The position numbers and the translations under genes are program-made. This document shows, piece after piece, positions 1 through 48,318 of a stretch of 48,318 nucleotides of DNA. The stretch is from a virus: IMG/VR virus record IMGVR_UViG_3300046492_000289, positions 1-48,318 of that record; one strand, written 5' to 3'. How positions within the stretch are numbered: the stretch's first letter is position 1; each line of letters begins with the position of its first letter. Under the pieces are notes generated by a model. It had not been told where the DNA came from. It was given only the letters and a program-made list of their open reading frames with translations, and did not search any database.

Positions 1-50
1 TTCTCCTTGGCTCGCTTGTCCTTCTGCAATTGCGCGTTGCTCTTGGCCAT
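1..50 (-). CDS. 5' end of a leftward phage gene, cut by window edge
   Basis: Only the first 16 codons are present (begins MAKSNAQLQKDK, lysine-rich and polar). The ATG at 50 is preceded by a good ribosome binding site, GAGGTAGGCC then ATG. It lies in the same direction as the recombination genes to its right and probably continues that leftward early operon. Too little is visible to name a family. Confidence 0.6.
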   Translation of the reverse strand, partial: MAKSNAQLQKDKRAKE

Positions 51-125
51 GGCCTACCTCTTCAATTCCGCTGGCCGGCAAGTCCAGCCAGGTCTGTCGT
101 CTGCGTTGTTGGGGTCTGGAACGTC

Positions 126-590
126 TCACGCAGCGACCTTCACCTGATGCCAGGCGCCGGCGGCGTAGAACAGCTTCGCGGCTTGGGCTTCGTCCATCGA
201 AACCTCGTCCGGAATGGCGATCCAGCCTGATGCCACCAGATGAGTCGGGTTCGCGCTGTTGCGCAGCTCCAGGTAGTAATGCTCGATGGCATCGGTCAGG
301 CGCTCTACCTTGTAGATTCCCTCGGGCGAGATCTCGACCGACTTGATGTACTCGGCGCCGCGCTCGTCGCGACACATGGCGCCGATATAGATCGTCCAGC
401 GGTATGAGAAGTCGAAGATCGCGTTGGCGACCGCCAGACTGCGGATCTGCCGGCAGCTCCTCCAGTTCGCCATGATCTGGCTGCCGCTGGGGTCGATGTT
501 CACCACCGCGACGTGGTTGGTGCGCAGCAGCGCCCGGCAACTGCGTTCGGCCCGGGCGAAGCCGTTGTTGGGTTTGCGTTTCGATTTCAT
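126..590 (-). CDS. phage protein of unknown function, 154 aa
   Basis: Not recognised. The N-terminus is very basic (MKSKRKPNNGFARAERSCR). The rest is a mixed alpha/beta-looking soluble protein with no signal peptide or membrane segment. Its start overlaps the stop of the next upstream gene as ATGA, so the two are probably translationally coupled. Placed downstream of the exonuclease/annealase pair in the leftward early operon, it may be an accessory replication or recombination protein; that is inference from position only. Confidence 0.7.
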   Translation of the reverse strand: MKSKRKPNNGFARAERSCRALLRTNHVAVVNIDPSGSQIMANWRSCRQIRSLAVANAIFDFSYRWTIYIGAMCRDERGAEYIKSVEISPEGIYKVERLTDAIEHYYLELRNSANPTHLVASGWIAIPDEVSMDEAQAAKLFYAAGAWHQVKVAA

Positions 591-829
591 ATCGCGTCCG
601 CCATTTTGCGCGGAGCCTTGCGGTCGGCGGCTGATAACGGCTTTGGGCGCCGCTTGAGTACCGTTTCAGGGTCTACCCAATCGCGCCGCTCAGGCTTCGG
701 CTTCATTCGAGCTGGCGGCAGCTCCTTAAAGCTGCTGCCGGGCCGACTCCAAAAGTCAGCTGTCGCCGCCGCGATCCGGTCAGACTCACCTTGTTTCGTT
801 CGAACTGAGTTGAGATTCAGGCTGATCAT
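587..829 (-). CDS. small basic phage protein, 80 aa
   Basis: Not recognised. The chosen ATG at 829 has GGAG seven bases upstream; an in-frame TTG two codons earlier (835) is less likely. The protein is rich in Arg, Lys and Pro in its second half (for example RMKPKPERRDW), so it may be a nucleic-acid-associated or largely unstructured protein. It starts two bases after the exonuclease stop and overlaps the following gene by four bases. Confidence 0.6.
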   Translation of the reverse strand: MISLNLNSVRTKQGESDRIAAATADFWSRPGSSFKELPPARMKPKPERRDWVDPETVLKRRPKPLSAADRKAPRKMADAI

Positions 830-831
830 GC

Positions 832-1494
832 TCAAGCTCCTAATCTATGGGCTTGTGCCCGTGCTTTGTCCGCGACCTCATCAACCATGCGATTCAGCTC
901 CAGGTTGAATTGGACGAGCTCTCTGTGCAGGTTGGCGATGTAGTCTTCGTCGCGGTAAATCGTTTCGATATAGAGCTGACACTCCTCGTCTTGGCGGGAA
1001 TCGAAGGACAGAAAGTCCCACCATTGCCTGCCCGTCACGAACATGCAGCCCTGAATCTGCGGCATATGTTCCTCGGGCATGCCCTCCAGCCAAGTCCTGA
1101 CGTGGATCGCCTCGTTGAAAGGACACTTTGACTCGGTGCCACCGTCATCGTTGATCAGGCCGTCTGGCGAGCAGCCGAGCCAGTCATACTTCGGGTGAAC
1201 GATGAATTCCGACGGCACGACAATGTTGCCGGTCAGCATCTCGTAGGCGTCCTGAGCCTTTTGCTCTTCTGTGTGACCCCACTTCATGGAAGCGCTGCTG
1301 ACGTTGTGCTTGGACTTCTTTGCCAGTCGTTCGAAGCACAGCTCACGCATGTAGGAGGTCCGCGCGCCCATCGGCTCGCGCTTCCCATGCTTGTCAGGTT
1401 TTCCCCAAGCCATTACGTCTTTGAAGCGGCTGGCCGTCACTCGACCGGATCGGTCTGAATGCCACTTTTCAGTACCTTGCAGTTCCGCTCTCAC
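832..1494 (-). CDS. YqaJ-family phage exonuclease (lambda Exo-like)
   Basis: A 220-aa PD-(D/E)XK nuclease of the YqaJ/lambda-exonuclease type. It digests one strand of double-stranded DNA ends to give single-stranded DNA for the annealing partner encoded directly upstream. Visible motifs: GHTEE (Gly73, Glu77), SPDG with Asp111, and ESK with Glu121 and Lys123, in the order expected for the catalytic core, followed by a conserved Gln region (MPQIQG). The start is a GTG at 1494 that overlaps the TAG stop of recT, so the pair is co-translated like lambda exo and bet. A functional exo/annealase pair for replication and end repair is likely. Confidence 0.9.
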   Translation of the reverse strand: MRAELQGTEKWHSDRSGRVTASRFKDVMAWGKPDKHGKREPMGARTSYMRELCFERLAKKSKHNVSSASMKWGHTEEQKAQDAYEMLTGNIVVPSEFIVHPKYDWLGCSPDGLINDDGGTESKCPFNEAIHVRTWLEGMPEEHMPQIQGCMFVTGRQWWDFLSFDSRQDEECQLYIETIYRDEDYIANLHRELVQFNLELNRMVDEVADKARAQAHRLGA

Positions 1495-2483
1495 TACGCC
1501 GCTTCCTCGACCTGCGACAGGTCTTCGCCGGGGCCAGTCATGTCGGTGAAGTCAGCATCAACAGTTGCCGCCATGCTCTTGAGTGCTTCGTGGCACTCCA
1601 AGCCGATCGCTGCACGCTGCTTAGGCTTGAGACCTGCCCAAGCCGCTGCATATGCATCGATGTCCTGTCGCTTCGCAACGACCAGCAGGTCAGCGAATAC
1701 ACCGTCGATTTCCGGTGATGGGGATTTTGGGCCAAAAGACACTTCGGCTGCGGCAGCGGTGTTTGAGGCTTGCTTCGTAGGTGTGATATCGATTTCGCCA
1801 CCGTAGGAGTCTTCGAACTCGTCGGGGGTGTAGACCCCAAGGATGACGTCCGGGCAAAAGAGCCGCGCCCATTTTTTCGTTACCAGGTAGGCGATTTGCT
1901 GCTTCGGATCTTCCGCCCAAAGTGTCGAGTTGCGAGTGCGAACTTGGGTTAGCAGAAGCTCCAAGGTACGCGGCTCTTCTTCGCCTTTGAATGTTGCCCA
2001 GACCTTGATACCGAGTCCTTTCTCGTCGTCGAAGCTCCACCCCGGAACGCGGTATTTTTTGAATTCGCCAGTGTCCTCGTCCTTCTTGGTTCGGCTGGTC
2101 ACTTCGCGCATCTTTCCGATGACGTTTTCCCAGTTGCCGAACCATTCGAAGTTGAGGCGTCCTTTGACAGGTGCTTTGGCGGTGATCACTGCGTTTACGA
2201 GCTGCGCCTCATAACTGAGTGCACCGCCGTTCACGATGAATGTCTTCTGAGCAACCGCAAACGGGTTCATCTGCCACTGCATGGCCTGCAGGACGACCGC
2301 CATGCAGTCAGCTTGATTGCCCTTCAAATGCTTGGGCACAGTTGTCACGCCCTTCGACATCATCAGTGCGAGGTCGCTCATCGACTTCATGGTGCCCGGG
2401 TCGAGAATGAGCGCAGCCGCGTTGTGGGAAGGATCTTGGTAAGTGGCAAGGCCGGTCGCTGCTTGAGTGTCTGAGTCGTTCAT
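1494..2483 (-). CDS. recT: RecT-family single-strand annealing protein
   Basis: A 329-aa recombinase of the RecT/Red-beta superfamily. It coats single-stranded DNA made by the neighbouring exonuclease and anneals it to complementary strands. Family hallmarks seen: an MNPF segment in the N-terminal half, GGALSYEAQLV, and LWAEDPKQQIAYLVTKKWAR in the core, with an acidic C-terminal tail. The start at 2483 is chosen because AAGGAGAGCGCA precedes the ATG; an in-frame ATG at 2513 also has a weaker site and would add ten residues. Length fits the family. With the exonuclease it forms the phage homologous recombination module. Confidence 0.93.
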   Translation of the reverse strand: MNDSDTQAATGLATYQDPSHNAAALILDPGTMKSMSDLALMMSKGVTTVPKHLKGNQADCMAVVLQAMQWQMNPFAVAQKTFIVNGGALSYEAQLVNAVITAKAPVKGRLNFEWFGNWENVIGKMREVTSRTKKDEDTGEFKKYRVPGWSFDDEKGLGIKVWATFKGEEEPRTLELLLTQVRTRNSTLWAEDPKQQIAYLVTKKWARLFCPDVILGVYTPDEFEDSYGGEIDITPTKQASNTAAAAEVSFGPKSPSPEIDGVFADLLVVAKRQDIDAYAAAWAGLKPKQRAAIGLECHEALKSMAATVDADFTDMTGPGEDLSQVEEAA

Positions 2484-2538
2484 TGCGCTCTCCTTGGCCG
2501 ACGATTTGTTCATCGACCTTTAGAGGGGAAGGGAAGGG

Positions 2539-3666
2539 TTAGAAGCGAATTGCACGAAGCCAGGCGCGAGCCGTGTCGACGCTTACGTCGAAGCCCAGTG
2601 CGACGACCTCGACGATGTCTTCAACCGCGGGCGCGGTGGTAGTCACGTCGTCGAATTCAGCGGCGATCGCCGGAGTGTTGATAGGTTCGACCTCGACTTT
2701 CTCTTCGATCAGCGGCGCTATCGCTGCAATGATCGGGGCCGGTGCGGCAGCTTGGGCGCGCAGGCGAGCCAGTTCTTCCTGGTCACGTTGGTTCTGCTCA
2801 TCCTTCAAGCGCTGGGCGTCTTGATCACGCTGCAGTTGCTCGCGCTGCCGGTTGAGTTCTGCCTGCTGATCAGCAATGCGCTGGCGGTCTTCCGCTGCGA
2901 TCCGTTGGCGTTCTTTCTCTGCGTTTTCATCGGCAATTCGTTGCTTCTCGCGCAACTCGTCGAGCTCTTTCTGCTGGGCCGCCAGTTTTGCGGCAGCCTC
3001 TTCGCGCTCGACGGCAGATCTGTGCAGTGTTTCGAGCTGCTCAATAGCGTTGTCCCGGGCGATGGTGCCTTCAGCTTCAAACTCGGCGTATTCCTCTGGC
3101 AGGATTACCGACTCCTTGAGGTTCAGCAGCACGTTCACAACATCGGCAGCGCTACGGCTTGCGTATGCCGCAGCGACTGAGCTGAATCGGGTGATTTTTG
3201 CTCGGATAGCTTCGACGCGCTCAGCTTCGACGCGCTCGCGTTCGGCTTTAGCGTCTGCAATGCGCTTTTCTTCGGCCTTGATGGCTTCGTCGACAGGCGC
3301 TTCAATCGCTAGAACTCGATCCTTCAGCGCTTCGCCAAACTCCTTTACCTGGTTGACGCGGGCCTGGGCTTCTTTGACCTTCTGCTGGTAAGGAACGAGT
3401 GCAGTTTTGGTGGTGTTTGCCAAGGCGTAGCGCACGTCGCGGATGTCGACGCGCACTTCCTTGGCGTTCGCCAGCCCCTCACTAGTCGAGCAGTCAACGA
3501 CGAGCTTCGCGTAGCTGGTTTCCAAACGGACGATCTGTTCCTCATGCGGCCGATACTCGGCGATGTCGGTGGCTGCAACCGCAGGAGCAATAGAGTTCTT
3601 TGTGTCGCTGGTTTCGCTAGTGTCGAGGTCGGTCGATACGGCGGCTTGTTTGGCGTTTGCGGACAT
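2539..3666 (-). CDS. long coiled-coil phage protein, 375 aa
   Basis: The central part (about residues 120-310) is almost unbroken charged helix with repeated A/E/R/Q heptads, so a coiled coil is predicted. The N-terminal half has a hydrophilic conserved-looking segment with ALVPYQQKVKEAQARV, seen in phage proteins of the DUF1351 kind that sit beside recT; that family match is from memory and not tested. The C-terminal 70 residues are Pro/Val/Glu-rich and then end in a small basic helix. AAGGAATCGTC gives a good ribosome site. Likely an accessory DNA-metabolism protein; function unknown. Confidence 0.75.
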   Translation of the reverse strand: MSANAKQAAVSTDLDTSETSDTKNSIAPAVAATDIAEYRPHEEQIVRLETSYAKLVVDCSTSEGLANAKEVRVDIRDVRYALANTTKTALVPYQQKVKEAQARVNQVKEFGEALKDRVLAIEAPVDEAIKAEEKRIADAKAERERVEAERVEAIRAKITRFSSVAAAYASRSAADVVNVLLNLKESVILPEEYAEFEAEGTIARDNAIEQLETLHRSAVEREEAAAKLAAQQKELDELREKQRIADENAEKERQRIAAEDRQRIADQQAELNRQREQLQRDQDAQRLKDEQNQRDQEELARLRAQAAAPAPIIAAIAPLIEEKVEVEPINTPAIAAEFDDVTTTAPAVEDIVEVVALGFDVSVDTARAWLRAIRF

Positions 3667-3709
3667 GACGATTCCTTGCCGCGCCAGGCGCAGCTTGTGG
3701 TGGTGTTGG

Positions 3710-3826
3710 TTATTGAGTGACGCGGTCGGCGAGGGCGCTGAGTAGCATCAAGAGGGTGTAAACGCCGATGGCGGAGAACGAGCCGCGCCGGATCAGCACG
3801 CGGCGTGCCCGCTGAAGACTGGTCAT
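3710..3826 (-). CDS. very small membrane protein, 38 aa
   Basis: Starts MTSLQRARRVLIRR and then has one hydrophobic stretch (about residues 17-33, with GVYTLLMLLSALA) before a short polar end. The basic N-terminus and single helix predict an inner-membrane peptide with the N-terminus inside. Its ATG overlaps the stop of the next small gene as ATGA, matching the coupling pattern of the genes around it, which is the main support that it is real. Function unknown. Confidence 0.5.
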   Translation of the reverse strand: MTSLQRARRVLIRRGSFSAIGVYTLLMLLSALADRVTQ

Positions 3827-3948
3827 CGGAACACGTGGTAGGTGGTGGAGCGAGGCACCTGGCACGTTCCCTGGCCATCGCGAACTACGCCGTAGGCGCC
3901 TGCGCCGCCGATCAGGATTACGACGAGAATCCAGTAGACGAGGTTCAT
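3823..3948 (-). CDS. very small membrane protein, 41 aa
   Basis: Begins MNLVYWILVVILIGGAGAYG, a hydrophobic helix at the very N-terminus, followed by a polar tail with one Cys. It could be a single-pass membrane peptide or an exported peptide. Its start overlaps the upstream stop (ATGA at 3945-3948) and its stop overlaps the next start (ATGA at 3823-3826), so four consecutive genes are linked by four-base overlaps. No known family recognised. Confidence 0.55.
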   Translation of the reverse strand: MNLVYWILVVILIGGAGAYGVVRDGQGTCQVPRSTTYHVFR

Positions 3949-4139
3949 GGCCGAGCCCTCACAGCGATGCGTCCGCCTTTCATGGTCACCGACAGGCGCT
4001 GCGGGAGGTTGTCGACCAGATCCTCGCGTTTGCGGCCGATCACCTCGTTGAAGGGGAGACCGAAGCCGAGGATGGCGATGCGGCGCTCAATGTCGTCGAG
4101 TTGTTCATCGACCAGAGTTTTTACCGGTGGCGTTGTCAT
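3945..4139 (-). CDS. small phage protein, 64 aa
   Basis: Not recognised. A soluble protein with an acidic helix early (DEQLDDIERR) and a basic C-terminus (GGRIAVRARP). GGAGCTGCCGC precedes the ATG, and the start overlaps the upstream gene's stop by four bases. It belongs to the run of tightly coupled small genes in the leftward early operon. Such genes in other phages often modify host replication, transcription or defence, but nothing in this sequence shows which. Confidence 0.6.
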   Translation of the reverse strand: MTTPPVKTLVDEQLDDIERRIAILGFGLPFNEVIGRKREDLVDNLPQRLSVTMKGGRIAVRARP

Positions 4140-4369
4140 GCGGCAGCTCCTTGCTTGATCGATTCGTTGTAGGCGGCATAGATCTCGTCGATGCGCGCTC
4201 GGTAGAGGCGATGCTCATCGTTGTCGATGGCGCGGAGAAGGAAAGCGAGGGTGATGCATGACGTCGCAGCAGCGCTGGCGTTTGGCTTACCGAGGCCGCG
4301 AACCATGTTCTCTATCTCGCCATCAATCCAAGAAATAGCCATGTCGTGATCGCGTTGTTGGGTGTTCAT
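4136..4369 (-). CDS. small helical phage protein, 77 aa
   Basis: Not recognised. Predicted mostly alpha-helical with a Cys-containing hydrophobic middle (AATSCITLAFLLRAIDNDEHR) that looks like the buried face of a helical bundle rather than a membrane span. The ribosome site GGAGGTTGAA is strong. It overlaps both neighbours by four bases, so it should be expressed with them. Confidence 0.6.
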   Translation of the reverse strand: MNTQQRDHDMAISWIDGEIENMVRGLGKPNASAAATSCITLAFLLRAIDNDEHRLYRARIDEIYAAYNESIKQGAAA

Positions 4370-4602
4370 TTCAACCTCCAGAACTCACCGTAAGCGACCA
4401 CTGCTGCGGCGACTCGCGTTGCCCGCGCCTTGCGGTCGACCAGCTCCTGAGCTGCTACCAGCGCTTGATGCTGAGTGCGTAGAAGCGCGGCAGCTTCGTA
4501 GTCATGGAAGTCTTCAACCTTCGGCGCCTTCGCGCGCCCCCAATCGTCGTAGCGCCGGTCCCACTCTCGGGCCTGAGCACTGTCTGCATAGCTGGTTGCC
4601 AT
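4366..4602 (-). CDS. small phage protein, 78 aa
   Basis: Not recognised. The start at 4602 (MATSYADSAQARE) is chosen because GGAGGCGACC lies just before it; the reading frame remains open upstream but has no better site. The protein is charged and helical with several aromatic residues in its first half (WDRRYDDW). It is the first leftward gene after the inserted rightward moron at 4785-5123, so it may depend on transcription crossing that moron or on its own promoter. Confidence 0.6.
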   Translation of the reverse strand: MATSYADSAQAREWDRRYDDWGRAKAPKVEDFHDYEAAALLRTQHQALVAAQELVDRKARATRVAAAVVAYGEFWRLK

Positions 4603-4728
4603 GGTCGCCTCCGTGGTGGCGGGTGTTGATCCAACAAAACTCGGATGCACTCATTCGCTCCGCTGGTTGCCGTTGGGCGCGGAGGGGAGTGCATTCGGGT
4701 GGTGTCGAACGATTTGCAAAGTGGCGAG

Positions 4729-4757
4729 TTGAATTTTTTGATTTCACTGCCGATAAA
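4729..4757 (+). promoter_or_regulatory. candidate sigma70 promoter for the 4785 moron
   Basis: TTGAAT (4729-4734) and GATAAA (4752-4757) are separated by exactly 17 bases, each matching four of six consensus positions. The element lies 28 bases before the ATG of the rightward moron, which is flanked on the other side by a strong terminator. Confidence 0.55.
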
Positions 4758-4784
4758 GCACAGAACTTCTAAGGATGAATTCCC

Positions 4785-5123
4785 ATGCGTGTTATTTCGA
4801 AGGCCGTATGTCTAGTTGCTTTGGTCGCGCTCAGTAATTTAGGGCAGACCCAAGCGGGTACCGAGGATCACGACATCGCTATAACCATGGTGGCTATGGG
4901 GCGTATGTGTGCAGAACAAGAGCCCGGAATGAATTACTCGCTGCAGAACATCTTCTCCCTTCCAGACATAGCGGCAAACGCAGATCTAAAGAAGGAGATT
5001 CTTGCAGTTGATACCAATCCGGCATTTCAGGATGAAATCAAGGCAGTTCAAGTGCAGGCCGCAGGGGATCCGTCGGCAGCAAAACAGTTCTGCCCGAGCT
5101 ATGCGCCGAAAGCTAGCAAGTAA
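4785..5123 (+). CDS. small exported protein (moron), 112 aa
   Basis: The N-terminus has a classical signal peptide: MRVISK, a hydrophobic core VCLVALVALSNL, then TQA-GT as a likely signal peptidase I site after about residue 24. The mature part is about 88 residues and has two Cys (near residues 41 and 104 of the precursor) that could form a disulfide in the periplasm. The gene points against the surrounding leftward operon and has its own promoter and terminator, the defining layout of a moron: a cargo gene expressed from the prophage. Function unknown; secretion is inferred from the signal only. Confidence 0.75.
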   Translation: MRVISKAVCLVALVALSNLGQTQAGTEDHDIAITMVAMGRMCAEQEPGMNYSLQNIFSLPDIAANADLKKEILAVDTNPAFQDEIKAVQVQAAGDPSAAKQFCPSYAPKASK

Positions 5124-5128
5124 TCTGT

Positions 5129-5162
5129 CCCAGGCCCGCTACTGGCGACGGCCTGGGTTTCT
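5129..5162 (+). terminator. intrinsic terminator of the 4785 moron
   Basis: Perfect 8-bp stem CCCAGGCC (5129-5136) with GGCCTGGG (5150-5157), a 13-base loop, then TTTCT. It starts six bases after the stop codon of the moron. Confidence 0.7.
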
Positions 5163-5546
5163 AGCATTAAATTGTCGACGTGCGTGGGGGTGGCCTACCT
5201 CATTCGGCCGATGCGCGGTGACATCGACGGCCTACTGTCCGCTGCCTGTATGAGTGGTGGGCGCCGGCCTTCAGGCTTGCCGCGCCGCGCAGGTGAATCG
5301 CTCTCTGCTACATGGCTGCCATTCCTCTGATTGAAGGCAACTGCCGAGCATTCCTCGGTAGTTGGTTTCGATGCAGGTGGGCGGTTATAGGCCGCAGTTT
5401 CGTCCGCATCGGGGTGTGATCTGGCCGCCACTGAGGCGATGCGCCGACATGGGCCGAGCAAAATGGGTCTGGACCAGATCGCACCCCGATGCGCTCTCAT
5501 AGAGAGGATCGGGCAGTTAACGAAAGGCTGTCGTGGCGCTGGATGC
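5163..5546. other. 384-bp non-coding gap
   Basis: No convincing gene seen on either strand; a leftward frame open across it has no ribosome site and looks like GC-rich chance coding. The only structure noticed is the inverted repeat at 5406-5492. The gap separates the rightward moron from the convergent leftward gene that ends at 5547. Confidence 0.5.
5406..5492. repeat. 19-bp inverted repeat, 49-bp spacer
   Basis: GCATCGGGGTGTGATCTGG (5406-5424) is repeated in reverse complement at 5474-5492 with one mismatch (18 of 19). It lies in the gap between two convergent genes. It could be the ends of a lost insertion, a protein-binding site or a large stem; no T-run follows either arm, so a plain terminator is unlikely. 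Confidence 0.75.
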
Positions 5547-6311
5547 TCAGTCGTAGATGCCGTAGCTGAACTCATCCTCATCGCAGTCGACGATGATTTT
5601 GGATTTACCGAAGTAGAGTGCAGCGACCATCTTTTCGAATGGAGAGCGGAATTTCAGTGTTTGGCTGATCTTCTCGTTGTCGATTTTGGCGGCGTACACC
5701 GAGCCAACCTCATGACCGTTTTCGTTACGGTCTTTCCCGTGACGGTCGAAGCTGATGTGAATCGCGTTGTCGAGCATGTATTCGCTGCGCTCGGAGCTTC
5801 GGGAGTAGGTCGAAAGCCCATGATCCTTTGGCTTCTTGTCGAAGTAGATGTGCAGGCCACCGTAGTCGGATGGCTGGAAACGGATGTCCGGGGCTTCCCA
5901 ATGCTCCTCCGCCGCCGACTCTTTGTGGTCTTCGACGAAAGCTTCCAGCAGATCTTGCAAACTGATTACCTCAGGCAACGCATCCTTGTTCAGCACTTCA
6001 TCGATCTGCTTCTGCGCCAGGCGCACCATGTCAGCTTCGACGCCGCTGTTTTCCCACTTCTCTTTCAATGCAGCCGCAACCATCGCGTTGTAGCGAGTCA
6101 GCTCAAAGATCTCGGTCAAGTTAGCTGGCAGTGCGGCCTTGATTGCCTCCTCGACCTGCTTGCCCATGTCGCCGTAACGACCGAAGCAGTTATCGATCAC
6201 GCTGGTGAACATCTTCTTGACGTGCTCGTCGATGATTTCGACTGGCTTGTCGCTGTTTGCAAAAGCAGTGACGCGCTCGGCGAGCAGCGATTGAAGTGTT
6301 TGTTCGCTCAT
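5547..6311 (-). CDS. phage protein of unknown function, 254 aa
   Basis: Not assigned to a family. The start at 6311 (MSEQTLQSLL) follows GGAGCATCAA; a frame open upstream lacks a site. The N-terminal two thirds is helical, and the C-terminal third carries an FDRHGKDRNENGHE segment and many acidic residues (ending DCDEDEFSYGIYD). No signal peptide or membrane span. It is the third gene of the leftward early operon from PL. A cytoplasmic role early in infection is inferred from position only. Confidence 0.7.
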   Translation of the reverse strand: MSEQTLQSLLAERVTAFANSDKPVEIIDEHVKKMFTSVIDNCFGRYGDMGKQVEEAIKAALPANLTEIFELTRYNAMVAAALKEKWENSGVEADMVRLAQKQIDEVLNKDALPEVISLQDLLEAFVEDHKESAAEEHWEAPDIRFQPSDYGGLHIYFDKKPKDHGLSTYSRSSERSEYMLDNAIHISFDRHGKDRNENGHEVGSVYAAKIDNEKISQTLKFRSPFEKMVAALYFGKSKIIVDCDEDEFSYGIYD

Positions 6312-6400
6312 TTGATGCTCCGTGCTTGATCGGTTGATTTCCCGTCTGGCCCTGTCGCCAAGGCCAGCCAGTGAAATCTGTTGTTGCTCGCGCCTCTTAC

Positions 6401-6775
6401 CTAACGACGTCCTTCTTTTGCTTTTTTGGCAATCCATGCTTCCAAATCTTTCATCAGGATCAGCCGGCGCTTGCCAAGCTTGAACGACGGCAGATCGCCG
6501 CGAGCGATGTACTCATAGACGGCGCTGCGGGCTACGCCGATGGCGGCGCCAGCCTCTTCAACGGACAATGAAAGCTTGTTAGGAGTAGCTGGCCGTGCAG
6601 GCGCGGGCGGCGTCGCAATAGCTTTTTTCGGTCTGCCTAGTTTTTTGGCCGCAGGCTTCGGCGACACGCCAATGGCCCTGAGCATTTTTTGTATTTCGGC
6701 ACTTGTGACGCCAGCAGCCAGTCTCGCCGCCAGAGCCAGCATTGGTGCCTCGTCATCTTCAGCATCTTTGCTCAT
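6401..6775 (-). CDS. excisionase-type HTH DNA-binding protein
   Basis: A 124-aa protein whose last 55 residues form a typical helix-turn-helix of the MerR/excisionase (HTH_17, AlpA-like) kind: LSVEEAGAAIGVARSAVYEY, a wing with LPSFKLGKRRLI, then a closing helix DLEAWIAKKA. The middle is an Ala/Pro-rich basic linker (KKLGRPKKAIATPP) that may touch the DNA minor groove like an AT-hook. Start 6775 chosen from GAGGTACGCAT before ATG. In a prophage such proteins act as excisionases or as regulators; which is not decidable without knowing the integrase, which lies outside the window. Confidence 0.75.
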   Translation of the reverse strand: MSKDAEDDEAPMLALAARLAAGVTSAEIQKMLRAIGVSPKPAAKKLGRPKKAIATPPAPARPATPNKLSLSVEEAGAAIGVARSAVYEYIARGDLPSFKLGKRRLILMKDLEAWIAKKAKEGRR

Positions 6776-6842
6776 ATGCGTACCTCGGTTGCTTTCCCAA
6801 TGCACCCGTCACCAGGTGCATCAGTGAAAAGGCCCGCGCAGC

Positions 6843-7190
6843 TCAAACACGTTTCGGCTCAAGTGCGTATTTGATTTGCAGGTTTTGATCTGGCGAGTAG
6901 ATCGGGTTGCATGTGCTGCAATGCCCAGCAACAGCTATCTCAATTCTGAATTGAGCCGTATCTGCGGGGCGCAGGCAGTTTGGGCAATGCTCATCGTCTG
7001 CAGACTCAATATCTGCGTGGCTCAGAATGCATTTCTGGGCGCCTGCCTCCTCGTCGTGCGACTCGTCACAAATGGGGCAGAAAAACCTTTCAATGACGCC
7101 AGGCATGCAGCACTCCCGAGCCCCATCCTCATCATCGTGCAGTTGGTTGCATGCATCGCACTCGTATTTGATCACCACTGCTTTAGCCAT
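6843..7190 (-). CDS. small zinc-ribbon-like protein, 115 aa
   Basis: Contains several Cys pairs spaced as metal knuckles: CDACNQLHD near the N-terminus, FFCPICDESHDEE in the middle, and CPNCLRPAD then HCSTCNP near the C-terminus. The repeated Cys-X2-Cys units, each followed by acidic residues and His, suggest two or three structural zinc sites. The start at 7190 follows GGAGAAGCGCC. First well-supported gene of the leftward early operon after the candidate PL promoter and nut site. Likely binds nucleic acid or a protein partner; specific role unknown. Confidence 0.7.
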   Translation of the reverse strand: MAKAVVIKYECDACNQLHDDEDGARECCMPGVIERFFCPICDESHDEEAGAQKCILSHADIESADDEHCPNCLRPADTAQFRIEIAVAGHCSTCNPIYSPDQNLQIKYALEPKRV

Positions 7191-7275
7191 GGCGCTTCTC
7201 CAGTTGATTTCCAATGCCGCCTCATCGAAGCGGCATCAGTAAATCTTTGATGCCGTGACCCGCTTCTGGCGTCGG

Positions 7276-7410
7276 TCAATGGCCTATCCCAAATTGTTCG
7301 TCCAGCCGCGGGCCTTTCGGCTTGTTCTCCCGCTGGATAACTGCTTTCGACGTTTTACGCTGCACGCCCGGGTCAGTTGCCAACCCTCTGAACCGTTGAG
7401 GCCGGTTCAT
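7276..7410 (-). CDS. small basic protein, possible N-like antiterminator
   Basis: A 44-aa ORF starting MNRPQRFRG with ten Arg/Lys against four acidic residues. GAAGGCAGCG before the ATG gives a usable ribosome site. A longer frame begins at 7572, but that start would lie upstream of the PL promoter and operators, so the 7410 start is preferred. It is the first possible gene of the PL transcript and directly follows a boxA/boxB-like sequence, the position of lambda N. It lacks the dense N-terminal arginine motif of lambda N, so this role is speculative and the ORF may not be real. Confidence 0.35.
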   Translation of the reverse strand: MNRPQRFRGLATDPGVQRKTSKAVIQRENKPKGPRLDEQFGIGH

Positions 7411-7428
7411 CGCTGCCTTCGAATCTGG

Positions 7429-7466
7429 GCCGGTGGTGATCCGGCAAGGGGTGTCGCTAAAGAGCG
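7429..7466 (-). promoter_or_regulatory. candidate nutL site (boxA and boxB)
   Basis: Reading leftward from PL, CGCTCTTTA (7466-7458) matches the boxA consensus. Twelve bases later GCCGG-ATCACCA-CCGGC (7445-7429) can form a 5-bp hairpin with a 7-base loop, like boxB. The order and spacing match lambdoid nut sites, which let N-type antitermination modify RNA polymerase. Confidence 0.5.
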
Positions 7467-7510
7467 GCGCGGCTTTCGCTGCTGGGCCGTTGTTGTCTGG
7501 CTTGCGAATA

Positions 7511-7550
7511 AAAGTAGCAGCGCTGCTATTTAAAGTAAATAGCGCTGCTA
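7511..7550 (-). promoter_or_regulatory. candidate PL promoter with operators OL1 and OL2
   Basis: Two repressor-type operators: perfect palindrome TAGCAGCGCTGCTA (7515-7528) and the half-degenerate AAATAGCGCTGCTA (7537-7550), centres 22 bp apart. The same sequences recur at 11.27-11.34 kb beside the repressor gene. On the minus strand TTTACT and TACTTT with a 17-bp spacer overlap OL1, so repressor binding would block leftward early transcription. Confidence 0.7.
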
Positions 7551-7570
7551 ATAATATTTTCCGTGGGCAC

Positions 7571-7592
7571 AAAAAAACCCGCGCTTGGCGGG
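7571..7592 (-). terminator. leftward intrinsic terminator
   Basis: On the minus strand GCGCC-type stem: CCCGC (7578-7582) pairs with GCGGG (7588-7592) and is followed leftward by seven T (A-run 7571-7577 on the plus strand). It ends the 7614-8093 gene and insulates it from the PL promoter just downstream. Confidence 0.75.
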
Positions 7593-7613
7593 CTTTAGAT
7601 GGGGTGTATGATT

Positions 7614-8093
7614 TTATTTTGTTGCATTGAGTACCTTGCGCATACCTTCCATATCGTCTTGCGAAATCTTCCCCTCAGTACCGCAGACCTGGAACTCTAT
7701 GAGTTTGGCAGAGGAAAGACGCTGGAGATTGGCGCGGTCTACTCGCTTGTCGAAGCGCTCTATTACAGCTGAATTCGCGCCAGCTGACGAGTATTCAAGC
7801 TCCAAATATGGGTCTAGAACTCCGTCCACAAGCCAGTTCGTATGGTTGCAGTCCCGAAAATTCCCACTCTCGCTCCAAGTCATCAGCTCGATCTTGTAGT
7901 GCCCAGGGACTAAATCGCCTTTTAGGTAGAGCGCGACGGTCGAAAAAGAGAAATCTTCTGCATTGGACGGTAATGCGCTCCAGGTAACAGCTCTGTTTCC
8001 GGTGAATCTGTCCGTCTCATCTTTGAAAACTCCAGCGCTAGCTGAAAGAGAGTTGATAAAAAAGAGTGCTGCGAGAAGTGCGCGGTGAACCAT
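7614..8093 (-). CDS. exported protein (moron), 159 aa
   Basis: The start at 8093 follows a very strong ribosome site (GGGGAGGGATACC). Residues 1-20 (MVHRALLAALFFINSLSASA) form a clear signal peptide with cleavage probable after SASA. The mature domain is about 140 residues, with beta-rich hydrophobic patterning and two Cys (in FRDCNH and FQVCGTE) that could form a disulfide. No family recognised. It lies alone between a regulatory region and its own terminator, within the immunity region, so expression from the silent prophage is plausible. Periplasmic or surface location is inferred from the signal peptide. Confidence 0.75.
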   Translation of the reverse strand: MVHRALLAALFFINSLSASAGVFKDETDRFTGNRAVTWSALPSNAEDFSFSTVALYLKGDLVPGHYKIELMTWSESGNFRDCNHTNWLVDGVLDPYLELEYSSAGANSAVIERFDKRVDRANLQRLSSAKLIEFQVCGTEGKISQDDMEGMRKVLNATK

Positions 8094-8131
8094 GGTATCC
8101 CTCCCCAAATAAAGCCTGCACCTTACCATTC

Positions 8132-8146
8132 GTGGCGCTGCGCCAC
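8132..8146. promoter_or_regulatory. 15-bp palindrome between divergent genes
   Basis: GTGGCGC-T-GCGCCAC is a perfect 7-bp inverted repeat around one base, placed between the divergent genes 7614-8093 and 8247-8483. It could be an operator for either or a hairpin in the 5' leader of the leftward gene. No clear promoter was identified next to it. Confidence 0.35.
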
Positions 8147-8246
8147 CATTGGCCGGCTCGGTAGGGAAAGATTGCTGGTCATCTGCTATAGCTTTATTCG
8201 AGAGGCGCATCTGAGGGATCGGGCCGTGAATACGAGTGAGTGTGGA

Positions 8247-8483
8247 ATGAAGGCTTGGGGAGTCGCGACCGTTGTGCTGGCAATAGCAGCGCTCGGAATC
8301 GTTCTTCTGGGAAGTGCCTATCTAGGTCTGAATGGGAAATTTGTGGAGGGGACGCCGCGCTGGATTGCCGGACTGTACTCAGCGATCAAGCAGAACGGAA
8401 ACGTCGTGGCAGGAATATTGGGTTTCAGCGGCCTGGCTTGGTCAAATTTTTACAGAGCTTCCGCGCGACTAAGTGATGGGTGA
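8247..8483 (+). CDS. small inner-membrane protein, 78 aa
   Basis: MKAWGVATVV begins a long hydrophobic helix (about residues 4-26, VATVVLAIAALGIVLLG) and a second weakly hydrophobic segment lies near residues 52-66 (VVAGILGFSGLAW). An upstream in-frame GTG at 8226 has a better ribosome site (GAGGGATCGGGCC) and would add seven residues, so the start is uncertain. Unknown function; membrane proteins in the immunity region of prophages are often superinfection-exclusion factors, but nothing specific is seen here. Confidence 0.55.
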   Translation: MKAWGVATVVLAIAALGIVLLGSAYLGLNGKFVEGTPRWIAGLYSAIKQNGNVVAGILGFSGLAWSNFYRASARLSDG

Positions 8484-8498
8484 TGCAAAACCACAAAT

Positions 8499-8520
8499 CC
8501 CGGCGCTAGGCCGGGCTTGT
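8499..8520. terminator. hairpin between convergent genes
   Basis: CCCGGC (8499-8504), loop GCTAG, GCCGGG (8510-8515). There is no long T-run on either side (CTTGTGC to the right, a short A-rich stretch to the left), so termination is likely weak or bidirectional. It sits exactly between the ends of the two convergent genes. Confidence 0.5.
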
Positions 8521-8521
8521 G

Positions 8522-9652
8522 CTATTTGCGTAGCTGAAATGAAATTACATTGCTGGGAAGCTCCTCAGAGGGTGAAAAATACGCCTCTGGCTTTGCTGCC
8601 ATTTCAGCAAGGCGCCTCGCGGGGAGGGGTAGGATCCTAGCTATTTCGTCTTTTGAGAATTTTCCTTTTGTCTCCAAGAAGTCAATCATATCACTGATCA
8701 ATTTACTTGATTCTTTAGGTATTTCTTTATCAAGCGGCTCGCTCTTCCTTCCTCCGGGAAGAGTTGCTAACTGTTTAAATACATAAATACTTTGATTTTC
8801 CGTAATCAGTCCTAAAGATCTCGCTCTAACCGCCAGCGCCGCGATAGAAATACCCCATCGTCTTTTTAGATGGATCAGCGCCTCAAGAGAACACGATGTA
8901 AATTCCTGCAGTATTGACTGGCGAGGGCAAAGAAAGGCTCCGGCAAAAAAATTCGCCTGATCTTCCTTCATTTGTACGAGCTCATCGTCTTCATGGTCTT
9001 CGTCAGATACGGAGGTGTGCATAATAAGATGGCCTAATTCATGGGCCAGATTGAACCTGTGTCGCGCGTTGCTGTTTTGTCTTTCAGTAATGATATAAGC
9101 GAGGTTTCCGCGCCAATTTGAAAATGCCTGAGTTTGACGGTCCATTGATAGCTGAGCAACAAATACGCCATTGCTTTCTAGTAGTCTAGTCATGTTGCTG
9201 ATCGGGCCCGCCCCAAGCTTCCAGAATTTCCTGGCTTCGAGTGCTATGGACTCAATATCGTCCAGTGTGAGCTCAGTAAAATCATCCACCGAGGATCGGT
9301 AGATATTGGCACCCGGATAGTTAATGTCTGCTAGGAGTGCTTGAGAGAACTCCGCGAACCACGACTCTTGGACTTGCGCTTTCGTTCGGGATTTTTTAGC
9401 CGTCGTTTTGAAACTTCTAAAGTGAGAAGGCGTTGTGATTTCTTGAATCGATTTCGATTCGGAATAAAAAAAGTCTGTGCCTACCTCTAAGATTTTTGAA
9501 ATTTTTGAGACGTTTTCGTAGGTCGGATTCTTAGAACCTTTCTCAAAGATAGATACAGCCTGTCTTGTAACACCTATTCGCTCAGATAGTGCTGCCATTG
9601 TAAGTCCGGCGGCTTGCCGGGCTTCAGTTAGTCTTGCCGGGTTGAATTTCAT
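8522..9652 (-). CDS. XRE-HTH fused to ImmA/IrrE-type metalloprotease
   Basis: A 376-aa protein with an XRE helix-turn-helix at residues about 7-58 (RQAAGLTMAALSERIGVTRQ) and a central ImmA/IrrE-type zinc peptidase domain. The zinc motif HELGH is at about 204-208, followed by the family's second signature EDQANFFAGAFLCP near 230-243 that supplies the third ligand. Proteases of this family cut partner HTH repressors (ImmA on ImmR in ICEBs1) or regulate stress genes; the fused form carries its own DNA-binding domain. It overlaps nothing but starts two bases after the partner gene 9655-10278, so the two form an operon. AT content is higher than in the late genes, suggesting separate acquisition. 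Substrate unknown. Confidence 0.88.
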   Translation of the reverse strand: MKFNPARLTEARQAAGLTMAALSERIGVTRQAVSIFEKGSKNPTYENVSKISKILEVGTDFFYSESKSIQEITTPSHFRSFKTTAKKSRTKAQVQESWFAEFSQALLADINYPGANIYRSSVDDFTELTLDDIESIALEARKFWKLGAGPISNMTRLLESNGVFVAQLSMDRQTQAFSNWRGNLAYIITERQNSNARHRFNLAHELGHLIMHTSVSDEDHEDDELVQMKEDQANFFAGAFLCPRQSILQEFTSCSLEALIHLKRRWGISIAALAVRARSLGLITENQSIYVFKQLATLPGGRKSEPLDKEIPKESSKLISDMIDFLETKGKFSKDEIARILPLPARRLAEMAAKPEAYFSPSEELPSNVISFQLRK

Positions 9653-9654
9653 GA

Positions 9655-10278
9655 TTAACGAGCTTTCTTGCTTTGTTCAAATTCTTTTGTGATTTTTTCG
9701 AAGAGATTGTCGAGGTTGTCTTCAATTTTTTCCTCTCGCACCTCTTCAAAAGTTGGTAGAGGAATTTGGCGAGTGTAAAGAGATCTTCTGCAGTTTGCGT
9801 CAGGGATGACAAGGCTCATGAATTCAAGTGTTGCTTTTGAGCCGTGCAACAGCTGGCCGCAAACGATTTCACTTTCATGCTCCTCATATGATTCGGAAAA
9901 TAAATCCATATTTGGGCTTGAGAGGACCCGATTATACAAAGAGTTTTTTAGCATCTTTGTTCTAGGGCTATTTACATTGTGAGCCGTCAATACTAGTCGA
10001 CCTGAACGCACAACTATATGTTTGGAAGAGCCATTTCTATTACTTTCCATTCGCGACGAGATCCCGGAATCTGGCGCTGATCCCGGTACTGCTGCGAGAA
10101 AGTGATCCACGCAGGCGCGCTTGATGTGGCCAGATGCGGCCATGACATTCGTCCCAAGAACAGCGTTACCGCGAATGATCTCTAGCGAAGCCCTGTACCC
10201 CAGAGCTACTGCCTTGGAGATCACTGCCATTTTTTCAAAGGAAAGATCGGTATCAATGAGCTGGGGAAGACTGGGCAT
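9655..10278 (-). CDS. unknown partner of the HTH-ImmA protein, 207 aa
   Basis: Not recognised. Start 10278 (MPSLPQLIDTD) chosen because AGGTG lies eight bases before it; two further in-frame ATGs occur upstream. No HTH or membrane helix is obvious. The middle has the basic stretch SSKHIVVRSGRLVLTAHN, and the C-terminal 40 residues are a charged helix (EEVREEKIEDNLDNLFEK), suggesting a soluble, possibly multimeric protein. It is first in a two-gene operon with the metalloprotease fusion and is preceded by a promoter with palindromic operator. Candidate roles are protease target, co-regulator or the effector half of a toxin-antitoxin-like or defence pair. All are inference. Confidence 0.7.
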   Translation of the reverse strand: MPSLPQLIDTDLSFEKMAVISKAVALGYRASLEIIRGNAVLGTNVMAASGHIKRACVDHFLAAVPGSAPDSGISSRMESNRNGSSKHIVVRSGRLVLTAHNVNSPRTKMLKNSLYNRVLSSPNMDLFSESYEEHESEIVCGQLLHGSKATLEFMSLVIPDANCRRSLYTRQIPLPTFEEVREEKIEDNLDNLFEKITKEFEQSKKAR

Positions 10279-10291
10279 GGCAAGGCACCTA

Positions 10292-10342
10292 GTTGACATC
10301 GTTCGTGTCAACCATTTTGCCTAAAATCATGGAAATGTCAAC
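10292..10342 (-). promoter_or_regulatory. promoter and palindromic operator of the HTH-ImmA operon
   Basis: Perfect inverted repeat GTTGACA-TCGTTCG-TGTCAAC (10292-10312), and a third copy of the half-site TGTCAAC at 10336-10342. On the minus strand the outer copy gives a perfect -35 TTGACA, with CAAAAT 16 bp downstream as the -10. The palindrome then covers the expected start of transcription. This suggests autoregulation by the XRE domain of the downstream protein. Confidence 0.6.
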
Positions 10343-10466
10343 CGAGCTGTTGGTGATTCGTCTTTTGCCCGTCCAGCTCCAGACTCCATCACCTACCACC
10401 TCGTCTTGTGACAGAAAAAGGCCTCTGAAACTGCGCAGTCAATTTTGAGTCAAGTCTGGATGCGGG

Positions 10467-11255
10467 TTACCTAGAGTACATCGCCCACCAGAACACGTGC
10501 CCCAGAATCGAGATCTGCTGCTCCTGGATCTGCTGGAACGTGTAGTCCTCGTCTGGATGTTCATCACGATTGAAGCTGCGTAGGCGCAGCCCCGTCGGGA
10601 TGCGATAGACCTGCTTCACACGGAGCTGGCCATTGTGGTTGATGGCGTACATCTCACCGTCGACGATGTCGCTGAGGGAGTTTTTACCCACGTTCACGCC
10701 AACCGTCGCGCCGTCACGCAGCACTGGCACCATGCTGTTGCCACCAACCTTTACGCACTTCGCGTTGCTGAACTGAACGCCGTTGTGGCGCAGGTCCTTC
10801 TTGTTGAAGCGCAGGCGCGAGTTGGCGCTTTCCTCAATCGCAAACCTGCCAGATCCGGCCGCCAGTTCGACTTCATGAAGGAAGGGGACGTAGACCTCAT
10901 CGTCATCGAGCGGGGTTTCGTCGTCCCAAGTCTCGATGCTTCCTAATTTTACGCTTGGCTGTAAGCGGTCCTGCTGCACGCTGGCAACTGTGGATAACAG
11001 TCGAGAGCTGACCTCGCTTGCATCGAAGTTGAGCGCCTTTGCGAGCTTCAGCAGCGCTTCCACATTTAGTGGCACCTTCCCTGTGGCGTATTGGCTAAAT
11101 GCGCTTTGACCAGACCATCCGCATGCTTCGGCAACATCCGCCTGCGTCAGGCTGCGCCCGGCAGCTTTTGCAGCTGATTTCCGCTGTTCGTAGATGGCCT
11201 TGAGCCTGGCGCTCTCGGCGACTTCTTCGGGGGTTAGGGGGCGGCGTATTTTCAT
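10467..11255 (-). CDS. cI: CI-like prophage repressor with S24 peptidase domain
   Basis: A 262-aa repressor: an N-terminal helix-turn-helix (about residues 36-62, LTQADVAEACGWSGQSAFSQ), a linker, and a C-terminal LexA/S24 self-cleavage domain. Catalytic Ser174 is in GNSM and Lys214 in LRVKQ, and AAGSG (Ala133-Gly134) is the probable cleavage site. RecA activated by DNA damage would promote self-cleavage and prophage induction. The start is placed at 11255 (MKIRRPLTPEE); it has no clear ribosome site, as in leaderless lambda cI made from PRM. Longer upstream starts would run through the operators. It is divergent from cro, with three operators between them. Confidence 0.92.
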   Translation of the reverse strand: MKIRRPLTPEEVAESARLKAIYEQRKSAAKAAGRSLTQADVAEACGWSGQSAFSQYATGKVPLNVEALLKLAKALNFDASEVSSRLLSTVASVQQDRLQPSVKLGSIETWDDETPLDDDEVYVPFLHEVELAAGSGRFAIEESANSRLRFNKKDLRHNGVQFSNAKCVKVGGNSMVPVLRDGATVGVNVGKNSLSDIVDGEMYAINHNGQLRVKQVYRIPTGLRLRSFNRDEHPDEDYTFQQIQEQQISILGHVFWWAMYSR

Positions 11256-11269
11256 ACGTACAAGAGTAT

Positions 11270-11341
11270 TAGCAGAGCTGATACTCAAGCAAATAGCGCT
11301 GCTAGTATTTTGTTGCTGATAAAAAGCAGCACTGCTACTAT
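11270..11341 (+). promoter_or_regulatory. OR operators and PR promoter
   Basis: Three related operators lie between the repressor gene and cro: TAGCAGAGCTGATA (11270-11283), AAATAGCGCTGCTA (11291-11304) and AAGCAGCACTGCTA (11324-11337). The middle one is identical to OL2 at 7.5 kb. A rightward promoter TTGCTG (11313-11318), 17-bp spacer, TACTAT (11336-11341) overlaps the third operator, as at PL, so repressor would block PR. Confidence 0.75.
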
Positions 11342-11371
11342 CCATGGCAGATATCAAGCCGTGAAAATTCC

Positions 11372-11575
11372 ATGAAAAAGATCCCTTTGAGCAAATACCT
11401 AGAAGAGCACGGCACCCAAGCCGCGCTTGCTGCTGCTCTCGGCGTGAACCAGAGCGCGATCTCGCAAATGGTTCGAGCCGGCAGAAGCATTGAAATCACC
11501 CTTTATGACGACGGCCGCATTGAGGCGAACGAGATTCGCCCGATCCCTGCGCGACCCAAACGCACAGCAGCTTGA
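11372..11575 (+). CDS. cro: Cro-like repressor, 67 aa
   Basis: Small DNA-binding protein of lambda Cro type: MKKIPLSKYLEEHGTQAALA, then a helix-turn-helix (about residues 16-37, ALGVNQSAISQMVRAGR), followed by a short beta segment ending ITLYDDGRIEANE that resembles the dimerising strand of Cro. Length matches lambda Cro (66 aa). First gene of the rightward operon from PR, divergent from the CI-like gene. It should bind the same operators and favour lytic growth. Confidence 0.85.
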   Translation: MKKIPLSKYLEEHGTQAALAAALGVNQSAISQMVRAGRSIEITLYDDGRIEANEIRPIPARPKRTAA

Positions 11576-11656
11576 AACATTCATTGCTGACTGCCTGAGC
11601 AAATGATCGCCCACACACTGGCAGGGCGCCACGGAAACAAATTTGAGGTTTTACGA

Positions 11657-12079
11657 ATGGAAGATTTTCTGCGGGCCTGCCAGAGCGCTGTCCTCGACAA
11701 CGAAGCCAAGACCCTTGCTGCAAAGATGGGCGTTGCTCACGTTGGCTTGCTTCAGCGCGCCAATCCGGACAACGACGCACACCACCTGACCGTGGAGCAT
11801 TTGTTCGGGATTCTGTTGCACACCGGCGACATGCGCCCTCTGGCTGCACTGGCGAGTGAATTTGGTTTCGACCTCGTTGCGAAAGCTGCGCCGGAGCCGC
11901 AAGCGTTGACCAAATCACTGATCAACGTCGGCAAAGAGGTCGCCGATCTGACCATCGCGGTGCACCAGGCACTGGATGACAACCACGTCAGCGCATTCGA
12001 AAAAAACCTGATCCGTCAGGAAATCAACCACGTTCGGCAGAGCTTGGACGTGATGGATGCCTCGGTAAAGGCCGCCTGA
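11657..12079 (+). CDS. CII-like phage regulatory protein
   Basis: A 140-aa protein resembling the phage regulatory CII (CP76) family: MEDFLRACQSAVLDNEAKTL, then a segment HLTVEHLFGILLHTGD that matches the helix-turn-helix region of that family, and a C-terminal helical half. Start 11657 chosen from GAGG eight bases upstream; the frame is open further left but without a site. Second gene after cro. In related phages this protein influences the lysis-lysogeny choice; no direct target site is identified here. Confidence 0.75.
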   Translation: MEDFLRACQSAVLDNEAKTLAAKMGVAHVGLLQRANPDNDAHHLTVEHLFGILLHTGDMRPLAALASEFGFDLVAKAAPEPQALTKSLINVGKEVADLTIAVHQALDDNHVSAFEKNLIRQEINHVRQSLDVMDASVKAA

Positions 12080-12090
12080 ATTCCGGGCAC

Positions 12091-12116
12091 AAAAAAGCCG
12101 ACGGAGAAGGTCGGCT
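12091..12116 (-). terminator. hairpin with T-run on minus strand
   Basis: AGCCGAC (12096-12102) pairs with GTCGGCT (12110-12116). The A-run 12091-12096 gives six T on the minus strand, so it is a better terminator for leftward transcription than for the rightward operon it lies in. It may block antisense transcription toward cro. Confidence 0.5.
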
Positions 12117-12143
12117 GATTCGCAAAACTAGAGAGGCCCGATT

Positions 12144-12995
12144 ATGCAGAGCCAGCCAAATTCCAGCAATACCCCGATCAATGTCGCGACACGTTTTAAC
12201 AAATCGCAAAACGTGTCGCGTACCACCTCAGTAATTCCTTTCGACTTCGATGGTGGCGCCATCCGCGTCATAACCGACGAGCTCGGCGACCCGTGGTTCG
12301 TCGCTCGTGATGTTGCCGATGCGCTCGGTTATGCCAAGCCAGAGAACGCGATCTCCCGTCACTGCAAGGCCGCGAGCACTACCCCGAAACAGGGTGGTGG
12401 ATTCATGACCGTCATTCCTGAGCGCGATGTCTACCGACTGGTGATGCGCTCGAAGCTGGTTGGCGCCGAACGCTTCGAAGAATGGGTAGTGGGTGAGGTG
12501 CTGCCCAGCATTCGCAAAACCGGAAAGTTCGAAGCTGCCAGCCCTAGCAGCTCGAAGGTTGTCGGGGAATTGGCGCTAATGGAGTGCTATACGCGCCTCC
12601 TAAAGCCGTCGCCCTCAAGCCAGGTGATGATGCTGGCGAAGATCGCCAACAATAACGGTCTAGAGTCGAGCTTCCTGCCGGGCTACGCAATTGATGCCGC
12701 GCCAGATGCCATTGGCGGCAGCTCGATGCCGACCAAGGCCGTAACCTCACTGATCAAAGACAACGGCTTCGCCTGCACCACGCGAGCGTTCAACCTTGCA
12801 CTTGAAGCCCATGGTTTCCTGAAGCAACTCCAGCGCAAGAACTCCAAGCAGGAAGTGGTCGACTTCTGGTCGGTGACCGACAAGGGACTGGCCTACGGCA
12901 AGAACCTCACCAGCCCTCAATGCCCCCGCGAAACACAGCCTCACTGGTACGTGGATCGTTTCCCTGAACTGGCCAAACTGGTCGGGAAGGCCTGA
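12144..12995 (+). CDS. Bro-N domain phage antirepressor
   Basis: A 283-aa antirepressor-type protein. The Bro-N domain (about residues 32-130) shows IRVITDELGDPWFVARDVAD, ALGYAKPENAI and a later ERFEEWVVGEVLPSIRKTGK, all typical. The C-terminal half looks like a KilA-C or P22-Ant type domain and may bind DNA or the repressor. The first 30 residues are polar and extra; a perfect inverted repeat lies in their codons. GAGAGGCCCGATT precedes the ATG. Sitting in the PR operon it would be made early and could oppose the repressor. Target is unproven. Confidence 0.85.
   Translation: MQSQPNSSNTPINVATRFNKSQNVSRTTSVIPFDFDGGAIRVITDELGDPWFVARDVADALGYAKPENAISRHCKAASTTPKQGGGFMTVIPERDVYRLVMRSKLVGAERFEEWVVGEVLPSIRKTGKFEAASPSSSKVVGELALMECYTRLLKPSPSSQVMMLAKIANNNGLESSFLPGYAIDAAPDAIGGSSMPTKAVTSLIKDNGFACTTRAFNLALEAHGFLKQLQRKNSKQEVVDFWSVTDKGLAYGKNLTSPQCPRETQPHWYVDRFPELAKLVGKA
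12185..12220. repeat. perfect 13-bp inverted repeat in antirepressor start
   Basis: CGCGACACGTTTT (12185-12197), 10-base spacer, AAAACGTGTCGCG (12208-12220). It lies 41 bases after the start codon. The RNA would form a strong stem; the DNA could be a regulator-binding site. The core CGCGACACGTTT recurs at 18596 after the holin gene. Confidence 0.85.
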
Positions 12996-12996
12996 C

Positions 12997-13968
12997 ATGC
13001 AATTTACCGTCACGATCAATCAGGTGAAGGCGTTGGAGTGGGGGCTGAATTCTCAACAGGCCCTGCTGTTCGCCTTCGTCTACGGCTGCCCGAGCTGGAC
13101 CAAGCCAATCAAGACTGACGACGGGATCTTCTTCGCGCTGAGCAAGGCCAAGATCATCGAGGAGCTGCCGCTGCTCACTGACAAGCCAGACACTGCCTAC
13201 CGCATGCTGAAGGCCCTTGAAGAGGCGGGCTTGATTGAGCTTTCCAGCACCTCGAACATCACTCTGTTCCGCTTGACCGAGAAGGCGATCGAGTGGAATC
13301 AGAAGCTTGATGGGTCGGAAAAATATCCGACCCCACCAGAGAACAAGGGTCGGAAAAAAATCCGATCTACCTCGGAAAAAAATCCGATCAAGGTCGGAGG
13401 AAAATCCGAGCCAGGGTCGGAAAAATCTCCGACAAATCAGGATACCAATAATCAGGCTACCAATCAGGATACCAGTCAGGACTTGCACGACGGCCCGGAC
13501 AAGCCGGCCCGCAACTTGGTGCTGGTGGTTGATCGCACCGATGCGCCACGGGTTGAGATTCCCGCTGACATGCCGGGCCCCAAAGACCCGTCCTGCAAAA
13601 CCTTCAAGGCTTGGGCGAATTACGCCATGGCGTACCGCAAACGCTACAGCACCTGGCCAGTGTGGAACGCCAAAGTCGGTGGTCAGCTCGGCCAACTCGT
13701 TGATCGCCTTGGCGGCGATGTCGCCCATCACGTCGCAGCTCACTTCCTGAAGACCAGCGATGCTGCAGTCCTCCGCAAATGCCACAGCCTCAACGAGCTG
13801 CTTGCCAACGCCGAGAGCTATCACACCCAGTGGGTGACCGGTCAGCGCATCAACGGCGCCACTGCGCGCCAGTTGGAGCGCACCGAAGCGAACGCATCGG
13901 CAGCCGAGCAGGCAGCTCAGATGGTTCTGGCCAAGCGCCAAGCGGGAGAGCGCAATGAATACCTTTGA
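12997..13968 (+). CDS. O-like phage replication initiator
   Basis: A 323-aa protein with an N-terminal winged-helix domain (about residues 1-100; includes ALLFAFVYGCPSWTK and a helix DTAYRMLKALEEAGLIELSS), a polar Asn/Gln/Ser/Thr/Lys-rich middle (about 105-165), and a C-terminal helical domain (about 200-310). The middle segment is encoded by five iterons, exactly the organisation of lambda O, where origin repeats lie inside the initiator gene. It should bind the iterons and recruit helicase. It starts one base after the antirepressor stop. Confidence 0.8.
   Translation: MQFTVTINQVKALEWGLNSQQALLFAFVYGCPSWTKPIKTDDGIFFALSKAKIIEELPLLTDKPDTAYRMLKALEEAGLIELSSTSNITLFRLTEKAIEWNQKLDGSEKYPTPPENKGRKKIRSTSEKNPIKVGGKSEPGSEKSPTNQDTNNQATNQDTSQDLHDGPDKPARNLVLVVDRTDAPRVEIPADMPGPKDPSCKTFKAWANYAMAYRKRYSTWPVWNAKVGGQLGQLVDRLGGDVAHHVAAHFLKTSDAAVLRKCHSLNELLANAESYHTQWVTGQRINGATARQLERTEANASAAEQAAQMVLAKRQAGERNEYL
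13315..13432. repeat. five iterons, probable phage replication origin
   Basis: Five 16-bp repeats of the pattern TCGG-N8-CCGA with A-rich centres: 13315-13330, 13350-13365, 13372-13387, 13394-13409, 13417-13432. Copies 2 and 3 are identical (TCGGAAAAAAATCCGA). The last four are spaced 22, 22 and 23 bp, about two helical turns; the first is 35 bp from the second. All are inside the initiator gene, as in lambda ori. Confidence 0.85.
13435..13480. repeat. short direct repeats beside the iterons
   Basis: AATCAGGATACCA occurs at 13435 and again about 26 bases on, with a variant AATCAGGCTACCA between and a partial GTCAGG at the end. They encode a repetitive NQDT/NQAT peptide. Relatively AT-rich compared with the surroundings; may be the unwinding element next to the origin or a low-complexity linker. 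Confidence 0.65.
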
Positions 13969-14749
13969 AATGAACGATCAGCAGGTTGCCGGTCTGGCAG
14001 CGGCGATCTGCGCCACCGCTGAGGCCATGGGCCAGGAGATGAACCCAGGTACTGCGGCGATGATGGCTGAAGACCTGTGCGCTTACTCCGTGCCCGTCGT
14101 GAAAGCTGCGCTCAAAGCCTGCCGCTTCGAGGTGAAGGGCAAGCTGGCCATGGCGGACATCCTGCAGCGCGTCCAGGCCGCCGACGGCCGCCCGGGCAAG
14201 GATGAGGCATGGTCGATTGCTCTGTGCGGGCACGACGAAAGCGAAACTGTCGTTCTCACCGCTGAGATCCAGCAAGCCATGACTGCGGCTGATTCGATCC
14301 TTCGATTGGGTGACAAGGTCGGCGCGCGAATGGCGTTCATGAGTGCGTACGAACGCCTGGTAGCCCAGGCTCGCGCCGAAGCGACCCCGGTGTCTTGGAG
14401 TGTTTCGCTGGGTCATGACCCAGTACGGCGGGTGACGGCAATTGAATCGGCAGTTCGCATGCAACTGATCAGCCAGCAAACCGGCACCCAGTACCTGTCT
14501 GACCTTCGCATTTCGCCAATCACCGAAGATGGCCAAGCCATTGCTGGCTTGCTAACAGGGTCAGCTGTGCAGCCTTCCGCAAAGCTTCGGGCCCGTTGGC
14601 AAGAGGTCATGGACGACCTGCAGGCACTACGCCGCCGCAAACAAATTCAATCCCGATGGGATGCGCGGGCAGAGCGCCGGCGACTCGCCTCGCGCAAGGC
14701 CCACCAACTGAAATTGATAGATCAAATGACACGCAAGGAGCGCCTGTGA
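13955..14749 (+). CDS. phage protein in the replication module, 264 aa
   Basis: Not recognised. Overlaps the initiator gene by 14 bases and is followed directly by ninB (one-base overlap). Predicted mainly helical; the N-terminal third is Ala/Met-rich and the C-terminus very basic (RWDARAERRRLASRKAHQ). In lambda this position is held by the helicase loader P, but no Walker A motif or clear P similarity is seen, so a helicase-loading role is only a positional guess. Confidence 0.65.
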   Translation: MNTFEMNDQQVAGLAAAICATAEAMGQEMNPGTAAMMAEDLCAYSVPVVKAALKACRFEVKGKLAMADILQRVQAADGRPGKDEAWSIALCGHDESETVVLTAEIQQAMTAADSILRLGDKVGARMAFMSAYERLVAQARAEATPVSWSVSLGHDPVRRVTAIESAVRMQLISQQTGTQYLSDLRISPITEDGQAIAGLLTGSAVQPSAKLRARWQEVMDDLQALRRRKQIQSRWDARAERRRLASRKAHQLKLIDQMTRKERL

Positions 14750-15219
14750 TGACAGATAAAATCAGCGTCAACTGTCAGGCCAAGCTATCCGAAGCTATCA
14801 CGAAGCTCAGCGCCATGTTCCGTGACAAGAAGTTCGTTGTGGTATCGCTGCGCCCGGGCAAGGACCGCACGCTGGACCAAAACAGGCTGTGGTTTGCGAT
14901 GTACAAACGCATCGCGGAGATGACCCAGATCGGCGACGAGGCCGACGCCCGACGCTACTGCAAGTTGCACATCGGCGTGCAGATCCTGCTGAACGAGGAT
15001 TCCGAATTTCAGGCTGAGTGGTACCGGGTGATGCGCCACCTCCCGTACGAAACGAAGCTGGCGATGATGGGCGGCTGCAAACTCTTCGGCCCGGACGGCT
15101 TCCCGGTGACCAGCCTGTTCAACCGCGCCCAGGGCGTGGCATACACCGACCGCATTGTCGCGCGGTTCGCTCCGCAGGGCGTGTACTTCGATGACCTGCT
15201 GAGCCAGGAGGCTGCATGA
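14749..15219 (+). CDS. ninB: NinB recombination protein
   Basis: A 156-aa protein of the NinB (lambda Orf) family. It binds single-stranded DNA and helps RecA loading in phage recombination in place of RecFOR. Supporting segments: VVSLRPGKDRTLDQNRLWFA, a central ARRYCKLHIGVQILL, and an LPYETKLAMMGG region, in the family order. The ATG overlaps the previous stop by one base. It is followed by ninG, reproducing the lambda nin-region neighbours. Confidence 0.88.
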   Translation: MTDKISVNCQAKLSEAITKLSAMFRDKKFVVVSLRPGKDRTLDQNRLWFAMYKRIAEMTQIGDEADARRYCKLHIGVQILLNEDSEFQAEWYRVMRHLPYETKLAMMGGCKLFGPDGFPVTSLFNRAQGVAYTDRIVARFAPQGVYFDDLLSQEAA

Positions 15220-15797
15220 GTCTCACAGCAAGGAAGTCTCGCCCGAAGAAATGCCGCGTCGCTACCTGCAGGGCCTCATTTGTCCCCGCGCGCATGGGGC
15301 AGGCAGTTTGCAGCCCGGCATGTGCGTTGATCGATGCACCAAAGAATCAGGGTAAAGCCCGCAAGGCCATCGACCAGCGCGAGCGCCGCGAGATCAAGGT
15401 CCGCAAGGAGAAGCTGAAGAGCAGGGCGGATCATCTGCGCGAGGCCCAGGTCCTCTTTAACGAATGGGTGCGCCTGCGCGATGCCGATCGCCCATGCGTG
15501 AGCTGCGGTCGTCACCACAATGGCCAATATCACGCAGGGCACTACCGCTCTGTAGGAGCGAACCCGGAATTACGTTTCGAGCCTGATAACGTCTGGAAGC
15601 AGTGTGCACCTTGCAATACCCACCTGTCCGGCAACTTAGTGAACTACCGGATCTCGCTCCTACACGTAATAGGTGTCGAGCGAGTGGAGTGGCTGGAAGG
15701 GCCTCATCCGGCCCGCAAATATACCGTGGACGAAATCAAAACTATCAAGGCCGAGTGCCGGGCAAAGATCAAAGAGCTGAAGGGGAGAGCAGCATGA
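15216..15797 (+). CDS. ninG: NinG (Rap) recombination endonuclease
   Basis: A 193-aa NinG/Rap family protein; in lambda Rap is a structure-specific nuclease acting on branched recombination intermediates. N-terminal Cys pairs (CRVATCRASF and CSPAC) form a zinc-binding region, a basic helix follows (RERREIKVRKEKLKSR), and the C-terminal domain carries CVSCGRHH, HAGHYRS and CAPCNTHLSGN, the His/Cys nuclease signature of the family. ATGA overlap with ninB. Works with NinB in phage recombination. Confidence 0.9.
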   Translation: MSLTARKSRPKKCRVATCRASFVPARMGQAVCSPACALIDAPKNQGKARKAIDQRERREIKVRKEKLKSRADHLREAQVLFNEWVRLRDADRPCVSCGRHHNGQYHAGHYRSVGANPELRFEPDNVWKQCAPCNTHLSGNLVNYRISLLHVIGVERVEWLEGPHPARKYTVDEIKTIKAECRAKIKELKGRAA

Positions 15798-16474
15798 ACT
15801 ACCACAATGTGATTTCGGCAGTAGTCCGGGCCTTGGCTGCCGAGACGATCAACAGTTCCGGCGGCTGCAACATTGAGCCCCGGGTTCAGGCCAGCAAGCT
15901 CAAGGGCGAAATATCCGGGAAGGATGCCGCGCTGCTGGCTGACTGCATCGTGCACAAGCTCCTGCACTCCCAGCTCGCCCCGCGGCACTGGAACGCTCTG
16001 GTCGCGAAGTACAGCACGCACCGTGGGCGCAAGATTGATTCCATCGGGCGCCTGGTGTCAGTGGTTCCAACGCCGGCGTCGAAGCGGTTCACGCAACAGG
16101 CGGTCCTGGTGTGGGCGGTGCCCCAGCAGTTGAAGGGCATTCAGCGATTGGTAACTGAGATCAAGGCCCCGAAGCACAGGGTGAACCAGAAGAAAGGACA
16201 GTGGGATTGGCGCAACAGGGCAGCTGACGCTGATGCTGTCCGGGCCAACAAACAAGCGCGCGCCGTGGCGGAGGTTAAGCCGGGGGAGATGATCGTCCTG
16301 GCGGATTCGAATTACGACATGACGAACTGGGATTCCCAAGGACTGACGGAGCGCACCTACCAGCGCTGGAACAAATCCATCAAGGATGGGTTGGAGTTGC
16401 TGGTGAACGAGGCTCTGGTCGAGGCGCAGCATATGCTTGAAGCGGTCGGAGTCCTTTCCGGCGAGGCTGCATAA
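15794..16474 (+). CDS. unknown protein in the Q position, 226 aa
   Basis: Not recognised. Starts MNYHNVISAVVRALAAET with a GGGGAGAGCAGC ribosome site and overlaps ninG. Predicted helical and basic, with an internal RVNQKKGQWDWRNR segment. It is the last gene of the early rightward operon, the place where lambdoid phages carry the Q antiterminator. No Cys cluster of Q is seen, so a late-regulator role is a positional guess. Confidence 0.6.
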   Translation: MNYHNVISAVVRALAAETINSSGGCNIEPRVQASKLKGEISGKDAALLADCIVHKLLHSQLAPRHWNALVAKYSTHRGRKIDSIGRLVSVVPTPASKRFTQQAVLVWAVPQQLKGIQRLVTEIKAPKHRVNQKKGQWDWRNRAADADAVRANKQARAVAEVKPGEMIVLADSNYDMTNWDSQGLTERTYQRWNKSIKDGLELLVNEALVEAQHMLEAVGVLSGEAA

Positions 16475-16520
16475 ATAAGCTCAAATAAGAACAAATTTGC
16501 GCTTGCATTAATATGTCGCC

Positions 16521-16820
16521 ATGTCGCATGATTCACCCATCCTGTCGTTCCTGCGCATTTTTAGGAATGACGACCGAGCACTGGCATGCGGTTATGTCAC
16601 AACCGGGTGGTTGTTGATGGTAGTAGGTCTTGCTGTTCTGTTGATTCTTTGGCTCCTGCAGGCACTTACTGATTCACCAAAAGCGGTACAACAACTTGGA
16701 CAAGAAGGGGAAACGCGTATGAATAAGGCTATTACTAAAGCAACTGTAAATCTCGCAGCAAATGCTTCCACCGCCTACTACGTCAACAACCTGCCCGCAT
16801 TAACCATTCAGGTCTTCTGA
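16521..16820 (+). CDS. small membrane protein, 99 aa
   Basis: One strong membrane helix (about residues 30-48, WLLMVVGLAVLLILWLL) after a polar N-terminus with two Cys-free segments. An internal in-frame ATG at 16719 has a much better ribosome site (AAGGGGAAACGCGT) and would give a 33-residue peptide, MNKAITKATVNLAANASTAY and more. The full-length start at 16521 has no clear site, so one or both products may be made. Followed by a strong terminator. Function unknown. Confidence 0.5.
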   Translation: MSHDSPILSFLRIFRNDDRALACGYVTTGWLLMVVGLAVLLILWLLQALTDSPKAVQQLGQEGETRMNKAITKATVNLAANASTAYYVNNLPALTIQVF

Positions 16821-16866
16821 GTTTTCAGGGGGCCTAGTAGAGCAATAAGCCACTTGTCCGGCTGCC

Positions 16867-17163
16867 TCAATCCGAAAACCCGGCCCTAGAAAGCCGGGTT
16901 TTTTGTTGAGCGATCAGATCCTGGATCTCGACCTCGGTTATGGTCACAGTTTGTCGGGCTGCGTAAAAACCGTGCTCTTTGAGTGACGCCATGACATCTT
17001 CGCTCTGAAGCCCAGTTGGTAGATCTTTGAATTCGACTTGCCGATGGAACGATAGATCTTTCAAGAATTTCGAGCCTTCGCCGGAAATCCGAGGGATTCC
17101 TTTCCCTTCTTCTACGATAAGGATTCTATTCAGATCGTCGTCGCAATAGATGTCTACGAGCAT
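16867..17163 (-). CDS. small protein of unknown function, 98 aa
   Basis: Not recognised. Start 17163 (MLVDIYCDDDL) follows GAGGAATTGAA. Soluble, with an acidic N-terminus and a C-terminal helix (VEIQDLIAQQKTRL). Its last codons contain a bidirectional terminator that also ends the convergent 16521-16820 gene, so the coding end and terminator have been fitted together. Likely a stand-alone moron-type gene oriented against the late genes. Confidence 0.6.
   Translation of the reverse strand: MLVDIYCDDDLNRILIVEEGKGIPRISGEGSKFLKDLSFHRQVEFKDLPTGLQSEDVMASLKEHGFYAARQTVTITEVEIQDLIAQQKTRLSRAGFSD
16877..16904 (+). terminator. strong terminator, both directions
   Basis: AACCCGGC (16877-16884) pairs with GCCGGGTT (16893-16900) and runs into six T. 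The A-rich left side gives a shorter T-run on the minus strand. It ends the 16521-16820 gene and overlaps the 3' codons of the convergent 16867-17163 gene. Confidence 0.75.
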
Positions 17164-17265
17164 TTCAATTCCTCTTCCATGGTGGTGCCCCAGCGGCTCC
17201 TCCTGTGAAAGGCTTGTTAGCACGATTTTTTTTGATTTGCCAAACCGACCAATGCGTCGGTTTTT

Positions 17266-17571
17266 TTATGTTTTGAGTTCACTGCAGCCAGGACAGCCCT
17301 CGGGAAGGCCTGGACGTCGATAGCCGGATAGTGCGACGTACGGAATCAACACCGGCAGCCCGCGCACCCTGACCTCACATGCTTGCAGGGTGGCGCGTGA
17401 CTGGAACAGCGAGATCGATGCATCGGGGCGTCGACGCTGTGAAGGTCTTAGGCAGACAGCGCGGAAAGACGCGCGCACATATTTCAAGGCCTCGTATAAG
17501 CGGGGCTTTTTCGTTTTCGGCTCCACTACACCCATCGCGCTGAGCGGGGAGTGCTGCTGGAGCTGATTCAA
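17266..17571 (-). CDS. doubtful ORF, 101 aa
   Basis: An open frame rich in Arg, Pro and Leu with no ribosome site seen and overlapping a duplicated terminator segment (17481-17566) on the other strand. Short Arg-rich frames of this type are often annotated in phages, but nothing here shows it is expressed. The rest of 17164-17731 shows no other gene. Confidence 0.2.
   Translation of the reverse strand: MNQLQQHSPLSAMGVVEPKTKKPRLYEALKYVRASFRAVCLRPSQRRRPDASISLFQSRATLQACEVRVRGLPVLIPYVALSGYRRPGLPEGCPGCSELKT
17481..17566. repeat. direct repeat copy A of the pre-holin leader
   Basis: About 86 bp that match 18137-18224 at roughly four bases in five, including a terminator and the shared segments GGGGCTTTTTC, TTTTCGGCTCCA and GGGAGTGCTGCTGG. 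The two copies flank the 17732-18115 gene, as if that gene entered by recombination between, or with duplication of, this leader. Confidence 0.7.
17489..17511 (+). terminator. terminator in repeat copy A
   Basis: GCCTCG (17489-17494) pairs with CGGGGC (17501-17506) allowing one T-G pair, then five T. Same design as the terminator at 24806-24829. Confidence 0.6.
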
Positions 17572-17731
17572 ATCAAGTCATGCCAGCGGAGTCGAGCGCA
17601 TGGAGTGCTTGCAGCGCTTGCTCGACAATATTGGACGGTCATAGGGTGGCATTAGTGTCGAAGCGTCTGCAGATGACTTTCCGTGGGCTCAATGCCATCA
17701 TCGATTTTTCTCAATACTGAAGGGACTCGAT

Positions 17732-18115
17732 ATGACCGGTCTAATCCATGGTTTTGCTGCATCTGATTGGATTCGCGCTCGAAACGCGGCACGGGCAATC
17801 CTCATCAAGCAAGCTAGACGGCCAAATCCGTTTATTGCTTATTCGGACTTGGTTGCCCAGCTTCCGATTGCTCTTGAAGCGCACGATTCTCGTCTGAGCG
17901 CTCTATTGGACGAGATATCGACTTCCGAGTATGACCAAGGCAGAGGTTTTTTGACCGCGTTGGTGGTACACAAAAATGGTTCGGTGATTCCAGGGCCAGG
18001 TTTTTTTGAAATGGCGCGGAAGAATGGTAAGGAATTTGATGATAACGACCGCTTCTTCATTGATGCCTACAACGAAGTGACTCGCTACTGGAAAGCCAAT
18101 CCCCAGGATGCTTAG
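17732..18115 (+). CDS. cargo gene of unknown function, 127 aa
   Basis: Not recognised. AAGGGACTCGAT precedes the ATG. A soluble protein with a basic N-terminal third (RARNAARAILIKQARRPN), a middle region TALVVHKNGSVIPGPGFFEMA and an acidic-aromatic C-terminus. It is boxed between two terminators contained in direct repeats A and B, the classical moron arrangement, and lies just before the holin. Its base composition is less GC-rich than the structural genes. Could be a lysogen fitness or exclusion gene; no direct evidence. Confidence 0.65.
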   Translation: MTGLIHGFAASDWIRARNAARAILIKQARRPNPFIAYSDLVAQLPIALEAHDSRLSALLDEISTSEYDQGRGFLTALVVHKNGSVIPGPGFFEMARKNGKEFDDNDRFFIDAYNEVTRYWKANPQDA

Positions 18116-18136
18116 TGCTCTACTGGTTTAGCTTTT

Positions 18137-18224
18137 ATTTCAAGAGCCCCTGCATTTGCCGGGGCTTTTTCTTTTCGGCTCCATCCTACCCATCGCTATA
18201 GCTGGGAGTGCTGCTGGGGCCGGA
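18137..18224. repeat. direct repeat copy B, leader of the holin gene
   Basis: Partner of 17481-17566. It contains the terminator 18145-18171 and the stretch that leads into the holin ribosome site. Confidence 0.7.
18145..18171 (+). terminator. terminator after the 17732 gene
   Basis: AGCCCC (18145-18150) pairs with GGGGCT (18161-18166), 10-base loop, then a run of T to 18170. Located 30 bases after the stop of the 127-aa gene. Confidence 0.75.
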
Positions 18225-18257
18225 CCACTTCGCTCCCCGAAAGGGAGGGACATCCGG

Positions 18258-18593
18258 ATGCCAAACATGCCAGACAAACCAGAAACCTGGCTCATCGTGC
18301 TTGCATGGCTGAGTCAGCATTCGCCGACTCTCTACGCTGCTGGTCTTTCTGCCCTTATGGCCGGCATTAGGATCATCTACGGCGGCGGAACGCGACGTCA
18401 GGCCTTGCTTGAAGCGGCGATCTGCACATTGATCACCATTGGGCTGATTCCGGTCCTCGAATACTTTGGGCTACCTCAAAACCTTGCGACAGCCGCCGGC
18501 GTGTTCATTGGTTTTCTGGGCGTCAAGAAGCTGGCCGATATTGCAGATCGGATTGCTGAGATCAGATTCCCTACCCGTGGGGCTGGTCAGTAA
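18258..18593 (+). CDS. phage holin, lambda-S-like
   Basis: A 111-aa membrane protein with three hydrophobic helices (about residues 10-30, 48-68 and 75-95) and a short charged C-terminus, fitting lambda-type holins. It makes the inner-membrane lesion that releases or activates the endolysin at the programmed lysis time. GGGAGGGACATCCGG precedes ATG 18258. The sequence begins MPNMPDKPE with a second ATG three codons later at 18267, reminiscent of the dual-start holin/antiholin of lambda S. The endolysin and spanins are 25 kb away at the end of the late operon. Confidence 0.8.
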   Translation: MPNMPDKPETWLIVLAWLSQHSPTLYAAGLSALMAGIRIIYGGGTRRQALLEAAICTLITIGLIPVLEYFGLPQNLATAAGVFIGFLGVKKLADIADRIAEIRFPTRGAGQ

Positions 18594-18595
18594 GC

Positions 18596-18630
18596 CGCGA
18601 CACGTTTCGCTAATCAGCCAATTGTGTCGC
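18596..18630. repeat. second, imperfect copy of the CGCGACACGTTT dyad
   Basis: CGCGACACGTTT (18596-18607) and GTGTCGC (18624-18630) repeat, less perfectly, the 13-bp inverted repeat found at 12185-12220 with nearly the same overall length (35 against 36 bp). It lies three bases after the holin stop codon. Confidence 0.6.
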
Positions 18631-18674
18631 AGGGTGTCGTCGAAAAAGTTGTACCGCCGCACCTATCTGAAGGG

Positions 18675-18992
18675 TTATGAATGAGGCTGTTCTGCTTTTC
18701 TCCTCCAGAAGATGTATCCGGCAACTGCTCCAACTAGTAGAACAGCAACCCCACATATTGCGAGCACTGCTCCGCTACCAGATGAAGTGTTCATATCAGT
18801 TGGGGCGGTTTGATCGATCTGTGAGTTGCCATCTGATTTTGGAGGTAGTCCATACTTGGATCTAGACACGTTCATGAGGCGGTGCGTGCCCTCGTGCGAA
18901 CCGTTGTAAGCATCCTTCCAGCTATGGGCGGACCGGTAGTGGTGCGCACGCATGTGTTCATTTTTGGTGTCGTAAGGGTATTTCCAAGACAT
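18675..18992 (-). CDS. His-rich protein with C-terminal membrane anchor, 105 aa
   Basis: Start 18992 (MSWKYPYD) follows GAGGTGTACATC. The N-terminal 45 residues are rich in His, Tyr and Asn (HMRAHHYRSAHSWKDAYN), the middle is a polar Ser/Thr/Gly/Asp linker, and residues about 77-97 form one membrane helix (AVLAICGVAVLLVGAVAGYI) followed by WRRK, so the polar N-terminal part is probably outside the cytoplasm or the protein is tail-anchored. Family unknown. Leftward, against the late genes; probably expressed independently. Confidence 0.6.
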   Translation of the reverse strand: MSWKYPYDTKNEHMRAHHYRSAHSWKDAYNGSHEGTHRLMNVSRSKYGLPPKSDGNSQIDQTAPTDMNTSSGSGAVLAICGVAVLLVGAVAGYIFWRRKAEQPHS

Positions 18993-19142
18993 GATGTACA
19001 CCTCATTGACGGGTACGGTTTATCGCAACTGTCCCTTATCATCTCAATGCCTTTCGGGAGCATTGCCAGCATAAGTTGAGCGTATGGCGAGGCGCGATTA
19101 GAAACAACTCAATGGGATACTGCAAGATGCTAAACGGTGGTA

Positions 19143-19164
19143 GTGCCGCAGGTGAGTGCGGCAC
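19143..19164 (-). terminator. hairpin downstream of the 19172 gene
   Basis: GTGCCGCA (19143-19150) and TGCGGCAC (19157-19164) form a perfect 8-bp stem with a 6-base loop. No T-run follows, so it may only stabilise the 3' end of the leftward transcript. Confidence 0.45.
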
Positions 19165-19171
19165 CGGTGAA

Positions 19172-19378
19172 TCACTTCTTGCTGATTGCTGCTTGGATCT
19201 GGTCGGCGTAGCTAGACAGTTTGCTCAACTCGAACTCGAGTACTGTATTCGGGCTGGCAGATACTTTCTTAGCAATTAGGTCGAGCGCAGACGCTACAGC
19301 AAAGTGACGCTTACCACTGTCGTCGGATTTGTAATAGGCGGGTACGTTCAGAATGGTGTTCGGACCAGTGTCAGACAT
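19172..19378 (-). CDS. small protein of unknown function, 68 aa
   Basis: Not recognised. AAGGAAAGCAGC precedes the ATG. Soluble, with central basic segment KSDDSGKRHF and a helical C-terminus (LSKLSSYADQIQAAISKK). A single-gene leftward unit between the holin and the terminase, with a hairpin at its 3' end. Confidence 0.6.
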   Translation of the reverse strand: MSDTGPNTILNVPAYYKSDDSGKRHFAVASALDLIAKKVSASPNTVLEFELSKLSSYADQIQAAISKK

Positions 19379-19453
19379 GCTGCTTTCCTTGCGTTGAGTT
19401 GATCCTCATCAATACCGGCATCCAGCCGCCTTTTCAAGTATCAGAGTGATTCC

Positions 19454-20053
19454 ATGACGACCAAGCATCCCGACTGGGAGGCGATCGAACGAGCCTACCG
19501 CGCCGGCGCGCTTTCCATCAGAACCATCGCTGATCGTAACAGCGTCAGTGACACCGCGATTCGCAAGAAGGCCAAGGCCTTTGGATGGGCGAGAGATCTT
19601 TCCGAGCAGGTCCGCAAAGAGGTTCGCAACAAGCTGGTTCGCGGAGAGGTTCGCGATGATCAATGTGCGAACCCTGAGCGGGACGCCGAGATCATCGAAG
19701 AGGCTGCGGAAGAGGGCGCGACAGTTGTTCGCAGTCATCGCCGAGACATTCGCAAAGCTGCGAACCTTGCGAACCTGCTGATGGACGATCTGCTCACCAC
19801 GATTAAGCGACGCGAGGAAATCGAAGACGCCATTACTGAAGAAACTGCCGACGATGAGAGCGGCTTCCGTCGCGGCTCGATGCTCGCAGCGGTTGCCCTG
19901 CCCAGCAACGCCAAAACCCTTTTCCAATTGTCCTCGGCCATGAAGAACCTGCAGGTACTCGAACGCACCGCATTCGGCCTTGATGACAAGGAGCAGTCGA
20001 AAGACTCCGACGAACTTTCGCAACTGATGGACGAACTATCGAAGGACGCCTGA
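19454..20053 (+). CDS. terS: terminase small subunit
   Basis: A 199-aa protein that recognises phage DNA for packaging. The N-terminus carries a helix-turn-helix (about residues 5-45: DWEAIERAYRAGALSIRTIA, then VSDTAIRKKAKAFGWARDL) common to small terminases, followed by a long charged helical region for oligomerisation and a Ser/Asp/Glu-rich tail. The gene directly precedes the large subunit, with one base between. First gene of the packaging and head operon. Confidence 0.85.
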   Translation: MTTKHPDWEAIERAYRAGALSIRTIADRNSVSDTAIRKKAKAFGWARDLSEQVRKEVRNKLVRGEVRDDQCANPERDAEIIEEAAEEGATVVRSHRRDIRKAANLANLLMDDLLTTIKRREEIEDAITEETADDESGFRRGSMLAAVALPSNAKTLFQLSSAMKNLQVLERTAFGLDDKEQSKDSDELSQLMDELSKDA

Positions 20054-20054
20054 C

Positions 20055-21542
20055 ATGAAGCCCGAGCACATGAAGCTGCTCCGGGATCGATTCTGGCGAC
20101 TGAACAACCTCTACTTCATCACCGACAAGCAGGGGAAGAAGGTCCGCTTCCGCATGACGCAGGAGCAGATCGATTACTTCCAGTGGATGCATACCCGCAA
20201 CATTATCCTCAAGGCGCGGCAGCTGGGCTTCACGACCCTGGTCTGCATCGTCCAATTGGATGCGGCGCTGTTCGAAGCTGCGAAGTGCGCGCTGATCGCT
20301 CACACCCTGAACGACGCCAAGAGGCTGTTCCGGGAGAAGGTCAAATACGCCTACGACAATTTGCCCAAGGAGATCAGGGCAGCCAACCCGGCACGCAACG
20401 ACGCTGCCGGGGAGTTGGTGTTCAGCAAAGGCGGCTCACTGTATGTCTCGACCTCATTCCGCGGCGGTACGCTGCGTTACTTGCACGTTTCCGAATTCGG
20501 GAAGATCTGCGCCAAATTCCCACACAAGGCGCGGGAGATCGTCACCGGCGCCTTCGAAGCCGTGGCCGCTGAATGCTTCGTCACCATCGAGTCGACAGCA
20601 GAAGGTCGGGCTGGATACTTCTTCGACTACAGCCAGTCTGCCGAGAGGCAGCAAATGGCCGGCGTGCCCCTGGGTCTGCTGGACTGGAAGTTCTTTTTCT
20701 TCAGCTGGTGGCGCAACCCGCTGTACTGGCTGGATTCGACCGACGTCGTCATCCCGGACCGGCTGACCAAGTACTTCGACGACCTGGTCGCCAAGCATGG
20801 CATCGTCACAAACCCAGGCCAGCGCGCCTGGTACAGCGCCAAGGAAAAGACCCTCGGCGAAGACATGAAGCGCGAATACCCATCGATACCTGCCGAAGCA
20901 TTCCAGCAGACGATCGATGGTGCCTACTACGCCAAGCAATTCACCAAGCTGTATGCGGCCCAGCGCATCGGCAAGCTTCCAGACAACAGCCACTTGCCGG
21001 TTCACACGTTCTGGGACATCGGCGTCGGCGACTCCACGGCAATCTGGTTCGTCCGCATCGTTGGCGACGAATACCACGTCATCGACTTCTACCAGAACAG
21101 CGGGGAAGGCCTGCGGCACTACATGAAGGTGCTTAAGGATCGAGGTTACACCTACGCAGAGCACTGGGGTCCGCACGACATCGACAACCGGGAATTCGGC
21201 AGCGATGGCAAGACCCGCCGAGAGCTCGCCCGAGAGGGCTACGAGATCGACGGTCAGCGCTATTCGATGACGTTCCAGGTGGTGCCGAAGCTCGGTATCG
21301 ACGAAGGCATCGAGCAGGCCCGCGAGATCCTTTCTAAATGCGCTTTCGACGAAGCCAAGTGCGAGGAAGGCATCACCGCCTTGGAGAGTTACCGCAAGGA
21401 GTGGGACGACAAGCGTGGGTGCTGGAAGGACAAACCCCTTCACGATTGGTCCTCTCACCCGGCCGATGCATTCCGGTACTTCGCTGTCGCCCAAAGCGCA
21501 AGGAAGCCGGTCAAATCAATCAAAATGGGATTCGCACGCTAA
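20055..21542 (+). CDS. terL: terminase large subunit (packaging ATPase and nuclease)
   Basis: A 495-aa terminase. The ATPase domain has a Walker A-like segment KARQLGFTT at about residues 53-61 and Walker B region YLHVSEFG at about 142-149. The C-terminal RNase H-like nuclease domain has FWDIGVGDS (Asp321), a GPHDID segment near 377, and a final Asp in HPADAFRYF near 473, consistent with the acidic metal-binding residues. It pumps DNA into the prohead and cuts it. Terminates in TAATG with the portal gene. Confidence 0.93.
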   Translation: MKPEHMKLLRDRFWRLNNLYFITDKQGKKVRFRMTQEQIDYFQWMHTRNIILKARQLGFTTLVCIVQLDAALFEAAKCALIAHTLNDAKRLFREKVKYAYDNLPKEIRAANPARNDAAGELVFSKGGSLYVSTSFRGGTLRYLHVSEFGKICAKFPHKAREIVTGAFEAVAAECFVTIESTAEGRAGYFFDYSQSAERQQMAGVPLGLLDWKFFFFSWWRNPLYWLDSTDVVIPDRLTKYFDDLVAKHGIVTNPGQRAWYSAKEKTLGEDMKREYPSIPAEAFQQTIDGAYYAKQFTKLYAAQRIGKLPDNSHLPVHTFWDIGVGDSTAIWFVRIVGDEYHVIDFYQNSGEGLRHYMKVLKDRGYTYAEHWGPHDIDNREFGSDGKTRRELAREGYEIDGQRYSMTFQVVPKLGIDEGIEQAREILSKCAFDEAKCEEGITALESYRKEWDDKRGCWKDKPLHDWSSHPADAFRYFAVAQSARKPVKSIKMGFAR

Positions 21543-23002
21543 TGGCAGACGTCACCTACACCCGCCCGGAATACGACGCGGCACAGTCCCGTTGGCGGCT
21601 GGTGCGCGACGTGTGCAAGGGTTCCGAAACAGTCAAAGCTCGCGGCGATGTCTATCTGCCGAAGCCGAATCCGCACGATACCAGCCAGGAGAACGTCGAG
21701 CGGTACAAGGGGTACAAACAGCGCGCCGTGTTCTACAACGCCACCGGCCGGACGAAACACAGCCTAGTGGGCGCAGTGTTCCGAACCTGGCCAACGCTGA
21801 CTGTCCCCGTGGCTCTCGACTATGTATCGAAAGACATTGATGGGCAGGGCGTGAGCATCTACCAGCAGTCGCAGTCGGTTATAGGGCATTTGCTCGAAGT
21901 TGGGCGCCACGGGCTGCTGGTGGATTACGCCGCTGTGAAGGCCGGCACCGTGAGCAAGGCCGATGAGCAGGCAGGCCGTGCCCGGGCGAGTGTTGCCAGC
22001 TACCCGGCCGAGTCCATCAGGAACTGGAAGACTCGCAAGGTCGGTGGTCAGCACCTGCTGAGCCTGGTTGTGTTGCGCGAAGAGGTGGACATCGATACCG
22101 ATGACGGCTTCGGCAGTGAGCGGGTTGTGCAGTATCGAGTGTTGCGCCTGGACGACGCCGGTCTTTACACGCAGGAAGTCTGGCAAGAAGGCAGCAGTGA
22201 AACAGCGATGATCATTCCGCCTTTCACGCCATTGAATGGCCTCGGCCAACCGTGGAAGTTGATTCCGTTCCAGTTCCTGGGCAGCGAGAACAACGACACC
22301 AGCATCGACGATTCGCCGCTGTACGACATGGCCGTGCTCAACATCGGCCACTACTGCAACAGTGCGGACTACGAAGATTCGGTGTGGTTCTCCGGACAGC
22401 CACAGTTCTGGATTTCCGGGCTTGATGAGGCCTGGCGCGATCACTTGGAAGCCAACGGCATTTATGTTGGTTCTAGGGCGCCGCTGACGCTTCCGGCCAA
22501 CGGGTCTTGCGGGTTTGCCCAACCTGAGCCGAACACGCTTGTGAAAGAAGCCATGGACGCCAAGAAGGAAGACATGGTGTCGCTCGGCGCCCGGTTGATT
22601 GAACGGGGCAGTGCGGTGAAGACCGCGACCCAGGCTGACAACGACAGCGCCGCCGAACACAGCGTTCTCTCGCTTGTGGTGAGCAACGTCAGCGAGGCCT
22701 ACAGCCAGTGCCTGATCTGGATGGCCGAGTTTGTGAATGCTCCGGGCGAAACCCTCTACAAACTCAATCAGGACTTCAGTCAGATCACTCTGGACGCGAC
22801 GATCCTTTCGGCACTGTTCAATGCTGTGCAGGGCGGCAAGCTGCCGGCGGGTGACTTCTGGCAGTACCTGCGCGATCGTGGGGTTATCGATCCAGAAAAG
22901 ACCGACGACCAGATCCGCGATGAACTGGAAACCGAGAATTCCGGTCCCGACCTGGATGACGACGAGGTAATCCCGAATGGCGGCAAACCAAGCGATCCTT
23001 GA
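21542..23002 (+). CDS. portal protein (DUF4055 type)
   Basis: A 486-aa protein beginning MADVTYTRPEYDAAQSRWRL, resembling the DUF4055 phage family that occupies the portal position. It would form the dodecameric ring through which DNA enters and to which terminase and neck proteins bind. The C-terminus is acidic (LDDDEVIPNGG). Its ATG overlaps the terL stop (TAATG) and its 3' end overlaps the MuF gene by 26 bases. Function inferred from position between terL and a head morphogenesis gene plus length. Confidence 0.85.
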   Translation: MADVTYTRPEYDAAQSRWRLVRDVCKGSETVKARGDVYLPKPNPHDTSQENVERYKGYKQRAVFYNATGRTKHSLVGAVFRTWPTLTVPVALDYVSKDIDGQGVSIYQQSQSVIGHLLEVGRHGLLVDYAAVKAGTVSKADEQAGRARASVASYPAESIRNWKTRKVGGQHLLSLVVLREEVDIDTDDGFGSERVVQYRVLRLDDAGLYTQEVWQEGSSETAMIIPPFTPLNGLGQPWKLIPFQFLGSENNDTSIDDSPLYDMAVLNIGHYCNSADYEDSVWFSGQPQFWISGLDEAWRDHLEANGIYVGSRAPLTLPANGSCGFAQPEPNTLVKEAMDAKKEDMVSLGARLIERGSAVKTATQADNDSAAEHSVLSLVVSNVSEAYSQCLIWMAEFVNAPGETLYKLNQDFSQITLDATILSALFNAVQGGKLPAGDFWQYLRDRGVIDPEKTDDQIRDELETENSGPDLDDDEVIPNGGKPSDP

Positions 23003-24068
23003 TGCCACGATTCGGCACGCCGTCTTCCTCGAGCAACTGAAGTCGGGAGAGGTCGCGAAGTTCGGGCCTTTCCTCAAGGAAATCGACCGCTCGATCCGAG
23101 AGCGACTGACTCGGGCTGACCTCACGGATTACAGCGTTGCGCGGCTGGAGCGCCTGCTGAGCGAAGTCGACAGCCTGCTGCTGGGCATCTTCGACCGGTA
23201 CAGCGAGAAGCTGAACCTCGATCTGGTGGATATCGCCAACTACGAGGCTGAGTTCGAAGCGATCAGCCTGACCCGGGCGGCGCCGGTGGGCGTGTCGTTC
23301 GACGCCGCGGTGCCAGGTGCTGCTGCAATTCGTGCTGCCATCCTTACCAATCCGCTCAGCGTGCGCGGTGCTGACGGCGGCAAGCTGCTCAAGACCTTCA
23401 TTGATGGCTTCACTACTACAGAGCGACAACGCCTCACTGGCGCGATCCGGCAGGGCTTCTTCGAAGGCCAGACCAACTTCCAGATCATCAAGAACATCCG
23501 CGGCACCAAGGCGCTGAAGTACAACGACGGCATCCTAGCCACGACCAACCGGAACGCCGGTGCGGTCGTCCGGACGGCAGTGCAGCACGTTGCCACTCAA
23601 GCGCGAATGGAGACGCTGAAAGAGAACTCCGATGTTGTGCAGTCTGTGGAGTGGGTCAGCACGCTGGACACGAAAACGACCAGCCAGTGCCGGACGCTCG
23701 ACAAGCGTCGGTTCAAGTTGACGGAGGGGCCGCGGCCGCCGATCCACATCAACTGTCGCTCGACGGTCGTTGCGGTGACCCGCTTCAGTGCCCTGTTCGC
23801 TAAGGACGCCACCCGGGCATCAATCGGCGACGGCGGTGCCCAGCAGGTAAGAGCAGACCTCAGCTACTACGACTGGCTCAAGCAGCAGCCGGCAGCGTTT
23901 CAGGACAGGGCTATCGGCCCGGTCCGGGCGAAGCTGTTCCGTGAAGGCGGTCTGAGTGTTGAGCGTTTCGCTGAGTTGCAGCTTGATCGCAACTTTGCAC
24001 CTCTAACCCTTGTACAAATGCGCGCTATTGAGCCGCTAGCTTTTGAGCGGGCAGGATTGATATCGTAG
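22977..24068 (+). CDS. MuF-like minor head protein
   Basis: A 363-aa protein with a C-terminal phage MuF (SPP1 gp7-like) domain: RNAGAVVRTAVQHVATQARM, SVEWVSTLDTKTTSQCRTLD, and PPIHINCRSTVVAV are the characteristic segments of that family. Such proteins sit inside the head near the portal and may be ejected with DNA. GAGGTAATCCCGA precedes the start, which lies inside the end of the portal gene. Normal member of the head module. Confidence 0.88.
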   Translation: MAANQAILDATIRHAVFLEQLKSGEVAKFGPFLKEIDRSIRERLTRADLTDYSVARLERLLSEVDSLLLGIFDRYSEKLNLDLVDIANYEAEFEAISLTRAAPVGVSFDAAVPGAAAIRAAILTNPLSVRGADGGKLLKTFIDGFTTTERQRLTGAIRQGFFEGQTNFQIIKNIRGTKALKYNDGILATTNRNAGAVVRTAVQHVATQARMETLKENSDVVQSVEWVSTLDTKTTSQCRTLDKRRFKLTEGPRPPIHINCRSTVVAVTRFSALFAKDATRASIGDGGAQQVRADLSYYDWLKQQPAAFQDRAIGPVRAKLFREGGLSVERFAELQLDRNFAPLTLVQMRAIEPLAFERAGLIS

Positions 24069-24075
24069 CGCGCAG

Positions 24076-24417
24076 ATGCAAACAATTAGGGATGATTCAG
24101 TGCTCAGAAATTTGCAGGCGCAGGAAATTGTAAAAATCGTTAATGCTTTCAATATGGCGATGGACAATCAAAATCAGCAAGTAGTCGTTGATTCTGCGCG
24201 CTATCTTTTGACTGGATTGGTCAATAATGCCGTAGGCCATGGAAGGCTTACTGACTACGAGCTTTTGAATATTTTCGATCTCTTTATGGTGCATTCTTTT
24301 CTTACAGATGCCGCAAATTCCGGTCCGGGGATGCTCACCTCGACAATTATCAAGGTCTACGGCATCCGCCCATATGCAACGAATGACCTTTTATTGCTTC
24401 ATATGGAGCTGATTTGA
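24076..24417 (+). CDS. cargo gene of unknown function, 113 aa
   Basis: Not recognised. Predicted helical and soluble; starts MQTIRDDSVLRNLQ with no strong ribosome site. It is markedly more AT-rich than the head genes on either side, indicating later insertion. It is followed by a terminator, a cluster of very small ORFs and two more terminators before the scaffold gene, so 24.07-24.83 kb is a cargo island inside the head operon. Confidence 0.65.
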   Translation: MQTIRDDSVLRNLQAQEIVKIVNAFNMAMDNQNQQVVVDSARYLLTGLVNNAVGHGRLTDYELLNIFDLFMVHSFLTDAANSGPGMLTSTIIKVYGIRPYATNDLLLLHMELI

Positions 24418-24435
24418 TATCTGAAGATATGCGAG

Positions 24436-24455
24436 CCCCCTTCGGCGGTTTTTTT
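24436..24455 (+). terminator. terminator after the 24076 gene
   Basis: CCCCC (24436-24440), loop TTC, GGCGG (24444-24448) with one mismatch, then seven T (24449-24455). The T-run is strong but the stem short. Confidence 0.5.
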
Positions 24456-24462
24456 GAGCCGC

Positions 24463-24570
24463 ATGCAGAGCCTGCGTCCTTATCTCTATGAGACAGCGCC
24501 AAGCCGTTACGTTATCGTTGAAAAAGGGCGCGGATTTACAGTCAGTTCTTTCAATTTATTGTATCGGTAA
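24463..24570 (+). CDS. possible 35-aa peptide
   Basis: MQSLRPYLYETAPSRYVIVE is its first part, followed by a KGRGF segment and a hydrophobic end; stop at 24568-24570. It ends three bases before the acidic 52-aa gene, so translation could be coupled. No good ribosome site. An alternative 29-aa frame (24488-24577) overlaps the same next start as ATGA. Either may be chance. Confidence 0.3.
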   Translation: MQSLRPYLYETAPSRYVIVEKGRGFTVSSFNLLYR

Positions 24571-24573
24571 GTC

Positions 24574-24732
24574 ATGAGCGAAGAACGAGATATTCCAGAA
24601 CCCGAGCACGATCACCTACTTGACCATGAATTCCATGATGACGACTCATGGGCTGAAGACGACGCTCAAGCAGCTTTTGACGAAGAAGACGATGATGTTG
24701 ATTTCCTTGATCAGATAGATCAGGAGGAATGA
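24574..24732 (+). CDS. extremely acidic 52-aa protein
   Basis: Begins MSEERDIPEPEHDHLLDHEF and continues with 15 Asp and 10 Glu in 52 residues, against one Arg and no Lys; four His and several aromatics are spread through it. A moderate ribosome site (GGTAAGTC) precedes the ATG. Charge density of this kind is known in DNA-mimic proteins (Ocr, ArdA, several anti-CRISPRs), but also in intrinsically disordered tails, so the function is open. It stands alone between terminators at 24436-24455 and 24762-24786, within the cargo island of the head operon. Confidence 0.6.
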   Translation: MSEERDIPEPEHDHLLDHEFHDDDSWAEDDAQAAFDEEDDDVDFLDQIDQEE

Positions 24733-24761
24733 CCCGAAGGGTCTACATGTTTCGAATCAAG

Positions 24762-24786
24762 CCCTGGCATCCGCCGGGGTTTTTTT
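24762..24786 (+). terminator. terminator after the acidic gene
   Basis: CCCTGGC (24762-24768), loop ATCC, GCCGGGG (24773-24779) pair over seven positions with one T-G wobble, then seven T (24780-24786). Confidence 0.8.
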
Positions 24787-24805
24787 ATGCACGCGATTCA
24801 CTCAG

Positions 24806-24829
24806 GCCTCGTCAATGACGGGGCTTTTT
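24806..24829 (+). terminator. second tandem terminator before the scaffold gene
   Basis: GCCTCGTC (24806-24813), loop AAT, GACGGGGC (24817-24824) pair over eight positions, then five T. It closely resembles the terminator at 17489-17511. Confidence 0.75.
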
Positions 24830-24875
24830 CATATCTGCGGGCAGGGCCTGCAAATCGTCTCTGGGAGACAAGCAA

Positions 24876-25586
24876 ATGGGTTTGAAATATCAGATGGACA
24901 CTCTTGACGGACTCGATGACTCCGTTAAATCGCTCTACACCGAGAAAGAAGGCAAGTTTGTCCTTGGTATTGAAGGCCTGCCACAACCAGAAGACGTATC
25001 CGGCCTGAAATCCAAAGTCCAGGAGCTTCTGGACGAGAAGAAGGCCGCCGATAAGGCGCGCAAGGATGCTGAAGAGCAGGCCCGACTCGATCGCGAGGAA
25101 GCCGCTCGCAAGTCCGGCAACGTCGAAGAGCTCGAACGATCCTGGACTGAAAAATACAACCGCCGCGAAGCTGAGCTGAACGGCATGTTGGAGCAGGAGC
25201 GTGGAACGCTGAGCGGACAGATCCGGGATCTGACCGTTGGCCGTACCGCTACTGACATCGCGTCCGCCCTGGCAATCCCGGGCAGTGCCAAAGCCCTGTT
25301 ACCGCACATCGAGCGCCGCCTTGGCGTCGAGCAGCGCGACGGGAAGCCTGTTGTGGTCGTCCTCGATCCGCAGGGCAAGCTCTCGGCGGCAACGCTGGAT
25401 GAGCTGAAAGCAGAGTTCGCAAACGACACGGCGTTCGCGCCTTTGATCGCGGGTAGCAAGGCATCGGGCGGCGGGGCTGCTGGTGCTGGAGGTGGCGGCG
25501 GGGCCGCAAAAGGAAAAATCGGCGGCACCAAAGAGGAACGCACGGCCGCAATCGCGAGCCGGTTCCCGGATCTCCCTCAATCGTAA
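24876..25586 (+). CDS. capsid scaffolding protein
   Basis: A 236-aa protein with a long charged coiled coil (about residues 45-120: KVQELLDEKKAADKARKDAE and onward), a small folded part, then a Gly/Ala-rich linker (GGGAAGAGGGGGAAKGK) and a basic C-terminal tail that would bind the capsid protein. This matches phage scaffolds in length, composition and position immediately before the major capsid gene. GGGAGACAAGCAA is the ribosome site. It guides prohead assembly and is later removed. Confidence 0.82.
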   Translation: MGLKYQMDTLDGLDDSVKSLYTEKEGKFVLGIEGLPQPEDVSGLKSKVQELLDEKKAADKARKDAEEQARLDREEAARKSGNVEELERSWTEKYNRREAELNGMLEQERGTLSGQIRDLTVGRTATDIASALAIPGSAKALLPHIERRLGVEQRDGKPVVVVLDPQGKLSAATLDELKAEFANDTAFAPLIAGSKASGGGAAGAGGGGGAAKGKIGGTKEERTAAIASRFPDLPQS

Positions 25587-25596
25587 GGAATAACTC

Positions 25597-26565
25597 ATGT
25601 CCCTGTCGCAAATGCAGGTTTTCAACGAATACATCATGCCGGCGACTCTTGAGACGCTGGATCAGTATCTCGCAGCTTTCAACGCCGCAAGCCGCGGTGC
25701 AATCGTGCTGTCCCCGGATGGCTTCACAGGCGACTTCCTTCAAGAGTCGTTCTTCCAGACCCTGGCCGCTGCCCAGCGCCGTGTGGATCGCTACAGCGCA
25801 AACGCTACTGTCGCAGCGACCGACCTGACCGAGCTGAAGAACACTTCGGTGAAAGTAGCCGGCGGCTTCGGTCCGATCCGCTACGAGCCATCGCAGATGA
25901 CCTGGCTGGAGCGCCCGACCGCGCAAGGCATCGAGGTCGCGAGCCGCGCGTTTGCTGAAATCCTACTCAAGGACCAACTGAACACTGCAATCGCTGCGCT
26001 GGTTGCCGCGATCACCGCCCAGGCCGCCGCAGTCAACGACGTGTCGGCCACCGCAGGCATCACCTACGCCGGCTTGAACAACGCCCATGCAAAGTTCGGC
26101 GACGCGAGCCAGAACCTAGTCACCCAGGTGATGCAGGGCACCAGCTACCACAAATTGGTTGGCCAGAACCTGGTAAACCAGCAGCAACTGTTCCAGGCTG
26201 GCAACGTTCGCGTCGTGGACATCCTCGGCAAGATTTCCGTTGTGACGGACGCGCCGGCGCTGGTGCAGGTCGGCACCCCAAACAAGGAAATCATCCTGTC
26301 CCTGGTGCAGGGCGCGGCGCTGGTGCACGACGGTCGCGACATCATCAGCAACGTCCAGACCACCAACGGCAAGGAGCGTATCGAAACCACGCTCCAAACC
26401 GATTACACCTTCGGCCTGGGCTTGAAGGGTTACACCTGGGACACCACCACCGGTGGCAAGTCGCCGACCGACGCCGAACTGGCGACCGGTACCAACTGGG
26501 ACAAGACTGCCACCAGCATCAAGCACACCGCCGGTGTGGCTCTGATCGGTGACGCCTCCAAGTAA
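25597..26565 (+). CDS. major capsid protein
   Basis: A 322-aa protein in the position after the scaffold, with ribosome site AAGGAATAACTC. Starts MSLSQMQVFNEYIMPATLET; the N-terminal arm and long helix region (residues about 30-80) and an Ala/Val-rich beta core fit an HK97-fold capsid. It contains a segment TSYHKLVGQNLVNQQQLFQA common in related phage capsid proteins. Forms the icosahedral shell. The gene ends before a strong hairpin that may protect its mRNA. Confidence 0.85.
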   Translation: MSLSQMQVFNEYIMPATLETLDQYLAAFNAASRGAIVLSPDGFTGDFLQESFFQTLAAAQRRVDRYSANATVAATDLTELKNTSVKVAGGFGPIRYEPSQMTWLERPTAQGIEVASRAFAEILLKDQLNTAIAALVAAITAQAAAVNDVSATAGITYAGLNNAHAKFGDASQNLVTQVMQGTSYHKLVGQNLVNQQQLFQAGNVRVVDILGKISVVTDAPALVQVGTPNKEIILSLVQGAALVHDGRDIISNVQTTNGKERIETTLQTDYTFGLGLKGYTWDTTTGGKSPTDAELATGTNWDKTATSIKHTAGVALIGDASK

Positions 26566-26577
26566 CCCCTGAATGTT

Positions 26578-26600
26578 GAGCCGGGCGACGTGCCCGGCTC
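26578..26600 (+). other. strong hairpin after the capsid gene
   Basis: GAGCCGGGC (26578-26586), loop GACGT, GCCCGGCTC (26592-26600): perfect 9-bp stem without a T-run. It may stabilise the capsid mRNA or cause partial termination, making capsid protein more abundant than downstream products. Confidence 0.65.
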
Positions 26601-26615
26601 GGCGAGGTAATGATC

Positions 26616-27194
26616 ATGAGCCAAAAAAATATATGGTACTTGCCTGGTCCATTCCACCAGTACCAAGAAGATGTGAAGGCGCTGGCTAAGGAAAACGGTC
26701 TGCGCATTGTCGACGCGAACGCCACCGGAAGCCGCGAGGATGAGGCTGACGATGTTCCGGAAGTGACGGTTCGACAGGTTGAGTCAGCGCCGGTAATGCT
26801 AATCGACAGCCAAGACGGTCATGCGGCTGCGTTGCAGGAGCTGATCGACAAGCTGAGTGCGGAGCGTGACGGCATCGTGTTGCTGATCAACGCCGCCGAA
26901 GGCCTGTCGGAGCTGGAACATCCGGGTGCTGGCGAACTACCGATCCGCTTGTTCGATGCGCTGAAAGCCATTCACGAAGGCGTCGTCACCATCGAGGGTG
27001 AACGCGATACTCTGGCGGGCGAGGCCGAATCGCTCCGCGCTGAAATTGCACGACTCAAGGCGGCGGAGCCGGTCGACAATGCCGAGAAGATCGCAAGCCT
27101 CAAAGCGCAACTCGACGCCGCCAACGTGCAATATCGGGCAAACGCTTCGGTAGAATCGCTGGAAAAGGCGGTTGCTGATCTTCAGCAGGCGTAA
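26616..27194 (+). CDS. head-module protein with C-terminal coiled coil, 192 aa
   Basis: Not firmly recognised. Start 26616 (MSQKNIWYLPGPFHQYQEDV) is preferred over an ATG six bases earlier because GAGG is eight bases before it. An N-terminal small domain, an acidic region (about residues 35-60), then long charged helices with a KAAEPVDNAEKIASLKAQLD segment. Located between capsid and head-tail connector genes; likely a head decoration or connector-associated protein, function uncertain. Confidence 0.7.
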   Translation: MSQKNIWYLPGPFHQYQEDVKALAKENGLRIVDANATGSREDEADDVPEVTVRQVESAPVMLIDSQDGHAAALQELIDKLSAERDGIVLLINAAEGLSELEHPGAGELPIRLFDALKAIHEGVVTIEGERDTLAGEAESLRAEIARLKAAEPVDNAEKIASLKAQLDAANVQYRANASVESLEKAVADLQQA

Positions 27195-27200
27195 CAATCC

Positions 27201-27223
27201 GGGTGCCAGGTGTCGCGGCACCC
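27201..27223 (+). other. hairpin between head genes
   Basis: GGGTGCC (27201-27207) pairs with GGCACCC (27217-27223) over seven bases, 9-base loop, no T-run. Similar in placement to the hairpin after the capsid gene. Confidence 0.5.
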
Positions 27224-27251
27224 AATCCAGAACACCACAGCGAGTTGATTT

Positions 27252-27755
27252 ATGGCACTCATCGTCGAGGACGGCACCGGTAAGCCAGACGCCGAAAGCT
27301 ACGCATCCGCCGAGGACCTGGTCCTGTACGCCGTAAAGTTTGGCGTGGTCATCCCCGCGGAAGTGCCTGCGCAAGAAGCACTGTTGCGCCGGGCCGCCTT
27401 GGCGATGGATGGCAAGATCTGGAAGGGGCGCAAGACCAGCAGCGAGCAGGCTTTATCTTGGCCGCGCCGTGGAGTTGAACTGGATTGCGAGATCAAGCCC
27501 TACAACTACCTGCCCGCGCGCATCCAGTACGGCCAGATGGCATTGGCGGCTGAGATTCATGCTGACGATATCGATCCACCAGAGAAGCGCAAAGGCGCGG
27601 TGACGCTGGAGCGTGTCGAAGGCGCGGTAACCCGCGAGTACGCGACGATCCCAAACAGCAGCGGCCGACTGTTGCCGGCAGCGCCGGATCGGCCGAGTGC
27701 CACGCAGTTTGCTGACTATCTCCAGAAGCGGGGGCTTTTCGCCGTCCGCGCATAG
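27252..27755 (+). CDS. head-tail connector / adaptor protein, 167 aa
   Basis: Starts MALIVEDGTGKPDAESYASA, a beginning typical of phage proteins annotated as DnaT-like single-strand-binding domain proteins, but in this position such proteins act as the head-tail adaptor that binds the portal after packaging. Helical bundle pattern with LLRRAALAMDGKIWKGRKT and SWPRRGVEL. The replication-type name is probably misleading; connector role inferred from gene order. Confidence 0.78.
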   Translation: MALIVEDGTGKPDAESYASAEDLVLYAVKFGVVIPAEVPAQEALLRRAALAMDGKIWKGRKTSSEQALSWPRRGVELDCEIKPYNYLPARIQYGQMALAAEIHADDIDPPEKRKGAVTLERVEGAVTREYATIPNSSGRLLPAAPDRPSATQFADYLQKRGLFAVRA

Positions 27756-27771
27756 CTGATACGGAGCCACC

Positions 27772-28140
27772 ATGGCCTTCTACGATGAAATGGCCGTGAT
27801 GGCTCTGGATATGATCACAGAGTTCGGCCAGTCCGTGACCATCAGGAAGCTTGAGCCGGGCGAATACGATCCTGAGACGGGATCGGCTGGACCTGACACC
27901 ATCACCGACCAGACTGCCCAAGGCATCCTGCTTGACTACTCCGGCCAAGAATTTCAGAACAACAGCCTGATCAAACAGGGCGATAAGAAACTCAAGATCG
28001 CTGCGCAGGGGCTCGATTGGGCGCCTGACCTGCTGAACAAAATCATCGTTCAAGGCCGTACCTGGTCAATCGTGCCTCCGCTTAAAGAGATCAACCCAGC
28101 CGGTACGCCGATTCTGTACGAATTGCAGGTGCGGTCGTGA
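27772..28140 (+). CDS. head closure / neck protein, 122 aa
   Basis: A small beta-rich protein (contains QSVTIRKLEPGEYDPETGSA, then QGILLDYSGQEF and KIIVQGRTWSIVPPLKEINP), the pattern of head closure or stopper proteins of siphoviruses. GGAGCCACC is the ribosome site. Overlaps the next gene by four bases (GTGA). It would seal the connector and bridge to the tail. Confidence 0.75.
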   Translation: MAFYDEMAVMALDMITEFGQSVTIRKLEPGEYDPETGSAGPDTITDQTAQGILLDYSGQEFQNNSLIKQGDKKLKIAAQGLDWAPDLLNKIIVQGRTWSIVPPLKEINPAGTPILYELQVRS

Positions 28141-28733
28141 GTCGCGCCGGCGCCGGACAATCTGGCAGCTTCGCCCTGAGCCTTGCCGAGTTCGCGGCCC
28201 AGGCAACGGAAGCCATCGACGCGAGCCTGCGCGAGATCATCATCGAAGTCGGAAGTAGCGTCATCCGCATGTCGCCCGTGGGCAACCCAGAGATATGGGC
28301 GCAGAACACGGTGGCCCGCCAGTACAACAAGGCGGTCGACGATCACAACAGCGAACTGCGCAGCGATCCCGCCAACCTGACCAAGGCGGGCCGACTCAAG
28401 CCTGGCCGAAAGCTCAACGACGGCATGGATATCGTCGCACCAGAAGGCTACGTCGGCGGGCGGTTCCGGGCCAACTGGCACCTTTCGATTGATGTCGTAG
28501 AGAACGTCACCTTCGACGAGGTGGATCCCAGTGGGGACGAGACAGTCGCCGCGCTGATCTCGGCGGTCAGCGACTTCACCGCCGGCCAGACGGCCTACCT
28601 CGTCAACAACCTGCCGTACGCGATTCCGCTCGAGTTCGGACATTCGACCCAAGCGCCCGGCGGCATGGTGCGTATCACAGTGGCTCGCTTCCAGCAGATC
28701 GTGCAGGAGGCCATCAGGAACAACCAGGTATGA
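28137..28733 (+). CDS. HK97 gp10-like neck/tail completion protein, 198 aa
   Basis: GTG start overlapping the upstream stop. The C-terminal half has the family-like block GQTAYLVNNLPYAIPLEFGH followed by APGGMVRITVARFQQIV, commonly seen in phage tail completion or minor tail proteins of the gp10/gpZ type. N-terminal region helical. Located between neck and tail terminator genes, which supports the assignment. Confidence 0.8.
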   Translation: MSRAGAGQSGSFALSLAEFAAQATEAIDASLREIIIEVGSSVIRMSPVGNPEIWAQNTVARQYNKAVDDHNSELRSDPANLTKAGRLKPGRKLNDGMDIVAPEGYVGGRFRANWHLSIDVVENVTFDEVDPSGDETVAALISAVSDFTAGQTAYLVNNLPYAIPLEFGHSTQAPGGMVRITVARFQQIVQEAIRNNQV

Positions 28734-29146
28734 GCCATAACACAATCGCTTCGATCTACGAGGCAAAGCTGATCAATTGGGCAAAAGCCTTGCCGGTACC
28801 GCTAAAGGTCGTTGTCGAGAACGAGGCCTATACGCCTGTGAACGGCGCCACCTACCTGAAGGCATTCACGCTACCGGCTGACACCGCGAGCAACACGCTC
28901 GCTGGTGACCACAAGCTGTTCACCGGAGTGTTTCAGGTCAGCATCGTGACACCGTCCGGCAAGTTCCGTGGCGCGGCAGGCTCGATAGCCGACCAGATTG
29001 CCGCTTTGTTCCCTTTGTACGAGCGAATCACGAAAGGCACGCTCACCGTGGTAACCATGACCCCGGTGGACCCAGGCCCCGGTATTCCCGACGACACCAC
29101 CTACACGGTGCCGGTTTCGTTCTTGTACCGAGCCGACACCAACTGA
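28730..29146 (+). CDS. tail terminator protein (DUF4128-like), 138 aa
   Basis: Begins MSHNTIASIYEAKLINWAKA, then a beta-rich core with HKLFTGVFQVSIVTPSGKFR and GSIADQIAALFPLYERI, resembling lambda gpU-type tail terminators of the DUF4128 group. It caps the tail tube when full length is reached and joins it to the head. Start overlaps the upstream stop (ATGA). Confidence 0.8.
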   Translation: MSHNTIASIYEAKLINWAKALPVPLKVVVENEAYTPVNGATYLKAFTLPADTASNTLAGDHKLFTGVFQVSIVTPSGKFRGAAGSIADQIAALFPLYERITKGTLTVVTMTPVDPGPGIPDDTTYTVPVSFLYRADTN

Positions 29147-29169
29147 ATTAGCCCGTTGGGCAAACCCAG

Positions 29170-29191
29170 AACCCGTCATTGAGCGGGTTTT
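29170..29191 (+). terminator. hairpin before the tail tube gene
   Basis: AACCCG (29170-29175) pairs with CGGGTT (29184-29189), 8-base loop, followed by only four T in all, so likely a partial terminator between the head-neck and tail genes. Confidence 0.5.
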
Positions 29192-29216
29192 GTCATTTCT
29201 GCAAAGAGGAAAACCC

Positions 29217-29864
29217 ATGAGCGTCAAGATTCCCAACGGCACCACCTTCGAAATTGCAGCAACCCTGAGCATTCCGAAGGCATTCACCGCGATCAGCAAT
29301 GCCAGCCCCGCAGTGCTCACCGCTGCAGCCCACGGGCTCGCTGATGGTGACGTAATTGTCATCGACTCCGCCTGGGCAAAGCTGAATGGTCGCCCGGCGC
29401 GCGTCATCGGCTCGGATACTGACGAGTTCTCCGCCGAGGGCGTGGATACCACCAGCGTGAAGAGTTACCCAGCAGGCTCTGGTGCGGGCACTGTTCGCGA
29501 GGCCACTGGCTGGACGCAGATATCCCAAATCACCGAGCCAACCGCAAACGGCGGCGAGCAGCAGTTCCTGACTTACGGCTTCCTCGAAGACGACGATGAC
29601 CGTCAGCTGCCAACGAACAAGTCGGCCAGCAGTATGACGTTGCCGGTGGCCGATGATCCCGCCCAGGCCTATGTTTCGATTGTCGAAGCAGCAGACGAGG
29701 ACAAGGAACCCCGCCTGATCCGCGCAAATCTGCCGGGCGGCGCGACCATTTATTACTACGCCTATGTGTCGATCACCGCGACCCCGACACTGAGCCGTAA
29801 CAACATCATGACGCGGACCATCACCTTGTCGTTCGCCTCCCGCCCAACCCGTTACAACGCCTAA
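29217..29864 (+). CDS. major tail tube protein, 215 aa
   Basis: Starts MSVKIPNGTTFEIAATLSIP after GAGGAAAACCC. Contains an Ig-like or beta-rich pattern, LTAAAHGLADGDVIVIDSAW, and a C-terminal block GATIYYYAYVSITATPTLSR that fits siphovirus tail tube proteins. It polymerises into the tube around the tape measure. Position directly before the G/T chaperone pair supports this. Confidence 0.85.
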   Translation: MSVKIPNGTTFEIAATLSIPKAFTAISNASPAVLTAAAHGLADGDVIVIDSAWAKLNGRPARVIGSDTDEFSAEGVDTTSVKSYPAGSGAGTVREATGWTQISQITEPTANGGEQQFLTYGFLEDDDDRQLPTNKSASSMTLPVADDPAQAYVSIVEAADEDKEPRLIRANLPGGATIYYYAYVSITATPTLSRNNIMTRTITLSFASRPTRYNA

Positions 29865-29873
29865 GGGGTTCCC

Positions 29874-30257
29874 ATGGCAAAGTTTTCCATCGCGCCGAAA
29901 CCGACGTTCACCGTCGATGTGGCCATCCCCCAGGTGGGCGGCAAGCCGGCCATGGTCCCGTTCACGTTCAAGTATCGGGACCGCATCGCTCTGGCTGAGC
30001 TGTTCGACTCCTGGAAGGAGAAAGCTGAGGCCCTCGGCGAGCGCTTCAACGGCACCGAGCCGACCATGTCTGAGGTCACTGCTGCTGAGGTCGAGCAAGG
30101 TGTCGCGCAGATCAATGACTTGGTGGTGTCGTGGGGATTTGGCGACAAACTCAACGATGAGTCGATCACCGCATTGGTGAAAAGCTGCGTTGGCGTCTCG
30201 GACGCAGTCGTTAAGGCTTACAGCGACGCCTTCGGCAAAGCTCGCCTGGGAAACTGA
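29874..30257 (+). CDS. tail assembly chaperone, G-like
   Basis: A 127-aa protein (MAKFSIAPKPTFTVDVAIPQ) in the lambda gpG position between tail tube and tape measure. AAGGGGTTCCC is a strong ribosome site, consistent with high expression. Its last codons contain a perfect -1 slippery heptamer G GGA AAC (30248-30254) just before the TGA stop, so a fraction of ribosomes should shift and make a longer G-T fusion ending at 30577. G and G-T coat the tape measure during tail assembly and are absent from the finished particle in lambda. Confidence 0.85.
   Translation: MAKFSIAPKPTFTVDVAIPQVGGKPAMVPFTFKYRDRIALAELFDSWKEKAEALGERFNGTEPTMSEVTAAEVEQGVAQINDLVVSWGFGDKLNDESITALVKSCVGVSDAVVKAYSDAFGKARLGN
30248..30254 (+). 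promoter_or_regulatory. programmed -1 ribosomal frameshift site
   Basis: GGGAAAC in the correct phase (CTG GGA AAC TGA, zero frame) is a classic slippery heptamer, and the stop follows at once. After a -1 shift the frame reads on without stop to 30577. Lambda uses GGGAAAG at the same place between G and T. Confidence 0.8.
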
Positions 30258-30577
30258 CCGCCGCCGCCCGTGCGCTGTATGAAGGCGATAGCTCCGCCGA
30301 GCAAATGGCGGTGTTCGGCTTCTCGCCCGAGGACTATGACGAAACGTTCGAAGTATGGCCGGATAACTGGCCATCCTTCCTCGTCATGGATGCCATGGGA
30401 ACTCAATGGCGCACCGGTGCGTGCGGCGCAACAGGTCTTGATTACGGCGTGCTGCTCAGTGTGATGCGGCTCGTCGGCGTCCCGGCGAATGATCGCCCCC
30501 GCGTGTTCCAGGACATCCGGGCCATGGAGTCGGAAGCCATCGCGGTCATGGCTGAGGCACGCGATAACAGCTCGTAA
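30254..30577 (+). CDS. T part of the G-T tail chaperone fusion
   Basis: Translated after the -1 frameshift at 30248-30254 as the second half of a fusion of about 234 residues (29874-30577). The region contains MAVFGFSPEDYDETFEVWPD, and a Cys/Trp-containing middle TQWRTGACGATGLDYGVLLS typical of DUF1799-like T proteins. An internal ATG at 30305 has no ribosome site, so independent translation is unlikely. Separated from the tape measure gene by 27 bases. Confidence 0.8.
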   Translation: MTAAARALYEGDSSAEQMAVFGFSPEDYDETFEVWPDNWPSFLVMDAMGTQWRTGACGATGLDYGVLLSVMRLVGVPANDRPRVFQDIRAMESEAIAVMAEARDNSS

Positions 30578-30604
30578 AAACGGGCACTTTTTCAAGGTGA
30601 GTCG

Positions 30605-33600
30605 ATGAACATTGCAGAACTCGGCATCAAGGTCGATTCGGCTGATGCCGCCAACGCTGCGACCGATCTCGACAAGCTGACCAAGGCTGGCGATCGCGCT
30701 GAGCAGTCCGCTGTCGGCCTGATGAAGGAGATGGAGGCGCTGGAGAAGTCTCTGTCGAAAGGCGCGACCTCCACGCAGGAGCTGGCCAAGCAGCGCGAGA
30801 GCTTGGCGAAACTCACTCAAACCGGCGCATACGGTGAAGCTGAATTCACCAAAATCAGTGCGCAGCTCGACAAGCAACAGGTCGCACTGGCCAAGTCCAC
30901 CATTGACGAGCAGAAGGCTTTGAACAGCCTGCTGGGGGCAATTGACCCGGCCCGGGTGGCTATGGCCAAACTGGATGGTCAGGTTGAGCAACTGGGCAAG
31001 CATCTCGACGCTGGTCGAATCAGCCAGGACCAGTACAACAGCGCACTGAGCAAGATCGACAAGGACTACGACAAGCTCAACAAAACCGCCACCGGCTTCG
31101 ACAAGTTGCGCCTCGGGACCCGCCAGGCGCAGGAAAATGTCGTTCAGCTCGGCAACGCGCTGTCGTCTGGCGATTGGGGTAGCGGTGTTCGCGCCGTTGC
31201 TCAACTGGGTGCCGGGGCAGGTGCTGGCGCCGCTGGGCTGCTGGCGATACTTGCGCCGCTGGCCTTGGCCACCGCTGCTGTCGGCACTCTTGCTGTTGCC
31301 TATTACCAAGGCAGCAAAGAGCAGGACACCTACAACAAGTCACTGATCCTCACCGGCAACTACGCCGGGGTGAGCGCTGCACAGCTCGGCGACATGGCGC
31401 GCCAAGTGAGCGCCACGGTCGGCACCACCGGGCAGGCCGCCGAGGCTTTGGCCCTGCTGGCAGGAAACGGCAAGATCGCTGGCGAGAGCTTCACCAGCAT
31501 CACCCAGGCTGCTGTGTCGATGCAGGAAGCCACCGGCAAGGCAGTCAGCGAAACGGTCGCTGAGTTTTCCAAGTTGGCTGATGATCCGGTCAAAGCATCT
31601 GCCGCGCTGAATGAGCAATACCACTACCTGACGGCCTCGGTTTACTCGCAGATCGCGGCCTTGGAAGAGCAGGGCGACCACGCAGGGGCGGTCAAGCTCG
31701 CGACGGAGCAGTACGCCGACGCGATCAACGAGCGCACGCCAAAGATCCTTGAAAATTTGAGCTTCTGGGAGAAAGGCTACAACGCTGTCGCCCGGGCAGC
31801 GGACAACCTGAAGAACATCGGACGGCCCGATATCGACGCTGATATCGAGCAGGCTCGGCGCAACTTGGCGTCCGCTCAGGCTGGCGATATCGGCGCGTTT
31901 CAAAACCAGAAAGAAATGGTCGAGCTGTATAGCAACCAGCTCAACATGCTGGAGGATCAGAAGGCCGCGGCGGCTGATATTGCCAAGTGGGAAGGTGAGC
32001 AGGCGAAGGCGCAGCAAAGCGCAGTCGTAGCGATGTCCAAAGTGGACGCCATCACTAAGTCCTCGCTGACCAACGAGCAAAAGCGCGCTGAGGCAATCAA
32101 GGATTACAAGGAAAGCCTGGACGATATCCGGAAGGTCGATCCGAAAGACTCTCGGCTTGATCCGGCGGCAGTTGCCAAAAACATCGCGAACATCAACGAC
32201 AAGTTCAAGGATCCGAAGGTCGCCGCTGGCAGTGTCGACACTACCGGCTTCAACAACGCGAAGAACGCCTTGGCCGAAACCCTGGCCTACTACAAAAACG
32301 CCGACAAGGAGTTGGAAGCATCCCAGCGCGCCGGCGTGATCAGCCAGGCCAGTTACACCGAGCAGCGGATCAGCCTGTTGAAGCAGCAGGCAGACGAAGT
32401 TGCCCAAGGCTACCAAGCGGAGATCGATGCGCTTGAAGCTGCCAAGGCCAAGAAGGGCACCACCGGCGCCCAGATCATTCAGATTGACCAGAAGATCGCC
32501 GACGCCCGAACCGCTATGGTCAAGGCTCAGCAAGACAGCGACAGCGAACTGGCGATCATTGCAACGAACGAAGAGGGGCGATTGCGCAAGCAGACCTTGG
32601 CGGTCAACACGTACACCAGCGCTTTGCAGCAGCAGGTCGACACGCTTCGGCAGCAGGGCCTGCGCGCAGCTTCGAGCCTCGGCCAGGGTGACCGGCAGCG
32701 GGGTCTGACTGATCAGCAGAACGGAATCGACGATCGCTTCAACCAACAGCGCCTGGAACTGGCCAACCAATATGGAGATGGCTCGCGCGGCATGAGCCTC
32801 GACGAGTACAACCAGAAGCTGGCCGCGTTGAAAACCACGCAGCAGGATTTGCACGACACCGCGCGGACCAACTACGACGATATGACGGTAGCCCAGGGCG
32901 ACTGGAGCGCCGGCGCCTCTTCGGCGTGGCAGAACTACTTGGAATCGGCGCGGGATGTCGCGGGGCAGACGAAGAGTCTGTTCACCAGCGCCTTCAGCTC
33001 AATGGAGGACGCAATCGTCAACTTCGCCATGACCGGGAAGCTGTCGTTTGCCGATTTCACCAAGTCGATTCTGGCGGATATGGCTCGAATCGCGACCCGG
33101 CAGGCCAGTTCGACCTTGCTCAGCAGCCTGGTCGGGGCGGGTGCAAGTTACTTCGGCGGCGGCGCGGCTACGTCAGCAGGCTCTACTGCTGCGGGGTATA
33201 GCGGCGATCTGTCTGGCTTCACGCCGGGCAGCGTCCAAGCGAATGGTGGCGCGTGGTCTGGTGGCGTGCAGATGTTCGCCAAGGGTGCAGCGTTCACCAA
33301 CTCCATCCTGAACAAGCCAACTGCGTTCGGTATGGCGGGCGGCGATATAGGCGTGGCGGGCGAGGCCGGGCCGGAGGCTATCATGCCTCTGACTCGCACC
33401 GCCGGCGGGCAACTGGGTGTTCGCGCAATCAGCGGTGGTGGGAGTGGTGGTGGCAACGTTTACAACTTCCCTGTCGCGGTATCAGTCCAGACCGCTGGCA
33501 ACGGTGGTGCGGCCAGTACCGAGGACACGACGCAATTGGGCAAGGGCATTCAGCAAGCGGCAAAGGCCGAAGCCGAAACCGCAATCGCCCGAGCGCTGCA

Positions 33601-33643
33601 ACCTGGGGGCTCGATCTGGCGACTTACGAACGGGAGGGGCTGA
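30605..33643 (+). CDS. tail tape measure protein, 1012 aa
   Basis: Sets tail length and is threaded in the tube. N-terminal coiled-coil region (residues 1-180), then hydrophobic Gly/Ala-rich helices (about 195-240), a lambda-gpH-like block with KSLILTGNYAGVSAAQLGDM and ARQVSATVGTTGQAAEALAL (about 243-285), long charged helices, and a C-terminal lambda-type tape domain with SSMEDAIVNFAMTGKLSFAD and a Gly/Ser-rich hydrophobic end. Slightly longer than lambda gpH (853 aa), so the tail may be somewhat longer. AAGGTGAGTCG precedes the ATG. Confidence 0.93.
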   Translation: MNIAELGIKVDSADAANAATDLDKLTKAGDRAEQSAVGLMKEMEALEKSLSKGATSTQELAKQRESLAKLTQTGAYGEAEFTKISAQLDKQQVALAKSTIDEQKALNSLLGAIDPARVAMAKLDGQVEQLGKHLDAGRISQDQYNSALSKIDKDYDKLNKTATGFDKLRLGTRQAQENVVQLGNALSSGDWGSGVRAVAQLGAGAGAGAAGLLAILAPLALATAAVGTLAVAYYQGSKEQDTYNKSLILTGNYAGVSAAQLGDMARQVSATVGTTGQAAEALALLAGNGKIAGESFTSITQAAVSMQEATGKAVSETVAEFSKLADDPVKASAALNEQYHYLTASVYSQIAALEEQGDHAGAVKLATEQYADAINERTPKILENLSFWEKGYNAVARAADNLKNIGRPDIDADIEQARRNLASAQAGDIGAFQNQKEMVELYSNQLNMLEDQKAAAADIAKWEGEQAKAQQSAVVAMSKVDAITKSSLTNEQKRAEAIKDYKESLDDIRKVDPKDSRLDPAAVAKNIANINDKFKDPKVAAGSVDTTGFNNAKNALAETLAYYKNADKELEASQRAGVISQASYTEQRISLLKQQADEVAQGYQAEIDALEAAKAKKGTTGAQIIQIDQKIADARTAMVKAQQDSDSELAIIATNEEGRLRKQTLAVNTYTSALQQQVDTLRQQGLRAASSLGQGDRQRGLTDQQNGIDDRFNQQRLELANQYGDGSRGMSLDEYNQKLAALKTTQQDLHDTARTNYDDMTVAQGDWSAGASSAWQNYLESARDVAGQTKSLFTSAFSSMEDAIVNFAMTGKLSFADFTKSILADMARIATRQASSTLLSSLVGAGASYFGGGAATSAGSTAAGYSGDLSGFTPGSVQANGGAWSGGVQMFAKGAAFTNSILNKPTAFGMAGGDIGVAGEAGPEAIMPLTRTAGGQLGVRAISGGGSGGGNVYNFPVAVSVQTAGNGGAASTEDTTQLGKGIQQAAKAEAETAIARALQPGGSIWRLTNGRG

Positions 33644-33981
33644 TGGCCATCGAGACATTCATCTGGCCGACTCAGCACGGTGACTCACCCGAGATTACCT
33701 ATCGGGTGCGCACCTCGAAGTTCGGCGGCGGGTACAAGCAGGAAGTAGGTGATGGGCCGAACAACAAGGAAGACTCCTACCCAGTCACCTACAGCGGCCC
33801 GCAGGCAAAAGTACTGGAGATCATGGCGTTCCTTGACCGTCACGCCGGCGCGAAAGCCTTCCTTTGGACGACGCCATTGGGTCAACTCGGCTTGTTCACC
33901 TGCAAGAACCCCGTGCCCACCCCGGTGGGCGGCGGCGTTTTCAAAATCACTGCCACGTTCGAGCGTGCATTCCATCCATAA
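33643..33981 (+). CDS. minor tail protein M-like, 112 aa
   Basis: Begins MAIETFIWPTQHGDSPEITY, and includes VRTSKFGGGYKQEVGDGPNN, the typical start of lambda gpM-type tail tip proteins. AGGGGCTG gives the ribosome site; its ATG overlaps the tape measure stop. It joins the tail tip complex between the tape measure and the L protein. Confidence 0.88.
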   Translation: MAIETFIWPTQHGDSPEITYRVRTSKFGGGYKQEVGDGPNNKEDSYPVTYSGPQAKVLEIMAFLDRHAGAKAFLWTTPLGQLGLFTCKNPVPTPVGGGVFKITATFERAFHP

Positions 33982-33990
33982 GGGGCAACT

Positions 33991-34740
33991 ATGCCGCTGA
34001 TCAGTGACATCCAGGTGCTTGAACCTGGCAGTGAAGTGCTGCTCTTTGAATTAGACGGGACGGATTATGGTGCGGATGTTCTGCGCTTTCACGGGCACTC
34101 GATCCCGCATACACCCGCTGAACTGATCGCCGCTGGCGCCGATGACGACCAACTGCCGGCCAAAGCGATCTATTGGCAGGGCAATGAGTACAGCGCCTGG
34201 CCGATGCAGATCGACGGCATTGAGGCGAACGGCGACGGCACCGCGGTTCGGCCAACGCTGTCGGTCGGCAACGTCAACGGGCGGATCACGGCGCTCTGTC
34301 TGGCGTTCGCGGATCTACTTGAGTTCAAGCTTACGATGCGCCACACGCTGGGCACATACCTCGATGCGGAGAACTTTCCGGCCGGTAACCCAACGGCAGA
34401 CCCGACACAGGAAACGATCGAGGTCTGGTACATCGACCAGAAAACGAACGAAGACGGGGAAACGGTCAGTTGGGAGCTTGCCAGTCCGGGCGACGTAGGC
34501 AACGAATCCATCGGCCGGCAGGCCACAACCCTTTGTCATTGGTGCCTGACAGGCGGCTACCGGGGGCCGAATTGCGGCTACACCGGCGGTTACGTCACGA
34601 AAGACGGCGTCATCACCGACAACCCTGAACTGGACCAATGTGACGCCACGCTTGGAAAGGGCTGCATCCCGCGCTTCGGCGAGGGTAACCCGCTGCCGTT
34701 CGGTGGCTTCCCGGCTGTATCCCTGATTGCCAGGAGCTGA
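33991..34740 (+). CDS. minor tail protein L-like, 249 aa
   Basis: Lambda gpL homologue. The N-terminal two thirds is beta-rich (VLEPGSEVLLFELDGTDYGA), and the C-terminal part has a four-Cys set: CHWC, then PNCGY, DQCDA and KGC, spaced as in lambda gpL, where they hold an iron-sulfur cluster. Forms part of the tail tip hub. Followed two bases later by the K gene. Confidence 0.9.
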   Translation: MPLISDIQVLEPGSEVLLFELDGTDYGADVLRFHGHSIPHTPAELIAAGADDDQLPAKAIYWQGNEYSAWPMQIDGIEANGDGTAVRPTLSVGNVNGRITALCLAFADLLEFKLTMRHTLGTYLDAENFPAGNPTADPTQETIEVWYIDQKTNEDGETVSWELASPGDVGNESIGRQATTLCHWCLTGGYRGPNCGYTGGYVTKDGVITDNPELDQCDATLGKGCIPRFGEGNPLPFGGFPAVSLIARS

Positions 34741-34742
34741 CC

Positions 34743-35519
34743 ATGCGCAAGCACATCTTGAACGCGATCCAGGCGCACGCGGCCGCCGAGTACCCGAAAG
34801 AGTGCTGCGGTCTACTGCTGGCGGTCGGGCGCAAGCAACAATACTTCCCCTGCATCAATGTCTCGACCGAACCGAACGAAGAATTCCGGATTAATCCGGA
34901 ACAATACGCAGCGGCCGAAGATACCGGAGAAGTGATCGGCATCGTTCACTCGCACCCTGACGCAACCAGCCGGCCGTCACCGCGTGACCTGGCCATGTGC
35001 GAGGCGACCGAGTTGCCCTGGCACATTCTCAGCTGGCCGGAGGGTGATCTGCGAACCATCGTTCCGACTGGTCAAGTGCCGTTGCTGAAGCGCCCGTTCG
35101 TACATGGTGCATGGGATTGCTGGCAGGTCTGCGCCGATTGGTACAAACGCGAGTGGGGGCTGGAGTTCGAAGCCTTCAAGCGCCCCGATGGTTGGTGGGA
35201 GAGCAAGGAAAGCACAAGCCTGTACGAGGCCAATTACGAGGCGGCCGGCTTTTATAAGGTCGACCGGCCGCAGCGCGGCGATATGATCGTGATGGAAGTA
35301 GGGCGGACGGTTCACCCGAATCACGCCGGAATCTTTCTTGGCGTCGATCCGGCGCTGCCTGCAGAGGACACGGCCACATTCGGTCCTGGCCCCTTCCTAC
35401 TGCATCATCTGTACGGACGTCCGAGCGAAATCATCATATTTGGTGGCCCGTGGTCTGACAGAACACGCTTGATTCTCAGGCATAAAGAAGCGTTGGACAC
35501 ACTCGTGGCAAAACAGTAG
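34743..35519 (+). CDS. tail assembly protein K-like, JAMM plus NlpC/P60
   Basis: A 258-aa protein of two peptidase-like domains. Residues 1-115 form a JAB/MPN (JAMM) domain with H69-S-H71 and Asp82 (H-X-H-X10-D). Residues 118-258 form an NlpC/P60 domain with Cys126 in GAWDCW and His194 in PNHAGIF, able to cut peptidoglycan peptides. In lambda gpK helps complete the tail tip; the hydrolase may open the cell wall during DNA entry. AGGAGCTGACC is the ribosome site. Confidence 0.9.
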   Translation: MRKHILNAIQAHAAAEYPKECCGLLLAVGRKQQYFPCINVSTEPNEEFRINPEQYAAAEDTGEVIGIVHSHPDATSRPSPRDLAMCEATELPWHILSWPEGDLRTIVPTGQVPLLKRPFVHGAWDCWQVCADWYKREWGLEFEAFKRPDGWWESKESTSLYEANYEAAGFYKVDRPQRGDMIVMEVGRTVHPNHAGIFLGVDPALPAEDTATFGPGPFLLHHLYGRPSEIIIFGGPWSDRTRLILRHKEALDTLVAKQ

Positions 35520-35563
35520 CGTTCAGGTGCCAACTAATAAAAACACCAGCATCAGGGATGCCT

Positions 35564-36256
35564 ATGTCGATCAAGCTTATGACGTTAATGATTGCAGCAA
35601 CCCCACTACTGGTGAGTTGTATTTTTCTTCCGATGAGTGCCGAAGAAAAGGCGAAATACGCTGAATATCATCGTCAAACCGAGTCTCCGGCAACATACGA
35701 AGCTATGGACTGCAATGCGTTGTTAATTACGCAAACGAGCTATGAGCAGTACCCAACGCCCAGAACGGAAAAAATCCGGCAAGTGATTGGTCAGGTGGTT
35801 TCTCAGCGAGGGTGTACGGCCACGGTCGCTACCAGTCCTAAGGTTGCAACGAACGCTTCATCAGCCACGCAGACTGCTCCAAGTTCTACCCCAGCGCAGA
35901 CTCCTCCCGTGGCGGTGCCGGTTCCGGCTGTCAAACCGGTTCCTGTAGGTCGGTTAGGGGCACATATAAGTCCGGTAACCCCGGCAGTCGTAAAAAACTT
36001 CGGCTTACCATCTGAAAAGGGTGTGCTGGTTTTTGGTCCAGAATCCGGAATCGACGTAGCACAAATGGAGCTACTACCAGGCGACATCATTTTGGAAATC
36101 GCTGGCAAGACGGTGAATAGTCCTTCTGATGTAACCACTATTATCAGCCGAATGTCCCCAGGTGAAAGCGCGTCACTAAAAGTTTGGCGTTATCGTACTG
36201 TCACCGACGTAAGGGTTGTAGTTTCTGATGGTGCGAATGCTGATCAACCATTGTGA
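35564..36256 (+). CDS. PDZ-domain lipoprotein (moron), 230 aa
   Basis: Signal peptide with lipobox LLVSC (Cys19), so a lipid-anchored protein is predicted. A polar region with two further Cys follows, then a Pro/Ala/Thr/Ser-rich linker (about residues 95-130), then a PDZ-like domain (about 132-222) with GRLGAHISPVTPAV, KGVLVFGPESG and LLPGDIILEIAGKTV, the PDZ ligand-binding and core strands. It is inserted between tail genes K and I and more AT-rich than they are. AGGGATGCCT precedes the chosen ATG at 35564. Not a known tail component; a lysogen cell-envelope role is inferred. Confidence 0.8.
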   Translation: MSIKLMTLMIAATPLLVSCIFLPMSAEEKAKYAEYHRQTESPATYEAMDCNALLITQTSYEQYPTPRTEKIRQVIGQVVSQRGCTATVATSPKVATNASSATQTAPSSTPAQTPPVAVPVPAVKPVPVGRLGAHISPVTPAVVKNFGLPSEKGVLVFGPESGIDVAQMELLPGDIILEIAGKTVNSPSDVTTIISRMSPGESASLKVWRYRTVTDVRVVVSDGANADQPL

Positions 36257-36316
36257 CTCGCTTTTTTCGTTCCCCTTCCGATGCTACATTTCCGCCTTTC
36301 CACAGGAGTGACCTGC

Positions 36317-36673
36317 ATGAGATTGATCGTAGGAGCGCTGGCGGTAGCACTGTTGGCGGGGTGCGCGACCACGAACGACATTCGGAGTAACCCGCCCATC
36401 CTCAAGGTTTCTTCAAATAAGTCCGCAAAGCTTGTCGCCGAATGCATCCGTGATGGATGGCAAGGAACTTCGTTGATTGGCGGTAGCGTAGGAGGCGTTT
36501 TACAGACTTCCGGCGAAAAATATTCGGTGATAGCGCCTAACTCAGAATCACCTTGGCATGTCGCTGACGTAACGCCGACTCCAAAGGGGTCCATGGTTGC
36601 TTACCACTTCTTTCGAACGTGGCAGGATCCATCTTCAAACGTTACGGATGTCGTTAGAAACTGCTCCCGATAG
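36317..36673 (+). CDS. small lipoprotein (moron), 118 aa
   Basis: Start 36317 after AGGAGTGACCTGC. N-terminus MRLIVGALAVALLAGCATT is a lipoprotein signal with lipobox LAGC. The mature protein is about 100 residues with two Cys (in AECIRDGWQG and VRNCSR) that could pair. Resembles general small phage or bacterial envelope lipoproteins, not identified further. Lies next to the PDZ lipoprotein and ends before a terminator, so the two may be one cargo unit. Confidence 0.75.
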   Translation: MRLIVGALAVALLAGCATTNDIRSNPPILKVSSNKSAKLVAECIRDGWQGTSLIGGSVGGVLQTSGEKYSVIAPNSESPWHVADVTPTPKGSMVAYHFFRTWQDPSSNVTDVVRNCSR

Positions 36674-36689
36674 TGACCATTTTTTCAAG

Positions 36690-36709
36690 CCGCCTCAGGG
36701 CGGTTTTTT
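36690..36709 (+). terminator. terminator of the lipoprotein cargo, before I
   Basis: CCGCC (36690-36694), loop TCAG, GGCGG (36699-36703), six T. It runs straight into TTGCCTGGAGAAAAGC and the ATG of the I-like gene. Confidence 0.75.
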
Positions 36710-36726
36710 ATTGCCTGGAGAAAAGC

Positions 36727-37341
36727 ATGGCGGCCACAGTTGCTCATTACACGCCCAGAACACGTGTTCACCTGACGAGGCAGCTCGCGAACAAATTCGG
36801 TGAAGTCCATCACTTGCTGCTGGATTCAGGGCAGGCGACGGAGGTCTTCAGAGCACTCAGCATCATCCTTGCTGGATTTCAGGAGGAAATAAAAAGGCTT
36901 GATCGACTTGGGATGCGCTTTGCAATTTATAGAAATGGCAAGAACGCAGGGTTGAGCGAGCTCGGCTTGTCCGGAACGAGGGTTTTGAAGATCGTTCCGG
37001 TGATCTCGGGCAGCAAGAGAGCTGGGGTGCTTCAAACAGTGGTTGGAGCCGTACTGATCGCACTTGCTTACTTCAACCCCTTCGGTGCGTTTTCAGGCCC
37101 AGCGGTATCCGCGCTGTATGCCGCAGGTATTGCTTCTACCGCCGGCGGCGTTATCCAGATGCTCAGCCCGCAAGCAAAGGGGCTCTCGCAAAGCGCATCG
37201 CCCGAAAACTCCCCGTCCTACGCCTTCGGCAGCGCCAAGAACACCACGGCCAGCGGAAACCCTGTTCCGATCTGCATCGGCGAACGCCGCTGGGGCGGGA
37301 TGATCATCTCGGCCTCGATCCTGGCTGAAGACAAAGCTTAA
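36727..37341 (+). CDS. tail assembly protein I-like, 204 aa
   Basis: Lambda gpI homologue: basic N-terminal half (YTPRTRVHLTRQLANKFG), a hydrophobic Gly/Ala-rich segment (about residues 110-150), and a C-terminal block ENSPSYAFGSAKNTTASGNP then ERRWGGMIISASIL characteristic of the family. Starts at 36727 after GGAGAAAAGC. It takes part in making the tail tip with J, K and L. Separated from K by the two lipoprotein genes. Confidence 0.85.
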   Translation: MAATVAHYTPRTRVHLTRQLANKFGEVHHLLLDSGQATEVFRALSIILAGFQEEIKRLDRLGMRFAIYRNGKNAGLSELGLSGTRVLKIVPVISGSKRAGVLQTVVGAVLIALAYFNPFGAFSGPAVSALYAAGIASTAGGVIQMLSPQAKGLSQSASPENSPSYAFGSAKNTTASGNPVPICIGERRWGGMIISASILAEDKA

Positions 37342-37359
37342 TAAGCTCGCCGCACACAG

Positions 37360-37381
37360 ACCGCCCGCGAGGCGGTTTTTT
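37360..37381 (+). terminator. terminator between I and J
   Basis: ACCGCC (37360-37365), loop CGCGA, GGCGGT (37371-37376), then a T-run to 37381, followed by ATGCCTGGAGGAAAGC and the J start. Almost the same cassette as at 36690-36726. Confidence 0.75.
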
Positions 37382-37398
37382 AATGCCTGGAGGAAAGC

Positions 37399-40300
37399 AT
37401 GGGCGCAGCTCTACAGATGGACATCAGCGGCGAGAAGGGCGGCAGTAGCAAGCCGAAGTCGCCTTCCGAAGCCAGCGACAGCCTGCGCTCGACTAACCTG
37501 GCAAAACTCCTGATCGCCGTGGGAGAGGGCGAATTCGATGAAGTTCCGACCGATTACGACATCTACCTGGACAACACGCCGATCCGTGATGCCAGCGGCA
37601 ACTACAACTTCCCCAATGTGAAGTGGGACTGGCGCCCAGGTTCGGTTGATCAGACCTATATCCCAGGCATCCCGGCAGTCGAGAACGAGACGTCACTCAA
37701 CATTGAGCTGCGTAGCGATTCGCCGTGGGTGCGCTCGATCACCAACACCCAGCTTTCGGCCGTACGCATGCGTCTGGCCTGGCCAGCGTTGCAACGGTCA
37801 GATGACGAGGGCAATGTTGGCGGTTACCGGATCGAGTACGCCATCGACGTGGCCACCGACGGCGGTGCCTACCAGCAGGTGCTGGTCGATGCTGTCGACG
37901 GCAAGACCACAACCCGCTACGAGCGCTCGCGCCGCATCGATCTGCCGGACGCCACTACGGGTTGGCAGATCCGCTTGCGCCGCCTGACGCCAAACCAGAA
38001 CACAAACAAGATCGCCGACACCATGCTGGTGGCCGGCTATACCGAAGTCATCGACGCCAAGCTGCGCTACCCGAACACCGCGCTGCTCTATATCGAATTC
38101 GACGCCGAGCAGTTCACCAACATCCCGGCTGTCACCGTGAAGTGCAAGGCGCGGCGCTGGATGGTGCCGAGCAATTACGACCCGATCCTGCGCACGTACA
38201 CCGGTACGTGGGACGGTTCGATGAAATCAGCTTGGACCAACAACCCGGCGTGGATCACTTACGGCGTTTGCACCGAAGATCGCTTCGGCCTGGGCAAGCG
38301 TATCAAGCCGTTCATGGTCGATAAGTGGGAGCTGTACCGAATCGCCCAATACTGCGACCAGTTGGTGCCGAACGGGCTCGACGGGGTTGAACCGCGCTTC
38401 CTGTGCGATATGAATCTGCAGGGTAAGGCGGATGCTTGGTCGCTGCTGCGTGATATCTCGGCAATTTACCGGGGCATGACGTACTGGGCGCAGGGCCAGC
38501 TGGTGATGCAAGCGGACATGCCGCGTGCGCAGGACTTCGACTACGTATTTACCCGGTCGAACGTGATCGACGGCAAGTTCTCCTACGGCAGCGCTTCGGC
38601 GAAAACTCGCTACACCCGGGCACTGGTCAGCTACGACAATCCGGCGAACAACTACGACACCGACGTCATTCCGTTCGCCGATCTGGATCTGCAACGCCGT
38701 TATGGCGACCGCCCGACCGAACTCAGTGCCATTGGCTGTACCCGAGCGTCCGAAGCCCAGCGCCGCGGTAAGTGGGCGATCCTCAGCAACAATCAGGACC
38801 GCACCGTCACCTTCAAGACTGGCATGGAAGGCGTGATTCCACTGCCGGGGCACATCATTCCGGTGGCGGATTCGCTGTTGGCCGGTCGCGAGGTGGGCGG
38901 CCGGATCTCGGCGGCAGCAGGTCGGGTAATTACGCTCGACCGTGACACTCAAGCCAAGGCGGGAGACCGCCTGATCATCAACCTTCCCGGCGGCCGCGCT
39001 GAGGGCCGCACCGTGCAGAGCATCAACGGCCGAGCCATCACCGTAACGGTAGCCTACGGCGAACCGCCGGTAGCGCAGTTGCAATGGGCACTCGATGCGG
39101 ATGACCTCGCCATCCCGCTGTACCGGGTTCTGCGGACCAAGCGCACCACCGAAGGCGACTACGAAATCAGCGCGTTGCAGTTCGAGCCGAGCAAGTTTGC
39201 TTTCATCGACACTGGCGCACGTCTGGAAGAGCGCCCGATCAGCGTCATTCCGATCACCGTGGTTCCGGCGCCGGCGAGCGTGTCGCTGTCGTCGACTTCT
39301 TCGGTGGTACAGGGGCTGGCCGTGGCCACCATGACTATCAGTTGGCCCGCCGTAAATGGCGCAGTCGGTTATGACGTGGAATGGCGCAAGGACAGTGGCA
39401 ACTGGATCAAGCTACCGCGCACCGGCATGACCACTGTGGATGTGGTTGGTATTTACGCCGGCGCCTACGTGGCCCGCGTCCGGGCGGTGAGCGCCTTCGA
39501 CATCTCGTCGATCTGGCGCAACTCGATCCTGACCAATCTCAGCGGTAAACAGGGTCTGCCGCCGGCGGTGTCATACCTCACGGCCAAGCCGCTGCTGTTC
39601 GGTATCTATTTGAAATGGGGATTCCCGGCTGGCGCCGAGGACACCCAGCGCACTGAGATCTGGTACGGGCCGACCACGGACCTTGAGGCGGCGAGCAAGC
39701 TGACGGACTTGGCTTACCCGCAGAGCGACTTCTCGATGCTTGGCCTGCGGGCTGGCGTGACCTTTTACTTCTGGGCGCGCCTGGTGGACCGGATCGGCAA
39801 CATCGGTCCGTGGTATCCGATTGGGATAGGTGTGCAGGGTCAGTCGAGCGCTGACGCTGCGGCGATTCTGGAAATGATCGCCGGCGAGATTGGCCGCACG
39901 GAGCTGGGGCAGGACATCCTCGACGAGATCGACAAAATCCCAGGGCTTCAGGCACAGATCGACGCGCTGGACGGACTCAAGGGTTACGACCCGGAAGCTA
40001 CTTACGTTGAATACGATCTGGTGGTAGCTGGCAAGCGGATCTATCAGGCGACCGGTGACGTGCCGCTGGATACACCGCCGCCGAACCCGGCCTACTGGCT
40101 CGACGTTGGTCAGACGGTAGAGACGGCCAATGGCTTGGCGCAGCAGGTGGCGACCAACACGGCGGATATCACCGAGATCGACGGCGTGGTCACAGCCCAA
40201 GCCACTGCGTTTGAGGCGTTGCGTGCATCCTTTCGTGATGACGACGGGGAGGGCGACCTCGCCGATGCACTGAAGGGTTGGAGCAGCACGGCGGCGATCG

Positions 40301-40962
40301 CCACTGAAGAGAAAGTGCGGGCCTCGGAAAACCTCGCCACTGCACAGAAGGTCACCACGCTGACTGCTGCGGTTGGGGAAAACGAAGCCAACGTCACGGA
40401 GTTGCGGCAGGTGGTGGCCACCGATAGGGAAGCCACCGCCACGGCGATCACACAGTTAACCGCTACGGTGGGCGAAAACACTTCAGCCATTCAGGAAACA
40501 TCTGAAGCCTTCGCTGACCTGGACGGCAACCTGAGCACGATGTGGTCGGTGAAGATGTCGGTCACTGCCAATGGGCAATATGTCGCGGCAGGCATTGGGC
40601 TTGGGATCGAGAACGTAGGCGGGGTGTTCCAAAGCCAGTTTTTGGTGGCCGCGGATCGATTCGCCATCGTTAACACCATCGCCGGCGGTGCCATTGCTGT
40701 TCCGTTCGCAGTACAGGGTGGCCAAGTGTTCATCAACTCAGCCTTCATTGCTGACGGCACCATCACCAACGCGAAGATCGGCAGCTACATCAGCTCGACC
40801 AATTACATCGCCGGCACGCAGGGTTGGATTCTCAACAAGGATGGAACGTTGGAGATCAACGGCATTGTCCCCGGTCAGGGGCGACTGGTGATCAACTCAC
40901 TGAATGTCTCGGTCTACGACGCCAACAACGTGCTGCGTGTCCGACTTGGATATCTGGGGTAG
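37399..40962 (+). CDS. central tail tip / host specificity protein J-like
   Basis: A 1187-aa homologue of lambda gpJ (1132 aa). N-terminal two thirds is the conserved tail hub (residues about 1-620, with KAWMVPSNYDP-like SNYDPILRTYTGTWDGSMKS and a YRGMTYWAQGQLVMQADMPR block). Fibronectin-type modules follow (about 630-800). The C-terminal part has helices and a DUF1983-like end with NTIAGGAIAVPFAVQGGQVF and TNAKIGSYI. It contacts the cell receptor and determines host range. The C-terminal region is the part expected to vary most. Confidence 0.92.
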   Translation: MGAALQMDISGEKGGSSKPKSPSEASDSLRSTNLAKLLIAVGEGEFDEVPTDYDIYLDNTPIRDASGNYNFPNVKWDWRPGSVDQTYIPGIPAVENETSLNIELRSDSPWVRSITNTQLSAVRMRLAWPALQRSDDEGNVGGYRIEYAIDVATDGGAYQQVLVDAVDGKTTTRYERSRRIDLPDATTGWQIRLRRLTPNQNTNKIADTMLVAGYTEVIDAKLRYPNTALLYIEFDAEQFTNIPAVTVKCKARRWMVPSNYDPILRTYTGTWDGSMKSAWTNNPAWITYGVCTEDRFGLGKRIKPFMVDKWELYRIAQYCDQLVPNGLDGVEPRFLCDMNLQGKADAWSLLRDISAIYRGMTYWAQGQLVMQADMPRAQDFDYVFTRSNVIDGKFSYGSASAKTRYTRALVSYDNPANNYDTDVIPFADLDLQRRYGDRPTELSAIGCTRASEAQRRGKWAILSNNQDRTVTFKTGMEGVIPLPGHIIPVADSLLAGREVGGRISAAAGRVITLDRDTQAKAGDRLIINLPGGRAEGRTVQSINGRAITVTVAYGEPPVAQLQWALDADDLAIPLYRVLRTKRTTEGDYEISALQFEPSKFAFIDTGARLEERPISVIPITVVPAPASVSLSSTSSVVQGLAVATMTISWPAVNGAVGYDVEWRKDSGNWIKLPRTGMTTVDVVGIYAGAYVARVRAVSAFDISSIWRNSILTNLSGKQGLPPAVSYLTAKPLLFGIYLKWGFPAGAEDTQRTEIWYGPTTDLEAASKLTDLAYPQSDFSMLGLRAGVTFYFWARLVDRIGNIGPWYPIGIGVQGQSSADAAAILEMIAGEIGRTELGQDILDEIDKIPGLQAQIDALDGLKGYDPEATYVEYDLVVAGKRIYQATGDVPLDTPPPNPAYWLDVGQTVETANGLAQQVATNTADITEIDGVVTAQATAFEALRASFRDDDGEGDLADALKGWSSTAAIATEEKVRASENLATAQKVTTLTAAVGENEANVTELRQVVATDREATATAITQLTATVGENTSAIQETSEAFADLDGNLSTMWSVKMSVTANGQYVAAGIGLGIENVGGVFQSQFLVAADRFAIVNTIAGGAIAVPFAVQGGQVFINSAFIADGTITNAKIGSYISSTNYIAGTQGWILNKDGTLEINGIVPGQGRLVINSLNVSVYDANNVLRVRLGYLG

Positions 40963-40965
40963 CGC

Positions 40966-41289
40966 ATGGCATATGGCATGAGGGTCTGGGGCGCCGATGG
41001 CGCGCTCCAACTCGACGAAAACTCCTTCACGATGCGGGTTGTGCTATCGACCTTGGTCACCTTCCCGACTAATGCGAAGGCCAACCAAGACTTTTCCGTG
41101 CCTGGTAGCGATGCTTCGAACTCGGTAGCAATTGTGATCCCCATCGGCCCTTACGACGAAGGCAGTGCCCGGCAGTTTGAGACAGAAATGCTGTCGGGTG
41201 CCGCGCGTGTCTACAACTACACGCGCACCTTCGACGCCAGTCTTTCCACCAGTGGGACCATGCGATTGATGGTTATAAGGTTTGCTTGA
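40966..41289 (+). CDS. small tail tip accessory protein, 107 aa
   Basis: Starts MAYGMRVWGADGALQLDENS three bases after J. Beta-rich, soluble, with a C-terminal segment TMRLMVIRFA. Its first 20 residues match, by eye, two places in the next protein (the YGMRLW and SYGLTF motifs), so the two are related modules. Position after J suggests a tail tip or fibre component. Family not known with certainty. Confidence 0.7.
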   Translation: MAYGMRVWGADGALQLDENSFTMRVVLSTLVTFPTNAKANQDFSVPGSDASNSVAIVIPIGPYDEGSARQFETEMLSGAARVYNYTRTFDASLSTSGTMRLMVIRFA

Positions 41290-41966
41290 TGAGTTACGGC
41301 CTGACATTCGTCAACAACAGCAACAAGGTAGTCATCGATTCCGAGTTTGCCCGGCTCAATGTTATTTGCAGCGGACGGTATGCGCCGACCCAAGAATCTG
41401 GCCTCGGCTCAACCACATACTTCCCCCGCGTTATCACCAGTGCTGAGCCTCCGCTAGTGTTCTGCCGCCCGGACACTGGGGGCTTTGCGGGGCTTACGGC
41501 CATGCAGTTACTCGGTTCAGCTGGCGCATGGGTTGGTTTTTACGTCCGGGCCTACGACGTGAACACTGCGCAACCGAACGGTCGTTACTTTGCCGCCACG
41601 TTTGGCGCGCAGCCAGTCGCCACCTATGGCATGCGCTTATGGGACGGTTCTTCAAAGTTGCTGTTTGACTCAGGAACGCCAACTGCCTTGTTCACTCGTG
41701 CATTTCAGAACTGGGTGTATGTTCGATCCGAAACGACCACCACGGGCAGCACACGAAGCTTTTACACGGTTAGCTTCAACTTTCCCGAAAACGAGTACCT
41801 ACTGATCAATACCTTCGGCATGAATATGTTAACGGGATCGGCGGCGGGTCGGCTTGTGAAAACCCTTTGGGAGTTCTCTACCGGGACGCTCTATGCCGTG
41901 ACAGATGGTTTCAGTAATCCCTTCGCTTTCTTCATGCCCGCCGTGTTCGCAAAGCTCGCCGTTTAA
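41289..41966 (+). CDS. tail tip protein with repeated YGMR-W module, 225 aa
   Basis: MSYGLTFVNNSNKVVIDSEF at the start and YGMRLWDGSSKLLFDSGTPT near residues 114-133 are two copies of one motif: Y-G-hydrophobic, then a polar turn and hydrophobic-D-S/E. The previous gene carries a third copy (YGMRVWGADGALQLDEN). Beta-rich throughout. AAGGTTTGCTTG precedes ATG 41289, which overlaps the upstream stop by one base. Probably forms an adhesin or connector on the tail tip; role inferred. Confidence 0.7.
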   Translation: MSYGLTFVNNSNKVVIDSEFARLNVICSGRYAPTQESGLGSTTYFPRVITSAEPPLVFCRPDTGGFAGLTAMQLLGSAGAWVGFYVRAYDVNTAQPNGRYFAATFGAQPVATYGMRLWDGSSKLLFDSGTPTALFTRAFQNWVYVRSETTTTGSTRSFYTVSFNFPENEYLLINTFGMNMLTGSAAGRLVKTLWEFSTGTLYAVTDGFSNPFAFFMPAVFAKLAV

Positions 41967-41988
41967 TTCACCTTAATAGGAAGTTGCC

Positions 41989-43197
41989 ATGCCTTGGTAT
42001 AAAGCCGGGACGGTTTCTGTCACCCAAAATTCCAATGCCGTGATCGGTACCGGTACTGCGTTTATTGCCAATAGTCGCGTCGGTGACGCGTTTCGCGGAC
42101 CGGACGGTGGTTGGTATGAGGTCAGCAATATTGCCAGCGATTCGGCGATGTCGATCTCGCCGAATTATCAGGGGCCGACCAATGCTGCTGGCGTTTATGC
42201 ATTGGCCCCGATGCAGGGGTACGTGAAGGATTCAGCCGATGCGCTCCGTGCTCTGGTGAATCAGTTTGGCGAACAGCTTGCAGCGTTGACCGACACTGAC
42301 GGTCTTCTGGAGGGACCGACCAACAAATACTTCACCGACGCACGGGTGCGGGGGGCGGTGCTTCAAGGGCTCGTCACCACTGATGCGGAGCCTGTAGTCG
42401 CAGCTGATACTCTTCTGACCGGCATTGGAAAGCTTCAGGCACAGGTGGCTGCTCGACTGCCCCTTGCTGGGGGGAAGATGACAGGAGCGATCAACGCTGC
42501 CACCCCCGTGCCCTTGGCTTCGGCAGCGACGGTGGATATAGGAGCTGCTGCATCCAACGTCATCACAATCAGCGGAACGACTGCGATTACAAGCCTGGGA
42601 ACGATCGCGGCCGGGGCAATTCGCAAAGTCAGATTCCTGGCGCCGCTGGTGCTCACCTACAACGTGACTTCGATGATTCTGCCGACGGGCGCGAGCATCA
42701 CGACAGCGGCAAACGACACAGCGGAATTCTTGAGCCTGGGTGGTGGCAATTGGTTTTGTCTCAACTACATCAAGGCCAACGGCAAGGCCTTGGCGAAAGA
42801 CTTTGCTTACGACCGCGCAAACACCGTAGGCACGGTCGCGCAAGTATCCGGCGTTCCAACTAATGCTTTGATGGAAATCGGTTCTAACGCGAATGGGACA
42901 TTCTGGCGATTCGCAAACGGATTGCAAATCTGCATAGGAAGTCTCATTAGCGGAGGAACAGCCTCAGTTCAAGGTTCGATCTATGTTTCTACGCCAGCCT
43001 CCGGGAGTTTCCCGATTGCCTTCGTGGCGGCGCCGGTGGTAGTTGCTAGCGGGCTATACAACGCATCAGGGATGGGGTGGGCAACCCAAGCTACCTTTCA
43101 GACAGCCGCGATATGGGGGTCTTGGGCGGTATGCTTCGGCGCATCAAACGGCAGCGCATCGACAATATATCTAATGGCAATAGGAAGGTGGTTCTGA
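41989..43197 (+). CDS. tail fibre protein, 402 aa
   Basis: N-terminal tail-attachment domain (about residues 1-90: MPWYKAGTVSVTQNSNAVIG and MQGYVKDSADALRALVNQF), a middle with KYFTDARVRGAVLQG and repeats of Ala/Thr-rich strands, and a C-terminal receptor-binding tip ending in WAVCFGASNGSASTIYLMAI followed by GRWF. The VGTVAQVSGVPTNALMEIGS region is like other fibre C-termini. AGGAAGTTGCC is the ribosome site. Binds the host surface together with J. Confidence 0.85.
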   Translation: MPWYKAGTVSVTQNSNAVIGTGTAFIANSRVGDAFRGPDGGWYEVSNIASDSAMSISPNYQGPTNAAGVYALAPMQGYVKDSADALRALVNQFGEQLAALTDTDGLLEGPTNKYFTDARVRGAVLQGLVTTDAEPVVAADTLLTGIGKLQAQVAARLPLAGGKMTGAINAATPVPLASAATVDIGAAASNVITISGTTAITSLGTIAAGAIRKVRFLAPLVLTYNVTSMILPTGASITTAANDTAEFLSLGGGNWFCLNYIKANGKALAKDFAYDRANTVGTVAQVSGVPTNALMEIGSNANGTFWRFANGLQICIGSLISGGTASVQGSIYVSTPASGSFPIAFVAAPVVVASGLYNASGMGWATQATFQTAAIWGSWAVCFGASNGSASTIYLMAIGRWF

Positions 43198-43532
43198 TGC
43201 GAATCAATCTATCCCCGCAGCGTCGGGACGACACTCTGGAAGTTATCAAAACCGGCGACGTCCTGACCGTCAACGGTGAAGATTTCGACCTCTCGCCAAT
43301 TGGTGATGGCGACACACTGCCTGCATCAGCCATCACCTCGGAGTGGTTTTTCGATAAGGTAGATCGGATTGACGGCAAGCTTGTCTTAACTCTGATACTA
43401 CCAAACCCGTTTAATTACAGTCATGAGCAGGCATTTCCGGTGCCGCTGGAAAACGTTCCAGATGGTCTTGTGGTTTTTCCCGGCCCGCTACCAGAGTCTG
43501 AACTTGAAATGGCTCCCGAGGGTGTTGAATGA
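43197..43532 (+). CDS. small protein next to the tail fibre, 111 aa
   Basis: Starts MRINLSPQRRDDTLEVIKTG with ribosome site AGGAAGGTGG and overlapping the fibre stop. Acidic, beta-rich, contains NGEDFDLSPIGDGDTLPASA and a hydrophobic middle. This small protein type is common between fibre and fibre chaperone genes in Pseudomonas-type phages; it may be a fibre chaperone or accessory. Unproven here. Confidence 0.7.
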   Translation: MRINLSPQRRDDTLEVIKTGDVLTVNGEDFDLSPIGDGDTLPASAITSEWFFDKVDRIDGKLVLTLILPNPFNYSHEQAFPVPLENVPDGLVVFPGPLPESELEMAPEGVE

Positions 43533-43894
43533 ACATCGATTGGTCCCAACTAATTACCAAAGCCATGAAAGACGCCGCTGATCAAGCTGAGCAACTTGCT
43601 ACCGCGAGGGCCGAGTTATCTGCTCGCAACAGCAAAGCGTTGGTCCAACTTGCGCGCATTCAAGAGCGCGTCGATACGATCGGTTTCGGCATCGATATAG
43701 GCGAAGCAACTGAAGAGGACGAAGCAGAGCAGGCCGCGTTACTGATCAATCTCAAAGCGTGGAAAACCTACAAGTTCGCACTAGGTAAAGTCACCGTGCA
43801 GCCGACTTGGTACACCGCGCCCGTGTGGCCGGTTGAGCCGGCAGTGCCGGTAATCGTGGCTGATCCCCAAACGTTGAGTGCCGACCTGACCTGA
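43529..43894 (+). CDS. tail fibre assembly chaperone, 121 aa
   Basis: Helical N-terminus (MNIDWSQLITKAMKDAADQA) and a C-terminus with a KAWKTYKFALGKVTVQPTW segment, followed by Pro/Val/Trp-rich residues (YTAPVWPVEPAVPV), the pattern of small phage fibre assembly proteins. ATGA overlap with the previous gene. Probably needed to fold or trimerise the fibre. Confidence 0.75.
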   Translation: MNIDWSQLITKAMKDAADQAEQLATARAELSARNSKALVQLARIQERVDTIGFGIDIGEATEEDEAEQAALLINLKAWKTYKFALGKVTVQPTWYTAPVWPVEPAVPVIVADPQTLSADLT

Positions 43895-43915
43895 TGCGAA
43901 ACATCAGCACAACGC

Positions 43916-43942
43916 AACCCGCCATCGAGCGGGTATTTTTTT
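43916..43942 (+). terminator. terminator before the endolysin
   Basis: ACCCGC (43917-43922), loop CATCGA, GCGGGT (43929-43934), then A and seven T. It continues into GCCTGGAGAAAAGTG before the endolysin ATG, the same hairpin-plus-ribosome-site cassette as before I and J. Confidence 0.75.
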
Positions 43943-43957
43943 GCCTGGAGAAAAGTG

Positions 43958-44383
43958 ATGCCAGTTACCGAAAAAGACCGCGACATCCTCGCTCGAACGC
44001 TGTGGGGGGAGGCCCGAGGCGAAACGTCGGCCGGCCAAGTGGCCGTGGCCTGGACGATCCGCAATCGCGTGTTCGATGGTAAGGAGAAATCGTGGTGGGG
44101 CGAGGGCTATACCGGCGTGTGCCAGAAGCCGTACCAGTTCAGTTGCTGGAACAAGACCGACCCCAACTATCAGTTCCTGATCGGGCTGAAGCAGATCCCG
44201 TTCCGCGAACTGGCACAGTGTCGAGTCGTGGCCGACCAGGTGGTCGACGGCAAGGTGCTTGATCCAACCGGTGGCGCCACGCACTATTACGCGGTCGCCA
44301 TGAAGACACCGCCGGCGTGGGCAGCGAAGGCGAAGCAGACGCTGAAGCTTGGCGGTCACGTTTTCTTCAAGGACGTGCCATGA
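43958..44383 (+). CDS. SleB-type endolysin, 141 aa
   Basis: Cell wall hydrolase of the SleB/Hydrolase_2 family. Starts MPVTEKDRDILARTLWGEARGE; the GEARGE Glu is the expected catalytic residue, followed by the conserved QVAVAWTIRNRV helix, then YQFSCWNKTDPN and GATHYYAV blocks of the family. No signal peptide, so it needs the holin to reach peptidoglycan. GGAGAAAAGTG is the ribosome site. Terminates in ATGA overlap with Rz. Confidence 0.88.
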   Translation: MPVTEKDRDILARTLWGEARGETSAGQVAVAWTIRNRVFDGKEKSWWGEGYTGVCQKPYQFSCWNKTDPNYQFLIGLKQIPFRELAQCRVVADQVVDGKVLDPTGGATHYYAVAMKTPPAWAAKAKQTLKLGGHVFFKDVP

Positions 44384-44901
44384 AACCTGTCTGGCTGCGA
44401 TTCCTTCCTTATATAGCTGCGGTCGCTGCGATGGCCGGCCTGCTTTTCGGCGCTTACCTCCATGGCGTGAGCGTCACAAACGCTACATGTCAGTCGGAAT
44501 GGAGCGCACGCGACACACGTGACGCTCAGGCAAAGGCAACCAACGAAGCTTCCGAGCGCACCCGTGAGCAGGCCTACCAGCAATCAATCAATAAGGCGGT
44601 TCAAGATGGGCAACGCATTATCGATCAAGCGACAGCTGATGCTGCCGCTGCTCGCGCTACTGCTGACAGCGTGCGCGGGGCAGCCGACACCCTTGCCGCT
44701 CGACTCGCAGCAAGTGAAGCCAGCGACAGTTCCTGCACTGCCGCCGCAAGCAAGGCAGCTACCCGCGCGGCATTGGTGCTTGCCGACGTGCTCAAGCGCG
44801 CTGACCAGCGAGCGGGCGAACTGGCTGAAGTTGCTGACCAGGCCCGAGCTAGGGGACTAACATGTGAGCAGGCATATGAAGGGCTGCTGGGCAAGCGATA
44901 A
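44380..44901 (+). CDS. Rz-like i-spanin (DUF2514 type), 173 aa
   Basis: An N-terminal membrane anchor (about residues 8-28, LPYIAAVAAMAGLLFGAY) is followed by a long charged Ala-rich coiled coil in the periplasm, and two Cys pairs (TCQSEWS, SDSSCTAA, LTCEQA) that may be disulfide-linked. This is the layout of an inner-membrane spanin of the Rz/DUF2514 kind. With Rz1 it disrupts the outer membrane at the end of lysis. A second reading frame inside it encodes Rz1. Confidence 0.85.
   Translation: MKPVWLRFLPYIAAVAAMAGLLFGAYLHGVSVTNATCQSEWSARDTRDAQAKATNEASERTREQAYQQSINKAVQDGQRIIDQATADAAAARATADSVRGAADTLAARLAASEASDSSCTAAASKAATRAALVLADVLKRADQRAGELAEVADQARARGLTCEQAYEGLLGKR
44606..44860 (+). CDS. Rz1-like outer-membrane spanin lipoprotein, embedded
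   Basis: In a different frame inside the Rz gene: starts MGNALSIKRQLMLPLLALLLTACAG, after AAGGCGGTTCAAG. It has a signal peptide with lipobox LLTAC and a Pro-rich mature N-terminus (QPTPLPLDSQQVKPATVPAL, then PPQ), as known for Rz1 proteins that span from the outer membrane to Rz. The embedded architecture is the same as in lambda. 84 residues in all, though the C-terminal 30 residues look less typical. Confidence 0.8.
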   Translation: MGNALSIKRQLMLPLLALLLTACAGQPTPLPLDSQQVKPATVPALPPQARQLPARHWCLPTCSSALTSERANWLKLLTRPELGD

Positions 44902-44906
44902 AAGCA

Positions 44907-44940
44907 AAGCCCGAAGGTTCGCGGCCTCGGGCTTCTATTT
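44907..44940 (+). terminator. terminator of the lysis genes
   Basis: AAGCCCGA (44907-44914) and TCGGGCTT (44927-44934) form a perfect 8-bp stem with a 12-base loop, then TCTATTTT. The segment 44906-44951 recurs with changes at 47171-47219. Confidence 0.75.
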
Positions 44941-45006
44941 TCGCCTCCATCCCTTAATGTTTGGCGAACGTGGCACCGAGAATACCAGCGCTAGTGTTTC
45001 TGCTCA

Positions 45007-45243
45007 CTACGACAAGAGAAGTATTGCTTTGAGTTGTTTGGGCATTGCCCTGACGAGTCGCACGACCTGACGCGACGATCTCCTTCTCAGGTAAATGGGC
45101 AGTAGATCTAAAAACTCCTCCAAACTATTGGAAGTGACTTGTTTAACAAAATCGGCTAAAAGCTGACCTCCAGAACATTTGCCTGATGCAAGCTCCCTTT
45201 GAACGTTCAAGTATGGACACTGACATGACGCAGCTAGACGCAT
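45007..45243 (-). CDS. doubtful leftward ORF, 78 aa
   Basis: Reads MRLAASCQCPYLNVQRELAS and then a plausible amphipathic helix region with NSLEEFLDLLPIYLRRRSSR. The start overlaps the acyltransferase start by two bases on the opposite strand and there is no clear ribosome site. Protein-like composition keeps it as a possibility, no more. The rest of 44941-45241 holds no other gene that can be supported. Confidence 0.3.
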   Translation of the reverse strand: MRLAASCQCPYLNVQRELASGKCSGGQLLADFVKQVTSNSLEEFLDLLPIYLRRRSSRQVVRLVRAMPKQLKAILLLS

Positions 45244-46366
45244 GAATCACCGGAATAATTTTGACTTACTGAGGCTCTTTGCGGCCTGTCAGGTGATGGT
45301 GACACATGCCTGTTTCTGGCTGCATCTCAATGAGGGATGGTCCGACACTTTCGCCTATCGGCTGCTGTTTTCATTTCCAGGCGTGGCGATCTTTTTTGTT
45401 GTCAGCGGTTTCCTCGTCACCGACTCCTATCTACGCTCAACCTCATCTGGTAGCTATTTCGTCAAGCGGGCGCTGCGAATCTTCCCGGCACTGTTCGTCA
45501 ACATCGCCGTGATGGAGATAGCTCTATTCGCAACCGGTGGGTTGTCCATTATCGGTAATGTGGCCAAGTATCTGGGCTACCTTTCGGTTTATGTGCTGAC
45601 AGGCGCTCGCGATTGGGGAATATATGCGTCCTCTTTTAACCCCTACGTCTCGACCGGTTTTTTCAAGGCTCCTACAAGCGGGGTGTTGTGGACCCTGAGC
45701 GTGGAACTGACGTTTTACTTGGTCCTGCCGTTCCTACTTGAGGCGTATCGGCGCACCAAGAGTGCTGGCGTCTTGCTGATAGCTGTTTGCGGCATCGCTT
45801 CGTGGGTCATGGCTCAACACTACAACCTGACGGAAAAGTACGACCCATTTTTCTCATTAACGATTGGCCCCAGCTTCTGGATTTTCTCATTTGGGGTACT
45901 CGCCCGCCTGTGCTGGAACCGGGTTAGCGTCGTCTTCACAAATAAGGCGGGATGGTGGCTCGCCGCGCACCTGGGCTTGGCCTGGTTGACGGCGACGGGC
46001 CCATACGCCTTTGTCTCCATCAACAACGCAGCACCTTTGGATGCGCTGCGGATTGCGGTCTTGGCCGGACTCGTCTTGTCGGCGGCCTACACCTTCCCGC
46101 GTCCGCAACTGCTGAGGGGCCAAGACCTTTCCTATGGCATCTATCTGTACCACATGCTGGTCATGCACACATTCGTCGCTATGGGCTGGGTACGGATATG
46201 GTGGCTGTGGATACTGCTTCCACTCGCCACAATTTGTATGGCGGCTGCATCATGGCTGCTGATCGAAAAGCCGGCCTTGAGGTTGAGATCGGCCTTTGTT
46301 GCGCGATCTGCCAGCCGGGATATTGGAAACGTTGGAGCCAAGCATCCCGAAGCGCCTGCCCCATGA
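45242..46366 (+). CDS. membrane acyltransferase (O-antigen-type acetylase)
   Basis: A 374-aa polytopic protein of the acyltransferase-3 (OafA/NodX-like) family. N-terminus MNHRNNFDLLRLFAACQVMV with the conserved NFDLLRLFAA and the following THACFW His, then about ten membrane helices. YGIYLYHMLVMHT near 295-307 and WLLIEKPALRLR near the end are typical family blocks. Such prophage enzymes acetylate O-antigen sugars, altering phage receptors (serotype conversion and superinfection exclusion). Clear ribosome site is missing, but the start fits the conserved N-terminus. Less GC-rich than the tail genes; probable recent cargo. Confidence 0.85.
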   Translation: MNHRNNFDLLRLFAACQVMVTHACFWLHLNEGWSDTFAYRLLFSFPGVAIFFVVSGFLVTDSYLRSTSSGSYFVKRALRIFPALFVNIAVMEIALFATGGLSIIGNVAKYLGYLSVYVLTGARDWGIYASSFNPYVSTGFFKAPTSGVLWTLSVELTFYLVLPFLLEAYRRTKSAGVLLIAVCGIASWVMAQHYNLTEKYDPFFSLTIGPSFWIFSFGVLARLCWNRVSVVFTNKAGWWLAAHLGLAWLTATGPYAFVSINNAAPLDALRIAVLAGLVLSAAYTFPRPQLLRGQDLSYGIYLYHMLVMHTFVAMGWVRIWWLWILLPLATICMAAASWLLIEKPALRLRSAFVARSASRDIGNVGAKHPEAPAP

Positions 46367-46515
46367 CCCCTGACGAAACGTCATTCATCCCCTAAAACCA
46401 TCCAAGATGAATGTCGTTCAGTCGATCTAGCCACGTCCTCAGCGCATGCTCGACGAATTGTCGCCATCACCGATGAAGGTGACTGAGGATTGATCGCGTT
46501 GACTGCGTGCCAGGC

Positions 46516-46905
46516 TTACGTGCGCGAGTTGTCCCGCTGATGAGGGAATGGATCGGCGTGCGGATTTTCGCCTTTGAGAAGTCGAATCTGGGTGGATAGT
46601 TCAGTGATGTGCTTGTTATTGGCCATCAGCTCCCAGTTGGTTTTGGTCTCGATATCAGTGGCCCTGCGGTTTGCTGCGGCAGTTTCTGCTTTGGCGGTGG
46701 TGAGTTGAGCCCGAAGCGAGTCGCGTTCCTTATCAACTTCCGCGTGCATCTCGACCAGCTTGAAGATCTTCTCGCGAGCCTGGCGCAGTTGCAGGGTCAG
46801 TTCCAGCACTTCGTTTTCGTACATGCGCAATGAGTGCCGGCAGGTTTCGAGCGGTGTCGGGCTGCCGAGCCAATCGTCGGTGTCTTCTATTTCAGTTGGG
46901 TCCAT
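46516..46905 (-). CDS. coiled-coil protein with SOS box, 129 aa
   Basis: Start at 46905 (MDPTEIEDTDDWLGS) from AAGGCACGACG; an ATG at 46920 is an alternative. The central part (about residues 30-110) is a long charged helix with heptads (ELTLQLRQAREKIFKLVEM, then ERDSLRAQLTTAKAE), so a coiled coil is predicted. Not recognised otherwise. A LexA-type SOS box sits 17 bp upstream, so DNA damage should induce it. Terminates against the end of the acyltransferase region on the other strand. Confidence 0.7.
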   Translation of the reverse strand: MDPTEIEDTDDWLGSPTPLETCRHSLRMYENEVLELTLQLRQAREKIFKLVEMHAEVDKERDSLRAQLTTAKAETAAANRRATDIETKTNWELMANNKHITELSTQIRLLKGENPHADPFPHQRDNSRT

Positions 46906-46921
46906 CGTCGTGCCTTGCATG

Positions 46922-46941
46922 TACTGTTTGGATATACAGTA
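46922..46941 (-). promoter_or_regulatory. LexA-type SOS box
   Basis: TACTGTATATCCAAACAGTA (minus strand, 46941-46922) matches the LexA palindrome CTGT-N8-ACAG exactly in both half-sites and TA flanks. It lies directly before the start of the 46516-46905 gene. Confidence 0.85.
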
Positions 46942-46956
46942 ATCGAGGCGCGACAT

Positions 46957-47263
46957 TTACGCGATGGTGAGGCGACGAGGAGTGGTTTTCGAGTGGCAGA
47001 ACGCCGGAAAGGTGTGGGCCAATTCTTGGGCCAATTTTTCGGGGAAGGGCGGAGTTATACGCGGATTCTTCGGGATTCGGCCCTTTATTTCAAAGGCCGA
47101 TTCCCCGCCTAACCCCGTGTTGACGTCATAATTAAATGTCGCGCCTGCCGTGAAAGAGGTCCTTAAATGCAAAACCCCGAAGGTTCGAGCCCCTGGGTTT
47201 CTATTTTCGCCTGCATCCGATAATGCCTGGAAACCTAGCAACGGGAATGCTAAACCCTAGTCA
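46957..47263. other. 307-bp non-coding stretch with a hairpin and a copied terminator
   Basis: No gene supported. It holds an imperfect inverted repeat CGGCC-CTTT / AAAG-GCCG (47078-47100, one bulged base) and, at 47171-47219, a degenerate copy of the lysis terminator segment 44906-44951 (shared CCCGAAGGTTCG and TTCTATTTTCGCCT). Confidence 0.5.
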
Positions 47264-47617
47264 TTATCCTTCAGACGGAGTGTCGGTTTCGATAGCCTGC
47301 TGCAGGTTTGCAAGACACTTTTTTAGTTCTGGAGTGATGCTCGGGCCTTGGCTATGTTGTCCCGCCGCAGCGTCTGCAAGCTTAACGCCACCTTGTACGA
47401 CGTTAGCTGCCGTGGTTTCAGCTACCACCCGATTGTCAATTTCACTCAGAAACTCTTTTGCTCTGAGCTTTGGAATAGGCTCTTTAGCCGAGATTTCCAT
47501 GCACTCTTTCAAATCATTGACGGCACCATAACCGAAGTACACGCTCAAAGCGCTGACTGCTAGGTAAACGCAATACACGCCACCAATCACCAAGCCTGCA
47601 ATTCCATACTTATTCAA
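47264..47617 (-). CDS. small membrane or exported protein, 117 aa
   Basis: TTG start at 47617 with a strong ribosome site AGAGGAAG nine bases before it. The N-terminal 30 residues (MNKYGIAGLVIGGVYCVYLA) are hydrophobic and probably a membrane anchor; the remainder is a soluble helical domain with Cys residues (ECMEIS, KKCLAN) facing the periplasm. No family recognised. Leftward, in the right end of the prophage, probably expressed on its own. Confidence 0.6.
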   Translation of the reverse strand: MNKYGIAGLVIGGVYCVYLAVSALSVYFGYGAVNDLKECMEISAKEPIPKLRAKEFLSEIDNRVVAETTAANVVQGGVKLADAAAGQHSQGPSITPELKKCLANLQQAIETDTPSEG

Positions 47618-47768
47618 CAGCGACTTCCTCTTTTGCTGCCCATCAGGTTCCTCAGATGGGGGATGGCTAGAAGCCAGTATTATGCAGGTCTACCGCTGTG
47701 ATGCCTATACAATCCCGGCTCAAAGCCAGCATGTATTCTCTGGCTAGAGTGAATTCCGTCGCTTGCAA

Positions 47769-47978
47769 TCAATCCGGTGCCATCATCACCGCAAGCGTCA
47801 TCTTGATGAATTCTTCATTCCGGTCGATCGCTTCCAGGGCGCCACGCACGTTCTCGGCAACGTCGGCCGCGCCGCGTTGTTCGACCCAATTGGAAAGCTC
47901 CATGATGGCGGCTTCCAGAGCAAGTTGGTTCTCGTTTATTTTGAAGAGCAGGGAAGGGAGTAGATCTGAGTTCGGCAT
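47769..47978 (-). CDS. small acidic helical protein, 69 aa
   Basis: Starts MPNSDLLPSLLFKINENQLA after GGAGGAAAAACAC, a very good ribosome site. Predicted all-helical and acidic, with QRGAADVAENVRGALEAIDR in the middle. Not recognised. Last gene before the attachment site; right-end genes of this kind are often lysogen-expressed, but that is only a general expectation. Confidence 0.6.
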   Translation of the reverse strand: MPNSDLLPSLLFKINENQLALEAAIMELSNWVEQRGAADVAENVRGALEAIDRNEEFIKMTLAVMMAPD

Positions 47979-48182
47979 GTGTTTTTCCTCCGTGGATTGA
48001 GGAAGCGTAGCACCGCATTCAAAGGATATTTGACGGTCGGCAGAACGCCGTGGGAAGGGAGACTACTGTAGGAATATACAACGCTAAGTTATTGATTCTT
48101 ATAAGGTGATGCAGCGAATTTTTACCCCTCTAAAACAACCTGATTTTCCTTGTATATCAGTCGCTTGCGCGGGTTTCGGGGT

Positions 48183-48231
48183 CACCTTGACATGGTGGGG
48201 GTCGTTGGTTCGAGTCCAATCGCGCCTACCA
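48183..48231 (+). other. attR: 3' fragment of tRNA-Val(GAC)
   Basis: The last 49 bases of a tRNA gene: anticodon arm CACC-TTGACAT-GGTG with anticodon GAC (48189-48191), the T arm GTTGG-TTCGAGT-CCAAT, acceptor 3' strand CGCGCCT and A-CCA. The 5' half (D arm and acceptor 5' strand) is absent upstream, so this is the duplicated end left by prophage integration. Phages commonly integrate in tRNA 3' ends. The intact tRNA and attL should lie to the left of this window. Confidence 0.85.
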
Positions 48232-48260
48232 AACAAAATCCGCTCTGCTGGGCGGTCTAG

Positions 48261-48291
48261 AAGGGCTCACCGAAAGGTGGGCCCTTTTTTG
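48261..48291 (+). terminator. host tRNA operon terminator
   Basis: AAGGGCTCACC (48261-48271) and GGTGGGCCCTT (48276-48286) pair around GAAA with one internal mismatch, then a run of T. It follows the tRNA fragment by 30 bases and is probably host DNA to the right of the prophage. Nothing else is seen to 48318. Confidence 0.85.
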
Positions 48292-48318
48292 TTGTCTGCG
48301 ATTTGCAAAACTTTTGCA

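Follow-up and report, generated by a model that had tools for sequence, protein, structure and literature searches.

What is the two-gene unit that lies beside the cI gene of this prophage, and on what would its small protein act? The window (the whole stretch of 48,318 nucleotides that was analysed) carries an ORF for a large protein combining an HTH domain with a zinc metalloprotease domain, and directly upstream of it an ORF for a smaller partner. The sequence-only reading had offered two explanations, a second switch independent of the CI/Cro circuit or an anti-phage defence pair, and had named the partner as a candidate for an undescribed component.

Identity of the rmrTA pair and its prophage context

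As shown in Table 1, the HTH_3 domain, the Peptidase_M78 domain and the HELGH motif all fall within one ORF of 376 aa, and the 207-aa ORF precedes it by only 2 bp, toxin gene first. Both genes had been described in this way from the sequence, as an XRE domain and a zinc protease in one polypeptide and a co-transcribed partner. H204, E205, H208 and E230 of the large protein were invariant when six relatives were compared. The PADLOC models identified the large protein as RmrA and, weakly, the small protein as RmrT. The NCBIfam model of the spr1629 antitoxin (NF052239) also matched RmrA (E 1e-59), with 202.6 bits against a curated cut-off of 335; judged from sequence, RmrA is related to spr1629 and is not the equivalog. 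RosmerTA systems are toxin-antitoxin defence systems, as shown for other members (PMC10440598; PMC12322248), and we assign rmrTA to them as a pair of predicted activity.

Table 1. Features of the rmrTA locus and its surroundings (window coordinates).
Feature	Position	Strand	Description	Match
rmrA	8522..9652	-	376 aa; antitoxin/predicted autorepressor, XRE HTH + M78 metalloprotease	PADLOC RmrA E 4.5e-99
HTH_3 domain of RmrA	9467..9625	-	residues 10-62	E 1.3e-12
Peptidase_M78 (ImmA/IrrE) domain of RmrA	8822..9142	-	residues 171-277	E 7.7e-15
HELGH zinc-site motif of RmrA	9029..9043	-	residues 204-208	
rmrT	9655..10278	-	207 aa, ATG at 10278; predicted clamp-binding toxin	PADLOC RmrT E 4.7e-6
NMDLF clamp-binding-like motif of RmrT	9898..9912	-	residues 123-127, flexible inter-domain loop	
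Terminator-like hairpin after rmrA	8499..8515	-		
CI-type repressor gene	10467..11357	-	HTH + S24 peptidase; adjoins rmrTA	
Sigma-70-type rmrTA promoter	10314..10341	-	TTGACA (10341-10336), 16 bp, CAAAAT (10319-10314)	best promoter match
Predicted operator half-site GGTTGACA	10336..10343	-	overlaps -35 box	
Inverted repeat GTTGACA-N7-TGTCAAC	10292..10312	.	predicted RmrA operator, just downstream of -10	

The conservation of the pair was examined in 160 loci that RmrA retrieved from genomes and viral contigs, with annotated phages added. An ORF of 185-270 aa lay directly upstream in 156 of 170 RmrA loci, and 124 of the 137 unique partners joined the family of the window RmrT in an iterated HMM search. 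A toxin-only search (P0002) of viral contigs and plasmids gave no match, and the partners were then found from RmrA. Searching from the toxin side, we found RmrA directly downstream in all 30 loci of toxins resembling pneumococcal RipA (see below), and the loci found by an alignment of window-type toxins (13/13) sit on contigs already found via RmrA. Homologues of the two genes thus co-occur whichever of them is used for the search. The pair occurs on chromosomes and in prophages in many contexts that are unrelated to each other, and is sporadic in Pseudomonas, with two strong hits and one weak hit among 299 genomes.

The locus is a known kind of two-gene phage-defence system, not an undescribed one, and the proposal of a RosmerTA-like pair on a prophage agrees with the matches to both genes and with their co-occurrence. 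The proposal that the partner is an undescribed component held for its activity but not for its identity: RmrT has a weak family match, whereas it had no Pfam or NCBIfam match and no PDB relative by sequence, and Pfam and PDB sequence searches with the RmrT family likewise gave no meaningful match.

The carrier is a Pseudomonas-type lambdoid prophage. Its nucleotide similarity is to Pseudomonas phages, and the other genes around rmrTA encode Cro, CII, Ant, RecE/RecT-like proteins, a terminase and a lambda-J-type tail fibre. cI is followed downstream by rmrTA with the same orientation, an arrangement also seen in two related loci (L002 and L011). The rexAB genes of lambda are likewise located downstream of cI in the same direction. 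In Escherichia phage Tritos (L003), the pair adjoins a HokD toxin gene (2026-2181) upstream of Q and not beside cI. In the window, rmrA is followed by three genes, 7614-8210(-), 6846-7214(-) and 5550-6437(-), that match only phage families of unknown function (phrog_36853, phrog_32948 and phrog_2600). The RecE-like exonuclease and RecT-like annealing protein form a pair at 835-2513(-), and an O-acetyltransferase/O-antigen acetylase-like gene near the right end (45242-46366(+)) is likely to serve lysogenic conversion.

Promoter and predicted operator

The -35 box and start region of rmrTA had been described as covered by a TTGACA/TGTCAA palindrome plus a third half-site. All of these elements are present (Table 1); the 7-bp arms of the palindrome are perfect, and it is the sole zero-mismatch copy in 48 kb. 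The octamer GGTTGACA occurs only twice in the window, both times on the minus strand at the rmrTA promoter and 30 bp apart; two or more copies occurred in 37 of 100 shuffles of the 48 kb, so the count alone is not improbable. A direct repeat, [ACG]GTTGAC[AT] ... [AG]GTTGAC[AT] with a period of 30-34 bp, preceded rmrT in 14 of the 137 unique loci; when those upstream regions were shuffled 200 times, it never appeared. Among the 14 are loci of Pseudomonas, Erwinia, Escherichia phage Tritos and viral contigs related to them, and three distant loci (L084, L086 and L157). Of the two copies, the upper one also forms the -35 box and the lower one is placed at the start region, an arrangement that autorepression would call for. 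In the Pseudomonas-type loci (window, L002, L011 and L209) a third half-site, inverted, can be clearly recognised. Conservation of the operator together with the operon supports the predicted binding of the palindrome by the HTH domain of RmrA. The three distant loci have an RmrT with no HMM link to the family, yet they carry the GTTGACA direct-repeat operator at 33-34 bp.

These results bear on the suggestion of a second lysogeny/induction switch independent of CI/Cro, in which the HTH-ImmA protein would control prophage genes. Its XRE + ImmA architecture is like that of ICEBs1 regulation and it lies beside cI, but its own promoter is the one place in the 48 kb with the zero-mismatch palindrome and the GGTTGACA sites, and the pair is found in many unrelated contexts and elsewhere in the Tritos genome. 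Beyond the repressor-type HTH nothing spoke for such a switch, and we rejected it as very improbable since the predicted operator is confined to its own promoter.

A clamp-binding-like motif in the RmrT family

An internal motif, Q-x-[SD]-L-F, is conserved in the RmrT family and corresponds to NMDLF in the window protein. The variants of the partners aligned to NMDLF include QLSLF, QLDMF, QMSLF, QADLF, QTDLF, QLTLF, QLELDL and so on, and the alignment consensus is A..R......N.Q..LF, with F or L at residue 127 in 68 of 77 proteins and L at residue 126 in 46 of 77. Partners outside the HMM family also have the motif, and it is perfect in L086 (QMSLF) and L157 (QLDLF). The bacterial beta-clamp-binding consensus is QL[S/D]LF or QxxLF (PMC12309361; PMC9690074), and by comparison of the sequences the family motif appears to match it.

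A regular-expression scan over whole proteins was only modestly above shuffles (31 against 12.6), and we therefore turned to a test of motif position, using an independent matrix whose columns were also permuted. The matrix was derived from proteins known to bind the clamp, with no RmrT sequences among them, its peptides being partly chosen from general knowledge. For 39 of 73 members (<50% identity), the inter-domain linker held the best 5-mer of the whole protein, when 10.2 were expected from linker length (p 2.5e-15). The true column order ranked first of 120 permutations (39; second 38; median 17); some permutations were close because Q and F stay in place or composition is similar, and part of the signal is therefore due to composition. 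In about half of the family the best matrix match lay outside the linker, partly from misalignment.

The window motif has N and not Q at position 1, and so do its nearest relatives. In the window, L002, L011, L209 and the enterobacterial relatives the motif is N-x-[DE]-[LFM]-F with N and F invariant, and Tritos-type toxins have NYELNF. In the alignment this N is matched to a conserved N, which in other members stands before the Q; the Q may therefore be missing entirely from window-type toxins. In E. coli, position 1 of the clamp motif matters (PMC12309361). The E. coli delta subunit binds the clamp via QAMSLF (PMC2705854), and other natural clamp motifs vary (PMC2705854; PMC12309361).

The AlphaFold model of the window RmrT was confident (pLDDT 90.1, pTM 0.86), with a predicted order of H-H-E-E-E-H-loop-E-E-E-H. 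Residues 121-140, which hold the motif, are the least confident part and the only flexible loop of the model, as would be expected of an exposed docking loop. No significant fold match came from Foldseek searches of the models against PDB and BFVD. The weak matches of RmrT were enriched in PD-(D/E)XK-type proteins (CinB/CidB, SSO0001, McrC, NhoI, DpnI, RecE and Hjc), all with E > 0.01 and TM about 0.3, and the model of a RipA-type toxin weakly touched EcoRV. No conserved catalytic D/E/K set was seen in the RmrT family alignment. From these models a degenerate PD-(D/E)XK-like core is possible in RmrT.

Two other readings of the toxin draw on these fold hints. RmrT could have another target, as a PD-(D/E)XK-like nuclease or a membrane toxin, with Q..LF a structural or antitoxin-binding element; another Rosmer toxin does depolarise membranes (PMC10440598). 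The insignificant fold matches, the lack of a catalytic set in the alignment, the fit of the motif to an independent consensus and the genetics of RipA, which point to DnaN, make this unlikely in our judgement. RmrT might instead combine both features, reaching the replisome by its clamp motif and cutting DNA there. Here the motif evidence would be joined to the fold hints, but the same missing catalytic residues and insignificant matches oppose it, and we regard such a recruited nuclease as improbable, more so than a different target.

Comparison with RipA is more direct. RipA (Spr1630) is a pneumococcal Rosmer toxin that is harmful when expressed alone and interacts with DnaN in two-hybrid and split-luciferase assays; suppressors, published in 2025, lie in the protein-binding hydrophobic pocket of DnaN (PMC12795458). 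That paper reports no motif and does not use the word. We compiled a RipA-type set from toxin neighbours of spr1629-equivalog antitoxins and prophage relatives. RipA of S. pneumoniae R6 itself is not in the set and is represented by orthologues over the spr1629 cut-off, some of which have a QMELV loop. A clamp-like motif (QLSLF, QLDLF, QLxLxL, QLALPL or a looser variant) was present in the corresponding loop of 33 of 35 RipA-type toxins. RipA-type toxins from Lactobacillales genomes of 2.1-2.3 Mb (L242 348-1079 and its relatives L243 and L244) have a second clamp-like stretch, N-terminal MLNQDLFD, besides the central IQMELV. RmrT and RipA showed remote similarity in profile-profile comparison by hhalign (E 2.7e-5, probability 74%), and the predicted order of secondary structure is the same in both. 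The RipA-type model was weak (pLDDT 64), with the motif loop in a disordered stretch, so homology of RmrT and RipA is likely and not proven.

Proposed action of RmrT and comparison with known systems

Taken as a whole, we consider it reasonably probable that rmrTA is a RosmerTA pair whose toxin, once control by RmrA is lost, binds to the beta clamp and stalls replication. The HTH of RmrA would bind the GGTTGACA sites and repress the rmrTA operon, and RmrA would neutralise RmrT. Upon host stress or infection, the M78 protease may respond to ssDNA or DNA damage, in the manner of CapP-CapH and PprI-DdrO, and the toxin would be released from this control. Freed RmrT would place its exposed loop motif in the protein-binding pocket of the DnaN beta sliding clamp and displace the polymerase, so that replication stalls and infection is aborted. 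The N at position 1 in the window, the half of the family with its best match outside the linker and the remoteness of the RipA homology count against clamp docking. The motif could also serve for sensing, with the pair monitoring the replisome and being set off by a phage that displaces or replaces the clamp. Conservation of the motif and the narrow phage specificity of Rosmer systems (PMC10440598; PMC12322248) would suit such a sensor, but RipA is a toxin in its own right with suppressors in dnaN (PMC12795458), and we give sensing very little weight.

The main RmrT superfamily is spread over Pseudomonadota, Bacillota, Actinomycetota, Planctomycetota, Chloroflexota and Desulfobacterota. More tentatively, and with slightly more doubt than belief, we suggest that its members form a single widespread toxin family poisoning the beta clamp via the internal motif, carried by prophages as a rex-like device beside cI against incoming clamp-dependent phages. 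If so, the narrow phage range of RosmerTA systems would also be accounted for, since only phages relying on the host's clamp would be stopped. RmrT would move from a family of "unknown toxins" to one whose specific target is open to testing by a few substitutions. If the clamp-binding motif is indeed shared, poisoning of the beta clamp would be a common means of bacterial immunity, and the toxins would supply natural peptides for an antibacterial target. In the literature searched, the clamp target was known for one member only, pneumococcal RipA, with no motif given. The locus itself belongs to a known defence family, and what appears new from the sequence comparison is the family-wide clamp-binding-like motif of RmrT; it was not found in the literature searched (preprints and most subscription papers were outside its scope), and priority is not certain.

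Like the systems described by the PADLOC RmrT/RmrA models, rmrTA has an HTH + M78 antitoxin, an adjacent RmrT, toxin-first order and prophage carriage, but the window RmrT is divergent from those models (E 4.7e-6) and the defence activity of the window copy is predicted. RipAB of S. pneumoniae (Spr1630/Spr1629) has the same antitoxin architecture and a clamp-like motif in the corresponding toxin loop, although RipA belongs to family PDLC03931 whereas the window RmrT is nearest to PDLC03933/34/38/40. The toxin of RosmerTA from Gordonia phage Kita acts on membranes and depolarises them (PMC10440598), so membership in RosmerTA does not imply one mechanism. RmrT is likened by its predicted motif to SocB of the Caulobacter SocAB system, a toxin that blocks replication via a clamp-binding motif (PMC9690074).

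On the antitoxin side, RmrA resembles CapH/CapP and PprI(IrrE)/DdrO in pairing an HTH repressor with an M78-type protease, and its M78 part matches capP (E 6.7e-17). The ImmA/IrrE-type proteases of PprI-DdrO and CapP-CapH are activated by ssDNA (PMC10904395). In those systems the HTH and the protease are separate proteins, whereas they are fused in RmrA, so that an RmrA molecule would cut either itself or another RmrA. ICEBs1 differs in the same respect: its ImmA cleaves a separate repressor, ImmR, that controls excision, while the fused RmrA has its predicted operator only at its own promoter.
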